DNA from: Bacteroidetes bacterium HGW-Bacteroidetes-8
GTDB lineage: Bacteria > Bacteroidota > Bacteroidia > Bacteroidales > UBA932
NCBI GenBank assembly: GCA_002840895.1
Contig: PHCZ01000001.1
Span: 600,027 to 664,026 of the forward strand
Direction: 5' to 3'
DNA: 64,000 nt
In this document: positions 1-64,000 of the stretch, piece by piece
Layout of the letters: every line of letters starts with the position of its first letter
Position numbering within the stretch: position 1 is the first letter of the stretch
Program-made: the position numbers and the translations under genes
Notes under the pieces: model-generated
What the model was told of the DNA's origin: nothing
Seen by the model: only the letters and a program-made list of their open reading frames with translations
The model's database searches: none

Positions 1-4
1 ATCA

Positions 5-124
5 CCGAGCAATAGCGAGGTAATCCCAAGGTGGGGCAGGGGTGGAGCTTATGTTTTTTGCTTTGAATGGCCCCCCACCAGGGAACGCCGAGCTTTAGCG
101 AGGCAATCCCAAGGTGTAGTAGGG
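5..124. repeat. Two 37-bp direct repeats in a gene-free left edge
   Basis: Two copies of a 37-bp unit lie at 5-41 and 88-124, about 83 bp apart, matching at 31 of 37 positions. The shared core is GCGAGGyAATCCCAAGGTG, and both copies start CCGAGC and end AGGG. No gene is visible in 1-227. The first copy lies at the window edge, so more copies may lie to the left. I do not recognise the family. It could be a dispersed intergenic repeat or the end of a larger array. Confidence 0.6.
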
Positions 125-227
125 CCTATGACCTTAATTTTTTTGTAGAATTATTTGATGTTGTTAATAAGAAAATGCCTTTTAATACTCGCAAAAAGAT
201 AGAAGTATTTAAACTTTAGGGCAACCT

Positions 228-890
228 CTATTTTTTGCAATATGTAATACACTCCCTGCACAGTTGTGTAATCTTATCCCACTCTTTGTTCTTAAGAACC
301 ATATCCGGAAAAAGGTTTGACCCCATTCCAACACAAGTAACCCCTGCACCGAACCAGCTGCTCAGGTTCTCTTTGGTAGGTTCAACCCCTCCTGTCACCA
401 TTATCATTGACCAAGGCATAGGGGCAAGAACACCCTTCACAAAAGCTGGTCCGCCAACACTTCCTGCCGGAAAGATCTTACACAGATCACATCCGGCCTC
501 CTGTGCAAATCCAATCTCAGATACGCTCCCACATCCGGGAGAGTAGGGGATTAGCCTTCTGTTGCATACTTTTGCTACATCAGGATTAAATAGAGGACCA
601 ACAATAAAATTGGCCCCCATCTGGATATACATCGCAGCCGTAGGAGCATCTACAATTGAACCTATCCCGACTATCATCTCAGGACACTCTTTTTGGGAGT
701 ATTTTATCAACTCTGCAAACACCTCCTGGGCAAAATCACCTCTGTTGGTGAATTCAAATGCTCTGATACCGCCTTTGTAGCAAGCTAAAAGCACATTTTT
801 TGCAACTTCAATATCGCTGTGATAAAAGACAGGAACAATTCCTGTCTTTTTCATAGCTGTGAGTGTCTCAATTTTATTAAATCTTGCCAT
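228..890 (-). CDS. kdgA: KDPG (2-dehydro-3-deoxy-phosphogluconate) aldolase
   Basis: Cytosolic class I aldolase that splits 2-keto-3-deoxy-6-phosphogluconate into pyruvate and glyceraldehyde-3-phosphate, the last step of alginate or uronate breakdown. The 220-residue TIM barrel matches the family length. Visible motifs are the catalytic Glu46 in AFEFTNR and the Schiff-base Lys138 in CKIFPA, with a phosphate-binding GG near the C-terminus (TGGVEP). It is the last gene of a four-gene leftward operon, 2 nt after the KDG kinase gene, so the substrate is made by its neighbour. Some homologues also cleave 4-hydroxy-2-oxoglutarate. The context favours KDPG. The symbol eda would be equally valid. Confidence 0.93.
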
Positions 891-892
891 AA

Positions 893-1933
893 CTATCTTA
901 CAACTCTTCCTGAGCCGTCTCCTTTCATTAAATTTTCTACCTCTGCAACAGATACAAGATTAAAATCCCCATAGATGGTGTGTTTTAAACAAGATGCTGC
1001 AACTGCAAACTCAAGTGCCATAGCGTCGTCTCCCGGATAGGTTAGTAATCCGTAAATCAACCCTCCCATAAAAGAGTCACCTCCTCCAACTCGGTCTACA
1101 ATATGAGTAATATCATAATGCTTAGATTCGTATAATCTCTTTCTGTCATAAAGAACTCCGCTCCAGGTGTTATGGTTGGCATTTATTGAGCCCCTCAAAG
1201 TTATAATAATTTTCTTTGCCCTAGAGAACTTTTCCAGCATCTGCTCACAAACTGAGAGGAATGCGGCAGAATCAATATCTCCCCCTGTGGAGTGTGCTTC
1301 AAACCCTTTTGGCTTTATCCCAAAAACCTTCTCTGCATCCTCTTCATTTCCAAGGATAATATCACAACACTCAACCAGGGCAGGCATCACTTGAGAGGGT
1401 GTTTTGCCATATTTCCAGAGATTTTTTCTGTAATTAAGGTCACAAGAAACAGTAACTCCCATTTTATTGGCAGCTTTCACAGCTTTTAAGCAACTATCTG
1501 CTGCAGATTGAGATAGGGCAGGGGTGATCCCTGTCCAGTGAAACCACTCCACACCCTCAAAAAGCTTCTCCCAGTTAATCTCTTCCGGGTCAATTGTACT
1601 TATTGCTGAGTGAGCCCTGTCATATATTACTTTTGAAGGCCTAGCCACTGCACCTGTCTCAAGAAAATATATCCCCATCCTCTCTCCACCTCTAACTATG
1701 TTATTTGTCTTTACTCCGTATCTGTTAAGTTCGGCAATACAAGAATCTGCAATCTCATTTTTTGGAAGTCTGGAGACAAACTCAGCATCAATTCCATAAT
1801 TTGCCAGTGAAACAGCGACGTTTGCTTCGCCACCGCCATAAGTGGCGTTGAATGATCTTGCCTGAATAAACCTCTCATATCCAGGTGTCGAGAGGCGAAG
1901 CATAATCTCACCAAATGTAACTACTCTCTTCAT
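893..1933 (-). CDS. kdgK: 2-keto-3-deoxygluconate (KDG) kinase, PfkB family
   Basis: Cytosolic sugar kinase that phosphorylates KDG with ATP to give KDPG. The 346-residue protein shows both PfkB signatures: the N-terminal substrate-site glycine motif GGGEANVA (residues 33-40) and the C-terminal GGGDSF (283-288), with Asp286 as the likely catalytic base and the glycines forming the anion hole. It lies 14 nt after the MFS permease gene and 2 nt before the aldolase gene, so permease, kinase and aldolase form one transcript. PfkB kinases vary in sugar specificity. The assignment to KDG rests mainly on the aldolase, the permease and the lyase operon across the divergent promoter. Confidence 0.9.
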
Positions 1934-1947
1934 AATATCCTACTTAT

Positions 1948-3414
1948 TTATTTTTTTTCATCCAGATCAATATTCTGTATTTTCCCTCCAAAAAGGAATA
2001 CAAACATTATCGAAATCGGGAAAAGTGAACCACCCAAAATAAAGAACGGTACCCAGGAGACAGTAGTAATATATGGTACTGCATACATTGCAAGAATCGT
2101 CCCCAAAACTGCAGCTGCACCACCTAGTCCTGCGAGAGAACCAACCGTTTTTCCGTAATGAAAATCTGCAGCGAGAGTCTGAATGTTTGAGCAGTAGAAC
2201 TGATATCCGCAAAGGATAATTGCCATCATAAGTACTGCAGATGTAGCTGTTACAGCCATAGTTGCACCGATAATTCCCGGCATAGCTATACTTGCACCTA
2301 CAATCATTGCAGTTTTACGCGCAAAGTTTAAGGATTTCCCCCTTTTTTGCAGATACCCGGAGAACCATCCTCCGGAAAAAGCCCCTATCGCAGCACCTAC
2401 ATAAGGAACCCACGCGCTAAAAGCGACCTGCTTTATATCAAGATTAAACTGTTCAATAAGATAGATAGGGATAAATGTAACAAACATCCACCAAACAGGG
2501 TCAATAAAGAATCTCCCAATGATGAGTGCGTAGTTTTTCTTTTTACTCAGTAGCTCTCCCCAGGATTTCGCTTTTATAGGAGCAGTTGTTTGAGCTTCGG
2601 GTTGGCCGGATAGAATATACTCCCTCTCTTTATCTGTAATCCAAGGGTGCTCTTTTGGTCCTTTTTTATTTATAATCAACCAAGGAATAATCCAAATTAC
2701 TGCTAATGAACCTACTAACACGAATGTAAGTTTCCATCCGAATGAAAGATATAGGAATCCTATTACAATTGGTGCCAATATTGCTCCTACTGAGGTTGAT
2801 GCATTGAAAAGACCCTGCCCAAATGCCCTCTCCTTAGATGGAAACCACTCTGCATTAGATTTTGTTGTTCCGGGCCAAGGTCCGGCCTCTCCCAAACCTA
2901 ACATAAACCGGAAAGCGGTAAGTGATTTTAACCCCGATGCAAGAAAAGTAAAGGCATCAGCTGCACCCCAAACCAGAGCAGATACTGCAAAGCCTTTTCT
3001 GGTTCCGATTTTGTCATACAATTTGCCGGAGAATAGCTGGCTCAGTCCATAGGCTATCATAAAGAAGATTGTTATCCCGGCCAGTATCTTCTTTGTCTGT
3101 ACTTTAAACTCAGCCTCAGGAAGGTTAGAATCTACAATACCTAGTTCTGTAGCAATTCCTCCAACCTTTGTAAGTTCATACCCACCATTCTCAAGCGGTT
3201 TTACTCTATCGAAAGGAACAACAGAGGTGGTACCACTCTCCTCGGTAAAGGTGTAGGTGTTTGTTTCGGAGTTGTAAATAACACTCTCTGCAGGGTATTC
3301 AATTTTTTGATTTGCAACCCACATATAACTAAGTGTACCTCGATCCAGATAATTTATGATGGATACCAGCATTATCATACTTAGTACAACCCATCTGAGC
3401 CCTTTTACTTTCAT
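1948..3414 (-). CDS. MFS hexuronate/KDG-type permease with an enlarged first periplasmic loop
   Basis: Inner-membrane secondary transporter of the anion:cation symporter (ExuT/GudP-like) branch of the major facilitator superfamily. It probably imports unsaturated uronate, DEH or another monomer released by the lyases. Residues 21-25 NYLDR end helix 1, and the inter-helix motif GKLYDKIGTRKG is at 130-141. EAGPWPG and WFPSKERAFGQG are typical of this branch. Between helix 1 and helix 2 lies a polar stretch of about 70 residues (roughly 37-108), whereas relatives usually have a short loop there. This accounts for the 488-residue length against about 430. It is the second gene of the leftward operon. 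Substrate is inferred from context. Confidence 0.87.
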   Translation of the reverse strand: MKVKGLRWVVLSMIMLVSIINYLDRGTLSYMWVANQKIEYPAESVIYNSETNTYTFTEESGTTSVVPFDRVKPLENGGYELTKVGGIATELGIVDSNLPEAEFKVQTKKILAGITIFFMIAYGLSQLFSGKLYDKIGTRKGFAVSALVWGAADAFTFLASGLKSLTAFRFMLGLGEAGPWPGTTKSNAEWFPSKERAFGQGLFNASTSVGAILAPIVIGFLYLSFGWKLTFVLVGSLAVIWIIPWLIINKKGPKEHPWITDKEREYILSGQPEAQTTAPIKAKSWGELLSKKKNYALIIGRFFIDPVWWMFVTFIPIYLIEQFNLDIKQVAFSAWVPYVGAAIGAFSGGWFSGYLQKRGKSLNFARKTAMIVGASIAMPGIIGATMAVTATSAVLMMAIILCGYQFYCSNIQTLAADFHYGKTVGSLAGLGGAAAVLGTILAMYAVPYITTVSWVPFFILGGSLFPISIMFVFLFGGKIQNIDLDEKK

Positions 3415-3439
3415 TGGTTTAATGTTTATATGTTTATAA

Positions 3440-4426
3440 TTATTTTAGGTTTTCAATGATAAATTTAAAGGAATTTAAGAATAATTTCTCTTTAAGATCC
3501 GATTTTGTTGAAGATATGTTATGATCATAGTTAGGATAGATCTCAAGATTTATGTTTTTCGCCCCTTTTGCCTTTAAGTAATTAGCGAACTCAACACTCT
3601 GAGTGTACTCTACTGTAATATCTCCTGTTCCGTGTATCAGATAACAGGAGGGTATATTTTGAGCGGGTATCAGATTTATTGGAGATGCTCTCTCAAGAGT
3701 CACTTTATCTTTGTTGTTAAAGTATGCTACCCTTTGAGAGTCTGTTGCTTTCGTACTGATTTTTGCATCTGTTAAGTTGTAAATACCTGAGATACCTATA
3801 AGTACTTTTGTCCCGGGAATAGACATTGCTGCAACAGCAGATAGATGCCCCCCGGCAGAGCCGCCCATAAATCCAAAAACATCCGGATTGATATTTAGCA
3901 TTTTTGAGTTCTTTTGAACCCATTTTACAGCATCTTTAACATCCTCAATGGTTATAATTATATTGGCATTCGGCATATTTGCAAGTGTATAACTTATTCT
4001 AACCCCAGTAACATTACCTTTCATTGCACAGTATTGAGAGATATCTCTATTTGCACTGAAATCTCCCCTAGCCCATCCACCTCCGTGAATATATACCATA
4101 AAGGGTGCGGGCTGCTCTGCTTTTGCAAAATCTACAGCCAATTTAAGTTCATACTCCGGATAAGTTTTATAGACGAACTCTTTAGTGACTACCCCCTCAT
4201 AATCTTTACCCGATACTTTTACAGGTTTGTGTATATGAGGTGTATAAAGATCCGGTATTTTATCCATATCCAGTATCTTAGAGTAAGCTTCGAAATTAAT
4301 GATTGAAAAATTCCCTCCCGGTCCCTTCTCTAATTTCATCGCATACCTGTTAGTATACTCCTGTTGGGCGAATAGTAAATTGCCAATCACACTTAAAAAC
4401 AGTATGGATATAGATAATTTCTTCAT
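3440..4426 (-). CDS. Secreted alpha/beta-hydrolase (acetyl-esterase/lipase-like)
   Basis: A 328-residue exported hydrolase. Residues 1-20 form a signal peptide ending near LLFA-QQ. The oxyanion motif HGGGW is at 114-118, the nucleophile elbow GGSAGG at 188-193 with Ser190, and the likely acid and base are Asp269 (GTGD) and His302 (YDHN). This set matches the BD-FAE and acetyl-xylan-esterase-like hydrolases. It is the first gene of the leftward kdg operon and faces the GntR-family regulator gene. Since bacterial alginates can be O-acetylated, it may deacetylate the polymer or oligomers before lyase attack. That is inference from context. A feruloyl or other carboxyl esterase is also possible. 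Confidence 0.8.
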   Translation of the reverse strand: MKKLSISILFLSVIGNLLFAQQEYTNRYAMKLEKGPGGNFSIINFEAYSKILDMDKIPDLYTPHIHKPVKVSGKDYEGVVTKEFVYKTYPEYELKLAVDFAKAEQPAPFMVYIHGGGWARGDFSANRDISQYCAMKGNVTGVRISYTLANMPNANIIITIEDVKDAVKWVQKNSKMLNINPDVFGFMGGSAGGHLSAVAAMSIPGTKVLIGISGIYNLTDAKISTKATDSQRVAYFNNKDKVTLERASPINLIPAQNIPSCYLIHGTGDITVEYTQSVEFANYLKAKGAKNINLEIYPNYDHNISSTKSDLKEKLFLNSFKFIIENLK

Positions 4427-4441
4427 TTAAATATCTAGTTT

Positions 4442-4457
4442 AATTGGTCAACCAATA
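4442..4457. promoter_or_regulatory. Predicted GntR/FCD operator O1
   Basis: The 14-mer ATTGGTCAACCAAT (4443-4456) is a 6+2+6 palindrome of the TTGGTnnACCAA type used by FCD-class GntR regulators such as UxuR/ExuR. It lies between the divergent kdg operon and the GntR gene. It falls just downstream of a Bacteroidota -7 box read leftward (4467-4474), so binding there should block the kdg operon. The same 14-mer on the opposite strand occurs at 5280-5293. Confidence 0.7.
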
Positions 4458-4466
4458 ATATTATTA

Positions 4467-4474
4467 CAAACATA
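4467..4474 (-). promoter_or_regulatory. Predicted -7 box of the leftward kdg operon
   Basis: Read leftward, this is TATGTTTG, an exact match to the Bacteroidota -7 consensus TAnnTTTG. A weak -33 match (ATTG, 22-nt gap) lies upstream. Initiation would fall near 4460, next to operator O1 and about 34 nt before the hydrolase start codon. Confidence 0.5.
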
Positions 4475-4519
4475 ATATATTTTTTCATATATTGCGCAAT
4501 GTTTAAATAAATCACAAGA

Positions 4520-5212
4520 ATGCTAAGTAAATTCAACCACAAGGAGAACTCTACCGTTAAGGTTCTTCAGCACATATACGATATGATAAATGATGGCAGA
4601 CTTAAGCCGGGCAGCAAATTGCCTGCCGAGAGAAAGTTGGCCCAGGAGCTTTCTGTAGGTCGGACACACGTACGTAACGCATTTGCTGAGTTGGAATTCT
4701 ACGGAATTGTAAAGACATATCCTCAAAGCGGTTCTGTGGTTGCAGCTATACATCACAATGCACTTCAAGGTCTTATATCAGATATAATGTCAATTGAGAA
4801 TTATGACTTTTTTTCGCTTGTTGAGACCAGATTGATTCTTGAGATGGAGGCGGTTAGATTAGCTTGTGAACGTGCAGATGATAAAGATATTGAGTCACTT
4901 AAGCTTGCACATAAAGAGTACATAGATAATTTTCATACTCCCAGAAGAGTGGAGAAGGATATGATATTTCACAGAGTAATTGCCCAGGCATCCAGAAACG
5001 ATGTGATAAAATCTATGCTCCTTATTATTACACCTGATATCCTTTCTCACTATGTTACAAAGGACTTCTGTTCTACTCCTCTCCCTACAGATAAACACGA
5101 ACATCAAATCATAATCGATGCAATTGAATCCAGAAGCTCTTCCAAAGCCGTTTCAGCTATGAGGTTACATCTGGATAGACTCTATACTTTTGCCAAAAGA
5201 CAAAAGGCATAG
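4520..5212 (+). CDS. GntR-family transcriptional regulator, FadR/FCD subclass
   Basis: A 230-residue DNA-binding protein. Residues 10-75 form the winged helix, with the GntR signature LKPGSKLPAERKLAQELSVG (29-48) and recognition helix GRTHVRNAF. Residues 85-225 form an all-helical FCD ligand domain with candidate metal and carboxylate ligands Asp147, His151, His195 and His217. Regulators of this class usually repress uronate or alginate genes until a KDG-type intermediate releases them. The two matching palindromes at 4442-4457 and 5279-5294 flank this gene and overlap the predicted start points of both operons. It probably represses both, possibly itself too. The effector is unknown, with KDG, KDPG or DEH the best guesses. 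Confidence 0.9.
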   Translation: MLSKFNHKENSTVKVLQHIYDMINDGRLKPGSKLPAERKLAQELSVGRTHVRNAFAELEFYGIVKTYPQSGSVVAAIHHNALQGLISDIMSIENYDFFSLVETRLILEMEAVRLACERADDKDIESLKLAHKEYIDNFHTPRRVEKDMIFHRVIAQASRNDVIKSMLLIITPDILSHYVTKDFCSTPLPTDKHEHQIIIDAIESRSSSKAVSAMRLHLDRLYTFAKRQKA

Positions 5213-5243
5213 AAAAAATATTCGGCTTACATTAAATATTTTT

Positions 5244-5273
5244 TTTGTTTTTTAAGAAAAATTATTACATTGC
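5244..5273 (+). promoter_or_regulatory. Predicted promoter of the lyase operon
   Basis: A -33-like TTTG (5244-5247), an 18-nt gap and a -7-like TAcaTTGC (5266-5273) resemble the Bacteroidota TTTG-N19-21-TAnnTTTG promoter with one deviation. A similar TAtaTTGCGC occurs before the GntR gene (4488-4497). Initiation would fall near 5280, inside operator O2. Confidence 0.4.
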
Positions 5274-5278
5274 GCTCA

Positions 5279-5294
5279 AATTGGTTGACCAATT
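5279..5294. promoter_or_regulatory. Predicted GntR/FCD operator O2
   Basis: AATTGGTTGACCAATT is a perfect 7+2+7 palindrome whose 14-bp core is the reverse complement of O1. It overlaps the predicted transcription start of the long lyase operon and touches the ATG at 5295, the expected position for steric repression. Confidence 0.72.
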
Positions 5295-5318
5295 ATGACG
5301 GATTTTAATAATTTTTAT

Positions 5319-6632
5319 ATGAAATTGCCTGTACTGGTACTCTTGATATTGTTTACCTCTTGTCAAACAATTAACGCAGATAGCTATAAAATTTCTGATC
5401 CATCTGAACTTATTGTACTGAAAAATCTGAAACCCGGTGATGAGGTTATAATATCTTCCGGTATATACGACTCAAAAAATATGCAATTCAGTGCAATCGG
5501 AACAGAGTCGAAACCTATTGTACTCAAAGCAGAGAGAGCCGGCTCAGTAATCTTCACCGGTGAGTCTACCCTTTTGCTCAAAGGGAGCTTTATAGTTGTA
5601 AGTGATCTCTATTTTAAAGATCCTAAACCGATTGGATCAAAGTCTCCAATTGAGATGAGAACTAATGACTCAAAGTTGGAAAATTGTGTGATCTCCGGAG
5701 TAAATACAAAAGAGGATGATTCAACTGACAATAAGTGGGTGTCAATCTATGGTCAAAGAAATACAATCGAACACTGCTCTTTTATTGACAAAAAAAACAT
5801 AGGTTGTCTGTTGGTTGTATGGATGGAGAGTGGTGTTATTCCCGAGCATAAAATTATAAATAACTACTTTTCAAGACCTACAACTCTTCTCGAGAGTGAT
5901 GGCAGCAAGAAAAACGGACAGGAGTGTATAAGGATAGGGACTAGTGACTTATCTATGAGCAGAGCAGGATCACTTGTTGCAAATAACACCTTTTACAGAT
6001 GCGATGCAGAGATAGAGGCTATCTCCAATAAAAGCTGCTATAACAAATTCACAAACAATCTCTTTTTGGAGAGCCAGGGTGCTCTAACATTAAGACACGG
6101 AAACAACTCTATTGTTGATGGCAATTTCTTCATTGGCAATAACAGAGAGGGTACAGCCGGTATTAGAGTTATCGGAGATCACCAGAATATTGTGAATAAC
6201 TATTTTGAAAATATTCGTGGAAGCAATTATCAGGCAGCTATCTGCCTTATTCAGGGTGTGGTCAACTCACCGCTAAACAGATACTTTCAGGTAAAAGATA
6301 GCAGAGTTGAGGGAAATATTATCAAAAACTGCTACAATGGTATAGTAATTAGCTATGGATCCTCTCAAGATCAGACGCTTCCAGTAATATCGACTGAGAT
6401 TAACCAAAATACAATCTATAACGACAGTCAAGACAACTACTCTATAGTGTGGGTTGACACTCCTCACTCTCCTGAGGTAACTTTTAGAAAGAATATTATC
6501 TATGGTGGGAAAACAAAAAATTTTGATTCCAAACTCTCACCACAGACCACAATAAGGCCGTCAATAAATGATCTGTCTAATTTATGGCTGGCAATTAAGA
6601 GTAACAGCGGAGCACACTGGTTTAAAAAATGA
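5319..6632 (+). CDS. PL6-family alginate lyase, probable lipoprotein
   Basis: Right-handed parallel beta-helix lyase of family PL6 (chondroitinase B/alginate lyase fold), cutting alginate by beta-elimination. Numbering from the ATG at 5295, the catalytic Lys246 lies in AISNKS and Arg267 in LTLRHGN, with acidic Ca-site residues around AEIEA (238-242). I prefer the ATG at 5319. It gives MKLPVLVLLILFTSC, a normal lipoprotein-type signal with Cys15, while the 5295 ATG adds eight residues without positive charge and abuts the operator. From 5319 the protein is 437 residues, the size of single-domain PL6 enzymes. It is first in the rightward operon. M/G-block preference cannot be read from sequence alone. 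Confidence 0.88.
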   Translation: MKLPVLVLLILFTSCQTINADSYKISDPSELIVLKNLKPGDEVIISSGIYDSKNMQFSAIGTESKPIVLKAERAGSVIFTGESTLLLKGSFIVVSDLYFKDPKPIGSKSPIEMRTNDSKLENCVISGVNTKEDDSTDNKWVSIYGQRNTIEHCSFIDKKNIGCLLVVWMESGVIPEHKIINNYFSRPTTLLESDGSKKNGQECIRIGTSDLSMSRAGSLVANNTFYRCDAEIEAISNKSCYNKFTNNLFLESQGALTLRHGNNSIVDGNFFIGNNREGTAGIRVIGDHQNIVNNYFENIRGSNYQAAICLIQGVVNSPLNRYFQVKDSRVEGNIIKNCYNGIVISYGSSQDQTLPVISTEINQNTIYNDSQDNYSIVWVDTPHSPEVTFRKNIIYGGKTKNFDSKLSPQTTIRPSINDLSNLWLAIKSNSGAHWFKK

Positions 6633-6666
6633 GTATAATATATAATATATAATAAACGATAAAATT

Positions 6667-7509
6667 ATGAGATCAAAATGTGAAGTGAGATATGCATCAC
6701 ACCCAAACGATGTAAAAAGTTATGATACAACTAAATTGAGAGAGCATTTTTTGGTTGAGAAGTTGTTTGTTGAGGACGAACTGAACATAACCTACTCTAT
6801 GGTTGACAGAATGGTTGCAGGAGGAGCAATGCCGGTTAAGGAAAATATTGAGTTAGAGGCGCTACCGATATTTAAGGCAGATTATTTCACATCCAGAAGA
6901 GAGTTAGGCGTGGTAAACATAGGAGGTGAGGGAGTTATCTCTGTTGGAGATGATGTTTACACTTTAAACTATAAGGAGGCACTCTACATAGGGAGGGGAG
7001 ATAAGAAAATAGTTTTTAGCAGTAAAGATTCCAATAACCCGGCTAAATTCTATTTCAACTCTGTTCCTGCACACTCGAGCTATCCAGATAAACTGATTAC
7101 AAGGAAAGATGCGATTGTTATTGAGCTCGGCAAACAGGAGGAGTGCAACAGACGAGTTCTCAATAAACTTATTGTTTCCGAAACGGTACAAACCTGTCAA
7201 CTCCAGCTTGGTATGACAGAGTTGTTATCCGGAAGTGTATGGAATACAATGCCAGCTCATACTCACGAAAGAAGAATGGAGCTCTACTTCTATTTTGAAG
7301 TACCTCAGGGTCAGTCTGTATGCCATTTTATGGGAGAACCAAACGAAACCAGACATATATGGTTGTCAAATGAACAGGCAGTTATTTCTCCTGTGTGGAG
7401 TATACATAGCGCTTGTGCAACAAGTAATTACACATTTATTTGGGGAATGGGGGGTGAGAATTCAGACTATACAGATATGAAACCGGCCCCTACAGCAGAG
7501 TTAAGATAA
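6667..7509 (+). CDS. kduI: 5-keto-4-deoxyuronate isomerase
   Basis: Cytosolic Zn-dependent double-cupin aldose-ketose isomerase. It converts 4-deoxy-5-hexosulose uronate to 3-deoxy-2,5-diketogluconate (DKII), the substrate of KduD. The 280-residue length matches the family. The expected Zn ligands are visible as His198, His200 and Glu205 in PAHTHERRMELYFYFE and His247 in WSIHSAC. It lies 34 nt after the PL6 gene and 9 nt before the KduD gene. KduI is best known from pectin and glycosaminoglycan breakdown, where the substrate has the threo configuration. Because isomerisation removes the C2 centre, an alginate-derived erythro substrate could feed the same product. That use is inferred. Confidence 0.93.
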   Translation: MRSKCEVRYASHPNDVKSYDTTKLREHFLVEKLFVEDELNITYSMVDRMVAGGAMPVKENIELEALPIFKADYFTSRRELGVVNIGGEGVISVGDDVYTLNYKEALYIGRGDKKIVFSSKDSNNPAKFYFNSVPAHSSYPDKLITRKDAIVIELGKQEECNRRVLNKLIVSETVQTCQLQLGMTELLSGSVWNTMPAHTHERRMELYFYFEVPQGQSVCHFMGEPNETRHIWLSNEQAVISPVWSIHSACATSNYTFIWGMGGENSDYTDMKPAPTAELR

Positions 7510-7518
7510 TTTTGAGAT

Positions 7519-8298
7519 ATGAATAATCTATTTTCACTAGAAGGAAAAGTAGCTCTTGTAACAGGAGCTTCATACGGCATAGGATTCTCTCTCGCTGTAG
7601 CCTTAGCAAATGCCGGGGCAAAAATTGTTTTCAACGATATCAATAAAGAGCTTGTAGATACGGGGCTGAGAGAGTACAAAAAGCTTGGAATTGAGGCTGC
7701 CGGGTATATATTTGATGTTACCGATGAAGAGTTGGTTAATAAAACAATTGCGCAGATTGAGAGAGAGGTTGGTATTATAGACATATTGGTAAACAATGCG
7801 GGTATTATTAAACGGATACCGATGCACGAGATGAGTGCAGCCGAATTCAGGCAGGTAATAGATATTGATCTAAACGCCCCTTTTATACTTGCAAAAGCGG
7901 TTATACCATCAATGATTAAAAAAGGGGGGGGTAAGATAATTAACATCTGCTCTATGATGAGTGAGCTTGGTAGAGAGACTGTGAGCGCATATGCTGCTGC
8001 CAAGGGTGGTCTTAAAATGCTCACTAAGAACATCGCTTCGGAGTACGGATCTTTCAATATCCAATGTAACGGTTTGGGACCAGGATATATAGCAACTCCT
8101 CAAACAGCCCCACTACGTGAAGAGGGACACCCGTTTAACTCATTTATTATCTCAAAAACGCCTGCTGCTCGTTGGGGTACAACAGAAGACTTACAGGGTC
8201 CAGCCGTTTTTCTTGCATCTGCAGCATCAGATTTTGTTAATGGACACATCCTCTATGTAGATGGAGGAATCTTAGCCTATATAGGAAGACAACCCTAG
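7519..8298 (+). CDS. kduD: 2-keto-3-deoxygluconate 5-dehydrogenase, SDR family
   Basis: Short-chain dehydrogenase (259 residues) that reduces 3-deoxy-2,5-diketogluconate to KDG with NAD(P)H. It has the cofactor motif TGASYGIG (15-22), NNAG (92-95) and the catalytic Tyr158-x3-Lys162, with CNGLGPGYIATPQT typical of the KduD/gluconate 5-dehydrogenase branch. It is placed 9 nt after kduI, and the two act consecutively. The C-terminal end (GGILAYIGRQP) is a usual KduD ending. A gluconate 5-dehydrogenase activity is the main alternative, but the neighbour favours KduD. Confidence 0.9.
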   Translation: MNNLFSLEGKVALVTGASYGIGFSLAVALANAGAKIVFNDINKELVDTGLREYKKLGIEAAGYIFDVTDEELVNKTIAQIEREVGIIDILVNNAGIIKRIPMHEMSAAEFRQVIDIDLNAPFILAKAVIPSMIKKGGGKIINICSMMSELGRETVSAYAAAKGGLKMLTKNIASEYGSFNIQCNGLGPGYIATPQTAPLREEGHPFNSFIISKTPAARWGTTEDLQGPAVFLASAASDFVNGHILYVDGGILAYIGRQP

Positions 8299-8304
8299 TT
8301 AAAT

Positions 8305-10575
8305 ATGAGAAGAGCAATAATTATATTAACAACTCTCTTTTTTGCACTCTCACAACAGTTGAGTGCAAAGAGCAGCAGCTTATCACTTAAAGATTTAAGT
8401 TCCAAACTTATTTACTCCCTTCCCGGAGATACTATTTTAATAGAGTCGGGTATCTATAAAGATATCAAAATTGAGTTAAAAGCTTTTGGAACAAGAGATA
8501 ATCCTATTGTTATAAGGTGTGCAAAACCTGGTGAAGTGATAATTACCGGTAACTCATCTCTCAAACTTGCCGGTGAGTGGGTTGAGATAGATGGTCTCTA
8601 CTTCCGTGACGGAACACCCCCTGCAGGGAGTTCGGTAATCGAATACAGATTAGGAGATGACATAGCAAACAATTGCAGAATCACAAATTGTGTGGTTGAT
8701 TCATTTAACCCATCCGGAAGAGAGGTTCAGTATAGTTATGTGCTACTTTTTGGCAGAGGTAACAGATTTGATCACAACTCGCTTCTAAATAAACTGAATC
8801 TTGGCGTTACACTAATTGTAATGCTAAATCAGGAGAGAGATCAGCAAAATTTTCATAGAATAGACCATAACTATTTTGGGCCAAGGCCTGTCTTCGGCTC
8901 TAATGGTGCCGAAACCATAAGAGTGGGAACAGCTACACAAGCGTTGCAATCGTCCAATACAGTTATTGAATACAACTACTTTGACAGATGTAACGGAGAG
9001 GTTGAGGTTATCTCAATTAAATCCAGCGATAATATTATTAGATACAACTATTTTATTGAATCTCAGGGAGTATTAGCATTAAGGCACGGTGATAGAAACA
9101 TTGCTCACAACAATTTTTTTGATGGTAATGGAATCAGGAACACTGGTGGGATAAGAGTTATAAACGCATCTCACAAGATATTTAACAACACATTTTACCG
9201 TTTAAAAGGGGAGAGATTTTTTGCGGCACTTGCTGTAATGAACGCAGTTCCAAACTCACTGCCAAACAGATACTGCCTTGTTGAGAATGTAGATATTAAC
9301 GGAAACAGTTTCATCGATTGTGACCATATCTCCTTTGGAGTTGGGAGTGATCAGGAGAGAACATTGGAGCCTTCAGATGTGAGATTCTTCTCAAACAGAA
9401 TTTTAAACACAAAAATACCATACCCTTACGAAATGATTGCTTCGGTTAAGGGTTTTGTTTTTAAAGATAATAGTGTTAAGCTCAAAAAGGGGGCAAAACT
9501 CCCCAACGGATTTATATTTGATGAATCGTTGGATGAGTTTGAACTACTTAAGAGTGTACCCGTTAAAAGAGAGGAGTGTGGTGTGAGTTGGACTCTCCAC
9601 AACTCTTTGAATATACAAGAGTTATCAAATAGACGAATTGCTGTTAATCCCGGGCAGGATAACATTTTAAAAGCAATTTCACAAGCATCTGCAGGAGATA
9701 TTATTGAATTGACATCAGAAGGCGAATACCCTGTTTCCGGCGATATTTTTATTGATTTCCCGATTACAATACAAGCCTCTGCCGGCTTGAAGTCAAGACC
9801 GGTAATTCGTTATAATGGATCCAAGCAGGGTAATATTATCACAATCAGAGACTCAGGTGAGCTTACAATAACAGGTGTAGCACTAAATGGGATGAGTGAA
9901 CCAGGTAAAGCCACTGCAGGGTCAGGAATATCAACTGCATCTACAATGATAAAACCCTATCTTCTTGTGGTAGACAGTTGTGAGTTTTTTGACTTTCCTG
10001 AGGGGAGCACTGTCCCTGTAAGAGGTTTGAAAAATACATTTTCGCAGAAGATCATAATCAGAAACTCTCTTTTCAGGGCAATATCTGCAGATGCAATCAA
10101 CTATGCAGGAGAGAGGGATGATGCAGGTAAATACAATGTAGAGGAGCTTATAGTTGAGAATTGCTCATTCAACAGAATCCTGGGTTTGGGAATAAATGTT
10201 TACAGGGGTGGCAGCGACGAGAGTACTGCAGGACCCATTGTAAATATCTCCAACTGTACATTTGAAGATGTTTGTAATAAAGAGAGAGGTTCAGTAATGA
10301 GGTTAATCGGTCCTCAAGTGCTTAATGTTTCGGGTTGTAACTTCAGTAATAGCGGAAGAGCAGGATTCTCAATAAGACTTGATGAGGCTACATTTGAAAA
10401 GGTAAAAGTAGTTAATTGTAATTTCTGGAACTCCGGCAAAATCTTAACAGTGACAGGAAAAGTGGTTAAGGGAAAGATGCTTAGTGAGAAGCCACAGTAT
10501 CTCAATGCAGATAAATTTGACTACAGATCCCAAAAAACGAGCAAATTATATAATAAAAATATTGGAGTAAGATAA
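8305..10575 (+). CDS. Two-domain PL6 alginate lyase (AlyGC-like)
   Basis: A 756-residue exported lyase with signal peptide 1-21 (ending QLSA). The N-terminal beta-helix (about 25-440) has the PL6 signatures: ETIRVG (203-208), catalytic Lys239 in VISIKSSDN and Arg260 in LALRHGD. The C-terminal part (about 445-756) is a second beta-helix without the Lys/Arg pair, the arrangement known from two-domain PL6 enzymes, many of which act exolytically and need the second domain for dimerisation. It starts 6 nt after kduD and stops 1 nt before the PL17 gene. It and the PL6 at 5319 are related but not close copies, suggesting endo- and exo-acting roles. That split is inferred. Confidence 0.9.
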   Translation: MRRAIIILTTLFFALSQQLSAKSSSLSLKDLSSKLIYSLPGDTILIESGIYKDIKIELKAFGTRDNPIVIRCAKPGEVIITGNSSLKLAGEWVEIDGLYFRDGTPPAGSSVIEYRLGDDIANNCRITNCVVDSFNPSGREVQYSYVLLFGRGNRFDHNSLLNKLNLGVTLIVMLNQERDQQNFHRIDHNYFGPRPVFGSNGAETIRVGTATQALQSSNTVIEYNYFDRCNGEVEVISIKSSDNIIRYNYFIESQGVLALRHGDRNIAHNNFFDGNGIRNTGGIRVINASHKIFNNTFYRLKGERFFAALAVMNAVPNSLPNRYCLVENVDINGNSFIDCDHISFGVGSDQERTLEPSDVRFFSNRILNTKIPYPYEMIASVKGFVFKDNSVKLKKGAKLPNGFIFDESLDEFELLKSVPVKREECGVSWTLHNSLNIQELSNRRIAVNPGQDNILKAISQASAGDIIELTSEGEYPVSGDIFIDFPITIQASAGLKSRPVIRYNGSKQGNIITIRDSGELTITGVALNGMSEPGKATAGSGISTASTMIKPYLLVVDSCEFFDFPEGSTVPVRGLKNTFSQKIIIRNSLFRAISADAINYAGERDDAGKYNVEELIVENCSFNRILGLGINVYRGGSDESTAGPIVNISNCTFEDVCNKERGSVMRLIGPQVLNVSGCNFSNSGRAGFSIRLDEATFEKVKVVNCNFWNSGKILTVTGKVVKGKMLSEKPQYLNADKFDYRSQKTSKLYNKNIGVR

Positions 10576-10576
10576 A

Positions 10577-12724
10577 ATGAAACTGTTCTCTATAATAATA
10601 TCTATGATTTTCCTGACAGGAGTTGTTCAGGCTAAGGAGTATCCATCTTTGATGATGACAAAAAAGGGGATGGAGCAGATGAAAAAGGGGTTAGGGAGTT
10701 ATCCTGCCTTTGACGCCTCTGTGGCTCAGACCAGAGCAAAGGCAGATATTGCTGTCAACTCAACTATAGTGGTTCCCATACCAAAAGATGGGGGAGGGGG
10801 CGCTACCCACGAAAAACATAAAGATAACTACTACTCTATGTACTACTGCGGTATAATGTACCAGATTACAGGAGAGAAAAAATATGCTGCTTTTATTGCA
10901 AAGATGCTGGATGAGTATCTGAAGCTCTATCCTACTCTGGACTACCATCCGGTTAAGATGTCATCTACCCCCGGAAGGCTATTCTGGCAAACTCTAAACG
11001 ATTTTGTATGGCTTGTTCACACCTCGGTTGCATATGATTGTATTTATGAATATCTGCCTAAAGAAAAGAGAGAGGAGCTTAATAGTAAGCTCTTTAAGCC
11101 TATGGCTAACTTTATAATGGATGGCAGTGATGTAAATAATAAGACATTCAATAAGATGCATAACCACGGCACCTGGGCTTGCGCTGCAGTAGGGATGATC
11201 GGGTATGTTATGAACGATGAGGAGCTTGTAAAAAAGGCACTTTTCGGGAGTGACCTCTCTGGTAAAAATGGTGGATATATGCAGCAGTTGGAGGAGCTCT
11301 TCTCCCCTGATGGATATTTTACAGAAGGAGCATATTATCAAAGATATGCAATCTGGCCATTCGTCATTTTTGCTCAGGCAATTAATAATAACGAACCGGA
11401 AAGAGAGATATTTCTTTATAGAGATGCAATTCTAAAGAGAGCGGTTACAACTCTCACTCAGATGACATATAACGGATATTTCTTTACAATCAACGATGCA
11501 CTTACAAAAGGACTTAGCGCACAAGAGCTTGTTTTTGCCGTTAATATCTCTTACGCTGCAGATAATTCTCAAAAACATCTTTTGTCAATATCAAAAAAAT
11601 TCCAGAGCTTTTTCCTCCCTACAGATGCAGGATTTGTCGTTGCCAGAGATATTTCCGAGGGAGAAGATAGAGAGTTTGTTCTTAAAAGTCAGCTTCTAAG
11701 AGATGGAAGTGATGGGACAAAAGGTGGATTAGCAATTTTCAGGAGTAAGAAAGAGGGAGAAAATTCTACTTTTTTGATGAAGGCTACTTCCCACGGCTTA
11801 AGTCACGGACATTACGATAAATTGACCATTTCATATTATGACGACGGATATCCTATTCTCGTAGATTACGGCTCTTCACGTTTTCTCAATATCGTAGTGA
11901 AATACAACGGAGGGTATACTCCTCTGAATGATAAATTCTCTATGAGTACAATTGCTCATAACACAGTCACAGTAGATAAAAAAAGTCACTATAACGGGGA
12001 TATCAAATTATCATCAAAATACTCACCATCAATCTACTGTTACGATATCTCCAACCCCGATATAATGGTTAGCTCGGCATTTGAGGCCAACGCATCACCC
12101 GGAGTAAAAATGCAACGAACGAATGCAGTTATAGAAAATCTGGGAGGGGTCCGAATAGTTCTTGACATCTTTAAATTGTCAAGCGAGAGTGAACACACAT
12201 ATGACCTACCTTTCTATTACAACGGAGATATGATAAGCCTTAGTACCCCTTATAAAAAGGCGGTCAATGAGATGACTCTATTCGGAGAAGATAATGGATA
12301 TCAGTTTCTTTGGAAAGAGGCAACAGCAAAACCAATTGATTCAAAGGTATGTTTTACCTGGCTTAAAGGGAGAAGATTTTACAGTATTACTACTGTATCC
12401 GGCCAAAATACAGATCTCTTCTTTGTTCGCACAGGTGCAAATGACCCCGAGTACTTTCTGAGAACAGATCCGGGGTTTATTATACGTGAAAACAACGCAA
12501 AGAACCACACTTTTGTATCTGCAATTGAGACCCACGGTATGTATGATCTTATTGTAGAGAAGACAGAAAATGCCGTTTCAGCTGTTAACTCTTTAAAAAT
12601 ACTTGAAGATAACGATAACTACACGTTAGTATTTATAGAGGTAAACGGAGATAAAGCAGAATTTAGAATTGATTACAATAGGGGTACATCAGAAAAAAAA
12701 TGGACATTAATTAGATATCGATAA
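10577..12724 (+). CDS. PL17 oligoalginate lyase (heparinase II/III-like)
   Basis: Exolytic lyase that releases unsaturated monouronate from alginate oligomers, probably in the periplasm. It has 715 residues with signal peptide 1-19. The (alpha/alpha) toroid spans about 30-350, with HNHGTW (195-200) and the catalytic tyrosine in EGAYYQRY (250-257, Tyr253/254). The C-terminal beta-sheet domain (about 370-715) contributes SHGLSHGHYD (405-414), the usual His and Tyr substrate-site cluster. Length and motif order match characterised PL17 enzymes such as Alg17c. It supplies monomer to the MFS permease and KdgF. Family members usually prefer mannuronate-rich oligomers. Specificity here is unproven. 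Confidence 0.92.
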   Translation: MKLFSIIISMIFLTGVVQAKEYPSLMMTKKGMEQMKKGLGSYPAFDASVAQTRAKADIAVNSTIVVPIPKDGGGGATHEKHKDNYYSMYYCGIMYQITGEKKYAAFIAKMLDEYLKLYPTLDYHPVKMSSTPGRLFWQTLNDFVWLVHTSVAYDCIYEYLPKEKREELNSKLFKPMANFIMDGSDVNNKTFNKMHNHGTWACAAVGMIGYVMNDEELVKKALFGSDLSGKNGGYMQQLEELFSPDGYFTEGAYYQRYAIWPFVIFAQAINNNEPEREIFLYRDAILKRAVTTLTQMTYNGYFFTINDALTKGLSAQELVFAVNISYAADNSQKHLLSISKKFQSFFLPTDAGFVVARDISEGEDREFVLKSQLLRDGSDGTKGGLAIFRSKKEGENSTFLMKATSHGLSHGHYDKLTISYYDDGYPILVDYGSSRFLNIVVKYNGGYTPLNDKFSMSTIAHNTVTVDKKSHYNGDIKLSSKYSPSIYCYDISNPDIMVSSAFEANASPGVKMQRTNAVIENLGGVRIVLDIFKLSSESEHTYDLPFYYNGDMISLSTPYKKAVNEMTLFGEDNGYQFLWKEATAKPIDSKVCFTWLKGRRFYSITTVSGQNTDLFFVRTGANDPEYFLRTDPGFIIRENNAKNHTFVSAIETHGMYDLIVEKTENAVSAVNSLKILEDNDNYTLVFIEVNGDKAEFRIDYNRGTSEKKWTLIRYR

Positions 12725-12743
12725 TATAACAAAAACAAAAATT

Positions 12744-13091
12744 ATGAAAACAAAAAGCGAAGGTTTTGTATTTGACAGTAAAGTTCAGTGGGAAACAGTA
12801 GGAGAGGGACTCAACAGAAAAGTTCTCACCTATGATGGTCAGATAATGATGGTCAGAGTTCACTTTAAAAAGGGTGCTGTTGGAGCACAACACGCACATT
12901 TCCACTCCCAGACCTCATATGTTGTGAGTGGCAGTTTTGAGGTTAATCTTGATGATAAAAAAATGGTTTTAAAATCGGGAGACAGCTTTTATGTGGAGCC
13001 GGATCAGATTCACGGAGCAACTTGCCTTGAGGAGGGTGAGTTGATAGATGTATTCTCTCCTCACAGAGCAGACTTTTTAAAAAATAGTTAA
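12744..13091 (+). CDS. kdgF: KdgF-type cupin, unsaturated-uronate ring opening
   Basis: A small single-domain cupin (115 residues) that speeds conversion of unsaturated monouronates to the linear 5-keto-4-deoxyuronate form. The cupin metal motif is visible as HAHFHSQTSYV (50-60), likely ligands His50, His52 and Gln56, with the second-motif His90 in PDQIHGA. No signal peptide, so it acts in the cytosol after import. It sits between PL17 and the SDR reductase, where product and consumer of its reaction are encoded. Generic cupins share the motif. The call depends on matching length, motif layout and neighbourhood. Confidence 0.82.
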   Translation: MKTKSEGFVFDSKVQWETVGEGLNRKVLTYDGQIMMVRVHFKKGAVGAQHAHFHSQTSYVVSGSFEVNLDDKKMVLKSGDSFYVEPDQIHGATCLEEGELIDVFSPHRADFLKNS

Positions 13092-13101
13092 ATAACATAA
13101 T

Positions 13102-13854
13102 ATGAGGTTAAAAGACAAAGTTGCCGTTGTAACCGGCGGAGCCAGAGATTTGGGTCGTGCAATCTCAGTGAAACTTGCATCCGAAGGTGCTAAAGTTGTC
13201 TTGAATTACTTTGATAACAAAGAAGACGCCCAGACTACCTTAGAATTAATCGCGAAAGCAGGCGGAATAGCTATTGCTGTGCAAGGAGATATGACTAAGG
13301 CAGCAGATGTTAAAAATTTGTTTGACAAGACAAAGAGAGAGTATGGAGATAAGGTGCACATTCTTGTAAATGTGGTTGGTGGATTAGTCGGGCGAAAACT
13401 TATCACAGAACAGGATGAGGCCTGGTATGAGTTTTTGATGGATGTTAATATGCGTAGTGTATTTCTCTGTACCAGAGAGGCAGTTCACTCTATGACTGAT
13501 GGAGGTTCAATTGTAAACTTCTCCTCGCAGGCTGCCAAAGACGGAGGTGGGCCTGGAGCATCAATGTACGCTACAGCCAAAGCTGCAGTTATGTGTCACA
13601 CAAGAGCTATGGCAAAGGAGTTGGGGCCTATGGGTATTAGAGTAAATGCGCTGGCACCAGGAATGATAGCAACCTCTTTCCACGATAGATTTACAAATCC
13701 TGCCGCACGTGAAAACCTGGAAAAGAGTGTTCCGCTAAGGCGACAGGGGGCAGCATCAGATGTTGCAGACCTTGTCTGCTATCTAGCTTCAGATGAGTCA
13801 GCATATATCACAGGAACAAATATTGACATAAATGGAGGAGCTCTCTTCTCTTAA
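13102..13854 (+). CDS. SDR reductase, probable DEH reductase
   Basis: A 250-residue short-chain dehydrogenase, cytosolic. The cofactor motif is TGGARDLG (11-18), and the catalytic residues are Ser near 142 (NFSSQ), Tyr156 and Lys160 (YATAK). The usual NNAG is replaced by NVVGG (90-94). In alginate loci, SDRs at this position reduce 4-deoxy-L-erythro-5-hexoseulose uronate (DEH) directly to KDG with NADPH or NADH. It follows kdgF by 10 nt, consistent with consecutive steps. If correct, the operon encodes two routes from DEH to KDG, this enzyme and KduI plus KduD. Another SDR role cannot be excluded from sequence. Confidence 0.78.
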   Translation: MRLKDKVAVVTGGARDLGRAISVKLASEGAKVVLNYFDNKEDAQTTLELIAKAGGIAIAVQGDMTKAADVKNLFDKTKREYGDKVHILVNVVGGLVGRKLITEQDEAWYEFLMDVNMRSVFLCTREAVHSMTDGGSIVNFSSQAAKDGGGPGASMYATAKAAVMCHTRAMAKELGPMGIRVNALAPGMIATSFHDRFTNPAARENLEKSVPLRRQGAASDVADLVCYLASDESAYITGTNIDINGGALFS

Positions 13855-13886
13855 TTTACAATTACCATTACTTAATCATAAATCAT

Positions 13887-16800
13887 ATGAAAAACAGAAA
13901 ACTAATCAAAGTAGTGATTTTAATGTTAGGCATTATGATGCTTTTCATTCAAAGTCTTTCTGCACAGAGTATCGGCGTCTCCGGAGTTGTTACCGCGGAG
14001 AACGGAGAGCCGCTAATCGGTGTATCAGTTCTTGTTAAAGGTACATCTAACGGTGTTGTTACCGGTATACAAGGTGACTATAATCTAAAAAATGTACCTG
14101 CAAACGGCACTTTAATCTTCTCCTATATTGGTTTTGCAACTGTAGAGCTTCCCGTAAACTCACAGCAGATCTTAAATGTAGTATTGAAAGAGGATCAGCT
14201 TCTGCTGGAAGAGCTTGTTGTTATCGGCTATGGCGTGCAAAAGAAATCACACCTTACCGGCTCAATTGCAAAGGTAAATACATCCGGAATAGAGGATGTA
14301 CCGGTATCGCGTCTGGATCAGGCCCTGCAGGGAAAAGTTGCCGGACTCAATATTCAGAACACCACCTCTGAGGCAGGTGTGGCTCCAACAATAAGAGTTC
14401 GTGGAATGGGCTCAATCAGCGCCAGCTCTTCACCATTGATTGTTGTTGACGGATATCCTATATCCGGAGGGTTGGAGATGGTAAACTCTTCTGATGTTGA
14501 ATCTATTGAAATCTTAAAAGATGCAGCTTCAGCAGCAATTTACGGCTCCCGCGCAGCGAGTGGTGTTATACTTATTACCACCAAAAGCGGCAGCGCAGAT
14601 AAACCCAACTATAACATAAGAGTAAGTACCGGTATTAAAGAGATTTATAAAAATGTAGATCGCTATAATACTCAGGAGTATACAGACCTGCGACGCTCCC
14701 AGAAAGCTGCATACGATACATATATGGCCTCTATAGGAAGCTCATCTAAGTTAAATATTAATAATGATCTTGCCTCTTATTCAGTAGGCGAAATGTTCGG
14801 TTTCAGAGACTGGCAACAGCTGGGGCTTCAATCTGCCAGAATATCAAATATTCAGGCAAATGTATCTGATGGTAACGATAAGGTTAAATATTATATCTCG
14901 GGAAATTACGACTATGATCAGGGAATTATGATCTATAGTGAGTATAATAAACTTAACCTACGTGCAAAGATTGATGCCAATCTATCAAAATATGTTCAGA
15001 TTGGAATATCTATGACTCCTCAGTACACTAAGAGACAGCGCCCCTCAAACTCTTCCGGTGGCTGGTATAACAACCTAATTAGAACCGGTGACTGGATGCC
15101 TGTATATCATACAAAAGAGAGTATCGATTTTATCACCGCCCAAAGGTCTACATTCACAAAAAAAGTGGGTGATTACGTTATGGGAGCAGATTTTTCCAAC
15201 TTAAATTATACTCTTAAAGATGGTACTGTTATTATTAAAGCTACTCCTTGGAACACTTCAGACAACAGCCCTATAAATATTGCAGATAAAACTACCTTTA
15301 TTGAGGAGAATTTTAGTTTAAATACAAACAGTTACATAAATGTAAATATTTTAAAGGGACTCACCTTCAGGTCTTCCAACGGTTTTTATATAAGTTATAT
15401 GAATCAGGATTATTTTATAAAATCTGATGGTCTAAAGCCGGGAGAACTTGCTAACGGAACCTATAAAAACGATTTGTTCCTGGATTTCCTCTCGGAGAAT
15501 ACAATCAACTATTCAAAGAAGATAGGCAAACACGATATCAACCTATTGGCTGGTTATACAGCAAACCTCACAAAACACAGGACAGCTGCCATTGCCGGTA
15601 CCTTCGGTAATGACTATGTATCTACCTTTAATGCAGCTACTGCAATTACCCAGACAAACGCATCGGGAAGTATCCTCACTCAAACATATAAAGAGACCTT
15701 GGCTATGGAGTCTTATCTGGCTCGTATTAACTACTCCTATGCAGATAAATACCTACTCTCTGCAAGCTGGAGAGCAGACGGAAGCTCAAAATTTGGTCCT
15801 AATAACAGATTTGGATATTTTCCTTCGGTTTCCCTCGGATGGAGAGTCTCCGAAGAGGGTTTTATGAAGTCGATCTCTTGGATTGATAGATTAAAAATAC
15901 GTGGTAGCTACGGTGTTACAGGAAACAATAATATTGCAAACTATGCAGCCTACAATACCCTAAGTTTAGTAAACTATCCACTGGGAACAGGAACCGGTTC
16001 TGTAGCGCCGGGCTTTATTAATACTAACACAACACTTGGAAACCGCTCTTTAACCTGGGAGCAGACAAACGAGGTGAATGCCGGGATAGACTTTTCACTT
16101 TTTGACGGCAGGTTTAATATGGCTGTAGATTATTACAGTTCCCAGACAAAATCTCTTCTCCTGCAGCAGGATATACCTTCAATAACAGGGTTCCTTAACT
16201 ACTGGAACAACATAGGTAAAATACGCAACTCTGGTATTGAGATAGAGGTAGATACTTATAATATCAGAACTAAAAAATTCACCTGGCAGACAGCATTCAA
16301 TATTGCAGCAAATAAGAATAAACTCCTAAGTCTTGGTGGAGATCAGACATTCAATTTACAATTAGGTGAAAGAAATGAAGGATATGCCGCAATCGTAGGA
16401 CAGCCAGCAATCCAATACTATCAATTCAAAGTAATTGGAGTATATATGACTCAGGCAGAAGCTCTTGCTTCCGGAATATCCGGTGCAGCAGGTGGGACAC
16501 TAAAAGTTTGGGATAATGGAGACAAGAAACTTGACCAGGAGGACAGAATGGTTGTAGGTTCACCTTTTCCTGATTTTACCTGGGGTATTACAAATACATT
16601 TAAGTATGCCAATTTTGACCTCTCCTTCCTTATACAGGGTTCTCAAGGAGGTGAGATTATGAATGGAGATGTAAACTATGCTGAGACCCGCAGATATGTT
16701 AAGGCTTACAACTATGCAAATTCGTGGCTTGCAGATGGCGTTCAGGGTGACGGAAATACACCTATAAACAGCGGTGGTATCAACTGGATGTGGACAGATT

Positions 16801-17078
16801 ACGTTCTCGAGGATGCGTCCTATGCAGCTCTTCGTGAAATGACTTTCGGTTTCACGTTACAATCAAAATATGCAAAAAAGATTGGACTTAAATCTTTAAG
16901 AGCATATGTTTCGGGACAAAACCTTCTCTTCCTAACTCCAAAAGGTTTCAGACTTGCTAATCCTGAGGCTCGAACAAAACCTACATCTGCATACGACTCA
17001 CCTTTGGTGGATGGTTACTCCCGTGGAGGATTCCCTCTACAAAGAACCATCTCATTTGGTATTAACTTCTCTTTATAA
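13887..17078 (+). CDS. SusC-family TonB-dependent oligosaccharide transporter
   Basis: Outer-membrane beta-barrel that imports oligosaccharides with its SusD lid, powered by TonB. It has 1063 residues, in the family range. Layout: signal peptide to about residue 27 (SLSAQS), carboxypeptidase-regulatory-like domain about 29-112 (GVSGVVTAENGEPLIGVSV), plug domain about 115-230 (VVIGYGVQKKSHLTGS, IRVRGMGSI, GSRAASGVILITTK), then a 22-strand barrel ending FGINFSL with terminal aromatic and Leu residues. SusD follows 18 nt later. Cargo is taken to be alginate oligomers from the surrounding lyases. No N-terminal signal-transfer domain for an anti-sigma system is visible. Confidence 0.95.
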   Translation: MKNRKLIKVVILMLGIMMLFIQSLSAQSIGVSGVVTAENGEPLIGVSVLVKGTSNGVVTGIQGDYNLKNVPANGTLIFSYIGFATVELPVNSQQILNVVLKEDQLLLEELVVIGYGVQKKSHLTGSIAKVNTSGIEDVPVSRLDQALQGKVAGLNIQNTTSEAGVAPTIRVRGMGSISASSSPLIVVDGYPISGGLEMVNSSDVESIEILKDAASAAIYGSRAASGVILITTKSGSADKPNYNIRVSTGIKEIYKNVDRYNTQEYTDLRRSQKAAYDTYMASIGSSSKLNINNDLASYSVGEMFGFRDWQQLGLQSARISNIQANVSDGNDKVKYYISGNYDYDQGIMIYSEYNKLNLRAKIDANLSKYVQIGISMTPQYTKRQRPSNSSGGWYNNLIRTGDWMPVYHTKESIDFITAQRSTFTKKVGDYVMGADFSNLNYTLKDGTVIIKATPWNTSDNSPINIADKTTFIEENFSLNTNSYINVNILKGLTFRSSNGFYISYMNQDYFIKSDGLKPGELANGTYKNDLFLDFLSENTINYSKKIGKHDINLLAGYTANLTKHRTAAIAGTFGNDYVSTFNAATAITQTNASGSILTQTYKETLAMESYLARINYSYADKYLLSASWRADGSSKFGPNNRFGYFPSVSLGWRVSEEGFMKSISWIDRLKIRGSYGVTGNNNIANYAAYNTLSLVNYPLGTGTGSVAPGFINTNTTLGNRSLTWEQTNEVNAGIDFSLFDGRFNMAVDYYSSQTKSLLLQQDIPSITGFLNYWNNIGKIRNSGIEIEVDTYNIRTKKFTWQTAFNIAANKNKLLSLGGDQTFNLQLGERNEGYAAIVGQPAIQYYQFKVIGVYMTQAEALASGISGAAGGTLKVWDNGDKKLDQEDRMVVGSPFPDFTWGITNTFKYANFDLSFLIQGSQGGEIMNGDVNYAETRRYVKAYNYANSWLADGVQGDGNTPINSGGINWMWTDYVLEDASYAALREMTFGFTLQSKYAKKIGLKSLRAYVSGQNLLFLTPKGFRLANPEARTKPTSAYDSPLVDGYSRGGFPLQRTISFGINFSL

Positions 17079-17096
17079 ACTATATAATACTATATT

Positions 17097-18644
17097 ATGA
17101 AAAATTACATATATAAACTACTCATAGTAAGTACTCTAATTGTATTGATCAGCTCCTGTGAGCTGGAGTACTTTCCTGAATCTTCAATGAGTGAAGATGT
17201 TTACTATTCGAACACCCAGGAGATTACTACAGGTCTTATTGCCTGCTATAATGGTCTTATGGGTGTGGTAAAAGAGGAGTGGCGCTTTTCGGAACTCAGG
17301 TCAGACAATGCACATTTGGAGTCTGTCTCCTCATCAGATGCAAACAATGAAGAGCTAAGACGTCTGGATCATATGACAGCAACAGCTCAGGATAAATTTA
17401 TTTTTGATTTCTGCTGGGTCCCTTCTTATAAAGTGATCTCAAGGTGTAATACAATTCTGGCAAAGATTGACAATGTTGCCGATCCGGATACAAAAGCTAA
17501 GATAAAGAGTGAACTTCTATTTATCAGATCTATGATGTATTTCAATTTGACCCGTCTCTTTGGTGAGGTGTGGCTTGTTACAGAGCCAATAACAGGAGAG
17601 GAGGCACTTGAAATGAGTAAAAGTTCAGTTGATGCAATATATGCAAAAATCATTGAAGATCTTGAATTTGCAGCATCTGCTGCTGGCAAATTGCCATACC
17701 CTACATTTACAACAACTGCAAATGTAACCAAGCAACCAACTTCAGAGGTAGGTCGTGCTACAATTTATGCTGCCAAAGCCTTACTAGCTAAGGTATACCT
17801 TACAAGAAAGAACTATGCAGGAGTAAAAACCAATCTTCAACCAATTGTTCAGGATTACGGGACATCCGGAATGGTAGCATTTAACCAGATATTCTCAACC
17901 AGCAATGAGATGAACAAAGAGATACTGTTTGCAGTAAGGTTTAAAGCCGGCGGACTTGGAATAGGAGCTCCATTTGTAAACTACTTTGCCGCTCGAAACT
18001 CGTCATCAACAATTGTAGTTGGAAACGGTATGGGATATAATACTCCAACAGAAGGGCTTACAGATAGATTAGGGAATGTTACTACCTGGAGTACAACCTC
18101 AGGAGGAACCCCTATTGACCCTATCGCAACAGTGCGTAACTTAACTGATAAAAGGAATGCAGTTACTGTTTCATTCTTCAATAACAATGTTTGGTGGACA
18201 TCAAAATTCTGGGAGTCACCCACAGCAGTCCTCTTACTCAATGATGCCGAGACTGACTGGCCAGTTATAAGATATGCCGATGTTCTACTTATGTATGCAG
18301 AGGCTCTCAACAGCGGAGCAGATAATGATCAGAATGGTGCAAGAAACTATGTGAATGCAGTTAGAACACGTGCAGGGCTACCTGCTCTGGATGTTGCTTT
18401 AACTTCAACTAAAACAACGATGCACACTGCAATTCTCGCTGAGAGACGTTTGGAGCTGGCTTTTGAAAATCATAGATATTTTGATATGCTTAGAGAGGGT
18501 AACCAATACGTTGTAAGTACGTTAAACACGCAATTTACTACTGAGAACTTCTATAGAAGTTATACTCAAGGCAGAGGCCCATCAACAATATCGGAGTCAA
18601 ATATTTTACTTCCAATTCCTCTTAATATGGAGAAACTCTATTAA
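17097..18644 (+). CDS. SusD-family glycan-binding lipoprotein
   Basis: Outer-membrane surface lipoprotein that binds glycan and caps the SusC barrel. It has 515 residues with signal II peptide and lipobox LISSC (Cys21), then the SusD start ELEYFPES. TPR-like helices occupy the N-terminal half. The C-terminal RagB/SusD signature (RYADVLLMYAEALN, VRTRAGLP, ERRLELAFENHRYFDMLREG) is clear around residues 390-465. It lies 18 nt after SusC and 3 nt before the first PL38-like gene. Specificity for alginate or related uronans is inferred. Confidence 0.95.
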   Translation: MKNYIYKLLIVSTLIVLISSCELEYFPESSMSEDVYYSNTQEITTGLIACYNGLMGVVKEEWRFSELRSDNAHLESVSSSDANNEELRRLDHMTATAQDKFIFDFCWVPSYKVISRCNTILAKIDNVADPDTKAKIKSELLFIRSMMYFNLTRLFGEVWLVTEPITGEEALEMSKSSVDAIYAKIIEDLEFAASAAGKLPYPTFTTTANVTKQPTSEVGRATIYAAKALLAKVYLTRKNYAGVKTNLQPIVQDYGTSGMVAFNQIFSTSNEMNKEILFAVRFKAGGLGIGAPFVNYFAARNSSSTIVVGNGMGYNTPTEGLTDRLGNVTTWSTTSGGTPIDPIATVRNLTDKRNAVTVSFFNNNVWWTSKFWESPTAVLLLNDAETDWPVIRYADVLLMYAEALNSGADNDQNGARNYVNAVRTRAGLPALDVALTSTKTTMHTAILAERRLELAFENHRYFDMLREGNQYVVSTLNTQFTTENFYRSYTQGRGPSTISESNILLPIPLNMEKLY

Positions 18645-18647
18645 AAG

Positions 18648-19856
18648 ATGAACTACCCCTGCAAAATAATATTTCTGGTTATTAACCTGTTTTTTTGTGC
18701 CTCGATGCTTGATGCTCAAGGTACGATAACATATAACGACCAGAGATTGCTCGAACTAAAGAGAGCCTTTTTAAGAGACGAGGAGAGAGTTGTCGCACAT
18801 ATCAATGCAATAATCGAATCATCGGAACACTATTTCTCGGAGAAACCCGTAAATATTGTTTCAGATAAAAAAAGATTTGCTCCAAGCAGAGACCCACGCG
18901 ACTACATCTCCCTCTCCAGATATTGGTGGCCCGATCCTGATTCAAAGGACGGGCTGCCATATATCCGGCACGATGGAGAGTCAAATCCGGAGCTTGAAGA
19001 GTATGATTACAGAAAGATTACCCGTCTAGAGAGTACTCTAACTAATCTTGGTATGCTCTACTATATTACAGGTCAAGAGAGATATGCCCAAAGAGCTTCA
19101 CAGATTCTTAATGAGTGGTTTTTGGACCCTGTAACCGGGATGAATCCAAATATGGTCTATGCACAATATGTTCCCGGTATGACCTATCTTCGGGGTACTG
19201 GTATCCTGGATGCTCGTTCAATTGTCAATGCATTAAACGGTGCTAAGTTAATAGAGGGGAGTAAATTCTGGAGCAATACCCAAAAGGAGGCTCTGACAGA
19301 TTGGGTAAAAGCATTTCTCTACTGGATGCATAATAGCACTCAGGGAGCTCTGGAGAGAAACGCCTCAAATAATCACGGTCTTTGGTATGATATAATCCGT
19401 ATGGGATTACACTTCTACACAGATGACTACTCTCAGGTGAAAAAGGTTATTGAAAACTCCCTATTTAACAGACTTGATCTGCAACAAGAGAGTGATGGAA
19501 GCTTCCCTCACGAACTTGCCAGAACATTAGGGCTCAGTTATACCGCATTTGCTCTGGATGCATTTTATGAGGCTAATGAAATTGCATTAAAGGTAGGAGT
19601 AGATTTATGGAGCATCACCACACCAAAAGGAAGGTCAATTGCAAAAGGGGTTGAGTTTGCATATCCATTTTTCCTTGAGCCACATAAATGGAAATATCAA
19701 CAGATCTCTCCGTTTGAGAAGGAGAGGGGGGCGATGATTTTATACATTGCAGGATTAAAGCTAAAAAAGCGAGAGTATATAGATGCTTCAAAAATAATTG
19801 GATACACTACGAAACCCTCTTTTAAATCACTACTATACATAGACATAAATAACTGA
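18648..19856 (+). CDS. Alginate-lyase-fold polysaccharide lyase (PL38/PF05426-like), copy 1
   Basis: A 402-residue exported (alpha/alpha) toroid lyase. Signal peptide runs to about residue 23 (LDA-Q). Family landmarks are YWWPDP (92-97), PYIRHDGESNPE (104-115), GMNPNMVYAQ (164-173), the active-site NNHGLWYD (241-248) with Asn and His as neutraliser/base and Tyr247 as partner, and DGSFPHELARTLG (283-295). These match the PF05426 alginate lyase domain, and within CAZy the closest fit I can recall is PL38, known for mannuronan or glucuronan cleavage. The adjacent gene at 19861 is a clear paralogue. Polymer versus oligomer action cannot be told from sequence. Confidence 0.82.
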   Translation: MNYPCKIIFLVINLFFCASMLDAQGTITYNDQRLLELKRAFLRDEERVVAHINAIIESSEHYFSEKPVNIVSDKKRFAPSRDPRDYISLSRYWWPDPDSKDGLPYIRHDGESNPELEEYDYRKITRLESTLTNLGMLYYITGQERYAQRASQILNEWFLDPVTGMNPNMVYAQYVPGMTYLRGTGILDARSIVNALNGAKLIEGSKFWSNTQKEALTDWVKAFLYWMHNSTQGALERNASNNHGLWYDIIRMGLHFYTDDYSQVKKVIENSLFNRLDLQQESDGSFPHELARTLGLSYTAFALDAFYEANEIALKVGVDLWSITTPKGRSIAKGVEFAYPFFLEPHKWKYQQISPFEKERGAMILYIAGLKLKKREYIDASKIIGYTTKPSFKSLLYIDINN

Positions 19857-19860
19857 TAAT

Positions 19861-21114
19861 ATGAATTTAATAAGAAAATTCACAACTATAATATTGTTAT
19901 CTGCCACTGTTGTTAGTTGCTCAAAAAGTGAAAAAATTATCTCCATTATGTATGATGATTCTTTGCTTAAAGCAGCTAAAGATGCAATAGCTGCAAATGA
20001 CAGCGCTATTATGCCTAAATATGCAGAATTTATAAATTACGTAGACTCTGTTATAATAAATATGGAGCCGCTTAGCGTTGTAAAAGATAAAAAAAGGGTG
20101 GCTCCAAGTAAAGATCCAAGAGACTATATTACTCTATCACCTTATTGGTGGCCGGATTCAACCGTGGAGGGAGGAGTCCCTTACATCCGCAGAGATGGAA
20201 GGAGAAACCCCGAAGTTTATGAGTATCTGGAGCGGGTTAATAGCACAATATTCGCAGAATCAGTTCAACTATTGGCAGTTGCATATTATCTAACCGATAA
20301 TGAGAAATATGCAGAAAAGTGCGCTCAGATGCTTAGGGTGTGGTTCCTTGACTCTGTAACCGGAATGAACCCAAATATGACATATTCTCAAACTGTTCCC
20401 GGAATGGTTGAAATAAGAGGCACAGGTATTATTGATGCCCGTAGAATTGCCGGTGCGCTTAATGGTGCAAAAATGATAGAGAATTCACCATCCTGGAGCC
20501 AAGAGGATAGATTAAAACTAAAGGATTGGGCAAATTCATTCAGATACTGGCTGGAAAATAGTGTAAACGGGCTAAAAGAGGCTCAGGCACCTAATAACCA
20601 CGGGTTGTGGTATGAGGTTACCCATCAGGCTGTTGTTATGTATGGGGGTGACTACGACTATTTGCGTAAAATTATTGTAGATAAACAGTTGCCAAGGATT
20701 GATTCCCAAATGCAACCAGATGGTTCATTTCCACACGAACTGGCCAGAACTCTTGGGCTTCACTACTCTACATTTGCAATGGAGGCTCTTAGTCTGACCG
20801 ATATAATGGCTGAGAAGGTTGGCCTAAACATTTGGGATTATAAAGCAGCTAACGGAAACAGTATGTTGTTAGCTCTGGAGTATCTTAAACCTTTTTGGAA
20901 AGATCCACAAAGTTGGCCTCATATGCAGATCAGTCCGTTCAATAGTGAACGTGGCTCTCTGCTTCTTTATCGTGCCGGAAAAAGAACTAATATTGAAGAG
21001 TATGTAAAATTGGCCAAATCTATCGGGTACAGCCCCGACATCAACGAGAAAGAGAACTCAAATACTATCCCACGGATTAATTCCCTTCTTTATTATAAAT
21101 TGAACATTGAATAA
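19861..21114 (+). CDS. Alginate-lyase-fold polysaccharide lyase (PL38/PF05426-like) lipoprotein, copy 2
   Basis: A 417-residue paralogue of the preceding gene, starting 4 nt after it. It has a lipoprotein signal with lipobox VVSC (Cys20), unlike copy 1, so it is probably membrane-anchored while copy 1 is soluble in the periplasm. The same landmarks occur: YWWPDS (95-100), PYIRRDGRRNPE (107-118), GMNPNMTYSQ (168-177), NNHGLWYE (245-252; Tyr251) and DGSFPHELARTLG. The residue after the tyrosine is Glu here but Asp in copy 1. It is the last gene of the operon, 36 nt before a strong terminator hairpin. Confidence 0.82.
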   Translation: MNLIRKFTTIILLSATVVSCSKSEKIISIMYDDSLLKAAKDAIAANDSAIMPKYAEFINYVDSVIINMEPLSVVKDKKRVAPSKDPRDYITLSPYWWPDSTVEGGVPYIRRDGRRNPEVYEYLERVNSTIFAESVQLLAVAYYLTDNEKYAEKCAQMLRVWFLDSVTGMNPNMTYSQTVPGMVEIRGTGIIDARRIAGALNGAKMIENSPSWSQEDRLKLKDWANSFRYWLENSVNGLKEAQAPNNHGLWYEVTHQAVVMYGGDYDYLRKIIVDKQLPRIDSQMQPDGSFPHELARTLGLHYSTFAMEALSLTDIMAEKVGLNIWDYKAANGNSMLLALEYLKPFWKDPQSWPHMQISPFNSERGSLLLYRAGKRTNIEEYVKLAKSIGYSPDINEKENSNTIPRINSLLYYKLNIE

Positions 21115-21150
21115 GTGAGTTAAGGTTAACTTGTTTGGTTATTTAAAAAA

Positions 21151-21184
21151 AGGAGGCCGGTGATATTGAATCTACCGGCCTCCT
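21151..21184. terminator. Bidirectional intrinsic terminator
   Basis: Perfect 11-bp stem AGGAGGCCGGT / ACCGGCCTCCT with a 12-nt loop, preceded by a run of seven A and followed by a T-rich tract, so it can work on both strands. It separates the rightward lyase operon from the leftward lipoprotein and sensor-kinase genes. Confidence 0.9.
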
Positions 21185-21200
21185 GATTTTTTAAGCCTCT

Positions 21201-21749
21201 CTACTTTAAAATATAGGCCAACACTTTTGCATCCATTGCTACTTCAAGAGTTATGGAAATCGGGGAGCTTGTATTACCAGAAACTGTAACAGTAGCCTGC
21301 TTTTCGGTAAGAAGTTTTGAAGCCACCCTGTCAAATAGTTCATCAGGAATATCCGGAGTATATTTATTGTTAGTCATTGTTATGTTGGTTATTGTAACAA
21401 TATTCCCAATACCCAGAATGTCTAGTGAAACAGAGTTTATAGACTGACCCTGAGTTAGACCTAAAACAGTAACTTCGAGCTTTTCAAGGTCAATATCCTT
21501 AATTTTCTTAATGTAAGGCTCTAAGTCAAAGTTCTCCTCAATCTTTAGAACCTCTGTAACAGAGAATTGGACGGGAGCGTTATTGGCATTCAGACTCCCG
21601 GGTAAGTTAACTCCAAACTCAGTCACCACAATAGGAATCTCTGTCTCAAGCCGGGTTGTTATAGTAATAGTTGCAAGCTCTCTTAACTTATCGCATCCAG
21701 CGAGAGAGAGCAATAAAATAAACACAATTATTGGTTTGATAGCCTTCAT
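21201..21749 (-). CDS. Hypothetical lipoprotein
   Basis: A 182-residue protein of unknown function. I chose the ATG at 21749 because it gives MKAIKPIIVFILLLSLAGC, an ideal lipoprotein signal (lipobox SLAGC). A longer frame from a TTG at 21779 would add ten residues before it and overlap the kinase gene. The mature part is rich in Thr, Val and Ile and alternates hydrophobic and polar residues, suggesting a beta-sandwich. No enzymatic motif is visible. It follows the sensor kinase gene by 26 nt on the same strand and is probably co-transcribed with it, so a ligand-presenting or envelope role beside the sensor is possible but unproven. Confidence 0.7.
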   Translation of the reverse strand: MKAIKPIIVFILLLSLAGCDKLRELATITITTRLETEIPIVVTEFGVNLPGSLNANNAPVQFSVTEVLKIEENFDLEPYIKKIKDIDLEKLEVTVLGLTQGQSINSVSLDILGIGNIVTITNITMTNNKYTPDIPDELFDRVASKLLTEKQATVTVSGNTSSPISITLEVAMDAKVLAYILK

Positions 21750-21775
21750 AATAGTCTTGTTATAAATATTAATAA

Positions 21776-24700
21776 TCAATTACTTATAGGAACAGTAAAA
21801 TGAAATACAGAGCCCGTCCCCTCTTCACTCTCTGCAACGATTTTTCCTCCGTGTTTCTCAATAAAATCTCTGCATATGAGAAGTCCGAGACCTGTACTAG
21901 GCTCCCCATCAGTACCTTTTCTGTTTTTAAGTAGATCTATTTTATAGAGATTCTCAACCATATCTGAACTCATTCCGATACCATTATCTCTGACAGATAT
22001 CTCTGCCATATCTCCCTCTCTCTTTTTCGCTGAGATCGTAACTCTCCCGCTTCGATGAGTGAATTTTATTGCATTTGAGACAATATTTCGAATTACTGCC
22101 TGAAACATATATCTGTCAACTTTTATAGATAAGTCGTCAGGTATTTCATATACAATTTCAATACCCTTTTTTACAGCTGTCTGAGAAAGAAGTGACATAT
22201 GTTCTTTGATGATTGAAGAGGCTGCAACGCTCTCAGGGGTAAAGGGAATCGCAGATTGCTGCATCCGGGACCACTGCAGGAGGTTTTCAAGAAGATTATA
22301 TAGATTTGCCGCAGATGTATTAAGGCTTATTGCAAAGTTTTTAATATCCTCCATAGTCAACCCGGGCAACTCATCTGCCATTATTTGAGTGAGTCCCAAA
22401 AAACTGCTGAAAGGACCTTTAAGATCGTGTGCTATAATTGAGTACAGCTTATCCTTTTCTAAGTTTATAACAGAAAGCTCTTCGTTTTTTCCTCTTAGTT
22501 CACAAGTCTGCTCATCTACTTTTTGCTGAAGTAGTTGTTTATCGTGATTCAATTTACTCTCTCTGTATTTTATGTAGCTATAAATAGCAATTATTAAGGT
22601 TGCTATTAATAAAAGATAGAACCATCCGGTATTCCACCAAGGAGGTCTTATAGTAAATTTATATTCTGCTTCATTGCTCCATACCCCTTCACTACTAATG
22701 GCTTGTACCAAGAAAGTGTATCTGCCGGGTTTTAGATTTCCATAGGAAACCTCAGTCCGGTCAGTGGCTGAGCTCCAACTGCCGTCTAAACCGATAAGTT
22801 TGTATTTGTATTTTATCTTCTGGATCTTGGTGTGAGTTATTCCTATGTAGCTGAATGAGATGTAGTTCTGTTTATAAGAGAGTTTAAGTTTTTGAGGCAT
22901 AGAGTACCATTTCGAAAGACCGTTAAACTCTATTTTACCTATCTTAACTCCGTTACTAAGAACTAAAGATGTATCATTTTTCCCTGCCACTTCGCTCCAG
23001 GGAATATTCTCGTTAAAAAGCTGAAGATTTGTTATTTGTAGTTTTGGAGCTTGGATTGAAGCTCTCTTCTCTCCGTGAAAAGCAGTGAGTCTGTCGTTAG
23101 TACCCACCCACACTGTACCGTTTTTATCCTCTGCTAACGCTCCAAGGTTACATCCTATTCCAAGGAAACCATCTTCGTAATTATAGCTTTTAAAGAGGGC
23201 AATCCCATCGCTTCCATCAATTTTGTGAATAGCTTCAGATTTTAGAATGTTTATTCCGAATCTGGTACCTGCCCATAAATTATTTTGAGAATCCATTAAC
23301 AAACTTAAAACGTGATTATTATTAAGGCCATTCTCTTCTGAAAAATTTATGAAGTGAGTTCCGTCATACCTTATAACACCCTCACCACCGCTACCAAACC
23401 ATAAATTTTCATCTCTGTCTTCAATAATGCTATAGACAGTATTTGTTAAGAACCCGTGCTCCTTGGTATAGTGTATAAATCCCTTTCCATTAAAGCAAAT
23501 TGCTCCTCCTCCATCTGTGCCAAACCAGATTCGTCCTTTATAATCTTCCTGGACTGTTAGTACATTATTGCTGGTAAGGCCACTTTTTAACGAATAGTTT
23601 GAAAATTTATCTCCATCAAATTTAGAAACTCCACCGCCGTAAGATGTGAACCACATATTACCCTTGCTATCCTGAAATATCTTTCTTATGTTGTTATGAC
23701 ATAGACCTTGATCAACTGTATAGGTATAGGAGCTGCTGCCATCATATTTTGTTACCCCGCCACCATCAGAACCGAACCAAATGTTTCCGGATCTGTCCTG
23801 ATAAATAGAGTATACCCTATTGTTCAGCAAACCTGATTCTCGTCCAATGTGAGAGAAGTATATCTTTCTGATTCCATCTTCAATTGAAAATCTACATTTG
23901 GTAACAGCCCCTCCGAAAGTACCCAGCCACAGAAACCCGTCTCTATCCTCTAATATGCTCATTACTCTACTATTGCCAAGCCCTTCGTTGCTAGTTAAGT
24001 GTGTAAATAGCTCACCATCGAATCTGGATAATCCGGCACCTCTTGTTCCTAGCCATATATTTCCGTCTCTGTCCTGAAGCAGACTTCGTATATAGTCAGA
24101 ACTTAAACCCTCGTTTGAAGTATAGGTGGTAAAAAAATTACCATCAAATTTTGTGACACCTGAATCTGTTGAGCCAAACCACATATTCCCTGCCGAATCC
24201 TGTAAAATTGATCTTATAAGATTACTGTTGAGCCCCTCTTTTTTTGAATATAAACTAAATAACTCTCCATCGTATTTAACCACTCCATTGCTAGCTGTCC
24301 CAATCCACACATTCCCGGAAGAGTCGGTTAGAAGGGTATTAACAAAATTCTGTACAAAACCGACATCTTCTGTGTAGTTTGCAAATTGCATCCCATTAAA
24401 AACAGATACGCCTCCTCCGTTTGTTCCTATCCAGATATTTCCGGCTTCATCTTCGGTTATAGCTCTGACATCATTGTTAGATAGCCCGTTACTCTCCGTA
24501 TATCTAGTTAAATTCTCTCCGTCATACTTAGTAAGTCCCTCACCGGTTGCAAACCATAAATTCCCTTTTTTATCCTCAAAAATTTGATTAACCACATCAT
24601 TAAAACCGGAGCTGTTTGTTCCAAAACTTGTAAGAAATATACCGTCGTATCTTGTTACTCCTCCTCGAAAGGTACCAAACCAGATGTTCTCTTTACTATC

Positions 24701-25282
24701 GTGAATAACCGATAGTATAAGATTGTTGCTTAGCCCTTGACTTGTTGTGTAGTGAGAGAAGTATTTACCGTCATATTTTGTTAATCCGTCATCTGTTCCA
24801 AGCCAAAGATTACCCAGATTATCCTGTGTCATAGATCGTATCTGGTCGTGCCTCAACCCCTGAAGCTTGCTTAAACTGCTGAAATTATATGGATTAATAT
24901 CTTTAATATATGCGTTTTTGGCTATAACTACCTCCGGAGCTTTGCAAAATAGTGTATTTTCAACAGCTTTATCTGATGTAGAATTTTCAACTCCATTTTT
25001 ACCCATTACTTTAACTTCCGGAACAATCCTGGAAGAGATGCCGGATTTAACTGCACGGCGAACGATGGAGAGGTATTCAACTTCAGATGAGAGGCTAGCT
25101 TTTGAAACTTTGGGTTTGCCTGCCTTTATTACGATTGGGGGCATAACAGAGTCTGCTGCAAGAAAAAGGCCTTTTGACTGCACCGACTGCTTTTTTAAAG
25201 ATGTTGAGATGGGCTGTTCGTTATTGGATTTACAAGAGAAAATTACTAACAGTAAAAAGATGAAAAGTAAATTTTTTCGCAT
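21776..25282 (-). CDS. Two-propeller (HTCS-like) sensor histidine kinase without receiver or output domain
   Basis: A 1168-residue sensor. Layout: lipoprotein-like signal with VIFSC (Cys17); a linker; 14 Reg_prop repeats of the NxWxGTxxGGVxxYDG type (about 145-760), enough for two seven-bladed propellers; a Y_Y_Y domain (about 790-875); one transmembrane helix (about 887-906); a coiled coil; HisKA with His952 in IIAHDLKGP; HATPase with N-box near 1070, DNGIGM and STGLGLL. Hybrid two-component systems of Bacteroidota normally continue with a receiver and an AraC-type DNA-binding domain. Here the protein ends right after the kinase. No response regulator is in the window. The propeller sensor next to a lyase operon suggests glycan sensing. 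Confidence 0.9.
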   Translation of the reverse strand: MRKNLLFIFLLLVIFSCKSNNEQPISTSLKKQSVQSKGLFLAADSVMPPIVIKAGKPKVSKASLSSEVEYLSIVRRAVKSGISSRIVPEVKVMGKNGVENSTSDKAVENTLFCKAPEVVIAKNAYIKDINPYNFSSLSKLQGLRHDQIRSMTQDNLGNLWLGTDDGLTKYDGKYFSHYTTSQGLSNNLILSVIHDSKENIWFGTFRGGVTRYDGIFLTSFGTNSSGFNDVVNQIFEDKKGNLWFATGEGLTKYDGENLTRYTESNGLSNNDVRAITEDEAGNIWIGTNGGGVSVFNGMQFANYTEDVGFVQNFVNTLLTDSSGNVWIGTASNGVVKYDGELFSLYSKKEGLNSNLIRSILQDSAGNMWFGSTDSGVTKFDGNFFTTYTSNEGLSSDYIRSLLQDRDGNIWLGTRGAGLSRFDGELFTHLTSNEGLGNSRVMSILEDRDGFLWLGTFGGAVTKCRFSIEDGIRKIYFSHIGRESGLLNNRVYSIYQDRSGNIWFGSDGGGVTKYDGSSSYTYTVDQGLCHNNIRKIFQDSKGNMWFTSYGGGVSKFDGDKFSNYSLKSGLTSNNVLTVQEDYKGRIWFGTDGGGAICFNGKGFIHYTKEHGFLTNTVYSIIEDRDENLWFGSGGEGVIRYDGTHFINFSEENGLNNNHVLSLLMDSQNNLWAGTRFGINILKSEAIHKIDGSDGIALFKSYNYEDGFLGIGCNLGALAEDKNGTVWVGTNDRLTAFHGEKRASIQAPKLQITNLQLFNENIPWSEVAGKNDTSLVLSNGVKIGKIEFNGLSKWYSMPQKLKLSYKQNYISFSYIGITHTKIQKIKYKYKLIGLDGSWSSATDRTEVSYGNLKPGRYTFLVQAISSEGVWSNEAEYKFTIRPPWWNTGWFYLLLIATLIIAIYSYIKYRESKLNHDKQLLQQKVDEQTCELRGKNEELSVINLEKDKLYSIIAHDLKGPFSSFLGLTQIMADELPGLTMEDIKNFAISLNTSAANLYNLLENLLQWSRMQQSAIPFTPESVAASSIIKEHMSLLSQTAVKKGIEIVYEIPDDLSIKVDRYMFQAVIRNIVSNAIKFTHRSGRVTISAKKREGDMAEISVRDNGIGMSSDMVENLYKIDLLKNRKGTDGEPSTGLGLLICRDFIEKHGGKIVAESEEGTGSVFHFTVPISN

Positions 25283-25441
25283 ATCAGCAGCCTTTTTATA
25301 TTTGAAACTGCTAGCAAGTTACAAATAAAAAATCATTAGAACGGCAGCAAACCTATATATATTATAGTAAAGGTGATATATCAAGCCGGATATTTGTAAA
25401 AAAAGAGATATCTTGCGCCCCATTTTAATTATACGTATATA

Positions 25442-27082
25442 ATGATATCCATTGACGGATTATGTGTTGAGTTCAGCGGGACAACTCTTTTTGAAAATAT
25501 CTCTTTTGTAATCAATGATAAGGATAGAATTGCCCTGATGGGAAAGAATGGTGCAGGAAAATCTACCCTTCTCAAAATTCTATCGGGCTCCCGTAAACCA
25601 ACCAGAGGTGTAATCTCGGTACCTAAAGATTCCATTGTTGCATATCTTCCTCAGCATCTTATGACAGAAGATGGAAAAACACTGTTTGATGAGACAGCAA
25701 TGGCTTTTTCTCACCTGCATGAAATTGAAGCTAATATTGAGAGACTAAACAGCAGTTTACAGGAGCGTACAGATTACGACTCCGATGAATACTATAAAAT
25801 CATAGAGGAGCTCTCTGCTGTTAGCGAAAAATATTATGCTATTGATTCAACAAACTATCACGAGGATGTGGAGAAGGTACTCTTTGGACTGGGGTTTAAA
25901 AGGGAGGATCTAAGCAGACAGACATCGGAATTTAGCGGTGGCTGGAGAATGAGGATTGAGCTTGCAAAGATTCTTCTTAGAAAGCCGGATCTTATTTTAC
26001 TGGATGAACCTACAAATCACCTTGATATTGAGTCAATAATGTGGCTGGAGGAGTTCCTCATAAATCAGGGCAAGGGGGTTGTTCTAATCTCTCACGACAA
26101 GTCATTTGTAGACAGGGTCACAAACAGAACAATTGAGCTGACTATGGGTAGGATATACGATTATAAGGTAAACTACTCTCACTATCTTGAACTTAGAAAA
26201 GAGCGAAGAGAGCAGCAGCAAAAGGCATTTGACGAACAGCAGAAGATGGTTGCGGAGACCAGAGAGTTTATTGAGAGGTTCAAAGGAACCTATTCCAAAA
26301 CAAATCAGGTTCAGTCAAGGGTTAAGATGCTCGAAAAACTAGAGATGATGGAGGTAGATGAGATTGACACGTCTGCATTAAGGCTCAAGTTTCCACCATC
26401 TCCCAGGTCCGGGAACTTTCCGGTAATCGCAGACTCTGTCGGTAAAGATTACGGATCTGTAAATATCTTCTCCAACGCAACATTTACAATACACAGAGGC
26501 GATAAGGTAGCTTTTGTCGGAAGAAACGGGGAGGGAAAATCTACTCTGGTTAAGTGCATTATGAGTGAAATTGAACATAACGGCAAACTGGTACTGGGTC
26601 ACAATATAAAAATCGGATATTTTGCTCAGAATCAGGCCTCACTTCTGGATGAAGATCTAACTGTATTTCAAACAATAGATGATGTTGCTGTAGGTGAAAT
26701 ACGGAGCAAAATCAGGGATCTTCTGGGAGCTTTTATGTTCAACAAGGAGGATTCAGACAAAAAAGTTAAGGTGCTCTCCGGTGGGGAGAGAACTCGTTTG
26801 GCTATGGTTAAATTACTGTTATTACCGGTCAATTTTCTGATTCTGGATGAGCCCACAAACCATCTGGATATGAGAACCAAGGATATCCTAAAACAGGCAC
26901 TAATAGATTTTGATGGTACTCTCATCATTGTCTCTCACGACAGAGATTTTCTGGATGGAGTTGTAACAAAAGTATATGAGTTTGGAAATAAGAGAGTAAC
27001 CGAGCACCTTGAGACAATCTTTGGATTTCTTGAGAAGAAGAGAATGGCGAATCTCAAGGAGATTGAAAGATCGAATCAATAG
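25442..27082 (+). CDS. ABC-F family ATPase
   Basis: Cytosolic ABC-F protein with two nucleotide-binding domains and no membrane segments (546 residues). Domain 1 has Walker A GKNGAGKS (34-41), signature SGGWRMR (about 166-172) and Walker B LILLDEPTNHLD. Domain 2 has GRNGEGKS (about 360-367), LSGGERTR and FLILDEPTNHLD. A charged P-site-tRNA-interaction linker joins them. Such proteins bind the ribosomal E site and modulate translation, and some protect from antibiotics. The ordinary linker length gives no reason to call resistance. The closest general group is Uup/YbiT-like. Its 3' end overlaps the convergent PurF-like gene by 7 bp. Confidence 0.93.
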   Translation: MISIDGLCVEFSGTTLFENISFVINDKDRIALMGKNGAGKSTLLKILSGSRKPTRGVISVPKDSIVAYLPQHLMTEDGKTLFDETAMAFSHLHEIEANIERLNSSLQERTDYDSDEYYKIIEELSAVSEKYYAIDSTNYHEDVEKVLFGLGFKREDLSRQTSEFSGGWRMRIELAKILLRKPDLILLDEPTNHLDIESIMWLEEFLINQGKGVVLISHDKSFVDRVTNRTIELTMGRIYDYKVNYSHYLELRKERREQQQKAFDEQQKMVAETREFIERFKGTYSKTNQVQSRVKMLEKLEMMEVDEIDTSALRLKFPPSPRSGNFPVIADSVGKDYGSVNIFSNATFTIHRGDKVAFVGRNGEGKSTLVKCIMSEIEHNGKLVLGHNIKIGYFAQNQASLLDEDLTVFQTIDDVAVGEIRSKIRDLLGAFMFNKEDSDKKVKVLSGGERTRLAMVKLLLLPVNFLILDEPTNHLDMRTKDILKQALIDFDGTLIIVSHDRDFLDGVVTKVYEFGNKRVTEHLETIFGFLEKKRMANLKEIERSNQ

Positions 27083-28962
27083 GAGCGCTCATCACGACCC
27101 TCCATCCAGTTGATAAAGGCAGTATTCACGACCCGGTTTCCGCCCGGGGTAGGGTACTCTCCTGTAAAATACCAGTCTCCACTATTATCTTTACACGCTT
27201 CGTGAAGATTTTCCACAGTTTGGAAAACAACCTTTACATCTGCTCTTACACTGCTGTTTTTGACCATAGATGCTATTTTGTCCGAAACCTCTTCATAAGT
27301 AAACGGAGCGTATATATCCTTTACAAAGTTTATATAACTCTCTTTGGGGAGACCTTGTTGCGCTTTACACCTTTTGTAAACATCATCAATAACCCCATCC
27401 ATCCCTCTCTCTCGTAAAAGTTCAACTGCTGCATTGAACGCTATAAACTCTCCCATTCTTGTCATATCTATTCCGTAACAGTCCGGATATCGTATCTGAG
27501 GTGCAGATGATACAATTACGATTTTTTTTGGGTTAAGAGTGTCAAGAATTCTCAGAATGCTCCTCTTAAGTGTTGTTCCGCGAACAATAGAATCATCTAT
27601 TACTACAAGATTATCTGTAGGTTTTACTGCTCCATAGGTTACATCGTAAACGTGCCCCACCATCTCGTCACGGTCACTGTCCGATGTTATAAAAGTTCTA
27701 AGTTTTGCATCTTTTATTACGATCTTCTCAACCCTTGGCTCACGAAGAATAATCTCCTCCAGCTTCTCCTCGCTCCAGCAATCTTTTGATTCGTGAATTA
27801 ACCTCTTCTTCTCTTTTAGCATATGTTTCTGAATACCTTTTACCATTCCGTAAAAAGAGCTCTCTGCAGTGTTGGGGATAAACGAAAAAACGGTGTTGTC
27901 AATATCTGACTCTATTGCATCAATTAACTGAGGGGTGAGAAGCTCTCCAAGTTTTTTTCTCTCCTTGTAGATATCTCTATCGTTGCCTCTTGAGAAGTAA
28001 ATCCTCTCAAATGAGCAGCTACTCCTCTTTTGAGGCTCTCTAACCATATTTACTGAGATATCTCCACTCTTTTTAATTATCAAAGCATAACCCGGGTCAA
28101 TCTCCCTGATATTCGTATCATCTACTCCAAATGCTGTTCGAATTACAGATGCCTCAGATGCAGCTACAACTACCTCATCATCTGCGTAGTAATATGCAGG
28201 CCTGATACCCCAGGGATCTCTCATCACAAAAGCATCTCCGTGGCCGACTACACCGGCAACTGCATACCCACCGTCCCAATCTTTACAACTGTTAGTCAAG
28301 ACACTGACTAAATCCAGATTCTCTTCAATCAGCCGAGATATATCTTTTTTTGAGTACCCAAGGTCTCTATAGTATCTATACTTATTTTGAATCTCATCGT
28401 CAAGATAGTAGCCTGTCTTCTCAAGTAAGGTAACGGTATCCGAATAGTTTCTGGGATGTTGTCCGGCCTCAATAAGGCTTTGAAAAAGCTCATCTACATT
28501 GGTTAAGTTGAAGTTTGCAGCCAGAGCAAGATTACGTGTTCTCCAGTTGCTTGCCCTTTTTAGCGGATGAACAAGATCTATGTTGTTCTTGCCGAAAGTG
28601 GCATATCTTAAATGACCCAGATAAATTTCAGATACAAACGGCAGGTTCTGTTTTGCCCAGCTTGAGTCAGTGGTGTCATTTAACTCTTTTATAAATGGCT
28701 CTTGTATAGTGTTAAACACATCTTGTATAGGATCACTATTGCAAGATCTTACCCTGTCCATATATTTGTAGCCCGGAGGCATATCCAGCTTTACACCCAC
28801 TACTCCTGCACCCTCCTGGCCCCTGTTTCTCTGTTTCTCCATTAGTATATAGAGTCTGTTTAGGCCATAAAGTGTAGATCCGTATCTCTGTTTATAGAAA
28901 TCAAGGGGCTTCAACAGACGAACCAATGCTATGCCACACTCGTGTTTTAAGATATCTCCCAT
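27076..28962 (-). CDS. PurF-like amidophosphoribosyltransferase, long form
   Basis: A 628-residue class II glutamine amidotransferase fused to a phosphoribosyltransferase domain. The nucleophile Cys9 follows a short propeptide-like start (MGDILKHEC-GIA), and the glutamine site shows QNRGQEGAG-like KQRNRGQEGAG and GHLRYATFG. The PRPP loop is VVIDDSIVRGTT. Ordinary PurF is about 470-510 residues. The extra length lies in the N-terminal half and between the PRTase segments (after RGNDRDIYKERKK). A long paralogue beside the normal PurF is, as far as I recall, common in Bacteroidales, so whether this is the purine-pathway enzyme or a specialised copy is open. Confidence 0.82.
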   Translation of the reverse strand: MGDILKHECGIALVRLLKPLDFYKQRYGSTLYGLNRLYILMEKQRNRGQEGAGVVGVKLDMPPGYKYMDRVRSCNSDPIQDVFNTIQEPFIKELNDTTDSSWAKQNLPFVSEIYLGHLRYATFGKNNIDLVHPLKRASNWRTRNLALAANFNLTNVDELFQSLIEAGQHPRNYSDTVTLLEKTGYYLDDEIQNKYRYYRDLGYSKKDISRLIEENLDLVSVLTNSCKDWDGGYAVAGVVGHGDAFVMRDPWGIRPAYYYADDEVVVAASEASVIRTAFGVDDTNIREIDPGYALIIKKSGDISVNMVREPQKRSSCSFERIYFSRGNDRDIYKERKKLGELLTPQLIDAIESDIDNTVFSFIPNTAESSFYGMVKGIQKHMLKEKKRLIHESKDCWSEEKLEEIILREPRVEKIVIKDAKLRTFITSDSDRDEMVGHVYDVTYGAVKPTDNLVVIDDSIVRGTTLKRSILRILDTLNPKKIVIVSSAPQIRYPDCYGIDMTRMGEFIAFNAAVELLRERGMDGVIDDVYKRCKAQQGLPKESYINFVKDIYAPFTYEEVSDKIASMVKNSSVRADVKVVFQTVENLHEACKDNSGDWYFTGEYPTPGGNRVVNTAFINWMEGRDERSY

Positions 28963-29007
28963 TCCTGATCAAAATTATATCTGCAAAAGTAAGAAAAAAG
29001 GTGCACT

Positions 29008-29038
29008 ATTGCTCAATTCGAATTTTGACCTATCTTTG
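29008..29038 (+). promoter_or_regulatory. Predicted promoter of the acetate carrier gene
   Basis: A -33-like ATTG (29008-29011), a 19-nt gap and a perfect -7 box TATCTTTG (29031-29038). Initiation is expected near 29045, 27 nt before the start codon. Confidence 0.6.
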
Positions 29039-29071
29039 CCGCCCTTTAAAACTTAAAAAACAATAATTATA

Positions 29072-29632
29072 ATGGAGAAGAAGATGGGAAATCCGGCAGT
29101 CGTAGGTCTTGCCGGTTTTGGTTTAACTACGCTTTTATTGCAGTTTCATAACATCGGGTTGCTTGGATTAGGACCGGTTGTGGCGATGGGATTTATCTTT
29201 GGAGGGCTAGCTCAAATGATTGCCGGTTTTCAGGAGCAAAAAATGGGAAATAATTTCGGGTATTCTGCTTTTGTAGCATACGGAAGTTTCTGGATTGGTC
29301 TTGGGATGATATGGATTCTCAATTTATTGAACGTATACAAATCTACATCTTCCGATATAGGTTACTTTATGCTTGCGTGGACCCTCTTCACCCTGATTCT
29401 GTTTATTGCATCTCTGAGAGTAAGCAAGGCAATGGCAATTACATTTGCTCTGTTACTAATTGGATTTATTCTTTTAGTTGCTGGTCATTTCGGAAATCCT
29501 TTTTTTAATATTATTGCAGGTTACGAGTTAATTTTATGCGCCTTAGGTGCGTGGTATATGATGGCATCAATTATAATAAATGATCTTGCCGGGAGAGTAG
29601 TCATACCTATAGGGAAACCATACTTAGGCTAG
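29072..29632 (+). CDS. satP: GPR1/FUN34/YaaH-family acetate/succinate carrier (SatP-like)
   Basis: Inner-membrane anion channel or symporter for acetate and related short acids. The 186-residue protein has six hydrophobic helices and the family signature NPAVVGLAGFGLTT (residues 7-20), the NPAPLGL-type motif that lines the pore. AFVAYGSFWIGLG is also typical. It lies 36 nt upstream of lipA on the same strand, though a separate -7 box occurs before lipA. Fermenting Bacteroidales export acetate, so efflux as well as uptake is plausible. Confidence 0.88.
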   Translation: MEKKMGNPAVVGLAGFGLTTLLLQFHNIGLLGLGPVVAMGFIFGGLAQMIAGFQEQKMGNNFGYSAFVAYGSFWIGLGMIWILNLLNVYKSTSSDIGYFMLAWTLFTLILFIASLRVSKAMAITFALLLIGFILLVAGHFGNPFFNIIAGYELILCALGAWYMMASIIINDLAGRVVIPIGKPYLG

Positions 29633-29646
29633 TTTTTTAAAAAAGC

Positions 29647-29654
29647 TATATTTG
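29647..29654 (+). promoter_or_regulatory. Possible -7 box before lipA
   Basis: TATATTTG matches TAnnTTTG exactly, but there is no -33 match at the right distance and the leader would be only about 8 nt. lipA may instead be read from the satP promoter. Confidence 0.3.
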
Positions 29655-29668
29655 CAGATAAAAAACAG

Positions 29669-30544
29669 ATGCAGATAGGAAAAGAGAGAAAGCCTGAGTG
29701 GTTAAAAATAAAACTTGCGACTGATAAAGGATACTCCGAGGTAGGTAGAATTATTAAAGAGCACTCTTTAAACACAATTTGCAGCAGCGGAAAATGCCCT
29801 AATCAAAATGAGTGCTGGAGCAGAGGAACTGCCACATTTATGATTCTTGGAGAGATATGTACTCGCTCTTGCAGGTTTTGTGCAACAGAGACAGGTAAGC
29901 CTGGCCCAATAGATAGTAAAGAGCCATCAAAACTTGCTCATTCAGTACAATTACTTGGACTAAAACATTGTGTAATAACTTCGGTAACCCGAGACGATCT
30001 TCCGGACCAGGGAGCTAAACACTGGGCAGAAGTTATAAAAGAGTGCAGGCTTGAAAATCCTGATACAACAATTGAGGTTTTAATCCCTGACTTTTGTGCA
30101 GATGAAGATCTGCTTGATATCATCATAGATGCAAAGCCGGACATTATTGCTCATAATATTGAGACAGTTCAAAGACTTACTAAGGCTGTAAGGTCTAAAG
30201 CAGATTTCTTCACCTCACTTAATGTTCTTAGATATATCTCTAAATCCGGAATAGTAACTAAGAGTGGGTTTATGGTAGGGCTGGGAGAGAGTGAGAAAGA
30301 GGTGTATGAGACTATTGACCATCTATTTGCAAGTGGATGTTCTGTTTTAACTGTAGGACAGTATCTCAGACCGACACTTAATCATATTGAGGTTGCAGAA
30401 TATGTAACACCTGTTCAGTTTGGAAAGTATAAAGAGTATGCACTCTCTGTTGGGTTCCGCCACACAGAGTGCGGACCTCTGGTAAGATCTTCATATATGG
30501 CAGAGAGAGCGATAATCCACAAAATCAATCCAGAATTATTATGA
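29669..30544 (+). CDS. lipA: Lipoyl synthase
   Basis: Radical-SAM enzyme that inserts two sulfurs into protein-bound octanoyl groups. The 291-residue protein has both iron-sulfur sites: the auxiliary cluster cysteines 38, 43 and 49 (CSSGKCPNQNEC) and the radical-SAM CxxxCxxC at 64, 68 and 71 (CTRSCRFC). The C-terminal RSSY motif near 273-276, whose serine binds the auxiliary cluster, is present. Its TGA stop overlaps the lipB ATG (ATGA), so octanoyl transfer and sulfur insertion are co-translated. Confidence 0.97.
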   Translation: MQIGKERKPEWLKIKLATDKGYSEVGRIIKEHSLNTICSSGKCPNQNECWSRGTATFMILGEICTRSCRFCATETGKPGPIDSKEPSKLAHSVQLLGLKHCVITSVTRDDLPDQGAKHWAEVIKECRLENPDTTIEVLIPDFCADEDLLDIIIDAKPDIIAHNIETVQRLTKAVRSKADFFTSLNVLRYISKSGIVTKSGFMVGLGESEKEVYETIDHLFASGCSVLTVGQYLRPTLNHIEVAEYVTPVQFGKYKEYALSVGFRHTECGPLVRSSYMAERAIIHKINPELL

Positions 30545-31209
30545 AAAATATAGAGATAAAGGAGCTGGGTATAATTGATTATGAAGAGGCGTGGAATCTT
30601 CAAAAAAAGTTGCTTAACAATCTTGTAGAGGCAAAGAGATTGGGAGAAGAGGGTGAGATGAAGCTTCTTTTACTCGAACATCCACACGTCTATACTCTTG
30701 GTATGAATGGTGATAAGGCGAATATGCTGTTCAACGATGAACTCCTGGAGCGAATCGGAGCAAAATTCTATAAAATAGAGAGGGGAGGAGATATTACCTA
30801 TCACGGATTTGGACAGCTGGTAGGGTATCCGATTATTGACCTTGAGAGGTTCAATATAGGGATTAAGGAGTATATCTGGAGACTTGAGGAGGCTGTGATA
30901 CGGACTATTGCACATTACGGAATTTCCGGGAGCAGATTTCAAGGTACTGTTGGAGTGTGGATAGAGAGTGACGCATCTGAACTCAGGAAGATATGTGCTA
31001 TAGGAGTCAAGGTATCCAGATTTGTGACGATGCACGGATTTGCACTTAATGTCTCAACAGACCTCAATTATTACAGATATATAAACCCGTGTGGTTTTAA
31101 AGACAGAGGTGTTACATCAATAGAGGTTGAGAGTGGGCAAAAGCCCACAATAAGTGAAGTTTCTGCAATTTTTAAGGGACATTTTGCGGAACTTTTTCCC
31201 AATACATAG
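30541..31209 (+). CDS. lipB: Octanoyl-ACP:protein N-octanoyltransferase
   Basis: Transfers octanoate from ACP to lipoyl domains, giving the LipA substrate. I chose the ATG at 30541, which overlaps the lipA stop. The frame is open back to 30469, but that extension overlaps lipA and adds no family sequence. The 222-residue protein shows RGGDITYHGFGQ (81-92), catalytic Lys157 in GVKVSR and Cys184 in NPCG. In most relatives the first motif reads HGPGQ, so Phe replaces Pro here. No other key residue is missing. Confidence 0.95.
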   Translation: MKNIEIKELGIIDYEEAWNLQKKLLNNLVEAKRLGEEGEMKLLLLEHPHVYTLGMNGDKANMLFNDELLERIGAKFYKIERGGDITYHGFGQLVGYPIIDLERFNIGIKEYIWRLEEAVIRTIAHYGISGSRFQGTVGVWIESDASELRKICAIGVKVSRFVTMHGFALNVSTDLNYYRYINPCGFKDRGVTSIEVESGQKPTISEVSAIFKGHFAELFPNT

Positions 31210-31292
31210 ACATCGGATTTAACTAAGTAATCTTTTTAGCAGGTTAAAAATTTAAGCTATATTTATGCTCTAAAAAACTTAATGCTTAACCT

Positions 31293-32072
31293 ATGGATAT
31301 CAAGAGGCTCCTATATAGTACAGAAGATGGAATCTGTACAGTAACCATTAATAATCCTGATGCTCTCAATGCTCTTAACTCACTAATCATTAACGAGCTG
31401 GGTTTTGTTTTTGACAAAATTGCTAAGGATGACAGCATACTTGTTGTTATAATTACTGGTGCCGGCCGGTCTTTCGTAGCCGGTGCAGATATATCTGAGA
31501 TGGCAGATATGGATCAAATTGAAGGCGAACTGTTTGGTGCTAGAGGTGCACTTCTGTTCAGAAAAATCGAGACACTTTCAAAACCTGTAATTGCTGCCAT
31601 AAATGGGTTTGCTCTTGGGGGTGGTTGTGAGCTTGCAATGGCTTGCGATATAAGAATAGCTTCACAAAAGGCAAAATTTGGACAACCTGAGGTCTCGCTG
31701 GGTATTACTCCTGGCTTCAGTGGAACAGTAAGATTACCAAAGCTGATTGGAAACAGTATGGCAAAGGAGATGATCTTCACCGGCAAAATCATTGATGCTA
31801 ATGAGGCTTTAAGAGTCGGCCTGATAAACAGTGTTGTGGAGCCACACGATCTAATGACAAAGGCTCTTGAAATGGCAAAAATGATAGCGTCAAACGCTCC
31901 TGTTGCTGTTCGCTATTCAAAAGAGGCTATAAACTATGCACTGGAAAATAGAACCGAAACCGCTGCTGAGTTTGAAACCAGATTATTTGCCAAATGTTTC
32001 TCTACAGAAGATCAAAAAGAGGGAATGAAAGCTTTTTTGGAGAAGAGAAAACCCCGGTTTAAAAACAGATAA
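31293..32072 (+). CDS. Enoyl-CoA hydratase/crotonase family protein
   Basis: Cytosolic crotonase-fold enzyme of 259 residues. The oxyanion-hole motif FVAGADISEM (about 57-66) and GFALGGGCELAMACD (about 105-119) with the first catalytic Glu, then GQPEVSLGITPGF with the second Glu, point to a true hydratase such as crotonase (3-hydroxybutyryl-CoA dehydratase). The downstream gene encodes the matching 3-hydroxyacyl-CoA dehydrogenase, 49 nt away. No thiolase or acyl-CoA dehydrogenase is nearby, so whether the pair runs toward butyrate or toward oxidation is open. Confidence 0.9.
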   Translation: MDIKRLLYSTEDGICTVTINNPDALNALNSLIINELGFVFDKIAKDDSILVVIITGAGRSFVAGADISEMADMDQIEGELFGARGALLFRKIETLSKPVIAAINGFALGGGCELAMACDIRIASQKAKFGQPEVSLGITPGFSGTVRLPKLIGNSMAKEMIFTGKIIDANEALRVGLINSVVEPHDLMTKALEMAKMIASNAPVAVRYSKEAINYALENRTETAAEFETRLFAKCFSTEDQKEGMKAFLEKRKPRFKNR

Positions 32073-32121
32073 CAGAGATAATCTTATTTATAATTCTACT
32101 AATAACAAATAATTTACAGCT

Positions 32122-32964
32122 ATGAAAATATGTGTAATCGGTACAGGAACAATGGGGAGCGGAATAGTTCAGGCATTTGCCCAATCTGGAATAGGTGTCG
32201 TAATGAAAGGGGTATCTCAATCTGAACTGGAGTGGGGGCACAAAAATATTTTAAGAAATCTCTCCAAACTTGAGGAGAAAGGAAAAATCGAACCAGGGGT
32301 CAAAGAAGATATAATGGGCAGAATAACAGAGACAACTGATTATAATGATTGCTCCACTTGTGACTTAATAATAGAAGCTGTTCTGGAAGATATATCTCTT
32401 AAAAAGGAGATATTCTCTAAATTAGATCAGATATGTAAACCGGAAACCATCTTTGCATCCAACACCTCATCCCTCTCAATAACTGAGATTGCAGCATCTA
32501 CAAAACGTCCCGAAAGGTTTATTGGAATGCACTTTTTCAATCCGGCACCTGTAATGAAGCTGGTTGAGATTATTAAAGGACAACTCACATCACAGGAAGT
32601 ATTGAATTATGTAACCGATCTCGCTTTAAAAATTGGGAAAACTCCTGTAAATGTAAACGAAGCTCCGGGTTTTGTTGTTAATAGAATTTTAATACCACTT
32701 GTAAATGAGGCTGTCGGAATACTTTCGGAGGGAGTTGCTTCCAGAGAGGAGATTGATGAGGCTATGAAGATGGGAGCAAACCATCCTATGGGTCCTCTTG
32801 CACTTGGAGATCTGATTGGACTTGATGTTTGCCTTGCAATAATGGAGGTTCTACATAGCGAATTTGGAGATGACAAATACAGAGCACACCCTCTTCTTCG
32901 CAAAATGGTTAGATCCGGTCAACTTGGAAGAAAGAGCGGTGCCGGGTTCTATAACTACAAATAA
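32122..32964 (+). CDS. 3-hydroxybutyryl-CoA dehydrogenase
   Basis: NAD(P)-dependent 3-hydroxyacyl-CoA dehydrogenase of 280 residues, the size of stand-alone Hbd enzymes. The Rossmann motif is GTGTMGSG (7-14), and the catalytic segment SNTSSLSITEIA followed by MHFFNPAPVMKLVEI contains the Ser and His. The C-terminal domain has NHPMGPLALGDLIGLD. It interconverts acetoacetyl-CoA and 3-hydroxybutyryl-CoA. It lies directly behind the crotonase gene and 33 nt before the next gene. Confidence 0.93.
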   Translation: MKICVIGTGTMGSGIVQAFAQSGIGVVMKGVSQSELEWGHKNILRNLSKLEEKGKIEPGVKEDIMGRITETTDYNDCSTCDLIIEAVLEDISLKKEIFSKLDQICKPETIFASNTSSLSITEIAASTKRPERFIGMHFFNPAPVMKLVEIIKGQLTSQEVLNYVTDLALKIGKTPVNVNEAPGFVVNRILIPLVNEAVGILSEGVASREEIDEAMKMGANHPMGPLALGDLIGLDVCLAIMEVLHSEFGDDKYRAHPLLRKMVRSGQLGRKSGAGFYNYK

Positions 32965-32997
32965 TCTTAAAAAAAGATAATTCAATACCAGCTTTAT

Positions 32998-35952
32998 ATG
33001 TCCCGTATCAACTATAAAAGCTTAATGCAAAGACGCATACGTAAAGTATTGATGATTTGCAGCAGCTATGATGCCTACACTTTGGAGGAGGATGGCAGGA
33101 TTGAGGTTCAGATCTATAAAGAGTATGTAGATCTTAACCTTAGCAACCCTCCTACATTTACCTGGGTAACCTCATCTGCAGAAGCTACGAACCTGCTTAC
33201 AGCCAGTGCAAATAGTGATTTTGACCTGATAATAAGTATGTTCAATATTGGAGATATGGATGTTTTTCGATTTTCAAAAGAGTTGAAAAGAGAAGAAAAC
33301 ACTATTCCATTTGTGTTATTAACTCATTTTTCAAAAGAGTTACACAAAAGGATTGAGGAGGCAGACCGTTCCGGTATAGACTATATTTTCAGTTGGCACG
33401 GCAATGCAGATCTTATTCTGGCAATCATTAAGCTCTTTGAAGACAGAATGAACGCAGATGACGATATTCTTAAATCGGGTGTTCAATCTATTCTTTTGGT
33501 TGAGGACTCTATCAGGTACTACTCCACTTACCTGCCCGCAATATATAAACTGGTTCTTCAACAGAGTCACGAATTTCTTAAAGAGGCACTCAACGAACAG
33601 CAGCAGAAGCTTCGCAAAAGAGCCAGACCAAAGATCTTGCTGGCAACAAACTACACAGAGGCGGTGGAGCTATATGAGAAGTACAAGGAGAACCTTCTGG
33701 GAGTTATCTCCGATGTTGCATTTGTAATAAATAAAAACGATCCCGCCAGCAGTGAAAAACTTGATGCCGGTATTGATTTGTGCAAACTCATAAAGAGCGA
33801 CGATCCGCATATGCCTTTTTTGCTCCAATCCTCTCAGGAGAGTATGCGAGAGACTGCTCACCAACTGGGTGTTGGCTTCCTTGAGAAATACTCTAAAACA
33901 CTTTTAATTCAGTTAAGCGAGTATATAAGTGATGAGTTTGCTTTTGGAGATTTTATTTTCCGTGATCTTGTTACAGGAGAGATTATTGGTAGGGCAAAAG
34001 ATCTGAAGGATCTTCAGTCTCTTGTGACTGAAATACCTGAAGATATTCTCATCTATCACGGTTCGCGAAACAGGTTATCTAAATGGATGTATTCCAGAGG
34101 TTTATTCTCTTTAGCCGCTAAAATAAAGACAGCCCACCAAAGCCATTTTGAGACAATAGATGAGCTGAGAGAGTATATTGTGCAGGCTATAAAGAAGTAT
34201 CGAAGCTTGCTGGGTCACGGGGTCGTCGCCCGTTTTGACAGGAGCTCCTATAACAGTTACATATGGTTTGCAAGGCTAGGAGAGGGATCTCTTGGAGGAA
34301 AAGCAAGGGGAATAGCCTTTGTCAATAATATGCTGCAAAAGTATAGTCTTCTCAATAGTTTTGAGGGAGTTAATATAATGATACCCCGCAGCGTTGTTAT
34401 TGCTACAGATTATTTTGACGAATTTATTCAGATCAATGGACTCCAATATGTGATTAATTCAGACATCTCAGACGAAGAGATCCTATCTGAGTTTGTTAGC
34501 TCAAGGCTTCCGGAGTCTCTGGTTGCAGATCTTAGAGTCTATATCGCAAATGCTATGGGTCCTATTGCCGTAAGATCTAGTTCTAAGCTAGAAGATTCAC
34601 ATTACCAGCCATTTGCAGGGATATATTCTACCTATATGATTCCTCATACAACAAATAATGACCAGATGTTAAGGCTTTTGGGAAAGGCTATTAAGAGTGT
34701 CTACGCCTCAATCTACTTCTCATCCAGCAGAGCTTACCTGCTTGCAACATCCAATCTACTTAGCGAAGAGAAGATGGCTGTTGTGTTGCAGGATGTTGTT
34801 GGAACCGAAGATAGCGGATACTTTTTCCCAACTTTATCCGGGGTAGCCAGGTCTGTGAACTACTATCCGATAGGCTCAGAAAAACCGGAAGAGGGAATTG
34901 TAAATATGGCATTCGGTTTGGGTAAACTAGTTGTTGAAGGGGGTAAAACCCTACGTTTCTCTCCTAAACACCCAAAACACATTCTACAACTCTCAACACC
35001 CGCTCTATCGCTCAGAGATACTCAAAATGAAATGTATGCTCTTGATCTTAAGCCTGATGAATTCAAAACATCTGTTAACGACTCAATAAACCTTCATAAA
35101 TTTGACATTAACCAGGTAAAACATTTCAGAAATATGAACTTTGTAGCATCTACCTGGGATATGCAGAGTCAGAATATTGTTGACAGCAATCTGGAAGAGG
35201 GGAGAAAAATCATAACCTTCTCACATATTCTTAAATACGACACAATGCCTCTAGCAGAGATTCTGAGCGAGTTACTCAGGATCTGTCACAATGAAATGCA
35301 CTCGGCGGTTGAGATTGAATTCGCAGTTAATATGGATGTTCCAAAGGGAGAAAACTATATTTTCAGCCTCTTACAGATTAGACCTATCAGTAGTAATAAT
35401 GACAATAAATCGCTTGATTGGACAGAAATTGACACAAATAGCGCACTTATTTACGCAGAGATGGCTCTTGGCATGGGCTCTATTGAGGGTATTTATGATA
35501 TTGTCTATGTAATGGAAGAGAGGTTTGACAGTGCCCATACTATTGAGATTGCCCAGGAGATAAATACTCTCAATGCAAAAATGAAGGAGTTGGGAAAAAG
35601 CTATATTTTAATAGGCCCGGGAAGATGGGGCTCCAGTGATCCTTGGTTGGGTATCCCTATAAAATGGCCACATATTTCGGAGGCAAAAGTAATTGTAGAG
35701 TGTGGGCTTAGAAATTTCAGAGTAGAACCTAGTCAAGGTACTCATTTCTTTCAAAACTTAACCTCTTTCGGAATTGGGTACTTAACAATTAACCCATTTA
35801 TGGGAGATGGTATATTTAACTCCGGAATTCTGGATTCGATGGAATCTGCCTTTGAAAGCAAACACCTTAGAGTTGTCCGTTTTGAAAATCCTCTCTATAT
35901 ATTTATTGATGGCAGAAAAAACAGAGGTATTGTTAAAATCAAGGATAGATGA
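32998..35952 (+). CDS. Receiver-like/receiver/PEP-synthase ATP-grasp fusion protein
   Basis: A 984-residue cytosolic protein with an unusual layout. Residues about 16-150 look like a degenerate receiver without the acidic pocket. About 163-310 look like a second receiver with LLVEDS (166-171), probable phospho-Asp239 in VISDV and Lys297, plus an insertion of some 35 residues after the first helix. From about 425 comes a PEP-synthase/PPDK N-terminal ATP-grasp domain: GEGSLGGKARG (near 428), GPIAVRSSSKLEDS, and a C-terminal GPGRWGSSDPWLG (near 875) followed by the SQGTHFFQNL segment. I see no swivelling phosphohistidine domain (TGGxxSH) and no PEP-binding barrel, so it is not a complete PEP synthase. 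Substrate unknown. Similar proteins occur in Bacteroidales. Confidence 0.75.
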   Translation: MSRINYKSLMQRRIRKVLMICSSYDAYTLEEDGRIEVQIYKEYVDLNLSNPPTFTWVTSSAEATNLLTASANSDFDLIISMFNIGDMDVFRFSKELKREENTIPFVLLTHFSKELHKRIEEADRSGIDYIFSWHGNADLILAIIKLFEDRMNADDDILKSGVQSILLVEDSIRYYSTYLPAIYKLVLQQSHEFLKEALNEQQQKLRKRARPKILLATNYTEAVELYEKYKENLLGVISDVAFVINKNDPASSEKLDAGIDLCKLIKSDDPHMPFLLQSSQESMRETAHQLGVGFLEKYSKTLLIQLSEYISDEFAFGDFIFRDLVTGEIIGRAKDLKDLQSLVTEIPEDILIYHGSRNRLSKWMYSRGLFSLAAKIKTAHQSHFETIDELREYIVQAIKKYRSLLGHGVVARFDRSSYNSYIWFARLGEGSLGGKARGIAFVNNMLQKYSLLNSFEGVNIMIPRSVVIATDYFDEFIQINGLQYVINSDISDEEILSEFVSSRLPESLVADLRVYIANAMGPIAVRSSSKLEDSHYQPFAGIYSTYMIPHTTNNDQMLRLLGKAIKSVYASIYFSSSRAYLLATSNLLSEEKMAVVLQDVVGTEDSGYFFPTLSGVARSVNYYPIGSEKPEEGIVNMAFGLGKLVVEGGKTLRFSPKHPKHILQLSTPALSLRDTQNEMYALDLKPDEFKTSVNDSINLHKFDINQVKHFRNMNFVASTWDMQSQNIVDSNLEEGRKIITFSHILKYDTMPLAEILSELLRICHNEMHSAVEIEFAVNMDVPKGENYIFSLLQIRPISSNNDNKSLDWTEIDTNSALIYAEMALGMGSIEGIYDIVYVMEERFDSAHTIEIAQEINTLNAKMKELGKSYILIGPGRWGSSDPWLGIPIKWPHISEAKVIVECGLRNFRVEPSQGTHFFQNLTSFGIGYLTINPFMGDGIFNSGILDSMESAFESKHLRVVRFENPLYIFIDGRKNRGIVKIKDR

Positions 35953-38339
35953 TAACAAACTCATTTGAGAGTGCTCTAAAAACATTGGTATCTGCGCTGT
36001 TTTTACTTTTGTTTGTTAATGGGGTTATCTGGGGACAACCCTTCAATCAAAGATTGACAGGAGTTATCAGGGATAAAGAGAGCCGTTTACCGATTTCACA
36101 CGCAACTGTTACAACAGAGGAGAGGATTGGTATAAAAACAGTACTAACCGACTCTTTAGGTAGTTTTTCGCTAACTCTACCGGTTGGCAGACACTCTCTA
36201 AATATTTATGCAATTGGATACTCATCTGCAACTGTAAAAGACATACTTATAGGTTCAGGAAAGGAGGTTAATATTTCAGTCGAACTCTCCGAATTAAGAG
36301 GAGAGATCCATCAGGCAATTGTTAGCTCAGATCAAAAAAAGAGTAATAACTCTATGGCAATGGTAAGTGCAAGAAGAGTGAGGAGTCAGGATGCTGCAAG
36401 GTATGCCGGTGGCTATTATGATCCACTTCGTATGGTTACAAACTTACCCGGAGTTGCTGCAACTAACAGTGACGAAGACAACTCAATTGTTGTAAGGGGT
36501 AACTCCCCACGATCTCTTTTGTGGAGGTTGGAGGGTATTGAAATTCCAAACCCAAATCATCTAGCCGATGGCCAGGGAACAACCGGTGGAGCTTACTCTT
36601 TAATTACCACCAACTCAATTTCCGGATTTGACTTCTATACAGCAGCATTCCCTGCTGAGTATTCAAATGCTGTTTCGGGGGTTATGGATCTTAGTCTAAG
36701 AAGCGGAAACAACTCAAAAAAAGAGTTTTCAGTAGGAGTTGGAGTCATTGGGGCAGAGCTATCTGCAGAGGGTCCATTAGGGTTTAAATCTGGGGGCTCT
36801 TGGTTCGGAAATGTCAGGTACTCAAATTTTTCATTCCTCCAAAAACTAAAGATAATCGATTTTAAATATGCTGCTATAACTCCAAGAGCGTTTGACTGGG
36901 CTTTTAAAACCTCTATTCCTACAAAAGGATTTGGCACATTTGAGCTTTTCAGTATCGGTGGTAGTAGTCTTGTAGGAGATGAAGTGAATATTAATGAGCA
37001 GACTTCAGCTATAGAGGACAGAAGTGAGTTTATTTACAACTATATTGTCGCTGTAGCAGGTATTAAGCATATTATAATTTTTCCGGAGATTGGAACTTAT
37101 CTGAGATCTACAGTAGGTTTTACCTATCAAAAGGAGAGTATGGAGGAGAATGTTATTGATGCATCATTTAATAAAAGTCTTAACTATCTTGAAAAATATG
37201 AGTATCCGTCAATGAGAGTGTCAATTCTTTTAAACTCTAAATTCAATAGCAGAAACACTCTTAGAGCAACTTATAATCAAAACCTAATATCAGGCGAGAT
37301 GTTTGCTAAAAGAGTAATAACTCAACAAAAATATGACACTCTGATCGATAAGAGAGCTCGTGGAAATTACGGAAATGCAAGTTTACAGTGGAAATACATT
37401 CCATTTAAAAGTGTAGAAATTAATGGTGGGATAAATCTCTTCTTCAGTGGGGTTACAGATGAGGTGTTGATAGAACCAAGGGCAGGTATCAAGTTACAAC
37501 TTAACAACAATCAGGAGATATCCGCAGGGGTGGGACTTCACTCCAGAATTGAACCTCTCTCTGTTTATAATTACAGAGTAAGAATAACCGGCAACTCCAG
37601 AGATGAACAGAACCTAAACCTAAAGGCAATGCGATCTCTCCACTTTACTGTTGGGTACAATGTTATGCCGGCAGAAGACGCAACTCTTTCATTTGAAGTA
37701 TATTATCAGAGCCTCAGTCATATACCGTCATCTGTTAATTCATTAAGTCAGTTTTCAATAATAAACTCAACCCACGGAATTCCGGATCAGGTATTGAACA
37801 ATGATGGTGTGGGATACAATACAGGTCTTGAGATAACAATAGAGAAAGATTTTAGCAGAAGCTACTATTTTTTACTCTCTTCCTCTCTCTTTGACTCTAA
37901 ATATAAGGCCCCAAACAACAGGTGGTATAATACATACTTTAACAATGGTTTTATTTTCAATTTTGTTTCGGGTAAAGAGTTAATCGTTGGGAGAAACAGA
38001 CAGAACATTATAGGTATAAACCTAAGAAGCTTTTTACGCGGTGGATACAGATACACCCCTGTAGAGATGGATTTGTCACTAAGCAGAAAAAGGGTTGTCT
38101 ATGACATATCACGTACTTATGGTAAGCAGCTACCACCCTATATGAGGGCAGATGTTGGTATAAGCTATAAAGTAAATCGATTGAGGAGTTCCTGGACATT
38201 TCTGGCAGAAATTCAGAATGTTACAAATAGAAAAAACATAACTCGAAATAGGTTTTCTTATCTATCCGGAAAAATCATTGAGACTTATTCAAGAAGTATT
38301 GGATTGGTGCCTGTAGTCTCTGTCAGGTATGAATTCTAG
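35949..38339 (+). CDS. TonB-dependent receptor
   Basis: Outer-membrane TonB-dependent transporter of 796 residues. Its ATG overlaps the previous stop (ATGA), so the two genes are translationally linked. Layout: signal peptide to about residue 29, a carboxypeptidase-regulatory-like domain (about 34-115, TGVIRDKESRLPISHATV), a plug with RGNSPRSLLWRLEGIEIPNPNH-type sequence near 180-205, then a beta-barrel ending VVSVRYEF. No SusD partner is nearby, so it is not a SusC. Ligand unknown: siderophore, cobalamin, metal or peptide are possible. Confidence 0.88.
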   Translation: MITNSFESALKTLVSALFLLLFVNGVIWGQPFNQRLTGVIRDKESRLPISHATVTTEERIGIKTVLTDSLGSFSLTLPVGRHSLNIYAIGYSSATVKDILIGSGKEVNISVELSELRGEIHQAIVSSDQKKSNNSMAMVSARRVRSQDAARYAGGYYDPLRMVTNLPGVAATNSDEDNSIVVRGNSPRSLLWRLEGIEIPNPNHLADGQGTTGGAYSLITTNSISGFDFYTAAFPAEYSNAVSGVMDLSLRSGNNSKKEFSVGVGVIGAELSAEGPLGFKSGGSWFGNVRYSNFSFLQKLKIIDFKYAAITPRAFDWAFKTSIPTKGFGTFELFSIGGSSLVGDEVNINEQTSAIEDRSEFIYNYIVAVAGIKHIIIFPEIGTYLRSTVGFTYQKESMEENVIDASFNKSLNYLEKYEYPSMRVSILLNSKFNSRNTLRATYNQNLISGEMFAKRVITQQKYDTLIDKRARGNYGNASLQWKYIPFKSVEINGGINLFFSGVTDEVLIEPRAGIKLQLNNNQEISAGVGLHSRIEPLSVYNYRVRITGNSRDEQNLNLKAMRSLHFTVGYNVMPAEDATLSFEVYYQSLSHIPSSVNSLSQFSIINSTHGIPDQVLNNDGVGYNTGLEITIEKDFSRSYYFLLSSSLFDSKYKAPNNRWYNTYFNNGFIFNFVSGKELIVGRNRQNIIGINLRSFLRGGYRYTPVEMDLSLSRKRVVYDISRTYGKQLPPYMRADVGISYKVNRLRSSWTFLAEIQNVTNRKNITRNRFSYLSGKIIETYSRSIGLVPVVSVRYEF

Positions 38340-38447
38340 TATTTATCTATGATTTAAGTAAAGTGCAAAATTCAAGATGTTGCATTAAATTTTTGAATTC
38401 AGGGGATTTATTTTCTTAAATTGACACAAGTTGACAAAATCCCAACC

Positions 38448-38455
38448 TATTTTTG
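38448..38455 (+). promoter_or_regulatory. Predicted -7 box before the small frame
   Basis: TATTTTTG fits TAnnTTTG exactly. Initiation would be near 38462, 17 nt before the ATG at 38479. No TTTG sits 19-21 nt upstream. Instead there are two TTGACA copies with a 10-bp period, which could bind a regulator. Confidence 0.4.
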
Positions 38456-38478
38456 TATCATAATTTAAATCAGTAATT

Positions 38479-38634
38479 ATGAATACAAAAGATTTTAATT
38501 CGTTATTTTTCTCGGTAAATGACACTTATGACTCAGATATTGAAGGTAATTCATTGGAGTTTAACCTCAGCGATGATACAATTTTGTACTATGGAGATAT
38601 TTTTACCGATACCAGATTTGTAGTTAATTATTAA
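38479..38634 (+). CDS. Small hypothetical protein (51 residues)
   Basis: ATG to TAA frame coding 51 residues, acidic (ten Asp or Glu against two Lys or Arg), without transmembrane segment or signal peptide. It starts MNTKDFNSLFF and ends RFVVNY. Support: a good -7 box 24 nt upstream and an AT-rich but unbroken frame in a gap that otherwise has no gene. Against it: short length and no recognised relatives. I do not know its function. Confidence 0.45.
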   Translation: MNTKDFNSLFFSVNDTYDSDIEGNSLEFNLSDDTILYYGDIFTDTRFVVNY

Positions 38635-38697
38635 AGTAGATTCTCTATTCGGTTAAATGTCTAAATTTGTTATTATAAATAATAAAATATAGACTAT

Positions 38698-39423
38698 ATG
38701 GAGAAAAGAGCAATTATTGTGGGAGCCTCTTCGGGTATTGGGAAAGGGTTGGCTGAACTGCTTGTTAGAGAGGGGTATATAGTTGGAATTACCGGAAGAA
38801 GAGAGGCTCTGTTAGATGATTTAAAAAATTCTGCACCAAATTCATATATTGTAAAAAGTTTTGACGTTGATGATTACTCAAATATAGAGTCAAATTTAGA
38901 TGAACTTGCAAATCAGCTAGGAGATGTAGAGCTTTTTATTTTAAGTTCAGGAACAGGCAAAAGAAATCCGAAACTTGAGCTCTCTTACGAGGTTATGACT
39001 CTCAGTACAAATGTAACAGGCTTTACTACAGTGATAAACTGGGCTTATAAATATTTTGAGAACAGGGGTGGGGGTTATCTAACTGCTATAACCTCTATTG
39101 CAGGATTTCGCGGATTTTCTATGTCCCCATCATACTCCGCATCTAAATCTTTTCAAATGAGATATATGGAGGCCTTAAGACAAAAATCAAGATGCGATGG
39201 CAATAAAATATCTGTTACAGATATCCGCCCCGGCTTTGTTGACACAGCAATGGGAAACGGAGAGGGGGCATTCTGGATTGCCTCAGTGGAGAAGAGTTCT
39301 GTTCAGATACTATCTGCTATTAGAAGGAGAAAAGGGGTTTCATATATAACTAAAAGATGGTTTTTTGTTGCTCTTTTTTTAAGATTAATTCCAAGTGCTA
39401 TTTTTGAAAGGGTAAGAGTGTAA
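38698..39423 (+). CDS. SDR-family oxidoreductase
   Basis: A 241-residue short-chain dehydrogenase with the NADP-type motif GASSGIG (8-14), a catalytic Ser near 137 (ITSIAG) and Tyr150-x3-Lys154 in SPSYSASKS. A hydrophobic C-terminal stretch (WFFVALFLRLIPSAIF) suggests membrane association. A -7 box lies 28 nt upstream (38662-38669). It precedes the corrinoid operon by 42 nt, where another -7 box occurs, so it may or may not belong to it. Substrate unknown. Confidence 0.85.
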   Translation: MEKRAIIVGASSGIGKGLAELLVREGYIVGITGRREALLDDLKNSAPNSYIVKSFDVDDYSNIESNLDELANQLGDVELFILSSGTGKRNPKLELSYEVMTLSTNVTGFTTVINWAYKYFENRGGGYLTAITSIAGFRGFSMSPSYSASKSFQMRYMEALRQKSRCDGNKISVTDIRPGFVDTAMGNGEGAFWIASVEKSSVQILSAIRRRKGVSYITKRWFFVALFLRLIPSAIFERVRV

Positions 39424-39441
39424 TCTAGCCTCATTTTTTAT

Positions 39442-39449
39442 TAAATTTG
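39442..39449 (+). promoter_or_regulatory. Predicted -7 box of the corrinoid operon
   Basis: TAAATTTG matches TAnnTTTG. Initiation would be near 39456, only about 10 nt before the ATG. No good -33 match is visible. Confidence 0.4.
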
Positions 39450-39465
39450 TCTAAAACCTCAAAAT

Positions 39466-40131
39466 ATGGAGAGCTATATAGATAAAATTTCATTTTGTAT
39501 TCAGAGAGGGAAAATTGATTCAAAATCTCCTTATCCACCCGAAATGAAAGGTGAGCCCGGAGCAGACGAACTTACAATGGAGGCACTCAAAAACGGCCTC
39601 GAAGCAAATGATATTCTTACAAAAGCAATGATTCCTGCTATGGGAGTTGTAGGGGAGTTGTTCAAAGAGAAAAAACTTTTCGTTCCACAAGTTCTTATGT
39701 CGGCAAAAGCTATGAGCAGCGCAATGCGGCATCTCAAGCCATATTTCGCATCCGGAGAGTTAAAACAAAAGGGGCTTTTTATTGTTGGAACAGTCTCGGG
39801 AGATCTTCACGATATTGGTAAGAACTTGGTATCAATGATGATAGAGGGATCCGGATGGAGCGTTTTGGATTTAGGCGTAGATGTAAAATCGGAACAATTT
39901 ATTGAGGCAGTAAGAGATAACCCCGGCTCAGTACTTGGTATGTCTGCTCTTCTAACTACTACGATGGAGTCGATGGAGAGATCGGTGAAGGAGATAAAAA
40001 AGATCTATCCGCATCAAAAGATTATTGTTGGGGGTGCTCCTTTAAACAGTGATTTTGCAAAAAGAATCGGAGCAGATTTTTACGCTTCGAACCCTCAATC
40101 TGCTGTTGAATATCTTGGAAACATTATATAA
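39466..40131 (+). CDS. Corrinoid (cobalamin-binding) methyl-transfer protein
   Basis: A 221-residue corrinoid shuttle protein of the MtbC/MttC/MtaC type. Residues about 5-100 form the helical methionine-synthase-like cap, and about 103-221 the Rossmann-like B12-binding domain. The cobalt-ligand motif is GDLHDIG (112-118) with His115 as lower axial ligand, followed by SALLTTTM (160-167) and the nucleotide-tail motif GG (189-190). It has no methyltransferase domain of its own, so it must be loaded by and deliver to separate enzymes. The UroD-type methyltransferase of the same operon is one partner. The methyl donor enzyme is not encoded next to it. Confidence 0.93.
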   Translation: MESYIDKISFCIQRGKIDSKSPYPPEMKGEPGADELTMEALKNGLEANDILTKAMIPAMGVVGELFKEKKLFVPQVLMSAKAMSSAMRHLKPYFASGELKQKGLFIVGTVSGDLHDIGKNLVSMMIEGSGWSVLDLGVDVKSEQFIEAVRDNPGSVLGMSALLTTTMESMERSVKEIKKIYPHQKIIVGGAPLNSDFAKRIGADFYASNPQSAVEYLGNII

Positions 40132-40140
40132 TCTCTTTAT

Positions 40141-41052
40141 ATGAAAGCAGTTCCACTACATCTGGTTTTTGGATTTTTAGGAAGTGGTAAAACTACTTTT
40201 TTAAAAATCATTCTTGACCGATTAGGCTCTAAAAAGAGGATTGGTCTTATTCAGAACGAGTTTAGTCTCTCTCAAATTGAATCAGAGTTTCTAAATCAAA
40301 GTAATATTGAGTTCTCACTTATGGAGGTAAATAGGGGTTCGCTCACCTGTCTATCTCAATCAGAGGACTTTATAACAGACCTTGCAGCTTTTATTAAACG
40401 GGAGAATCCCGAGATACTCTTTATTGAAGCCTCCGGACTGTCAGATCCTATAAAAGTAATTAAGCTTTTTGAATCGCCTATATTGGATAAACTTTTGTAT
40501 CTATCTAAATCATATGTAGTTGTAGATGCTTCCAGGTTTTACCACGAAGTAACTTTTCTAAGAAGCATTCGTAATCAGATTAAGCACGCAGATACGGTTA
40601 TATTGAATAAATACGACAAACTTAACAGACTAGAGGCTCCTGAAGAGATTGTTGAGAGTTACAACTTCAAGAAGATTAAATCTTGGATCTCAGATATTAA
40701 TCCATTTGCAAATATTATCCCAACAACCTACTCCGATATCCCTAAAGATGAGCTTAATCTCATCTATTCTGAGGGTTCCGGTTTGCAGGATAAAAATTAT
40801 TTTATAACCAGAGTATTTACTTCAGATAAAAATTTCAGCAAAGATGAGATATCTGCAATACCTCAACTTTTGGCAGAATGCTTTAAAGCAAAGGGATATA
40901 TACTCAACGATAAAAATGAAAGCCTAGCTCTGAGAGCAAAAAACGGGAATGTTAACATAATACCTTATAATAATACTATTGGAAGGTCTGAGATAATTCT
41001 CACTGGAGAAAATAATAAAATCTCATCTTTAACGAAACATTTCGTTCGATGA
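40141..41052 (+). CDS. G3E-family GTPase (COG0523/CobW-like)
   Basis: A 303-residue P-loop GTPase. Walker A is GFLGSGKTT (11-19), the Walker B/switch region IEASGLSDP (95-103) and the base-specificity motif NKYD (156-159), with a C-terminal CobW-C-like domain (about 215-303). The metal-binding GCxCC motif of COG0523 proteins is lost: the equivalent place reads GSLTC (66-70), keeping one cysteine. Family members insert metals or chaperone metal or cobalamin enzymes. Between the corrinoid protein and its activator, a role in corrinoid loading or reactivation is plausible (inference). It ends overlapping the next ATG by 4 nt. Confidence 0.85.
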   Translation: MKAVPLHLVFGFLGSGKTTFLKIILDRLGSKKRIGLIQNEFSLSQIESEFLNQSNIEFSLMEVNRGSLTCLSQSEDFITDLAAFIKRENPEILFIEASGLSDPIKVIKLFESPILDKLLYLSKSYVVVDASRFYHEVTFLRSIRNQIKHADTVILNKYDKLNRLEAPEEIVESYNFKKIKSWISDINPFANIIPTTYSDIPKDELNLIYSEGSGLQDKNYFITRVFTSDKNFSKDEISAIPQLLAECFKAKGYILNDKNESLALRAKNGNVNIIPYNNTIGRSEIILTGENNKISSLTKHFVR

Positions 41053-41681
41053 GAAATTTTTTCAAATACTCTTTTTTTGTCTCAGATCTTAAGCTGAATA
41101 TCAAGGATTTTCAACTTAAGACCGGCTCCGGATTTGAGGGTGAGATAGATCATCTGGTTAATTCATATTCAACTTTAGAAGCCATCGGAGGGTTTGTAAA
41201 TATTCCGGCAGACGAGATCAATCTGGATATGGGAAGAAGGATTTCGGGCCATTTTAAAAAAGCTGAGACTATATCTATATTCGTAGTAACTTTGGGTAAA
41301 GGATATGTGGATCTCCGGGATAGATACAGAGGCGATCCACTGCTATATTATCTTTCAGATCTCTTAGCATCAGAATATACCGAACAGGCAGCAGATTCTC
41401 TCCATATGAAGATAGCAGCTTACGCAGAATCACACTCTATGAAGTACTCAAACAGATACAGCCCTGGCTACTGTGGATGGAGCACGAAGGATCAGGGCTC
41501 CCTTTTCTCTTACCTGCCTCCAGATCCTTGCGGCATTAAGCTTACTGATTCCTTTTTAATGACACCGGTTAAGTCTATAAGTGGTGCTGTGGCTATTGGC
41601 TCAGCTGTAAGATTTCACAAATACGATTGTAATTTGTGTACAGATGAAAAATGTCTTTACAGAGAAAAATATATTTTATGA
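41049..41681 (+). CDS. Stand-alone methionine-synthase-activation-like protein
   Basis: A 210-residue protein resembling the C-terminal reactivation domain of cobalamin-dependent methionine synthase. The landmark RYSPGYCGW (136-144) replaces MetH RxSPGYPAxP, and LTDSFLMTPVKSISG (165-179) matches the MetH LTESFAMxPxxSVSG segment. A C-terminal tail CNLCTDEKC (194-202) gives CxxCxxxxC, and Cys142 and Cys161 are extra, suggesting an iron-sulfur site that MetH domains lack. The start overlaps the GTPase gene and the stop overlaps the methyltransferase ATG. It probably reduces or reactivates inactive cob(II)alamin on the corrinoid protein, a job RamA-type proteins do elsewhere. The role is inferred. 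Confidence 0.78.
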   Translation: MRNFFKYSFFVSDLKLNIKDFQLKTGSGFEGEIDHLVNSYSTLEAIGGFVNIPADEINLDMGRRISGHFKKAETISIFVVTLGKGYVDLRDRYRGDPLLYYLSDLLASEYTEQAADSLHMKIAAYAESHSMKYSNRYSPGYCGWSTKDQGSLFSYLPPDPCGIKLTDSFLMTPVKSISGAVAIGSAVRFHKYDCNLCTDEKCLYREKYIL

Positions 41682-42823
41682 AAATGACACCCAGAGAGAG
41701 AGTAATTGAGGCAATGTCTTTGCGAAAGCCGGACAGAGTACCTCTGATGTGCCAGTTTAGTATTGGTGCAATGATGCAGCAACTCAAACCCTCACCGGCT
41801 GAGTTCTGGTATGATGGAAGACTTTTTTCTGTTGGACTGGCCGATCTTTGCGAGAGATTCTCGTTTGATGGAATTCTCGTAAGTCTTCACGGACACTCTC
41901 CTCAGTGGAGAGATGAGATAATCTCCATTAAAAAAATTGAAGATGGCAAAGAGGAGGTTGTTTTCAAAGATCGTACGGAGATACACTCCTGGAACGATCT
42001 GCCAATGGTAAAATATACCAATAAGAGAGAGAAAAAAGGTATAGATGAGATAGATTTGTCAAGGGATATTCCCGATGTTATTGATTATATACCTGTATCT
42101 CAGGATCTCTATTTTAGAATTGACCAGCAATATCCATTTGAGATATTCGGATACCTGAGAGAGCTGGTAGGCGACAAATACTCAATTCACGGTGAGATAA
42201 CATCTCCATTCGATTATTTTCTGGATCTTTTAGGTTACGAACAGGGGCTCATATCGTTAATTCTGAATCCGGAAAAAAGCAAAAAAATTCTTGAAAAATT
42301 TACTAATAATATAGCAGATCTCGCAGAAAAAATGTGCGACTGTGGTATTGACGCCATAAAGATATCATCTCCTTTTGCAGGAATGGGATTTATCTCTCCG
42401 GAACACTACTCAGAATTTGTTTTACCATATGAGAGTAAAATAATATCCGGAATCAAAGTAAAAGGTAAGTTCACCTATATTCACACTTGCGGTCATATTG
42501 ATGATCGTCTGGAGCTTATGAGAGATTCAGGCTCATCTGGTCTTGAGTGTCTGGATCCCGAACCGGTAGGAAATGTAGACCTTTCAAATGCCTTTTCAAG
42601 AATTGGAGACTCTATGTTTATAAAAGGTAACATAGACTCTGTCAATACACTTTTGTTTGCAGATGATATAAAAGCATATGAAGATGTAAAGAAAATAATT
42701 GAAACCGGAATGAAGGGTAGGGGCTTTATTCTTAGTACTGCCTGTTCATTAGCTCCTAAAGTATCCTCACAGAGAATTGAGATGTTGCATAGAATGGTGG
42801 AAGATATCGGATATTATAACTAA
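41678..42823 (+). CDS. UroD-family corrinoid methyltransferase (MtaA/CmuA-like)
   Basis: A 381-residue TIM-barrel protein of the uroporphyrinogen decarboxylase superfamily. I start it at the ATG at 41678, overlapping the previous stop (ATGA). An in-frame ATG at 41651 would add nine residues inside the preceding gene. It carries the Zn thiolate-activation set HxC...C as His269 and Cys271 (IHTCGH) and Cys356 (STACSLAPK), found in methylcobamide:CoM methyltransferases and absent from haem-pathway UroD. It should therefore move a methyl group from the corrinoid protein to a thiol, or act on a methylated donor. The thiol acceptor in a bacterium of this group is unknown. Homocysteine and CoM-like thiols are candidates. 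Confidence 0.85.
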   Translation: MKMTPRERVIEAMSLRKPDRVPLMCQFSIGAMMQQLKPSPAEFWYDGRLFSVGLADLCERFSFDGILVSLHGHSPQWRDEIISIKKIEDGKEEVVFKDRTEIHSWNDLPMVKYTNKREKKGIDEIDLSRDIPDVIDYIPVSQDLYFRIDQQYPFEIFGYLRELVGDKYSIHGEITSPFDYFLDLLGYEQGLISLILNPEKSKKILEKFTNNIADLAEKMCDCGIDAIKISSPFAGMGFISPEHYSEFVLPYESKIISGIKVKGKFTYIHTCGHIDDRLELMRDSGSSGLECLDPEPVGNVDLSNAFSRIGDSMFIKGNIDSVNTLLFADDIKAYEDVKKIIETGMKGRGFILSTACSLAPKVSSQRIEMLHRMVEDIGYYN

Positions 42824-42859
42824 AAATCTCCTCAAAACTTCTAAAAGCTTTAAGGAGAT
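42822..42859 (-). terminator. Intrinsic terminator of htpG
   Basis: Imperfect 15-bp hairpin (42826-42859; two mismatches, 4-nt loop) containing ATCTCCT / AGGAGAT. Read leftward it is followed by a run of five T, which fits termination of the htpG transcript. It also sits directly behind the methyltransferase stop codon but has no T tract in that direction. Confidence 0.65.
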
Positions 42860-42882
42860 CTTAGTAAACTATTTAATGAGAG

Positions 42883-44931
42883 CTATTTAATTAAAGAGAG
42901 ACTCCTCTTTATAAAGCTGCTAAGCTCCTCTCCCTTTAACATTCCGTTTGACAAAAGAGCGAGATCACATACCTGCTTAATAAGATCACTCTCCTTGCCA
43001 TAGTTAGTTAAAAGAGCCTTCCTCTGCTCACTTATATTATGTAGCTCCTCTTCAAGTCTCTCTTTTTCATCTTTATCTGCGGTTTCAACCTCATCTGCCT
43101 TTTTATTGCCAATTCTTGCCTTAATCTCCTCTAACTTTGACTTTGGCTCTTCTACCTTTTTTGAAAATTCATTGATAGTTTCATTCAGTTTCTCTCTCTT
43201 ATCTTCAAATATTTTAGTGATGATTGGGTGATTGTTATTAATCGCGATGTTGTAAGATTCAGGTAGTGATCCATAAAAGTTCATCCCCCCTCCCAGAGCA
43301 GACATCTCCCGATATCGTCTCATAAACTCCGATTGAGTTATTAGTACGGCACCGTCGTTTTCACCCAGGTTCTCTACAGTTAAGCTGTAATGGGGACCCT
43401 GTGGGAGAGCTGCTTCAAAAGCATTTGTAATATCACTCATCTCATCTGCAGAGATATCAGGAAGGGAGCGATCTTCTTTAAGCACCAATTTATCGATGTG
43501 ATCTGAGTCTACTCTTGCAAATGTTGAATCTTTGAATTTACTTTCAAGATGGTTTACAAAGTGAGCATCCAGCTGGCTATCAAATAAAAGCACATCATAA
43601 CCGCGACTCTTTGCACTCTCGACGTATGAGTACTGATCCTGTTTATTGGTTGAGTAGAGATAGACTACTCTCTTGTTTTTATCTGTCTGATTTGGTTCAA
43701 TAAGTTTTCTGTACTCATCATAACTAAAGAATTTTTCGTCACAGCTTTTTAGTAGTGCAAACTTCTCTGCCCTTTCACTGAATTTCTCGTCAGAAAGCAT
43801 ACCATACTCTATAAATAGCTTAAGGTTATCCCACTTCTCTTCTAGTTTTGATCTCTCATTTTTAAAGAGATCTTCAAGTCTGTCAGCAACTTTTTTTGTA
43901 ATGTGGTTTGAAATCTTCTTAACATTAGAGTCAGATTGAAGATAACTTCGGGAAACATTAAGAGGTATATCCGGAGAGTCAATCACACCGTGAAGGAGTG
44001 TAAGAAAATCCGGAACTATGCTCTCTACAGAGTCTGTCACATATACCTGATTACAGTAGAGCTGAATCTTGTTTCTGGAAACCTCAACCTTATCTTTAAT
44101 TTTCGGGAAGTAGAGAATTCCGGTAAGTGTAAAAGGGTAGTCAACATTAAGATGTATATAAAAAAGAGGATCTTCCTGTGCAGGGTAAAGTTTGCGATAA
44201 AACTCCATATAATCCTCCTCTTTAAGATCTGCCGGTTTTTTTGTCCAAAGAGGTGTTGTGTCATTTATAATCTTATCTCTGTCCAGCTCTATCTCTTTTC
44301 CCTCTTTCCACTCTTTCTCTTTGCCAAATGCAATCTCGACAGGTAAAAATCGACAATATTTGTTTAGAAGGTAATTAATCTTTGACTCCTGTGCATACTC
44401 TTTAGATTCATCATCCAAATGTAGAATTATGTCTGTGCCCCTCTCTTTACGTTTACCTTTAGTAATCTGATATTCCGGGTTCCCCTCACAACTCCACTTA
44501 ACAGGCTCTGCCCCCTCTCTCCACGATAGTGTCTGAATTTCAACTTTCTTTGCAACCATAAAAGAGGAGTAAAAACCCAACCCGAAATGGCCGATAATAT
44601 TGTTTAACTGATCTTTATATTTATCGAGGAACTCTCCGGCACTGGAAAATGCAATCTGATTTATATATTTTTGCACCTCCTCCTCTGTCATTCCTATGCC
44701 GTTATCACTCACAGTAATTGTACTCTTCTTTTCGTCAGCAGATATTTTAATCCGAAGATCTCCAAGCTCATCTTTAAACTCTCCACTACCGGAAAGAGCT
44801 TTGACCTTTTGAATTGCATCTACACTGTTAGAAACCAGCTCTCTTAAAAAAATCTCGTGGTCTGAGTATAGAAATTTCTTAATGATTGGGAAGATGTTCT
44901 CCGTTGTAACGCCAATTGTTCCTTTATGCAT
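42883..44931 (-). CDS. htpG: Molecular chaperone HtpG (Hsp90)
   Basis: Cytosolic ATP-dependent chaperone of 682 residues. The N-terminal ATPase has the Hsp90 signature LRELVSNSVDAIQK (about 30-43), DNGIGM (near 81) and GHFGLGFYSSFMV (about 115-127), followed by the middle domain and a C-terminal dimerisation domain. A charged, lysine- and glutamate-rich insert near residues 575-625 (KKVEEPKSKLEEIKA...) lies ahead of the C-terminus. The common Bacteroidota HtpG length is close to this. A promoter lies 47-77 nt upstream, with a 14-bp palindrome in the leader. Confidence 0.97.
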   Translation of the reverse strand: MHKGTIGVTTENIFPIIKKFLYSDHEIFLRELVSNSVDAIQKVKALSGSGEFKDELGDLRIKISADEKKSTITVSDNGIGMTEEEVQKYINQIAFSSAGEFLDKYKDQLNNIIGHFGLGFYSSFMVAKKVEIQTLSWREGAEPVKWSCEGNPEYQITKGKRKERGTDIILHLDDESKEYAQESKINYLLNKYCRFLPVEIAFGKEKEWKEGKEIELDRDKIINDTTPLWTKKPADLKEEDYMEFYRKLYPAQEDPLFYIHLNVDYPFTLTGILYFPKIKDKVEVSRNKIQLYCNQVYVTDSVESIVPDFLTLLHGVIDSPDIPLNVSRSYLQSDSNVKKISNHITKKVADRLEDLFKNERSKLEEKWDNLKLFIEYGMLSDEKFSERAEKFALLKSCDEKFFSYDEYRKLIEPNQTDKNKRVVYLYSTNKQDQYSYVESAKSRGYDVLLFDSQLDAHFVNHLESKFKDSTFARVDSDHIDKLVLKEDRSLPDISADEMSDITNAFEAALPQGPHYSLTVENLGENDGAVLITQSEFMRRYREMSALGGGMNFYGSLPESYNIAINNNHPIITKIFEDKREKLNETINEFSKKVEEPKSKLEEIKARIGNKKADEVETADKDEKERLEEELHNISEQRKALLTNYGKESDLIKQVCDLALLSNGMLKGEELSSFIKRSLSLIK

Positions 44932-44946
44932 AACTTATAATTTTAA

Positions 44947-44960
44947 ATTTATGCATAAAT
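44947..44960. promoter_or_regulatory. Perfect 14-bp palindrome in the htpG leader
   Basis: ATTTATGCATAAAT is fully self-complementary and lies 16-29 nt before the htpG start, downstream of the predicted promoter. It is not a CIRCE element. It could be an operator or a weak RNA hairpin. Confidence 0.4.
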
Positions 44961-44977
44961 CAGGTCAAAAGATGTAC

Positions 44978-45008
44978 CAAATATTAAATGTGACAATAAT
45001 CTGACAAA
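44978..45008 (-). promoter_or_regulatory. Predicted htpG promoter
   Basis: Read leftward: TTTG (45005-45008), exactly 19 nt, then AATATTTG (44978-44985), one base from the TAnnTTTG consensus. Initiation near 44970, about 39 nt before the ATG. Confidence 0.5.
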
Positions 45009-45016
45009 TAGACAGA

Positions 45017-48000
45017 CTAACGATCTCCTTTAAAGAAGATGATGATTGTATTTAACAGGTTAATTATCTGACTCTCTTCTTTAAGCGTCTCAACAGGGAA
45101 TCCCAGGACAACCGATTTATAGTTCCCACTATACGCAACACCTGCAGAGATGTTGTTATCTGCATACCTGAATATTGTCCAGGCATCTTCTCCAACAGGC
45201 TCTATTCCATCCGGAGATTCAACACAATATACATATTCGTTCGGCTGTGTATAAAAGCTGTATCTCCCTGTGAAATTGTAAGGTGTTTGAACTGCCTTAA
45301 CCACTCCTGTTTTACTGGCATTATTTGTTCTCCATTGGTACTTAAGCACCTTTGTAGCAAAATTTTTGTTCACTCTGGTAGTGTCAAAGTTGTCCCAAAG
45401 GTCTGTTGCAACATTAGCACCCGAAATCAGTATATTTCCACCTGAAGCTGTATAATCCGAGATGAATTTCCTTAAATGCGACGGAAATGTTTCAAATCTG
45501 CCCTCTTTTACACCCCTCCCAATTTTAGTTTTCATCTGCTTTCCTAAGATAATGTCGGTGATATAGTACTCAGAGAGTTCAATTTTGTTTTTAAGAAGTG
45601 CATCTCTGCTTATTGATACAAATGAGTACCCCGCTTGTGCAAAAGCTTTTCCGTGAACGTAAGGGTAGTCAAAAGTATTGCCGGCTATAACTTTTGTCTC
45701 ATAATCGGCATAAGATGAGCCAAATCCGGGAGAGTCATCATCCATCCAGGGAATATCTCTTCTGAACTCATATTGGCGTCCAATATATGAGATGTCTCTG
45801 ATATAAGGAACTCCTCCGTCGGTATGATCAAAGAACCCGGCAATTGAACTATCTTTTGAAGCAAATGAATGGGGCGCAGATACCCTGTCAAAACCATTTA
45901 TTATTAAGACCTTACCTTTTTCAAAAGGGGCTTTGTATGCCGATATTATCTCAGAGGGAAAACTCTCTCCTCCACCATTCAGAGCAGAAATTTTAAAGCT
46001 GTAGATTCTCCCTTTCTCGGGAATAAGTTGATGAAATTGACTATTTACGACTACGCCGTTATCAAAACCACCACCATCAATTCGTGTATAGACAATAAAT
46101 TTGTCCGGTTTTGCTGTGGGTTCAAGAGGGTCCTCTACTGCGCTCCAGCAAAGAGTAAGGGTATCATTCCTAAATGAGCTTATGAGTCCATTAACAGGCA
46201 GAGGTTGAATTATATAAGGAATTCCGGACTCCTGGCTTATAAACCTAAGCATACCTTTATATATAGAACGACTTACGTGAAACCTAAAGTCGGGATCAAG
46301 TCCATAGCGCATATCCGCAAAGTTCTGATGAGAAAGAAGCTCCAGAAGCATTGTAGGTACCTTTGGAGATCTTGATTCAGAATAGGATCTATCCCAAATT
46401 CCTCTCCTTTGCCATATAGGTTCGTAGAGTGCTTTGATGTCATCAACAATCTGAGTCTGTATAAGATCTGTAAGATATCTTGACTGAAATCTTGGAGATC
46501 CGTCCGGAAATACATCTGAACCATTAGAGAATCGGGTGTATATGCCTAAGGTCCCTATAATTGAGTCATTAAGAGTTGTACCTGCATCTGTATGGAAAGC
46601 AAACGCCATATCGATAGGTATATTTAATCCTCTCTCTTGTGGATTTTTATCGGATCCTCCGCTTATTACATTTACCCATCTTCCGCGAGACATATAGTCG
46701 TCATTGTAGTCATTGGCATTCTTGTTTGGTGAGTAAATTGTATCGCTAAAGCCTGCCCATTGAAGCCAGTACCTGGCACCCTCTGTAAACCTTGGGTAGT
46801 TGCTGGTTTGTGGATCTACATTCAAATCCAGAACAACTTTTGTTATTGGTTCTGTAGAAGAACTTTTTCTGTTAGGTTCATATCCAAATTCAGATGGTTT
46901 ACGCGCAATATTACCCAGACCACCGCCAAATTTAACTCCGTCTGCAGAAACAATCTCTCCGTTTTTTTCAGTCAGATTTGAGAGGGATACATACTGCCCG
47001 GAATCTTGGCCCTCTTTAAAGTAGAAGGTTCCCAGATATATCCAGGTACCTCCCCCCATCTTCTGATTGACATTAAAAACGGTCTCTCCTCCTGAGTGTT
47101 TAACTACATATTTTGCCTGGGAAGTGCTGTAAGGAAGAGTTTGATATGATACATAGACGGCATACTCTCCGGTTTGAGGAATTTGAGGAGTCCATTTTGC
47201 ATAGCTCTCACTCCCTTTTTTTATGGTTGAAGACAAACGGCTGCTACCCATTGTGAATGGATTTTCTCCGATTATGTATTGACTATTTGGGTTAGAAAAT
47301 CCCGGTATACCGGAGTTCATCCAGCTATTATCTCCGTTAAATTCGCTATACCCACAAAAAGGGGTATCGTTATCTACAATAACCTCATTAAGCTGGACAT
47401 CTCTCTCTCTTGGAAGCAGAACCGAAGCCCCAGCATTTTCAAGCATCGGTACCAGAAATGGAAGAACATAAGATTGAGTATAGAGATCTTCTACTGTTTG
47501 AAAAATTCTCGCTCTCTGCCACTCCCATCTTAAAAGTTTCTGCTCAAAATAGTATCCGTGACTCTGCCATATTGCAAGATGGCGTTTTTGAAGTCCACTT
47601 GTTACTAGATAAGGTTTTGATTTATTTGTAACTAAACTCTCTTTCTTGTCAAGCTTTTTAATGGCAGATTTTATCTCACGTGGTTTTTTTGCACTCTCTC
47701 TGTTGCTATAAAGTGGTGGAATCATCTCTTCAATTGCAGATCCATTAGAAATCAACCTAAGATCATAACCTGATAACTCAACAGGTAGCATAGATCTTAC
47801 CAACATATATATAAATACAGTATTATCATCTCTAAATGGGTACTCAGAAAGTGGCGTGCTGAAATATAGGTTTAATGAGCTATTTGATCTAATTACTGAA
47901 TCCAGTTTTATTTTTCCAACGACGAAAGCACTATTTTTAAGCACGTTCTGTAAGGTATCTGCAATAGGTAAAAAACGGGACATCTCAATTTTTTGTGCAT

Positions 48001-48061
48001 ATGTGAAATTGCAAATAATGAATAAGCAAAGGGTTATTATTGAGATAGAGATTTTTTTCAT
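45017..48061 (-). CDS. Secreted amidase-fold/golvesin-C-like protein with FN3 domain
   Basis: A 1014-residue exported protein with signal peptide 1-22 (ending TYA-Q). Regions: a poorly defined N-terminal part; a beta-rich insert around 235-385 (YSEFNGDNSW..., GEYAVYVSYQTLPYS) resembling the golvesin C-terminal-like/xanthan-lyase C domain; an N-acetylmuramoyl-amidase-like part (IDMAFAFHTDAG near 485-500 and LLELLSHQNFADM near 580); an FN3 domain (about 625-720); and a C-terminal GATase-like region. His and Glu in the amidase part look like Zn ligands. It may trim peptidoglycan or another envelope polymer. Homologues are often labelled xanthan lyase by default, which I would not trust. Confidence 0.65.
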   Translation of the reverse strand: MKKISISIITLCLFIICNFTYAQKIEMSRFLPIADTLQNVLKNSAFVVGKIKLDSVIRSNSSLNLYFSTPLSEYPFRDDNTVFIYMLVRSMLPVELSGYDLRLISNGSAIEEMIPPLYSNRESAKKPREIKSAIKKLDKKESLVTNKSKPYLVTSGLQKRHLAIWQSHGYYFEQKLLRWEWQRARIFQTVEDLYTQSYVLPFLVPMLENAGASVLLPRERDVQLNEVIVDNDTPFCGYSEFNGDNSWMNSGIPGFSNPNSQYIIGENPFTMGSSRLSSTIKKGSESYAKWTPQIPQTGEYAVYVSYQTLPYSTSQAKYVVKHSGGETVFNVNQKMGGGTWIYLGTFYFKEGQDSGQYVSLSNLTEKNGEIVSADGVKFGGGLGNIARKPSEFGYEPNRKSSSTEPITKVVLDLNVDPQTSNYPRFTEGARYWLQWAGFSDTIYSPNKNANDYNDDYMSRGRWVNVISGGSDKNPQERGLNIPIDMAFAFHTDAGTTLNDSIIGTLGIYTRFSNGSDVFPDGSPRFQSRYLTDLIQTQIVDDIKALYEPIWQRRGIWDRSYSESRSPKVPTMLLELLSHQNFADMRYGLDPDFRFHVSRSIYKGMLRFISQESGIPYIIQPLPVNGLISSFRNDTLTLCWSAVEDPLEPTAKPDKFIVYTRIDGGGFDNGVVVNSQFHQLIPEKGRIYSFKISALNGGGESFPSEIISAYKAPFEKGKVLIINGFDRVSAPHSFASKDSSIAGFFDHTDGGVPYIRDISYIGRQYEFRRDIPWMDDDSPGFGSSYADYETKVIAGNTFDYPYVHGKAFAQAGYSFVSISRDALLKNKIELSEYYITDIILGKQMKTKIGRGVKEGRFETFPSHLRKFISDYTASGGNILISGANVATDLWDNFDTTRVNKNFATKVLKYQWRTNNASKTGVVKAVQTPYNFTGRYSFYTQPNEYVYCVESPDGIEPVGEDAWTIFRYADNNISAGVAYSGNYKSVVLGFPVETLKEESQIINLLNTIIIFFKGDR

Positions 48062-48130
48062 ACCATTTTAATTAGTGGTCAAAAATAGCTAAAAATATTC
48101 AAAAGGGTAATCTCTGTCATCATAAAAGCT

Positions 48131-48138
48131 TAACTTTG
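48131..48138 (+). promoter_or_regulatory. Predicted -7 box
   Basis: TAACTTTG fits TAnnTTTG, with initiation near 48145, about 24 nt before the ATG at 48169. No -33 match found. Confidence 0.4.
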
Positions 48139-48168
48139 CAGGAGTAGAATTTATAATTGAATGTAAAT

Positions 48169-49146
48169 ATGAGAGCTAAGCTGTATCTGGCAAACTTACC
48201 AACCCCCATTTCACGTGCAAACAGATTGTCCAACGAACTTGGGGTTAATATCTATTTTAAACGGGATGACCAAACCGGAAGTGAGATATCAGGAAATAAG
48301 ATCAGAAAACTTGAATATGCTTTAAAAGAGGCTCTTGATAAAGGGGCTACAATGGTTATAACAACCGGAGGAATACAATCCAACCACTGCCGTGCAACAA
48401 CAGCCGCTGCTACAATGGTTGGTCTTAAAGTGGTTTTACTTCTTAGAATCAGCGAAGAGCCCAGGATTGAGGGTAATTTTTTTCTTGACAAACTTTTCGG
48501 AGCTGAAATAAGATATTGCTCTCCAGAAGAGTATAGATCATCACGAAATGAGATAATGAAGAGTATTGCAGATGAAAAGGAGTCAATGGGTGAGAGCTGT
48601 TATATTATTCCGGAAGGGGCATCAAATGGTATTGGTTCAATGGGTTACTTTAGAGCAATGGAAGAGATTGTAAAACAGGAAGATGAAATAGGGGTTAAAT
48701 TTGATACCATTGTTGTTGCTGTTGGCTCAGGAGGAACTTACTCCGGGCTTTGTCTTGCAAATAAATATTATGAACTCAATAAAAGAGTTATAGGATTTGC
48801 AGTCTGTGACGATAGTGAATATTTTGTCAATCAAATAGATAATATTAACCGTGAAGCTCTGGTACATTTAGACAAACCTGTTAAAATATCAAAAAATGAT
48901 ATAGAAATTAACGATAAGTACGTAGGTATCGGGTATGCATTAAGTACTCCAGCAGAGCTCGACTTCATTAAATATCTGGCTTCCAAAGAGGCAGTTGTAC
49001 TGGATCCTGTCTACACAGCAAAAGCTATGATCGGCCTATATAATGAAATAAAATCCGACAATTTAAAATCATCGGATAATATACTCTTCATACACACTGG
49101 TGGATTGTTTGGGCTTTTTCCTAAACAAGAACAATTTAATTTTTAG
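48169..49146 (+). CDS. PLP-dependent D-cysteine desulfhydrase/ACC deaminase family enzyme
   Basis: Fold-type II PLP enzyme of 325 residues. I chose the ATG at 48169 (MRAKLYLANLPTPI). The frame is open to a TTG at 48157, but nothing favours that start. The Schiff-base lysine is in SGNKIRKLEYA (near 45-55), TTGGIQSNHCRATT (about 68-81) binds the substrate carboxylate, and GSGGTYSGL binds phosphate. Members deaminate ACC or desulfurate D-cysteine, and many bacterial copies prefer D-cysteine. Sequence alone does not separate these. It is a single gene, 11 nt before the convergent P5C dehydrogenase end. Confidence 0.85.
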   Translation: MRAKLYLANLPTPISRANRLSNELGVNIYFKRDDQTGSEISGNKIRKLEYALKEALDKGATMVITTGGIQSNHCRATTAAATMVGLKVVLLLRISEEPRIEGNFFLDKLFGAEIRYCSPEEYRSSRNEIMKSIADEKESMGESCYIIPEGASNGIGSMGYFRAMEEIVKQEDEIGVKFDTIVVAVGSGGTYSGLCLANKYYELNKRVIGFAVCDDSEYFVNQIDNINREALVHLDKPVKISKNDIEINDKYVGIGYALSTPAELDFIKYLASKEAVVLDPVYTAKAMIGLYNEIKSDNLKSSDNILFIHTGGLFGLFPKQEQFNF

Positions 49147-49157
49147 ATTATTGACAA

Positions 49158-50789
49158 TTACTCCTCTTTCATATAGGGATAAAAGATATCTACTGGAGAG
49201 ATAAATGTCTCTTTAACAGTTCTCGGACTTACCCATCTTATAAGGTTAAAACTTCCTCCCGCCTTATCATTTGTGCCAGAACCTCTTGACCCGCCAAAAG
49301 GTTGCTTTCCAACCACAGCACCTGTTGGTTTATCATTTATATAGAAATTCCCGGCAGAGTACCTTAAACGATTGCAGATTTCTGCCACAGCCAGCCTGTC
49401 GCTTCCAAATACAGCTCCAGTAAGTCCATATGGAGAAGTTTCGTCGCAAAGTTTTAAGGTCTCCTCAACATTTGAGTTTTCATATACATACGCAGTAAGA
49501 ACTGGTCCGAAAATCTCCTCTTCCATTGATTTAAAATGTGGATTTGTGGTCTTGATTAGAGTTGGAGAGACGAAATAACCTACAGACTTGTCATAATCTC
49601 CTCCAAATATGATCTCTGCCTCATTGGATTCCTTTGCAAACTCTATATATGATACAATATTGTCAAATGATGCCTCATCAATAACTGCATTTACAAAATT
49701 TTTAAAATCACAAACATCACCCATTTTTGCTAGGGTGGATAGTTGAATAATCTCGCTCTTTATCTCGGGCCATAAAGATTCAGGTATGTACATTCTTGAG
49801 GCAGCTGAGCACTTCTGTCCCTGATATTCAAAAGCTCCGCTAAAAGCAGCTACGGCAACCTCTTTTGGACTTGCAGATGGGTGAACAAAGATAAAATCCT
49901 TACCGCCTGTCTCTCCAACCAGCCTTGGGTATGACTTGTATTTAGCAAGCCTGTCGCCGACTGAATTCCACAAAGAGTTGAAAGTAGAGTTTGATCCCGT
50001 AAAATGGATACCGGCCAAATCTTTAGATTCCATTACATACTTACCAATAAGTGCTCCACTGCCAGGAAGGAAGTTGACAACTCCCGCTGGAACTCCTGCC
50101 TCCATAAAGATTTTCATCAGATAGTAGTTTGATAGTATGGAAGTTGTAGCAGGTTTCCATATTGTGGTATTTCCCATCATTACAGGAGAGAGGTTAAGAT
50201 TGGATGCTATCGATGTGAAGTTGAAAGGACTTACTGCAAATACAAATCCTTCTAACGCTCTATACTCCATTCTATTTAATTGATTGAAGGATGAAATAGG
50301 CTGATTTTTGTAAATTTCTGTTGCAAAAGAGACATTGAATCTTAAAAAATCTGCAGCTTCACAAACTGCATCTATCTCCGACTGATATATATTCTTACTC
50401 TGCCCTAACATAGTAGCTGCATTTACTGCTGCACGATATTTTATTGTAAGAAGCTCGGCAACCTTTAACATAATAGATGCTCTGGTGGTCCAGTTAAGGT
50501 CCGACCAGATTTTTTGTGCTTTTACGGCAGAGTCAATTGCCATCTTAATCTCCTTCTCACCGGCTTTGCAGTAATAAGCTAATATGTGCTTATGATTATG
50601 CGGCATAACAACCTTCCCTGTATCATTCGTAAAAACCTCTTTACCTCCAATTATTAGTGGTATTTCCAGAACAGTTTCAGTTTGCCTCTTTAGCTCTATC
50701 TCCAGAGCTATTCTCTCAGGACTTCCTTTAAGATACTCTTTTATTGGTTCATTTGCCGGAATTGGAAAATTGTGAATTGAATTGTTCAT
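49158..50789 (-). CDS. 1-pyrroline-5-carboxylate dehydrogenase
   Basis: Cytosolic NAD-dependent aldehyde dehydrogenase (543 residues) that oxidises glutamate semialdehyde, the second step of proline breakdown. The P5CDH-type catalytic site is visible: VGETGGKDF with the general-base Glu, and EYQGQKCSAASR with the nucleophilic Cys. PYGLTGAVFGSD, NFYINDKPTGAVVGKQPFGGSRGSGTNDK and a C-terminal proline-rich tail match the RocA/PutA-type group. No proline dehydrogenase is in the window. A dyad repeat (50861-50887) lies in the divergent region upstream. Confidence 0.93.
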   Translation of the reverse strand: MNNSIHNFPIPANEPIKEYLKGSPERIALEIELKRQTETVLEIPLIIGGKEVFTNDTGKVVMPHNHKHILAYYCKAGEKEIKMAIDSAVKAQKIWSDLNWTTRASIMLKVAELLTIKYRAAVNAATMLGQSKNIYQSEIDAVCEAADFLRFNVSFATEIYKNQPISSFNQLNRMEYRALEGFVFAVSPFNFTSIASNLNLSPVMMGNTTIWKPATTSILSNYYLMKIFMEAGVPAGVVNFLPGSGALIGKYVMESKDLAGIHFTGSNSTFNSLWNSVGDRLAKYKSYPRLVGETGGKDFIFVHPSASPKEVAVAAFSGAFEYQGQKCSAASRMYIPESLWPEIKSEIIQLSTLAKMGDVCDFKNFVNAVIDEASFDNIVSYIEFAKESNEAEIIFGGDYDKSVGYFVSPTLIKTTNPHFKSMEEEIFGPVLTAYVYENSNVEETLKLCDETSPYGLTGAVFGSDRLAVAEICNRLRYSAGNFYINDKPTGAVVGKQPFGGSRGSGTNDKAGGSFNLIRWVSPRTVKETFISPVDIFYPYMKEE

Positions 50790-50860
50790 TAATAATGTGT
50801 ATTAAGTAGATTTAAATTAAAAAAGCCGTTAAAAATAGATTATTTTAGTAGCTGTAAAAC

Positions 50861-50887
50861 CATTTGTTATCAAATATGCAACAAATG
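50861..50887. promoter_or_regulatory. Dyad repeat between P5C dehydrogenase and sigma factor genes
   Basis: CATTTGTT (50861-50868) and its perfect complement AACAAATG (50880-50887), separated by 11 nt. It sits between two divergent genes, about 72 nt before the P5CDH start and 38 nt before the sigma factor start. It could be an operator for either. Confidence 0.4.
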
Positions 50888-50924
50888 AGAAACAATATCG
50901 TTTAATTGGTAGAGAAACTGTTTA

Positions 50925-51461
50925 ATGAAACTTAACTTAAATACATTTATAAAAAGAGATATCTCAGACCAGGAGAAGATTTACCAAGAGTGCCATAGAA
51001 GGTTATACTTTACTGCTCTGAGAATACTTAATAACTCTTTTGAAGCAGAGGAGGTTATGCACGATACTCTGCTAAAGTTCTTTGCAAGGGATGAAAAATT
51101 TGCAACCATCAAAGAGAGAGATGGTTGGCTAACAAGAGTATGTATAAATCAGGCTATTGACACTCTCAGGAAAAGAGCTTCTCACGAGATGACAGCTATT
51201 GAACGGGACTTAAAAGAGCCGGAGGTTAATGAAGATGATGAGTACTCATACAAAGGAGTAACTGCAGATATGGTAAAGAGAGCATTAAATAATCTGGCTG
51301 CCGGTTACCGGTTAATACTCTCTCTCTCTCTGTTTGAAGGTTATGACTACGAAGAGATTGCCCAAATAACTGAGCTGAAAGAGGTAACTGTTAGAACTCA
51401 GTTTATCAGAGGAAAGGCTAGACTTAGAGAAGAGATAGAAAAAATAAAGTATAACTATTAG
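50925..51461 (+). CDS. ECF-type RNA polymerase sigma factor
   Basis: A 178-residue sigma-70 factor with region 2 (about 16-80, HRRLYFTALRILNNSFEAEEVMHDTLLKFF) and region 4 (about 120-170, EGYDYEEIAQITELKEVTVRTQFIRGKARL). No region 1 or 3, as in ECF factors. The next gene, 14 nt downstream, codes a small membrane protein that looks like its anti-sigma. The probable target genes include the DUF2807 gene downstream. The dyad at 50861-50887 may belong to its promoter region. Confidence 0.9.
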   Translation: MKLNLNTFIKRDISDQEKIYQECHRRLYFTALRILNNSFEAEEVMHDTLLKFFARDEKFATIKERDGWLTRVCINQAIDTLRKRASHEMTAIERDLKEPEVNEDDEYSYKGVTADMVKRALNNLAAGYRLILSLSLFEGYDYEEIAQITELKEVTVRTQFIRGKARLREEIEKIKYNY

Positions 51462-51475
51462 ATTTAGGAGGGTAT

Positions 51476-51958
51476 ATGGATAATTTGAAACAATTAATAG
51501 AAAAAAACAGAGAGATCTTCGAAAATGAGGAGCTCCCTATCGGACACAAAGAGAGGTTTTTAAAGAAAATCAACAGAAAAAGGGTTATAGAGAGAGATTT
51601 TTTTCGCATAACCTTATATCTATGCGCAGCATCTGTAATAGCCTTCTTAATTATTGCACCATTTATTTTAAAAGATAATATTGAAACCGGCTGTCCGGAA
51701 GGCCTTGCAGATTATAAATCTGTTCTCAAAGATAGAAGTTCAGAGATATACTTAATGGCAGATAGATTAGATTCTTACAACAAAGATGTTGTGATTAACA
51801 CTCTAGATGAACTTGTTAACGAGGCTGTCCCTTTTGAAGATCAGCTTCCTTTAGAGCTCGACAAAATAACAAGGTCTCAGTTGAGTCAGCAATACTACTG
51901 TCCAAAAATTGAGGGAGTTGAAAAATTAAGAGGTTATGTAGCTGAATTATTAAATTAA
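51476..51958 (+). CDS. Membrane protein, probable anti-sigma factor
   Basis: A 160-residue protein with an N-terminal charged cytosolic part (residues 1-42, DNLKQLIEKNREIFENEELP), one transmembrane helix (about 43-65, ITLYLCAASVIAFLIIAPFIL) and a periplasmic tail of about 95 residues. That topology, and its position 14 nt after an ECF sigma factor, fit an anti-sigma factor. No zinc-binding HxxxCxxC motif is present, so it would be of a non-ZAS type. An AGGAGGG sequence lies at 51466-51472, a Shine-Dalgarno match rare in this window. It is only 3 nt from the ATG. Function inferred from position. Confidence 0.72.
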   Translation: MDNLKQLIEKNREIFENEELPIGHKERFLKKINRKRVIERDFFRITLYLCAASVIAFLIIAPFILKDNIETGCPEGLADYKSVLKDRSSEIYLMADRLDSYNKDVVINTLDELVNEAVPFEDQLPLELDKITRSQLSQQYYCPKIEGVEKLRGYVAELLN

Positions 51959-52022
51959 TATTTGAATAATAAATCAATAAATGAAACTAACCAAAAAATA
52001 ATAACAATTAAAAATAAAAAAA

Positions 52023-52907
52023 ATGAAAAGAGTTCTCTCACTATTAACATTGCTGGCGCTGGCATTAACTATGTTTGCCCAGACGCAAAAAAAGGAGTAC
52101 AAAGTCTCCGGCTATGACGGGCTTAACGTCTCAGGAATCTTTGAAATTGAGCTGATAAAGAGCTCAAATGAGGGAGTAGTCATCGAAACAGAAGATCCTC
52201 AGTTATTCGAGTTTATTAAGGTCAATGTTTCGGGAAGTATTCTCAATCTTAATTATGATACTAGTAAAGTCCCTTCAAATTTAAAAGATAAAAAAGGGAG
52301 GCCAATCAAAGTATCAATTTACATAAAAGAGCTGGCAACACTGAATATGTCGGGAGTTAGCAGACTATTTACAGAAGCTTCCTTCTCTCCCGAAAAATTT
52401 GAAGCTAAAATTAGTGGTGCAACAAGTATAACTGGACTTCAAATAAACTCCGAAAGTGCCCGAATTGTATTGAGCGGAGCATCCTCGATCTCTTTAAAAG
52501 GTAAAATAGAAACTGCCTCATATGAGATTTCCGGAGCATCCAAAGCAAGTATCAATCAAGAGATTGGTGGACTTAAACTCAGCGGTAGCGGTGCCTCAAA
52601 AATTGAATTCAACGGATTATTTGAATTTGCAGAGCTATCTCTCTCAGGTGCAGTAAATCTTAAGCTTCTTGGCTCAGGTGGAAAGAAAATTGCTCTTGAA
52701 ACTTCCGGGGCCTGCAATTTTGACTCCTATAATTTTCCTGTTGAAGAGATGGATATTGAGCTTTCCGGTGTATCTAATGCAAAGGTTTATGTTACAAAGT
52801 CAATAAGTGCCAGCTCTAGCGGAGGATCAAATATTGCATATAGGGGCGATCCTCAAATTAAAAGCATAGATATCAGTTCTATATCATCATTTAAAAAGAT
52901 AAATTAA
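52023..52907 (+). CDS. DUF2807 (GIN-domain) exported protein
   Basis: A 294-residue exported protein with signal peptide to about residue 20 (MFAQTQ). The mature part repeats short beta-strand units with the motif LSGASxxxLxG (IVLSGASSISLKG, YEISGASKASINQ, LSGSGASKIEFNG), giving the predicted parallel beta-helix or solenoid of DUF2807. Function is unknown for the family. It often follows ECF sigma/anti-sigma genes in Bacteroidota, as here (64 nt after). It may be an envelope stress or adhesion component. Confidence 0.85.
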   Translation: MKRVLSLLTLLALALTMFAQTQKKEYKVSGYDGLNVSGIFEIELIKSSNEGVVIETEDPQLFEFIKVNVSGSILNLNYDTSKVPSNLKDKKGRPIKVSIYIKELATLNMSGVSRLFTEASFSPEKFEAKISGATSITGLQINSESARIVLSGASSISLKGKIETASYEISGASKASINQEIGGLKLSGSGASKIEFNGLFEFAELSLSGAVNLKLLGSGGKKIALETSGACNFDSYNFPVEEMDIELSGVSNAKVYVTKSISASSSGGSNIAYRGDPQIKSIDISSISSFKKIN

Positions 52908-52956
52908 CTAAATTATAACTCTAATTATTATCTTTAATAATTAAAATAAAGATAAT

Positions 52957-54033
52957 ATGAGTTATAAAAAATTACACCAAAGTGCCTTTGTGCTTGATTC
53001 TCACTGTGATACTCCTCTTGTTCTAATAGATGGAGCTAATCTGGGGGAGAGATTGCGCAAAGGGCATTTTGATTTTATAAGGATGAAAGAGGGGGGGCTT
53101 GATGCTGTTTTTTTCGCAATCTACACCTCGGGGAAACTTGACCCCGATGCAGCTACCCGCAGAGCATTGCAATTAATTGCCAGAACATTTGATGCAGTTG
53201 AATCCAATAGTGATAAAGTAACAATGGCCTTCTCTGCAGAAGATGCATACAGGAACAGAGAGTTAGGGTTAGGTTCTGTCTTTATCGGGATGGAGAATGG
53301 TGCTCCTATTCAAAAGGATCTTAGCTTATTGAGACTATTCTATGATATGGGTATTCGCTATATGACTCTATGTCACGCTGCAGATAATGAGATATGCGAC
53401 TCTTGTGCTTCGAAAGATAAAAGATGGAATGGGCTAAGCCCTTTTGGCATTGAAGTCATAAAAGAGATGAACAGATTGGGGATGCTGATAGATGTATCCC
53501 ACATTTCAGACCAATCTTTTTACGATGTTCTCAAATACACAACCAAGCCTGTTGTTGCAACCCACTCCTGCTGCAGGTCTATCGCAAATCATCCCAGAAA
53601 TCTTACAGACCAGATGATAGTTGATCTTGCATCAAATGGTGGAGTGGTACAGATAAACTTCTATCCCCCATTTCTTAATAGTAATTATGCTAAGGATTTC
53701 TGGCCACTTTGTGATGCTTTTGAAGAGGCTCAGGAGAGGTATCGTGAAGACCCGAAAAAATACAAAAAATTGGTTCAAGATGCCGAAAAAGCTATGTTTG
53801 CCCTGGAGAGACCTTCCTTCACTGAGATTGCAGACCATATTGATCACGTAGTTAAACTTGTAGGGGTTAAACACGTGGGAATTGGTTCAGATTTTGATGG
53901 TATAGAGGTTACTCCGGCCGGGATGGAGGGGATAGATAAACTCCCTGTTTTAACCAAAGAGTTGAAATCCAGAGGATATAGTGATGATGATATCAAGTTA
54001 ATACTTGGAGAAAATTTTTTAAGACTATTATAA
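52957..54033 (+). CDS. M19-family membrane-type dipeptidase
   Basis: Zinc dipeptidase of 358 residues (renal dipeptidase family), without signal peptide. Metal-site sequences: HCD (His16, Asp18) in LDSHCDTP, a Glu near GMENG, HSCCRSIANHPRN with His residues, and HVGIGSDFDGIE with an Asp near the end. These are the expected M19 ligands, and family members hydrolyse dipeptides, often with D-amino acids. Its ending is 13 nt before the next SDR gene on the same strand. Confidence 0.93.
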   Translation: MSYKKLHQSAFVLDSHCDTPLVLIDGANLGERLRKGHFDFIRMKEGGLDAVFFAIYTSGKLDPDAATRRALQLIARTFDAVESNSDKVTMAFSAEDAYRNRELGLGSVFIGMENGAPIQKDLSLLRLFYDMGIRYMTLCHAADNEICDSCASKDKRWNGLSPFGIEVIKEMNRLGMLIDVSHISDQSFYDVLKYTTKPVVATHSCCRSIANHPRNLTDQMIVDLASNGGVVQINFYPPFLNSNYAKDFWPLCDAFEEAQERYREDPKKYKKLVQDAEKAMFALERPSFTEIADHIDHVVKLVGVKHVGIGSDFDGIEVTPAGMEGIDKLPVLTKELKSRGYSDDDIKLILGENFLRLL

Positions 54034-54046
54034 ATTATTTGAGTTA

Positions 54047-54805
54047 ATGTCAAAAATTGCATTGGTTACCGGTGCTTCTTCCGGAATAGGAAGGGCAATA
54101 TCAATTTCTCTGGCAAAAGAGGGATATAATTTAATAATAACAGGTAGAAGAGTTGCTTTACTTACAGAGCTTGCAAAAAAGCTGGAGAGTGAATATAAAG
54201 TTAGAGTTTTACCCCTTAGTTTTGATATAAGAGATCAACTTCAGGTAGAACACTACTTAGGCAATTTACCTGAAAGCTGGAAAGAGGTTGACTTACTCAT
54301 TAATAATGCAGGTCTGGCAGTAGGACTAAACTCACTAAACCAAGGCGTAGTTGATGATTGGGAGAGAATGATTGATACAAATATTAAAGGTCTTTTATAT
54401 GTGTCAAGAGTAATATCCAATATTATGATAAACAGGGGAGGGGGGCACATTATTAACATTGGTTCTATTGCAGGTAAAAGTGTTTACCCAAACGGAAATG
54501 TTTACTGTGCAACAAAGCACGCTGTTGACTCACTATCCCGTGCGATGATGATGGACCTTTTTACTTACAATATAAAAGTCTCACAACTATCCCCTGGTGC
54601 TGTAGAAACAGAGTTCTCTCAGGTAAGGTTTAAAGGGGATAATGAACGTGCTGCTAATGTTTACAAAGGATTCAAACCTCTCTCGGCAGAAGATGTAGCT
54701 GAAGTAATTATCTTTATTATCAAAGCTCCTGCACACGTGAACATCTCAGACGTAGTTGTAATGCCTGCAGCACAAGCATCTGCTACTATGATTGATAAAA
54801 AATAA
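54047..54805 (+). CDS. SDR-family oxidoreductase (NADP-dependent YdfG-like)
   Basis: A 252-residue short-chain dehydrogenase with GASSGIG (8-14), NNAG (near 86-89), Ser in GSIAG and Tyr-x3-Lys in YCATKHAVD. RDQLQVEHYLGNLPESWKEVDLLINNAGLA resembles the YdfG group, which acts on L-allo-threonine/3-hydroxy acids. Substrate unknown. It starts 13 nt after the dipeptidase gene. Confidence 0.9.
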   Translation: MSKIALVTGASSGIGRAISISLAKEGYNLIITGRRVALLTELAKKLESEYKVRVLPLSFDIRDQLQVEHYLGNLPESWKEVDLLINNAGLAVGLNSLNQGVVDDWERMIDTNIKGLLYVSRVISNIMINRGGGHIINIGSIAGKSVYPNGNVYCATKHAVDSLSRAMMMDLFTYNIKVSQLSPGAVETEFSQVRFKGDNERAANVYKGFKPLSAEDVAEVIIFIIKAPAHVNISDVVVMPAAQASATMIDKK

Positions 54806-54827
54806 CCTGATTAATATTATTACTACT

Positions 54828-55931
54828 TTATAACCAACCGGCACTCTTAAAAATCTGATCCATTTTTTCTGCAGTCTCCTCCCTATTTCTGTCATCTCTA
54901 TTTGAAAAAACAAGATAGAGGATTTTTTGCTCGGGATATCTGCCTGCATATATCTGAAATCCTCCATTGTTTCCGGTGTGATATATCTTTGTTGGAAATC
55001 CAGGTCTTTTCTCAATAAACCACCCATAACCGTAATGAGTATATGGAATCTCTTGTATCTCAACTTTAGGTGTTTGAGCTTCTTTTAATATTTTTTCATC
55101 AATAAGAAGATTTTTACGTAATGCCAACTCCCACTTGACAAACTCCCTCACAGAGGTATAGATACCACCATCAGCCTTTGTAGCAAAAAATGACTCCTCT
55201 CCATAATCAAACTCTTCGAACTTACCGCTCTCTTTATTTAAAAGGTAGCCGTGAGCCATACGTGGAATTACCTTATCTGCTTCAAAATAAGTAGTTTCGT
55301 ACATAGAGGAGGGTTCAAAAACCCTTTTTTTCATAAATTCATCAAAACCAATACCTGAGCATCTCTCTATTATTGTGTACATCAACTGGAAAGTAGGATT
55401 CATATATTCATATCTGCTTCCAGGCTCAAAATTTAATTTTTCAAGGGATCCGATATAAGCATATGACTGTATATCAGTTGCTGTTGTAACAAAATGCCTG
55501 TCACTTCTATCTCTTGAATCCGGAATCCCGGAAGTGTGTGACAAAAGATGCCTTAGTGTAACGTTATCCAAAATAGAGGACTTAAACTCAGGAAACCATC
55601 TCTTTACGCTATCGTCAAGGGAGAGTTTTCCCTCTGCATTAAGCATCATTAATGCTACTGCTGAGAACTGCTTCGATACAGAGGCGATATTAAAGAAGGT
55701 GTTTCCGTCTATTGAAGTCATTGACTCCATATTAGCTACTCCATATCCCTTTTCAAAAATTACAGAATCACCTTTTACTATTAATACTACAGCCCCGGGT
55801 TCGTTATCAGGATAGAGAGAAGTAAAGAGGAGATCTGTCTCGGTAATAAAATTATCAATTTCTGAGCTGTTAGAATTACAGGAGTTAAGCATAAAGATCG
55901 ATAGTATCAATTTAATTAATAAAATTCTCAT
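54828..55931 (-). CDS. Beta-lactamase-fold serine hydrolase, lipoprotein
   Basis: A 367-residue exported protein with lipobox LNSC (Cys18). The class-C-like SxxK is SVSK (84-87) in IASVSKQFSAV, the second motif is YEYMNP (YxN), and the third is HTGNNGG (KTG equivalent). Such enzymes include D-aminopeptidase, esterase EstB and class C beta-lactamase relatives. The lipoprotein form and missing clear Omega-loop features argue against calling it an antibiotic-resistance gene. It is a single gene, ending 22 nt from the convergent SDR. Confidence 0.85.
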   Translation of the reverse strand: MRILLIKLILSIFMLNSCNSNSSEIDNFITETDLLFTSLYPDNEPGAVVLIVKGDSVIFEKGYGVANMESMTSIDGNTFFNIASVSKQFSAVALMMLNAEGKLSLDDSVKRWFPEFKSSILDNVTLRHLLSHTSGIPDSRDRSDRHFVTTATDIQSYAYIGSLEKLNFEPGSRYEYMNPTFQLMYTIIERCSGIGFDEFMKKRVFEPSSMYETTYFEADKVIPRMAHGYLLNKESGKFEEFDYGEESFFATKADGGIYTSVREFVKWELALRKNLLIDEKILKEAQTPKVEIQEIPYTHYGYGWFIEKRPGFPTKIYHTGNNGGFQIYAGRYPEQKILYLVFSNRDDRNREETAEKMDQIFKSAGWL

Positions 55932-56009
55932 ATTCTTAGTATTAGCCTATTTGTAACTTAATAGTTATATGATATAACACAATTATTATATATACTATAT
56001 ATTAATAAC

Positions 56010-57269
56010 TTATACTTTAGAAATTTTCAGAACTAATCTTAGATAATTAAGAGCTTCCGATGAAAAACGAATGATATTTCGCTCTCTATCTCCGGCAAAA
56101 ATATTTTTTTTAGAGACCACAAAACCTTCGCCTGCTACTGCAATCCATATTGTTCCAACTGGTTTCTCGGGTGTTCCACCTGTTGGTCCTGCCACTCCTG
56201 TTGCAGAAATTGCATAGTCTGTTTTAAAAACTTCTCTTGCACCAATTGCCATCTCCTCTGCGCACTCTTTGCTAACAGCTCCATAACTTTCAATAATTTT
56301 ACTGTTAACACCTAGTATGGAAATTTTCGACTCATTGCTATAAACAACTGCTCCACCTTTAAAAATTCCGGATGATCCGGATTTAGAAGTCAAAATTGAG
56401 GAGATTCTTCCACCTGTGCAAGATTCTGCAACAGAGAGAGTTTTCCCTTCATCTATTAAAGTTTTAAAAAGAGTGCTCTCCAAAGTATCATCAGATTCGC
56501 CATAAATAATATCTCCTAATATACCGTAAAGCTCACTTGAATATCTATTTATCAATGCAGTAGATTCACTCTTATCGCCACCATATACAGACATTCTCAA
56601 TCTTATTCCAATTGCAGGATTTGGAAGATATGCAAGTCTGATTTGGGGTGGGAGAGAGCTCTCCCAATCATTTAATATGGTAGCAAGCATAGACTCTGCA
56701 ACTCCAAACGTTACTATTGTTTTGTGAGTTATTTGCTCTGTTTTGAGGTTATTCACTATCAATTCACACACCTGGGGTACAAGTGACTCCATTTCGTAAG
56801 GGACTCCCGGAAGAGAAAAAAGAAGAGTCTCTTTACTTGAAATTTTAAAAAACATTCCGGGTGCAGTGCCTTTTCTGTTGATAAGCACAGAGCAGGATTT
56901 TGGCACAAGTGCCTGATCTCGGTTTAGGTCCGAAAGTTCAATACCTCTTTTCTTGCAAATATCTTTAATAACTCCCAACTGCTCATTATTGAGGTACATC
57001 TCATCTGAGCGGGTCAATTTTAATAGTGCATTTTTTGTAATATCATCTTTAGTAGGCCCTAATCCACCGGTTGTTATGACAATAGGGTATTTTTCAGTAA
57101 TATCTTCCAAAGTATTTATAATCTCCTGAATATTATCTCCTATTGAAATAATTGAGGAGACCTTAACTCCAAGTTTATTGAGTTCTCTGGAGATGTATGC
57201 AGAGTTAGTATCAACAATCTGGCCGATGAGAATTTCATCGCCAATTGTGCAAATGCAGGCTTCTATCAT
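56010..57269 (-). CDS. cinA: CinA-family nicotinamide-nucleotide amidohydrolase
   Basis: A 419-residue two-domain protein: an N-terminal MoaB/MogA-like domain (about 1-175, IGDEILIGQIVDTNSAYISREL and TTGGLGPTKDD) and a C-terminal PncC amidohydrolase domain (about 265-415, SVAESCTGGRISSILT and SATGVAGPTGGT). CinA proteins with both domains deamidate NMN and hydrolyse ADP-ribose. Length matches the fused form. Its start is 3 nt after the pyrD stop, so the two genes are co-transcribed. Confidence 0.93.
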   Translation of the reverse strand: MIEACICTIGDEILIGQIVDTNSAYISRELNKLGVKVSSIISIGDNIQEIINTLEDITEKYPIVITTGGLGPTKDDITKNALLKLTRSDEMYLNNEQLGVIKDICKKRGIELSDLNRDQALVPKSCSVLINRKGTAPGMFFKISSKETLLFSLPGVPYEMESLVPQVCELIVNNLKTEQITHKTIVTFGVAESMLATILNDWESSLPPQIRLAYLPNPAIGIRLRMSVYGGDKSESTALINRYSSELYGILGDIIYGESDDTLESTLFKTLIDEGKTLSVAESCTGGRISSILTSKSGSSGIFKGGAVVYSNESKISILGVNSKIIESYGAVSKECAEEMAIGAREVFKTDYAISATGVAGPTGGTPEKPVGTIWIAVAGEGFVVSKKNIFAGDRERNIIRFSSEALNYLRLVLKISKV

Positions 57270-57272
57270 TAT

Positions 57273-58304
57273 TTAACTATTTTTTGCAAGGTGTCTAAGG
57301 ACTCTCCTTACAAATCCGGGACCATTATATATGAATCCGGTATAAATCTGAACTAATGATGCTCCTGAGTCAATCATCTCCTTTGCCTGTTTTGGTGTCA
57401 TTACGCCCCCTACTGCAATTATTGGTAGCTGACCGCCTGTTTTGTTATAGATATATTGTACGATTTCTAAACTCTTTCTGTATAGTGGAGCTCCACTCAA
57501 GCCTCCATCTCCGATAAACTCTACCCGATCAGAGGGAGAGGTAAGAAATTCTCTGCTAATTGTTGTGTTTGTTGCAACTATTCCATCCATTCCGGATACC
57601 AGAATTAGATCTATTATCTCGTCTAACTGCTCGAATGTAAGGTCCGGCGATACTTTAAGAAGAATAGGCCTGTATTCGTCAAAATATTTTCTAAGCGTAG
57701 TGAGTCGATCTACAATTTCCGAAAGTGAGTTTATATCTTGTAATTTAGTAACTCCTTTGACATTGGGGCAGGATACATTTACTACAAAATAGTCGACAAA
57801 ATCATACAATTGTGCGAAAGACTTTTCATAGTCGTGGGGAGCCTGATCGTTCGCAGATGATGTACTTTTGATGATATTTGCACCAACAACTGTTCTTGAT
57901 TTCTTATCTTTTAATCTGGAAACTGCAAATTTTACCCCTCTGTTGTTGATTCCCATCCTATTGATTATTGCTTTGTCTTGAATAAGACGAAAACATCTCG
58001 GTTTTGGGTTTCCAATCTGTTCATTTGGAGTGAGAGAACCTATTTCAATAAAACCAAAACCAAAATCAGACAACTCATTATATACCTCTCCGTTTTTATC
58101 AAAACCCGCAGCCAGACCTATAGGGTTCTTAAATTTAATTCCCATCACCTCTTTTTCCAACTTTGGAGATTTATAACAATATAAGATCCTAAGAAGAGGG
58201 GAAAAAATTGGGAGATAGCCCAACATCCGTAGTAAACCGATAACGATATTGTGTGCAGTTTCTGGTGAAAAAGAGAAAAGTATTGGTTTTAACAATTTAA
58301 ACAT
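57273..58304 (-). CDS. pyrD: Dihydroorotate dehydrogenase, quinone-dependent (class 2)
   Basis: Membrane-associated FMN enzyme of 343 residues that oxidises dihydroorotate to orotate with quinone, in pyrimidine synthesis. The class 2 type shows in the N-terminal helical membrane segment (residues 1-45) and in GLAAGFDKNGEVYNEL (about 63-78), NRMGINNRGV, NVSCPNVKG with the catalytic Ser, and GVMTPKQAKEMIDSGASLVQIYTGFIYNGP near the C-terminus. It is first in the two-gene operon with cinA. The spacer to the XRE gene is 43 nt. Confidence 0.95.
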   Translation of the reverse strand: MFKLLKPILFSFSPETAHNIVIGLLRMLGYLPIFSPLLRILYCYKSPKLEKEVMGIKFKNPIGLAAGFDKNGEVYNELSDFGFGFIEIGSLTPNEQIGNPKPRCFRLIQDKAIINRMGINNRGVKFAVSRLKDKKSRTVVGANIIKSTSSANDQAPHDYEKSFAQLYDFVDYFVVNVSCPNVKGVTKLQDINSLSEIVDRLTTLRKYFDEYRPILLKVSPDLTFEQLDEIIDLILVSGMDGIVATNTTISREFLTSPSDRVEFIGDGGLSGAPLYRKSLEIVQYIYNKTGGQLPIIAVGGVMTPKQAKEMIDSGASLVQIYTGFIYNGPGFVRRVLRHLAKNS

Positions 58305-58347
58305 CTTTCCGGATAATTTGGAGCAAAGATAATAATATTTGTACTAA

Positions 58348-58818
58348 TTACTCCTTACCAGGATGGTATTCAACAAATGAGTTGTCTGAGTAGATCATAA
58401 TTATCTTTCTGAGACTTCTTTTTTCCTGATCAGATCTGTTGATTGATTCATTTATTGAATTCTCACACAGTTGAGATGCATTAATACTACTATCAATCTC
58501 ATTATTATCAGTAGATAAAGCAGGTTTTTTAGAAGTGGCCTCCTCGTCTGTTTTCTCGATATTACCAAATAGGGTAGTTGATGAGGTGATATCGTGAGAA
58601 GGGGAGCTCTCTTTATAGACTTTCCCTTTGCCAGTAATCAGCCAATCTGCATTGAGTGAAGGAAATTTAGTAAGCAACTTTTGTATCAGGTCAAAGCCGG
58701 GCTTGTTTCTTCCCGACAAAATATGGGAGAGACCAGATCTCTGTATACCTAATATATCTGCCAATCGGGCAGGAGTAAGCTGCTCAAGGTCCAAAAAACG
58801 CTGTAAACGGTCTTTCAT
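58348..58818 (-). CDS. XRE-family transcriptional regulator
   Basis: A 156-residue DNA-binding protein. Residues 1-60 form a helix-turn-helix with LTPARLADILGIQRSGLSHILSGRNKPG, followed by LNADWLITGKGKV, a known continuation in Bacteroidota XRE proteins. The C-terminal 80 residues are polar and low in complexity with no peptidase or ligand motif. Two perfect TTACATATGTAA palindromes lie 43-78 nt upstream of its start and further related sites lie before queA, so it probably represses itself. Targets and signal unknown. Confidence 0.85.
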   Translation of the reverse strand: MKDRLQRFLDLEQLTPARLADILGIQRSGLSHILSGRNKPGFDLIQKLLTKFPSLNADWLITGKGKVYKESSPSHDITSSTTLFGNIEKTDEEATSKKPALSTDNNEIDSSINASQLCENSINESINRSDQEKRSLRKIIMIYSDNSFVEYHPGKE

Positions 58819-58860
58819 ATATGTAAACAGTTAGTGATACAAATGTAAGCAATTAAATGT

Positions 58861-58896
58861 TTACATATGTAATTATAATATAGATTACATATGTAA
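58861..58896. promoter_or_regulatory. Two perfect TTACATATGTAA operators upstream of the XRE gene
   Basis: TTACATATGTAA occurs at 58861-58872 and 58885-58896, 24 bp apart start to start, each fully palindromic. They lie 43-78 nt ahead of the XRE start codon, as expected for autorepression. Confidence 0.7.
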
Positions 58897-59225
58897 AGAG
58901 GAGAATAGCGATTATATCAGAATTACTTTAACTAGTAAGAGATTCAATCTACTATTAAAGTATCATCTCATATATAATGTAATAGTAACGATAAAATGTA
59001 TATATTAACTGGTTATCTATTAGTTAAGATGTATAAACCTTCGATTTTACGCCTGATAATAGCGTTTATAGCTAATTTTCTATGCAATTATCTATAATTA
59101 ACTTGATATATATTTTATAATGGACTGGTTATCTATATATTATATCTATATAATTTACATATTATTCTGTTTAATTATGTAATCAATTTAAACTCCATTT
59201 TGTGTGCATAAAATTTTGTCTTTGG

Positions 59226-59272
59226 TTACATATGTACCTTATAATGTCTGTTTTTGTAATTAACATCTGTAA
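59226..59272. promoter_or_regulatory. Two related palindrome sites upstream of queA
   Basis: TTACATATGTAC (59226-59237, 11 of 12 matches) and TAACATCTGTAA (59261-59272, 10 of 12) lie 65-111 nt before the queA start. They suggest that the XRE protein also controls queA or a promoter in this gap. Confidence 0.5.
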
Positions 59273-59336
59273 ACAAGTCATTAAAATTGAACTATTTTAT
59301 TCCTACCATATATTTATATAGTTTTGCACAAAATAA

Positions 59337-60554
59337 TTGATTGTGGAGCCTGAAATTAGAATTGAAGATTATAGTTATCATTTGACTGATGATAATATTG
59401 CAAAATACCCCCTTGAGAACAGAGATGCCTCCAGGATTTTAATATTTAGAGACAATTTAATATCTGAATCAAAATTTTCAAATCTCATTGAGTTGTTACC
59501 GGACAAATCTCTTCTTGTATTCAATAACACCAGGGTTGTTCCTGCAAGATTGATATTTCGTAAAGAGACTGGTGCATATATCGAGGTATTCTGCTTAGAG
59601 CCCTTTAGACCTGCAGAGTACAATCGCTCTTTCTCCTCAGCATCATCGTGTAGCTGGAAAGCAGTTGTTGGGAATGCAAAAAGGTGGAAATCCGGTGAAA
59701 TACTCTTTGACTCAGGCTCAGATAAGCTTTTGTCTGAAATAGATCTCAGAGCCTCTATTGAGGCTAGGATTGATGACGAATTTATAATTAACTTCAGATG
59801 GTCTCTTGGTTTTCCTTTTTCTCAGGTTATGGAGCTATGTGGGAAAGTGCCTATCCCTCCATATTTGCGCAGAGAGTCTAAAGATAGTGATAGAGAGAGA
59901 TATCAGACACTATACGCCAAGGAGAGGGGATCTGTTGCCGCTCCAACAGCAGGGCTTCACTTTACTCAAAAACTGCTTCAAGAAATTGATGTTAGCACTG
60001 TAGAGAGAGGTGAGATTTGCCTCCACGTTGGAGCTGGAACCTTTATTCCGGTAAAAAGTAAACTAATCAGAGATCATAAAATGCATTCAGAGCCTTTCTC
60101 TATTGAAATATCTCTGCTAAAAAAGATATTAATCAAAGTGGAAAGACAGGAGAAGATTGTTGCTGTAGGCACAACAACAATCAGAACTCTTGAAAGTCTC
60201 TATTATCTTGGGATTCAATGCAAGGAAAAAGGTTTTCCAAATGATGTTACACAATGGGAACCCTATAATCAACTTAAGGATTACTCAGTAGGTGATGCTA
60301 TTCAATATTTAATAACTTGGATGGAAAATGAGAAGATAGATGTGTTGGAGAGAAAGACAGAGATAATAATTGTACCGGGATATAGTTTTAAACTTGCAGA
60401 TGTGCTGATTACCAATTTTCACCAGCCTCAAAGCACTCTTTTACTGCTTATCTCAGCCTTTATAGGAGATAAATGGAGAGAGATGTACGAATACGCTCTC
60501 AAAAATGACTTCAGATTTCTAAGTTATGGAGATAGTTCAATTCTATTTAGATAA
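59337..60554 (+). CDS. queA: S-adenosylmethionine:tRNA ribosyltransferase-isomerase
   Basis: Transfers the ribosyl part of SAM to preQ1-tRNA in queuosine synthesis. The 405-residue protein has DYSYHLTDDNIAKYP near the start, VFNNTRVVPARL, GSVAAPTAGLHFTQKLL (the SAM/tRNA site), GAGTFIPVKS and NFHQPQSTLLLL, all QueA landmarks. Length is above the usual 340-360, with an insert around residues 80-120. There is no ATG near the start: a stop codon lies just upstream at 59334, and the frame opens with TTG (59337) or GTG (59343). Its 3' end overlaps the convergent gene by 12 bp. Confidence 0.93.
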   Translation: MIVEPEIRIEDYSYHLTDDNIAKYPLENRDASRILIFRDNLISESKFSNLIELLPDKSLLVFNNTRVVPARLIFRKETGAYIEVFCLEPFRPAEYNRSFSSASSCSWKAVVGNAKRWKSGEILFDSGSDKLLSEIDLRASIEARIDDEFIINFRWSLGFPFSQVMELCGKVPIPPYLRRESKDSDRERYQTLYAKERGSVAAPTAGLHFTQKLLQEIDVSTVERGEICLHVGAGTFIPVKSKLIRDHKMHSEPFSIEISLLKKILIKVERQEKIVAVGTTTIRTLESLYYLGIQCKEKGFPNDVTQWEPYNQLKDYSVGDAIQYLITWMENEKIDVLERKTEIIIVPGYSFKLADVLITNFHQPQSTLLLLISAFIGDKWREMYEYALKNDFRFLSYGDSSILFR

Positions 60555-62306
60555 AGGATTGATATCTATATTTATATATTTTAAAATCTTATGTGCCCAG
60601 CTAGAGAGCATAGGACCTGAATTTAGCAGATTTGGTACAATATTATTTAGTTGCTGTTTTGCAATTGTAATGTATCTCTCCTCCCTGGTAATCTCATAGA
60701 GAGAAATTAGGTTCCCGGCCATTACAGAATTTGCAGAAGGTCTTATGAAATCTATGTTCGATTCTCTTTTAAAAGGTACTGTGTCAGAGACAAAATCTCT
60801 CTCTGATTTACTAAACATTCCGTTCTCAGGTTTGTAAAACCTATCCATTACCATTTCTGTATATTTTTTTGCAATCAATAGATACTCTATGTCAAATCTA
60901 TTTCTGTACAATTCAAGCGATGCTTCAATAAAATGGGCGTAATCTGATAAATATCCAATGAGATAGCTATCGGAACAACAGGTATATCGATACAGTCTTC
61001 CATCACTATTGTCTATGTTATTGAATAGTAAAAATTCAAAAATCTTAGTAGCTTGATTGTACATCGAGGGGTTCTGCAGATATATTGATGCAATAGAAAA
61101 AGCTGTTGCTGTTACTGAATTTGATGCAGTTATAACTCTGGTATCCTTATAGTAACCCCTATGTTCCAATCTTCTTTGATGCAGGAGTAAAATATCCTCC
61201 TCATTTAAATATATATATGTGTCTGCACCTCTTACAGGGGTCTGTTTTTCCATTCGATTAAGAGTCATATCCATTCCTAAAGCAATTGCAATCTCGGGAT
61301 ATCTCTCAGGGAAAATTATTGATAACTCATTGATAGAGTAGGAGTAATATACTGCATCATCGATTTTACCCATTAAAGTTGTACTGTTAACCAGCGCACC
61401 CTTCTCATTTAAAAGTTCATTTAAAATAAAATTGTAGGTCATTAATGATGTCATTTTATATGACTCATTACCGTAGAGTTTATATGCTGCAGCGTATAAC
61501 ATCAGGAATAGACTATTCTCTTCCAGGCTCTTTTCATAAAGAGAGTCATTACAAGAGTAGTCTGAAGCTTGTCGAAAAAAACCACCATCTATCACATCAA
61601 AGAGAGCAGAGTATTGCATATGATCCAGAAGCTCCTCCATTTTGTCGGAGAATCTCTTATCCGGATATAATCTCAGATATTCAATTATGGTGTATAGTGC
61701 AGCAGGGTTGGGGGTAAAAGGTTTTAATTTATATATAAAATCGGTATCAAACATATTCTTAAACCACATCTGGACATATTTTTCAAGAAGTGGTTTTTCT
61801 ATTACAGAACCCTTTTTCATATCTGTAATAATGCCGGTATTGATTGCTCTTTTGGACAACTCTTCCGATAACTGCTTGAGTTTCTCTCTTTTCTCCTTTT
61901 TTGCAAGTAGCAGAGAGTTTGCAATTTCAAGAAAGTTATCCGGATTACAGTCAGAAAAAGCGATTAATGGCCTACGGTTTGGCATAATGAACATATTCAT
62001 AGGACCATAGGAAAAATCCTGATTCAGGAACAATAGGTCAAGTGCTAAGAGAAAGGATTCCGGCTTATCCTCCTTATCCTCAATTATACAAATAAAGTTA
62101 CTATTGAGCAGTTTGACAACCTCTTCATTTGCAAAAAGTTCTAACGACGACTCTCTGATATTGATATTGCTTATATATCCAATGTGTAAAAAAATTAACT
62201 TATCCTCCTCTTGAGCAATATTAAGGAGCTCATTAGTAAGTGAGTAGTGCCAATTTACCCCCTTTCCGTTAAACATTTTAAGGTATGGAGAACAACTTTT
62301 GAACAT
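60543..62306 (-). CDS. YyaL/DUF255-like protein, thioredoxin motif lost
   Basis: A 587-residue protein with the N-terminal thioredoxin-like domain and the C-terminal (alpha/alpha) toroid of the YyaL family (relatives are about 650-690 residues). In relatives the N-terminal domain reads GYSTCHWCHVM. The equal-length stretch here reads GYISNINIRES (43-53), with Asn-Ile-Asn-Ile in place of CHWC. The toroid motif HFEKMLYDN is likewise replaced (LYEKSLEENS, near 264-273). The protein is therefore either a divergent, non-redox member or a decaying gene, although the frame is intact. Function of the family is unknown. Confidence 0.75.
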   Translation of the reverse strand: MFKSCSPYLKMFNGKGVNWHYSLTNELLNIAQEEDKLIFLHIGYISNINIRESSLELFANEEVVKLLNSNFICIIEDKEDKPESFLLALDLLFLNQDFSYGPMNMFIMPNRRPLIAFSDCNPDNFLEIANSLLLAKKEKREKLKQLSEELSKRAINTGIITDMKKGSVIEKPLLEKYVQMWFKNMFDTDFIYKLKPFTPNPAALYTIIEYLRLYPDKRFSDKMEELLDHMQYSALFDVIDGGFFRQASDYSCNDSLYEKSLEENSLFLMLYAAAYKLYGNESYKMTSLMTYNFILNELLNEKGALVNSTTLMGKIDDAVYYSYSINELSIIFPERYPEIAIALGMDMTLNRMEKQTPVRGADTYIYLNEEDILLLHQRRLEHRGYYKDTRVITASNSVTATAFSIASIYLQNPSMYNQATKIFEFLLFNNIDNSDGRLYRYTCCSDSYLIGYLSDYAHFIEASLELYRNRFDIEYLLIAKKYTEMVMDRFYKPENGMFSKSERDFVSDTVPFKRESNIDFIRPSANSVMAGNLISLYEITREERYITIAKQQLNNIVPNLLNSGPMLSSWAHKILKYINIDINPLSK

Positions 62307-62314
62307 TTATTATA

Positions 62315-62322
62315 TATTTTTG
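62315..62322 (+). promoter_or_regulatory. Predicted -7 box of the acyl-CoA synthetase gene
   Basis: TATTTTTG fits TAnnTTTG, with initiation near 62329, about 14 nt before the ATG. No -33 match at the expected distance. Confidence 0.35.
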
Positions 62323-62342
62323 CTAAACAAAACCTAACCATT

Positions 62343-64000
62343 ATGAAAAAAAGAACAATTATTGATCTTTTTGAAGAGTCAGTTGAGAAATATTCCAACT
62401 ATACTCTTTTACTCGAGAAAATTGACAAGGAGTATAATCCTACCACCTATTTTCAAACTAAGCTACTCGCAGAACAATTTGGTGCGGGCCTTTGTTCATT
62501 GGGCTTTCAAAAAAAGAGTCACGCATCAATAATCTCCGAGGGTCGGAATTGGTGGATAATTGGAGAGCTGGGAATCTTCTATGCAGGTGGAGTTAATGTT
62601 CCTATTTCAATCAAGATTGAGGAGAGTAGCGATCTTCTTTTCAGGCTCATTCACGCCGATGTCGACACTCTGCTGGTCTCAGAGAGACAGTTAAGGAAGA
62701 TAAGACCTATAAAGGATCAGCTACCTTTGGTCAAGAGGATAGTCGTCTTTGACAAACTTGAAAGCTATGAACAGGGTGAAATCTTTGTAGAAGATGTTGT
62801 AAATATTGGAAAAGATTATTTGACAAATAATAGTGACAACTTTAAAGCTATAGCACAATCAATTAGTAATGATGACTATGCGACAATAACCTATACCTCT
62901 GGAACAACTGCAGACCCAAAAGGCGTTATCCTTACACACAGGAACTATACAGCAAATGTAGAACAGGCATTATCTATAATGTCTATCCCTCCAAAAAAGA
63001 GAATGCTCATAATCCTTCCTCTGGACCACTGTTTTGCACACGTTGTAGGCTTCTATATAATGATAGCTACAGGATCTGTAGTAGCCACTGTACAGGCCGG
63101 GAAAACCGGGATGGATACACTTAAGAATATTCCGATAAATATAAACGAGGTCAAGCCAAATATCTTATTATCAGTACCTGCTTTAGCTAAAAGTTTCCGT
63201 AAAAACATTGAAAACTCTATAAAATCAAAAGGTAAATTAGCCGAAGCACTTTTTGGTTTTGCTCTTAAAGTTGCTTATGCATATAACAAAAAAGGATTTA
63301 ACAAAGGCACAGGAGCCTCTGGACTATTATTGCCTTTGGTAAGGTTATTTGACAAGATTCTCTTCTCAAAAGTAAAAAATGCAATGGGGGGAGAGCTGGA
63401 ATTTTTTGTTGGAGGGGGAGCTCTTCTGGATATTGAGATGCAAAAATTCTACTATGCACTAGGAATTCCAATGTTCCAGGGGTATGGTCTCTCAGAAGCA
63501 ACACCTATTATATCCTCAAACGGCCCCGATAAACATAAACTAGGCTCTTCTGGGATATTGATAAAACCACTAGAACTTAAGATCCTTGATTCTGAAGGCA
63601 ATTCAATGCCTTTGGGAGTTTCCGGAGAGATAGTTATCAAAGGCGAGAACGTTATGGCTGGTTATTGGAAAAACCCAAAGGCTACCCAAGAGAGTGTCAG
63701 GGACGGTTGGCTATACACAGGTGATCTTGGATATATGGATGCAGATGGATTTCTATATGTGCTTGGTAGGTTCAAATCTCTTCTGATATCAAGTGACGGA
63801 GAGAAATATTCACCTGAAGGTATAGAGGAGGCTATTTTAGGGAACTCTAAACTTATTCAGCAGGTTATGCTTCATAACAACCAGTCTCCTTATACAATTG
63901 CAATACTCTCAGTAGATAAAAGCAGATTGAGAGGAAAAGAGCTTGTGGATGCTGTTTCAAAAGAGCTAAATAAATATAAAGGCAATGGAGAGTATGCAGG
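62343..64000 (+). CDS. Long-chain acyl-CoA synthetase (AMP-binding), 3' end outside the window
   Basis: Partial gene: 552 residues are visible and no stop occurs before the window edge. The AMP-binding signature YTSGTTADPKGV (about 184-195), GYGLSEATP (near 380) and TGDLGYMDADG followed by LGRFKSLLISSDGEKYSPEGIEE (near 458-490) place it in the long-chain fatty acyl-CoA ligase group. It activates fatty acids with ATP and CoA. The usual length is about 600 residues, so some 50 are probably missing. It is divergent from the DUF255 gene with a 36-nt gap. Confidence 0.92.
   Translation, partial: MKKRTIIDLFEESVEKYSNYTLLLEKIDKEYNPTTYFQTKLLAEQFGAGLCSLGFQKKSHASIISEGRNWWIIGELGIFYAGGVNVPISIKIEESSDLLFRLIHADVDTLLVSERQLRKIRPIKDQLPLVKRIVVFDKLESYEQGEIFVEDVVNIGKDYLTNNSDNFKAIAQSISNDDYATITYTSGTTADPKGVILTHRNYTANVEQALSIMSIPPKKRMLIILPLDHCFAHVVGFYIMIATGSVVATVQAGKTGMDTLKNIPININEVKPNILLSVPALAKSFRKNIENSIKSKGKLAEALFGFALKVAYAYNKKGFNKGTGASGLLLPLVRLFDKILFSKVKNAMGGELEFFVGGGALLDIEMQKFYYALGIPMFQGYGLSEATPIISSNGPDKHKLGSSGILIKPLELKILDSEGNSMPLGVSGEIVIKGENVMAGYWKNPKATQESVRDGWLYTGDLGYMDADGFLYVLGRFKSLLISSDGEKYSPEGIEEAILGNSKLIQQVMLHNNQSPYTIAILSVDKSRLRGKELVDAVSKELNKYKGNGEYA

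Follow-up and report, generated by a model that had tools for sequence, protein, structure and literature searches.

A candidate corrinoid methyl-exchange relay with a stand-alone MetH-type reactivator in a Bacteroidales genome

The window analyzed here, a 64,000-nucleotide stretch of the genome of Bacteroidetes bacterium HGW-Bacteroidetes-8, contains a compact gene cluster (Table 1) likely encoding four of the five kinds of parts of a corrinoid methyl-exchange relay. In this relay, to which we give about an even chance (roughly 0.5), two UroD methyltransferases, MTR and MTR2, would swap methyl groups with a corrinoid shuttle (CORR), while a MetH-type protein (ACT) would reactivate the shuttle and a CobW-type GTPase (COBW) would serve the metal site of MTR2. 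Overall, the system is best regarded as a variant of the known corrinoid sulfur/selenium methyltransferase clusters with a different reactivator, its new elements being ACT and the modular core formed by CORR and ACT.

Table 1. Genes of the cluster and its upstream neighbour (positions in the window)
Gene	Product	Coordinates	Strand	Features
SDR	SDR-family oxidoreductase	38698..39423	+	directly upstream of CORR
CORR	corrinoid shuttle	39466..40131	+	221 aa; B12-binding_2 4e-18, B12-binding 4e-24
COBW1	COG0523/CobW-type GTPase	40141..41052	+	303 aa; cobW 9e-34
ACT	stand-alone MetH-type reactivator	41049..41681	+	210 aa; Met_synt_B12 8e-11
MTR	URO-D-fold methyltransferase	41678..42823	+	URO-D 6e-35; His-Cys-Cys metal site

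The cluster and its missing partner

Open reading frames and Pfam searches confirmed what a sequence-only reading of the window had described, namely the four genes with their coordinates and strand, two ATGA overlaps (41049-41052 between COBW1 and ACT, 41678-41681 between ACT and MTR), the DLHDIG motif of CORR and the Cys-rich tail of ACT. Given the second overlap, translation of MTR most likely starts at the ATG in position 41678, overlapping the ACT stop, and not at 41651 as in the ORF list. The cluster is more than a chance assembly, since orthologues occupy the same chromosomal slot in relatives and the four genes exhibit dN/dS values of 0.05-0.17 (in a single comparison, with relative L020). 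The gene order is hence conserved beyond this strain. Indeed, several relatives possess an extended cluster including a second UroD methyltransferase, MTR2, with the five-gene order CORR-MTR2-COBW-ACT-MTR (L022, L028, L029 and L030) or ACT-MTR2-COBW-CORR-MTR (L021). In the window's genome, MTR2 is located on another contig with a COBW of its own (COBW2). Among 199 genomes of the family, MTR2 is present in 11 of the 12 genomes with an intact MTR (one MTR is split over two contigs) and, reciprocally, MTR in 11/12 genomes with MTR2, providing the co-occurring methyltransferase that the sequence-only reading had proposed to search for. L031 and L032 retain only a 200-aa MTR remnant, in genomes devoid of MTR2. 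The initial description of the four genes as self-contained can thus not be maintained, MTR2 being most probably a part of the system that is encoded elsewhere in the genome of the window's lineage.

Regarding other genes, an SDR gene precedes CORR where MTR2 is not adjacent (L020/L035, L025, L026, L027 and L033), and none was seen in the five-gene clusters of relatives. Several further candidates were rejected as parts of the system. The PhoU_div/PHO4 pair found on the opposite strand downstream of MTR in relatives corresponds to phosphate uptake, and genes of the same size persist at the L031 MTR remnant, where a D-cysteine desulfhydrase-family gene and an SDH_alpha gene (the latter recognized by size and place only) seem to have been kept as well after operon loss. 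The second corrinoid protein of the genome (L052:9076-9723) has 29% identity to CORR and lies away from all parts. No Rfam element reached the gathering threshold in the window, and only tRNAs did so in seven loci. A promoter scan returned 21 sites versus 14.9 (sd 4.3) in shuffled sequences and terminator-like sites numbered 0 versus 2.4, counts on which no argument is built.

Two methyltransferases, a GTPase and a possible selenium link

MTR contains an H-T-C-G motif followed by a later Cys, and this H-C-C metal motif is present in 17/17 rows examined. In MTR2, the corresponding motif is F-V-C-G (15/15), and the replacement of the metal-site His by Phe weakens the case for an ordinary zinc mechanism. 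MTR2 also carries a thioredoxin-like tail, detected in Pfam at 17.5 bits (below the cut-off of 23.5) and resembling HUIPC_Trx_selen (5.6e-8, likewise below cut-off); a predicted MTR2 structure (L022 protein, two sequences) had a mean pLDDT of 60.6. Selenocysteine was considered in MTR2, in-frame TGA codons having been listed for G122, G133 and G152, and was rejected: their frames (L053, L054 and L057) proved open on rereading, the TGA of L044 is an artefact located upstream of the true start, the query having been extended at its N-terminus, and the five forward-strand rows read (L037, L040, L042, L044 and L046) have Cys in SCAPC.

Judged by its similarity to PDB 4ay7 (E 4e-11, versus 1.6e-21 for MTR2) and by phylogeny, MTR resembles MtaA less than MTR2 does. 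In an IQ-TREE analysis, a 99/97 branch separates MTR from CmuA, the RACE-linked UroDs and MTR2, in a run that gave a long-branch warning at CmuA and in which the UroD groups of L113_Uc and L079_Ua moved relative to FastTree; in the latter, support around the MTR/MTR2 split was 0.46 and 0.94, with both groups on the MTR side. The early assignment of MTR as an MtaA-type zinc methyltransferase is correct for its HxC...C site and has to be revised for its affiliation, MTR falling off the CmuA/MTR2 side of the tree. Similarly, it had been stated that no substrate:corrinoid methyltransferase is adjacent. Of the MttB, MtbB, MtmB and MtaB models, the one searched in the window's genome, MttB (PF06253), gave no match; being less MtaA-like, MTR may itself fill the supposedly vacant substrate-side role.

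We infer that MTR and MTR2 are the two enzymes adding methyl groups to, and removing them from, the cobalt of CORR. With its His-Cys-Cys site, MTR would act on a methyl thioether or a methyl selenide, and MTR2, considering its thioredoxin-like tail, on a second substrate, most likely selenium or sulfur in reduced form. Since cob(I)alamin exchanges methyl groups reversibly with zinc-bound thiolates or selenolates, the direction is not fixed by sequence. We favour a transfer from methyl-selenium (through MTR2) to a thiol (through MTR), which would represent selenium salvage, with the reverse close behind. In the reverse case, MTR would demethylate a methyl thioether and MTR2 would pass the methyl group to sulfide, to a thiol or to selenide, an acceptor that its tail may hold in place. 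This reading, which we hold to be possible although doubtful, agrees with the MTR homologues of G583 (53% identity) and G295 (38%), which are encoded together with a homocysteine methyltransferase, CORR and ACT and are most simply donors there, with G543, where the partner of MTR2 is another UroD belonging to the MTR side of the tree, and with the position of MTR2 on the CmuA side of the 99/97 branch and closer to 4ay7. However, the UroDs nearest to MTR2 seem to be donors in their own clusters, as illustrated by L080_U, which is related to MTR2 at 85/72 and is the sole UroD seen at the CORR, ACT and homocysteine methyltransferase genes of G237. Moreover, selenide methylation is without obvious benefit and would not by itself explain the association with SelD described below. 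As relatives of both enzymes (G583 and G295 for MTR, L080_U for MTR2) look donor-side, both UroDs could also be donors, with some other acceptor. Also counting against the relay as proposed, the UroD that accompanies MTR2 in G543 has no third Cys.

Concerning the GTPase, COBW1 belongs to COG0523 by its CobW nucleotide-binding domain and its Walker A motif (GFLGSGKTT). The Cys metal motif of COG0523 is CxCC; it is absent from COBW1, which has a single Cys where its MTR2-adjacent homologues carry FCxC. Despite this reduced motif, a decaying leftover or pseudogene is rejected on dN/dS values indicating purifying selection (0.17 for COBW1 against L020 and 0.15 for COBW2, one genome pair each). COBW adjoins MTR2 in 14/15 MTR2 loci and is found in 0/22 ACT loci without MTR2; in G122, G133 and G152, too, the ACT cluster is devoid of it. 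This distribution argues against the GTPase being part of the repair machinery, as first supposed, and COBW is probably not a substitute for RamA. It also makes it very improbable that the four genes alone are complete, with a GTPase assisting the reactivator in place of RamA: while the adjacency of the genes and the purifying selection on COBW1 speak in favour of such an arrangement, they are outweighed for us by this distribution and by the window copy being one Cys short of FCxC. In the relay, the most likely role of COBW would be to load or maintain the metal site of MTR2. Accounts of COG0523 subfamily 13 similarly place CobW-type GTPases by corrinoid methyltransferase genes and read them as metal suppliers or chaperones (PMC2770081, in excerpt), the window copy differing by its reduced Cys motif.

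A SelD above the cut-off is present in G543 and, within the family sample, in each of the 12 genomes with MTR2; among 24 ACT genomes, only the two with MTR2 have SelD. A row of three genes consisting of mnmH, a YedF-like gene (just below cut-off) and selD is present in the window's genome. This pattern hints at a sulfur/selenium methyl exchange, and ClMlp2 was described to transfer a methyl group from methylcobalamin to selenide (PMC10418091, in excerpt). The selenium link is nonetheless phylogenetically thin: SelD occurs in 19/20 genomes of the window's genus, with or without MTR2, leaving about three independent clades in its support.

ACT and a portable corrinoid core

ACT matches Met_synt_B12 (PF02965) with 42.3 bits (cut-off 25) and its fold resembles the MetH reactivation fold, the best Foldseek match (E 1.3e-8, TMq 0.69) being TM0269 (1j6r), known as the reactivator of methionine synthase TM0268 from Thermotoga. 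Both proteins are stand-alone versions of this fold. In contrast to TM0269, which is said to serve MetH, ACT has a distinct shuttle and UroD enzymes as gene neighbours and ends with a Cys-rich CxxCx4C tail that the 1j6r chain seems too short to accommodate: as 10 residues remain beyond the aligned part in TM0269 versus 29 in ACT, a tail of this type seems to be absent from TM0269. The three tail Cys are invariant in 11/11 ACTs, and CxxCx3-5C is conserved in 16/16 further members examined; in the ACT model, pLDDT is below 50 for the tail. SPGY is also invariant in 11/11 ACTs, and we infer that ACT binds S-adenosylmethionine. Upon oxidation of CORR to Co(II), ACT would bind the shuttle in the manner of the MetH activation domain and transfer onto it a methyl group from S-adenosylmethionine, its tail probably holding an Fe-S cluster as source of the electron. 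ACT would thereby replace the ATP-driven RACE/RamA enzyme. RACE (PF14574) was found in 0/15 genomes of the lineage, by a search that was positive for G339, G391 and the record of L085, which supports the original proposal that corrinoid methyl transfer relies here on a MetH-type reactivator instead of RamA, no RACE-type activase having been found in this genome. More broadly, the ACT family seems little described and its hosts mostly without detectable RACE. A plasmid search with ACT returned two weak matches, one of them annotated metH.

The N-terminal segment of CORR, GKIDSKSPYPPEMKGEPGADEL, is of a kind found in ACT-linked corrinoid proteins: a related segment is present in 22 of the 23 ACT-linked CORRs listed (the exception being L126) and in 0/3 RACE-linked corrinoid proteins. 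By gene neighbourhood, CORR and ACT form a reusable core, often beside a homocysteine methyltransferase and varied donor enzymes. Indeed, 14/22 ACT loci without MTR2 have a stand-alone homocysteine S-methyltransferase within the stretch analysed (PF02574 at 3e-67 for that of G583). It could hence be imagined that the window system supports folate-free methionine synthesis, with both UroDs as donors and methyl-CORR passing its methyl group to homocysteine by way of MetH or of a partner that escaped detection. We consider this unlikely, as such a gene occurs in 0/13 loci of the MTR/MTR2 lineages in the stretch examined and the sole PF02574 match of the window's genome lies in its 1242-aa MetH, a protein equipped with its own corrinoid-binding and activation-like parts. 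A stand-alone homocysteine acceptor was thus not found in this genome, and the system is separate from MetH.

We tentatively propose, at lower confidence than the relay itself, that ACT represents a third class of corrinoid reactivators, distinct from the ATP-driven RamA/RACE enzymes and neither contained in MetH as a domain nor acting as its partner. It would be a stand-alone, S-adenosylmethionine-using protein with its own Fe-S cluster, docking on an SPYPP-type N-terminal segment of the shuttle. CORR and ACT would then constitute a portable core serving, in Bacteroidetes-type bacteria, different donors (UroD types, MttB) and acceptors (homocysteine methyltransferase for folate-free methionine, or the selenium-tied MTR2/COBW).

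Relation to known systems and significance

Type 1 mlp clusters contain at least two Mlps in the same direction within 2 kb, including an Mlp2 and an Mlp3, and by definition have a Ram/RACE activase and are free of tetrahydrofolate methyltransferase genes over 20 kb (PMC10418091, in excerpt). They share with the present system UroD methyltransferases, a single-chain corrinoid protein, an activator, the His-Cys-Cys site (here in MTR) and the link to selenium users. They differ by their RACE/Ram activator, here of the MetH type. MTR2, devoid of the metal-site His, carries a thioredoxin-like tail, and the 99/97 branch sets MTR apart from both CmuA and the RACE-linked UroDs. Besides, the window cluster has one UroD gene where the two-Mlp definition asks for two, as found in L021, L022 and L028-L030. 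The main text of PMC10418091 has no mention of Bacteroid, CobW or GTPase. SdmABC of Methanococcus likewise combines a corrinoid protein with two UroD-type methyltransferases and is linked to the use of methyl selenides; it is archaeal and without a MetH-type activator in the excerpted description (PMC11097638), and the substrate here is predicted only. Finally, the split methionine synthase and MtgBCDE systems (PMC5764234, PMC12478193, in excerpts) associate a corrinoid protein with one methyltransferase for the donor and a separate one for homocysteine, an arrangement also suggested by the CORR-ACT-homocysteine-methyltransferase clusters of relatives; their reactivation is RamA-like plus DUF1638, their donor is MtgB (glycine betaine), and no separate homocysteine methyltransferase was found in the window lineage. 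For these clusters of relatives, searches of one open-access library returned no description.

Anaerobic turnover of sulfur, selenium and methoxy compounds involves methyl transfer by corrinoid methyltransferase systems, whose cobalt must be repaired once oxidised. If ACT performs this repair without ATP and outside MetH, it would explain how a set of Bacteroidota-type genomes, mostly without detectable RACE, sustain corrinoid systems, and such genomes could be traced through ACT as a sequence marker. In relatives, the clusters of CORR, ACT and homocysteine methyltransferase would, for their part, provide folate-free methionine from methylated compounds.

Genes of the cluster and of its distant partner

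The sequence-only reading had proposed a self-contained four-gene corrinoid module, and all four genes are present at the coordinates tabulated here, on the + strand and with two ATGA overlaps. They encode CORR, a corrinoid shuttle (Pfam B12-binding_2 and B12-binding), COBW, a COG0523-type GTPase (cobW), ACT, a stand-alone MetH-type reactivator (Met_synt_B12, 42.3 bits against a cut-off of 25), and MTR, a UroD-fold methyltransferase (URO-D); NCBIfam returned only sub-cut-off matches for the four. The same reading found no donor methyltransferase beside them: a second methyltransferase, MTR2, does exist and lies apart in the window's genome (2.9 Mb, 22 contigs, 95.7% complete), where it is the only URO-D protein besides MTR, flanked by a second COBW and by a gene that we take, from its protein, to be sucC. 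Elsewhere, the genome encodes a second small corrinoid-binding protein (29% identity to CORR), possibly, at a guess, a B12-linked sensor; its gene precedes two others with no assigned function. In this genome, neither MttB nor RACE (the usual RamA-type corrinoid activase, PF14574) was found, and MetH (1242 aa) carries PF02574, B12-binding_2 and ACT-like parts in a single frame.

MTR2 (454-473 aa, depending on the start chosen) joins URO-D to a C-terminal thioredoxin-like domain with SCAPC, whose matches to Pfam Thioredoxin and to HUIPC_Trx_selen are both below cut-off. At all eight loci where it stands apart from the cluster (L023, L053-L059), it lies between a COBW and the sucC-like gene. COBW adjoins MTR2 in 14 of 15 MTR2 loci (exception L082, Subdoligranulum variabile) and thus goes with it.

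Among 199 family genomes, MTR is present in 14, with a remnant only in two and a copy split across two contigs in G152, and MTR2 in 12. Intact MTR and MTR2 occur together in 11/12 genomes in each direction, the exceptions being G068, which is 72% complete and has its MTR on a contig of 3.6 kb, and G198, which is 76% complete. The cluster takes a five-gene form including MTR2 (L022, L028, L029, L030 and, in another order, L021), a four-gene form like the window's (L020/L035, L027) and a CORR-ACT-MTR form without COBW (L025, L026, L033). Both relatives with an MTR remnant in the slot are without MTR2, a joint loss of the system. The D-cysteine desulfhydrase-family gene near the window's operon (TIGR01275 above cut-off) is retained also in one of them, the operon-less L031.

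Coordinates of the cluster and of related features
Feature	Locus	Position	Strand
CORR	window	39466-40131	+
COBW	window	40141-41052	+
ACT	window	41049-41681	+
MTR (start most likely)	window	41678-42823	+
D-cysteine desulfhydrase-family PLP enzyme	window	48157-49146	
Second corrinoid-binding protein	L052 (window's genome)	9076-9723	
mnmH, YedF-like gene, selD	L131 (window's genome)	7117-9561	
200-aa C-terminal MTR remnant	L031	9884-10483	
200-aa C-terminal MTR remnant	L032	6907-7506	
ACT-like gene with C-terminal Cys tail	L084 (Peptoclostridium)	8963-9604	
ACT-like gene, RACE-like activase	L127 (G398)	1046-3429	
MttB-family gene, ACT, CORR, homocysteine methyltransferase	L126 (G370)	6084-10534	
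Presumed mannonate dehydratase-like gene	L079	7956-9197	
Presumed mannonate dehydratase-like gene	L080	2565-3752	
Presumed mannonate dehydratase-like gene	L116	2010-3203	

Metal sites and phylogeny of the UroD-fold proteins (METHYLTRANSFERASES)

The metal motif is H-C-C in 17/17 rows of MTR and F-C-C in MTR2, with the His replaced in 15/15 rows (the last Cys being unreadable in L054). Under a rule given in PMC10418091, an H-C-C site indicates substrates with S or Se. An IQ-TREE of 63 rows, with long branches and with eight rows omitted beforehand, has a 99/97 branch that parts the MTR side from a side with CmuA, RACE-linked UroDs and MTR2; an earlier FastTree gave weak support at that split and assigned two small groups to the opposite side. 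Names on the CmuA/MTR2 side are based on CmuA, RACE neighbours, and profile and PDB scores, in a tree without authentic Mlp, MtaA or OdmB rows.

The stand-alone reactivator as part of a probable modular core

Regarding ACT, the top structural match of its model (mean pLDDT 76.2, built with four sequences) is TM0269 (1j6r; E 1.3e-8, TMq 0.69), followed by MetH activation domains. All of 11 ACT sequences compared share SPGYC and three Cys of the tail without variation; CxxCx3-5C occurs in all 16 further members (L123, L127 and L128 left out) and PGYC at the first PGY in 15 of these (not L113). This tail, for which the model gives a pLDDT below 50, may carry a cluster. In Peptoclostridium, the tailed ACT-like protein of L084, whose gene neighbours encode a corrinoid protein and a UroD, is without PGYC and has no Pfam or NCBIfam match.

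RACE was found neither in the 15 lineage genomes, several of them incomplete, nor in G543; of 20 further ACT genomes covered by the search, one (G441) has it. Outside that search, both reactivator types stand together in G398 and G295 (L128), an ACT-like gene adjoining a RACE-like activase. Of 23 ACT-linked CORRs compared, a set that omits loci such as L114, L115 and L119, 22 share a related N-terminal segment, the exception being L126; it is absent from three RACE-linked CORRs and from the L084 CORR.

Searching 395 phylum genomes with the ACT profile (A1) at E 1e-20 gave 24 matches, and all 24 neighbourhoods were obtained (the window and two sets of 4 and 19 loci). An MTR2 protein search matched 13 of the 395, of which only the window's genome (G000) and G543 were counted as MTR2, the other 11 being partial matches of 27-29% identity to other UroDs. 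With the short stretches of G249 and G398 scored as misses, 19 of the 22 ACT loci without MTR2 show CORR, 14 a stand-alone homocysteine methyltransferase and none COBW. The MTR/MTR2 lineages provide 13 loci (12 family loci and G543), of which none shows the homocysteine methyltransferase and nine show COBW, with a weak extra COBW piece at the G068 contig edge. Donor genes near CORR-ACT are diverse, comprising several UroD types, MttB in G370 (PF06253, 1e-69) and, in G583 and G295, homologues of MTR. When the ACT genomes without G000 (23 in all) were searched with MTR, six gave matches: G583 and G295 within the ACT cluster, G291 (54%) and G457 (51%) outside it, and, more diverged, G398 and G551. 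On these findings, CORR-ACT looks like a reusable core.

The G370 locus is a possible methylamine/betaine-to-methionine cluster. Near three CORR-ACT-homocysteine methyltransferase clusters stand genes that, from their protein starts, we take to be mannonate dehydratase-like, a hint that methylated uronic acids may be demethylated.

COG0523 proteins beside corrinoid methyltransferases are already known (PMC2770081), and the GTPase itself is therefore not new. Less familiar are the Cys-tailed ACT and the module of CORR, ACT and homocysteine methyltransferase; searches of open-access literature found a description of neither.

Selenium and a possible methyl relay

SelD is above cut-off in 34/199 family genomes, including 14/14 with an MTR match and 12/12 with MTR2, and in 19/20 genomes of the window's genus, MTR2 or not. 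At genus level, it occurs in 2/2 MTR2 genera versus 4/23 others (p 0.05, shared ancestry ignored). Across the phylum, SelD is found in 66/395 genomes (E 1e-60 or better) and, among the 24 ACT genomes, only in the MTR2 pair, G000 and G543 (p 0.0036, shared ancestry likewise ignored). As selD of the window's genome stands in a row with mnmH and a YedF-like gene on another contig, selenium is probably used there at least for 2-selenouridine.

Our best explanation, to which we give about an even chance (roughly 0.5), is a relay in which MTR and MTR2 would exchange a methyl group through CORR, ACT would repair CORR, and COBW would serve the metal site of MTR2. Either direction looks possible, MTR and MTR2 each having donor-like relatives. 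Sulfur or selenium is the favoured substrate class because of H-C-C in MTR, the SelD link and the precedents ClMlp2 (PMC10418091) and Sdm (PMC11097638). Although its activase and its gene content set the window cluster outside the definition of type 1 mlp, the system may work like such a cluster.
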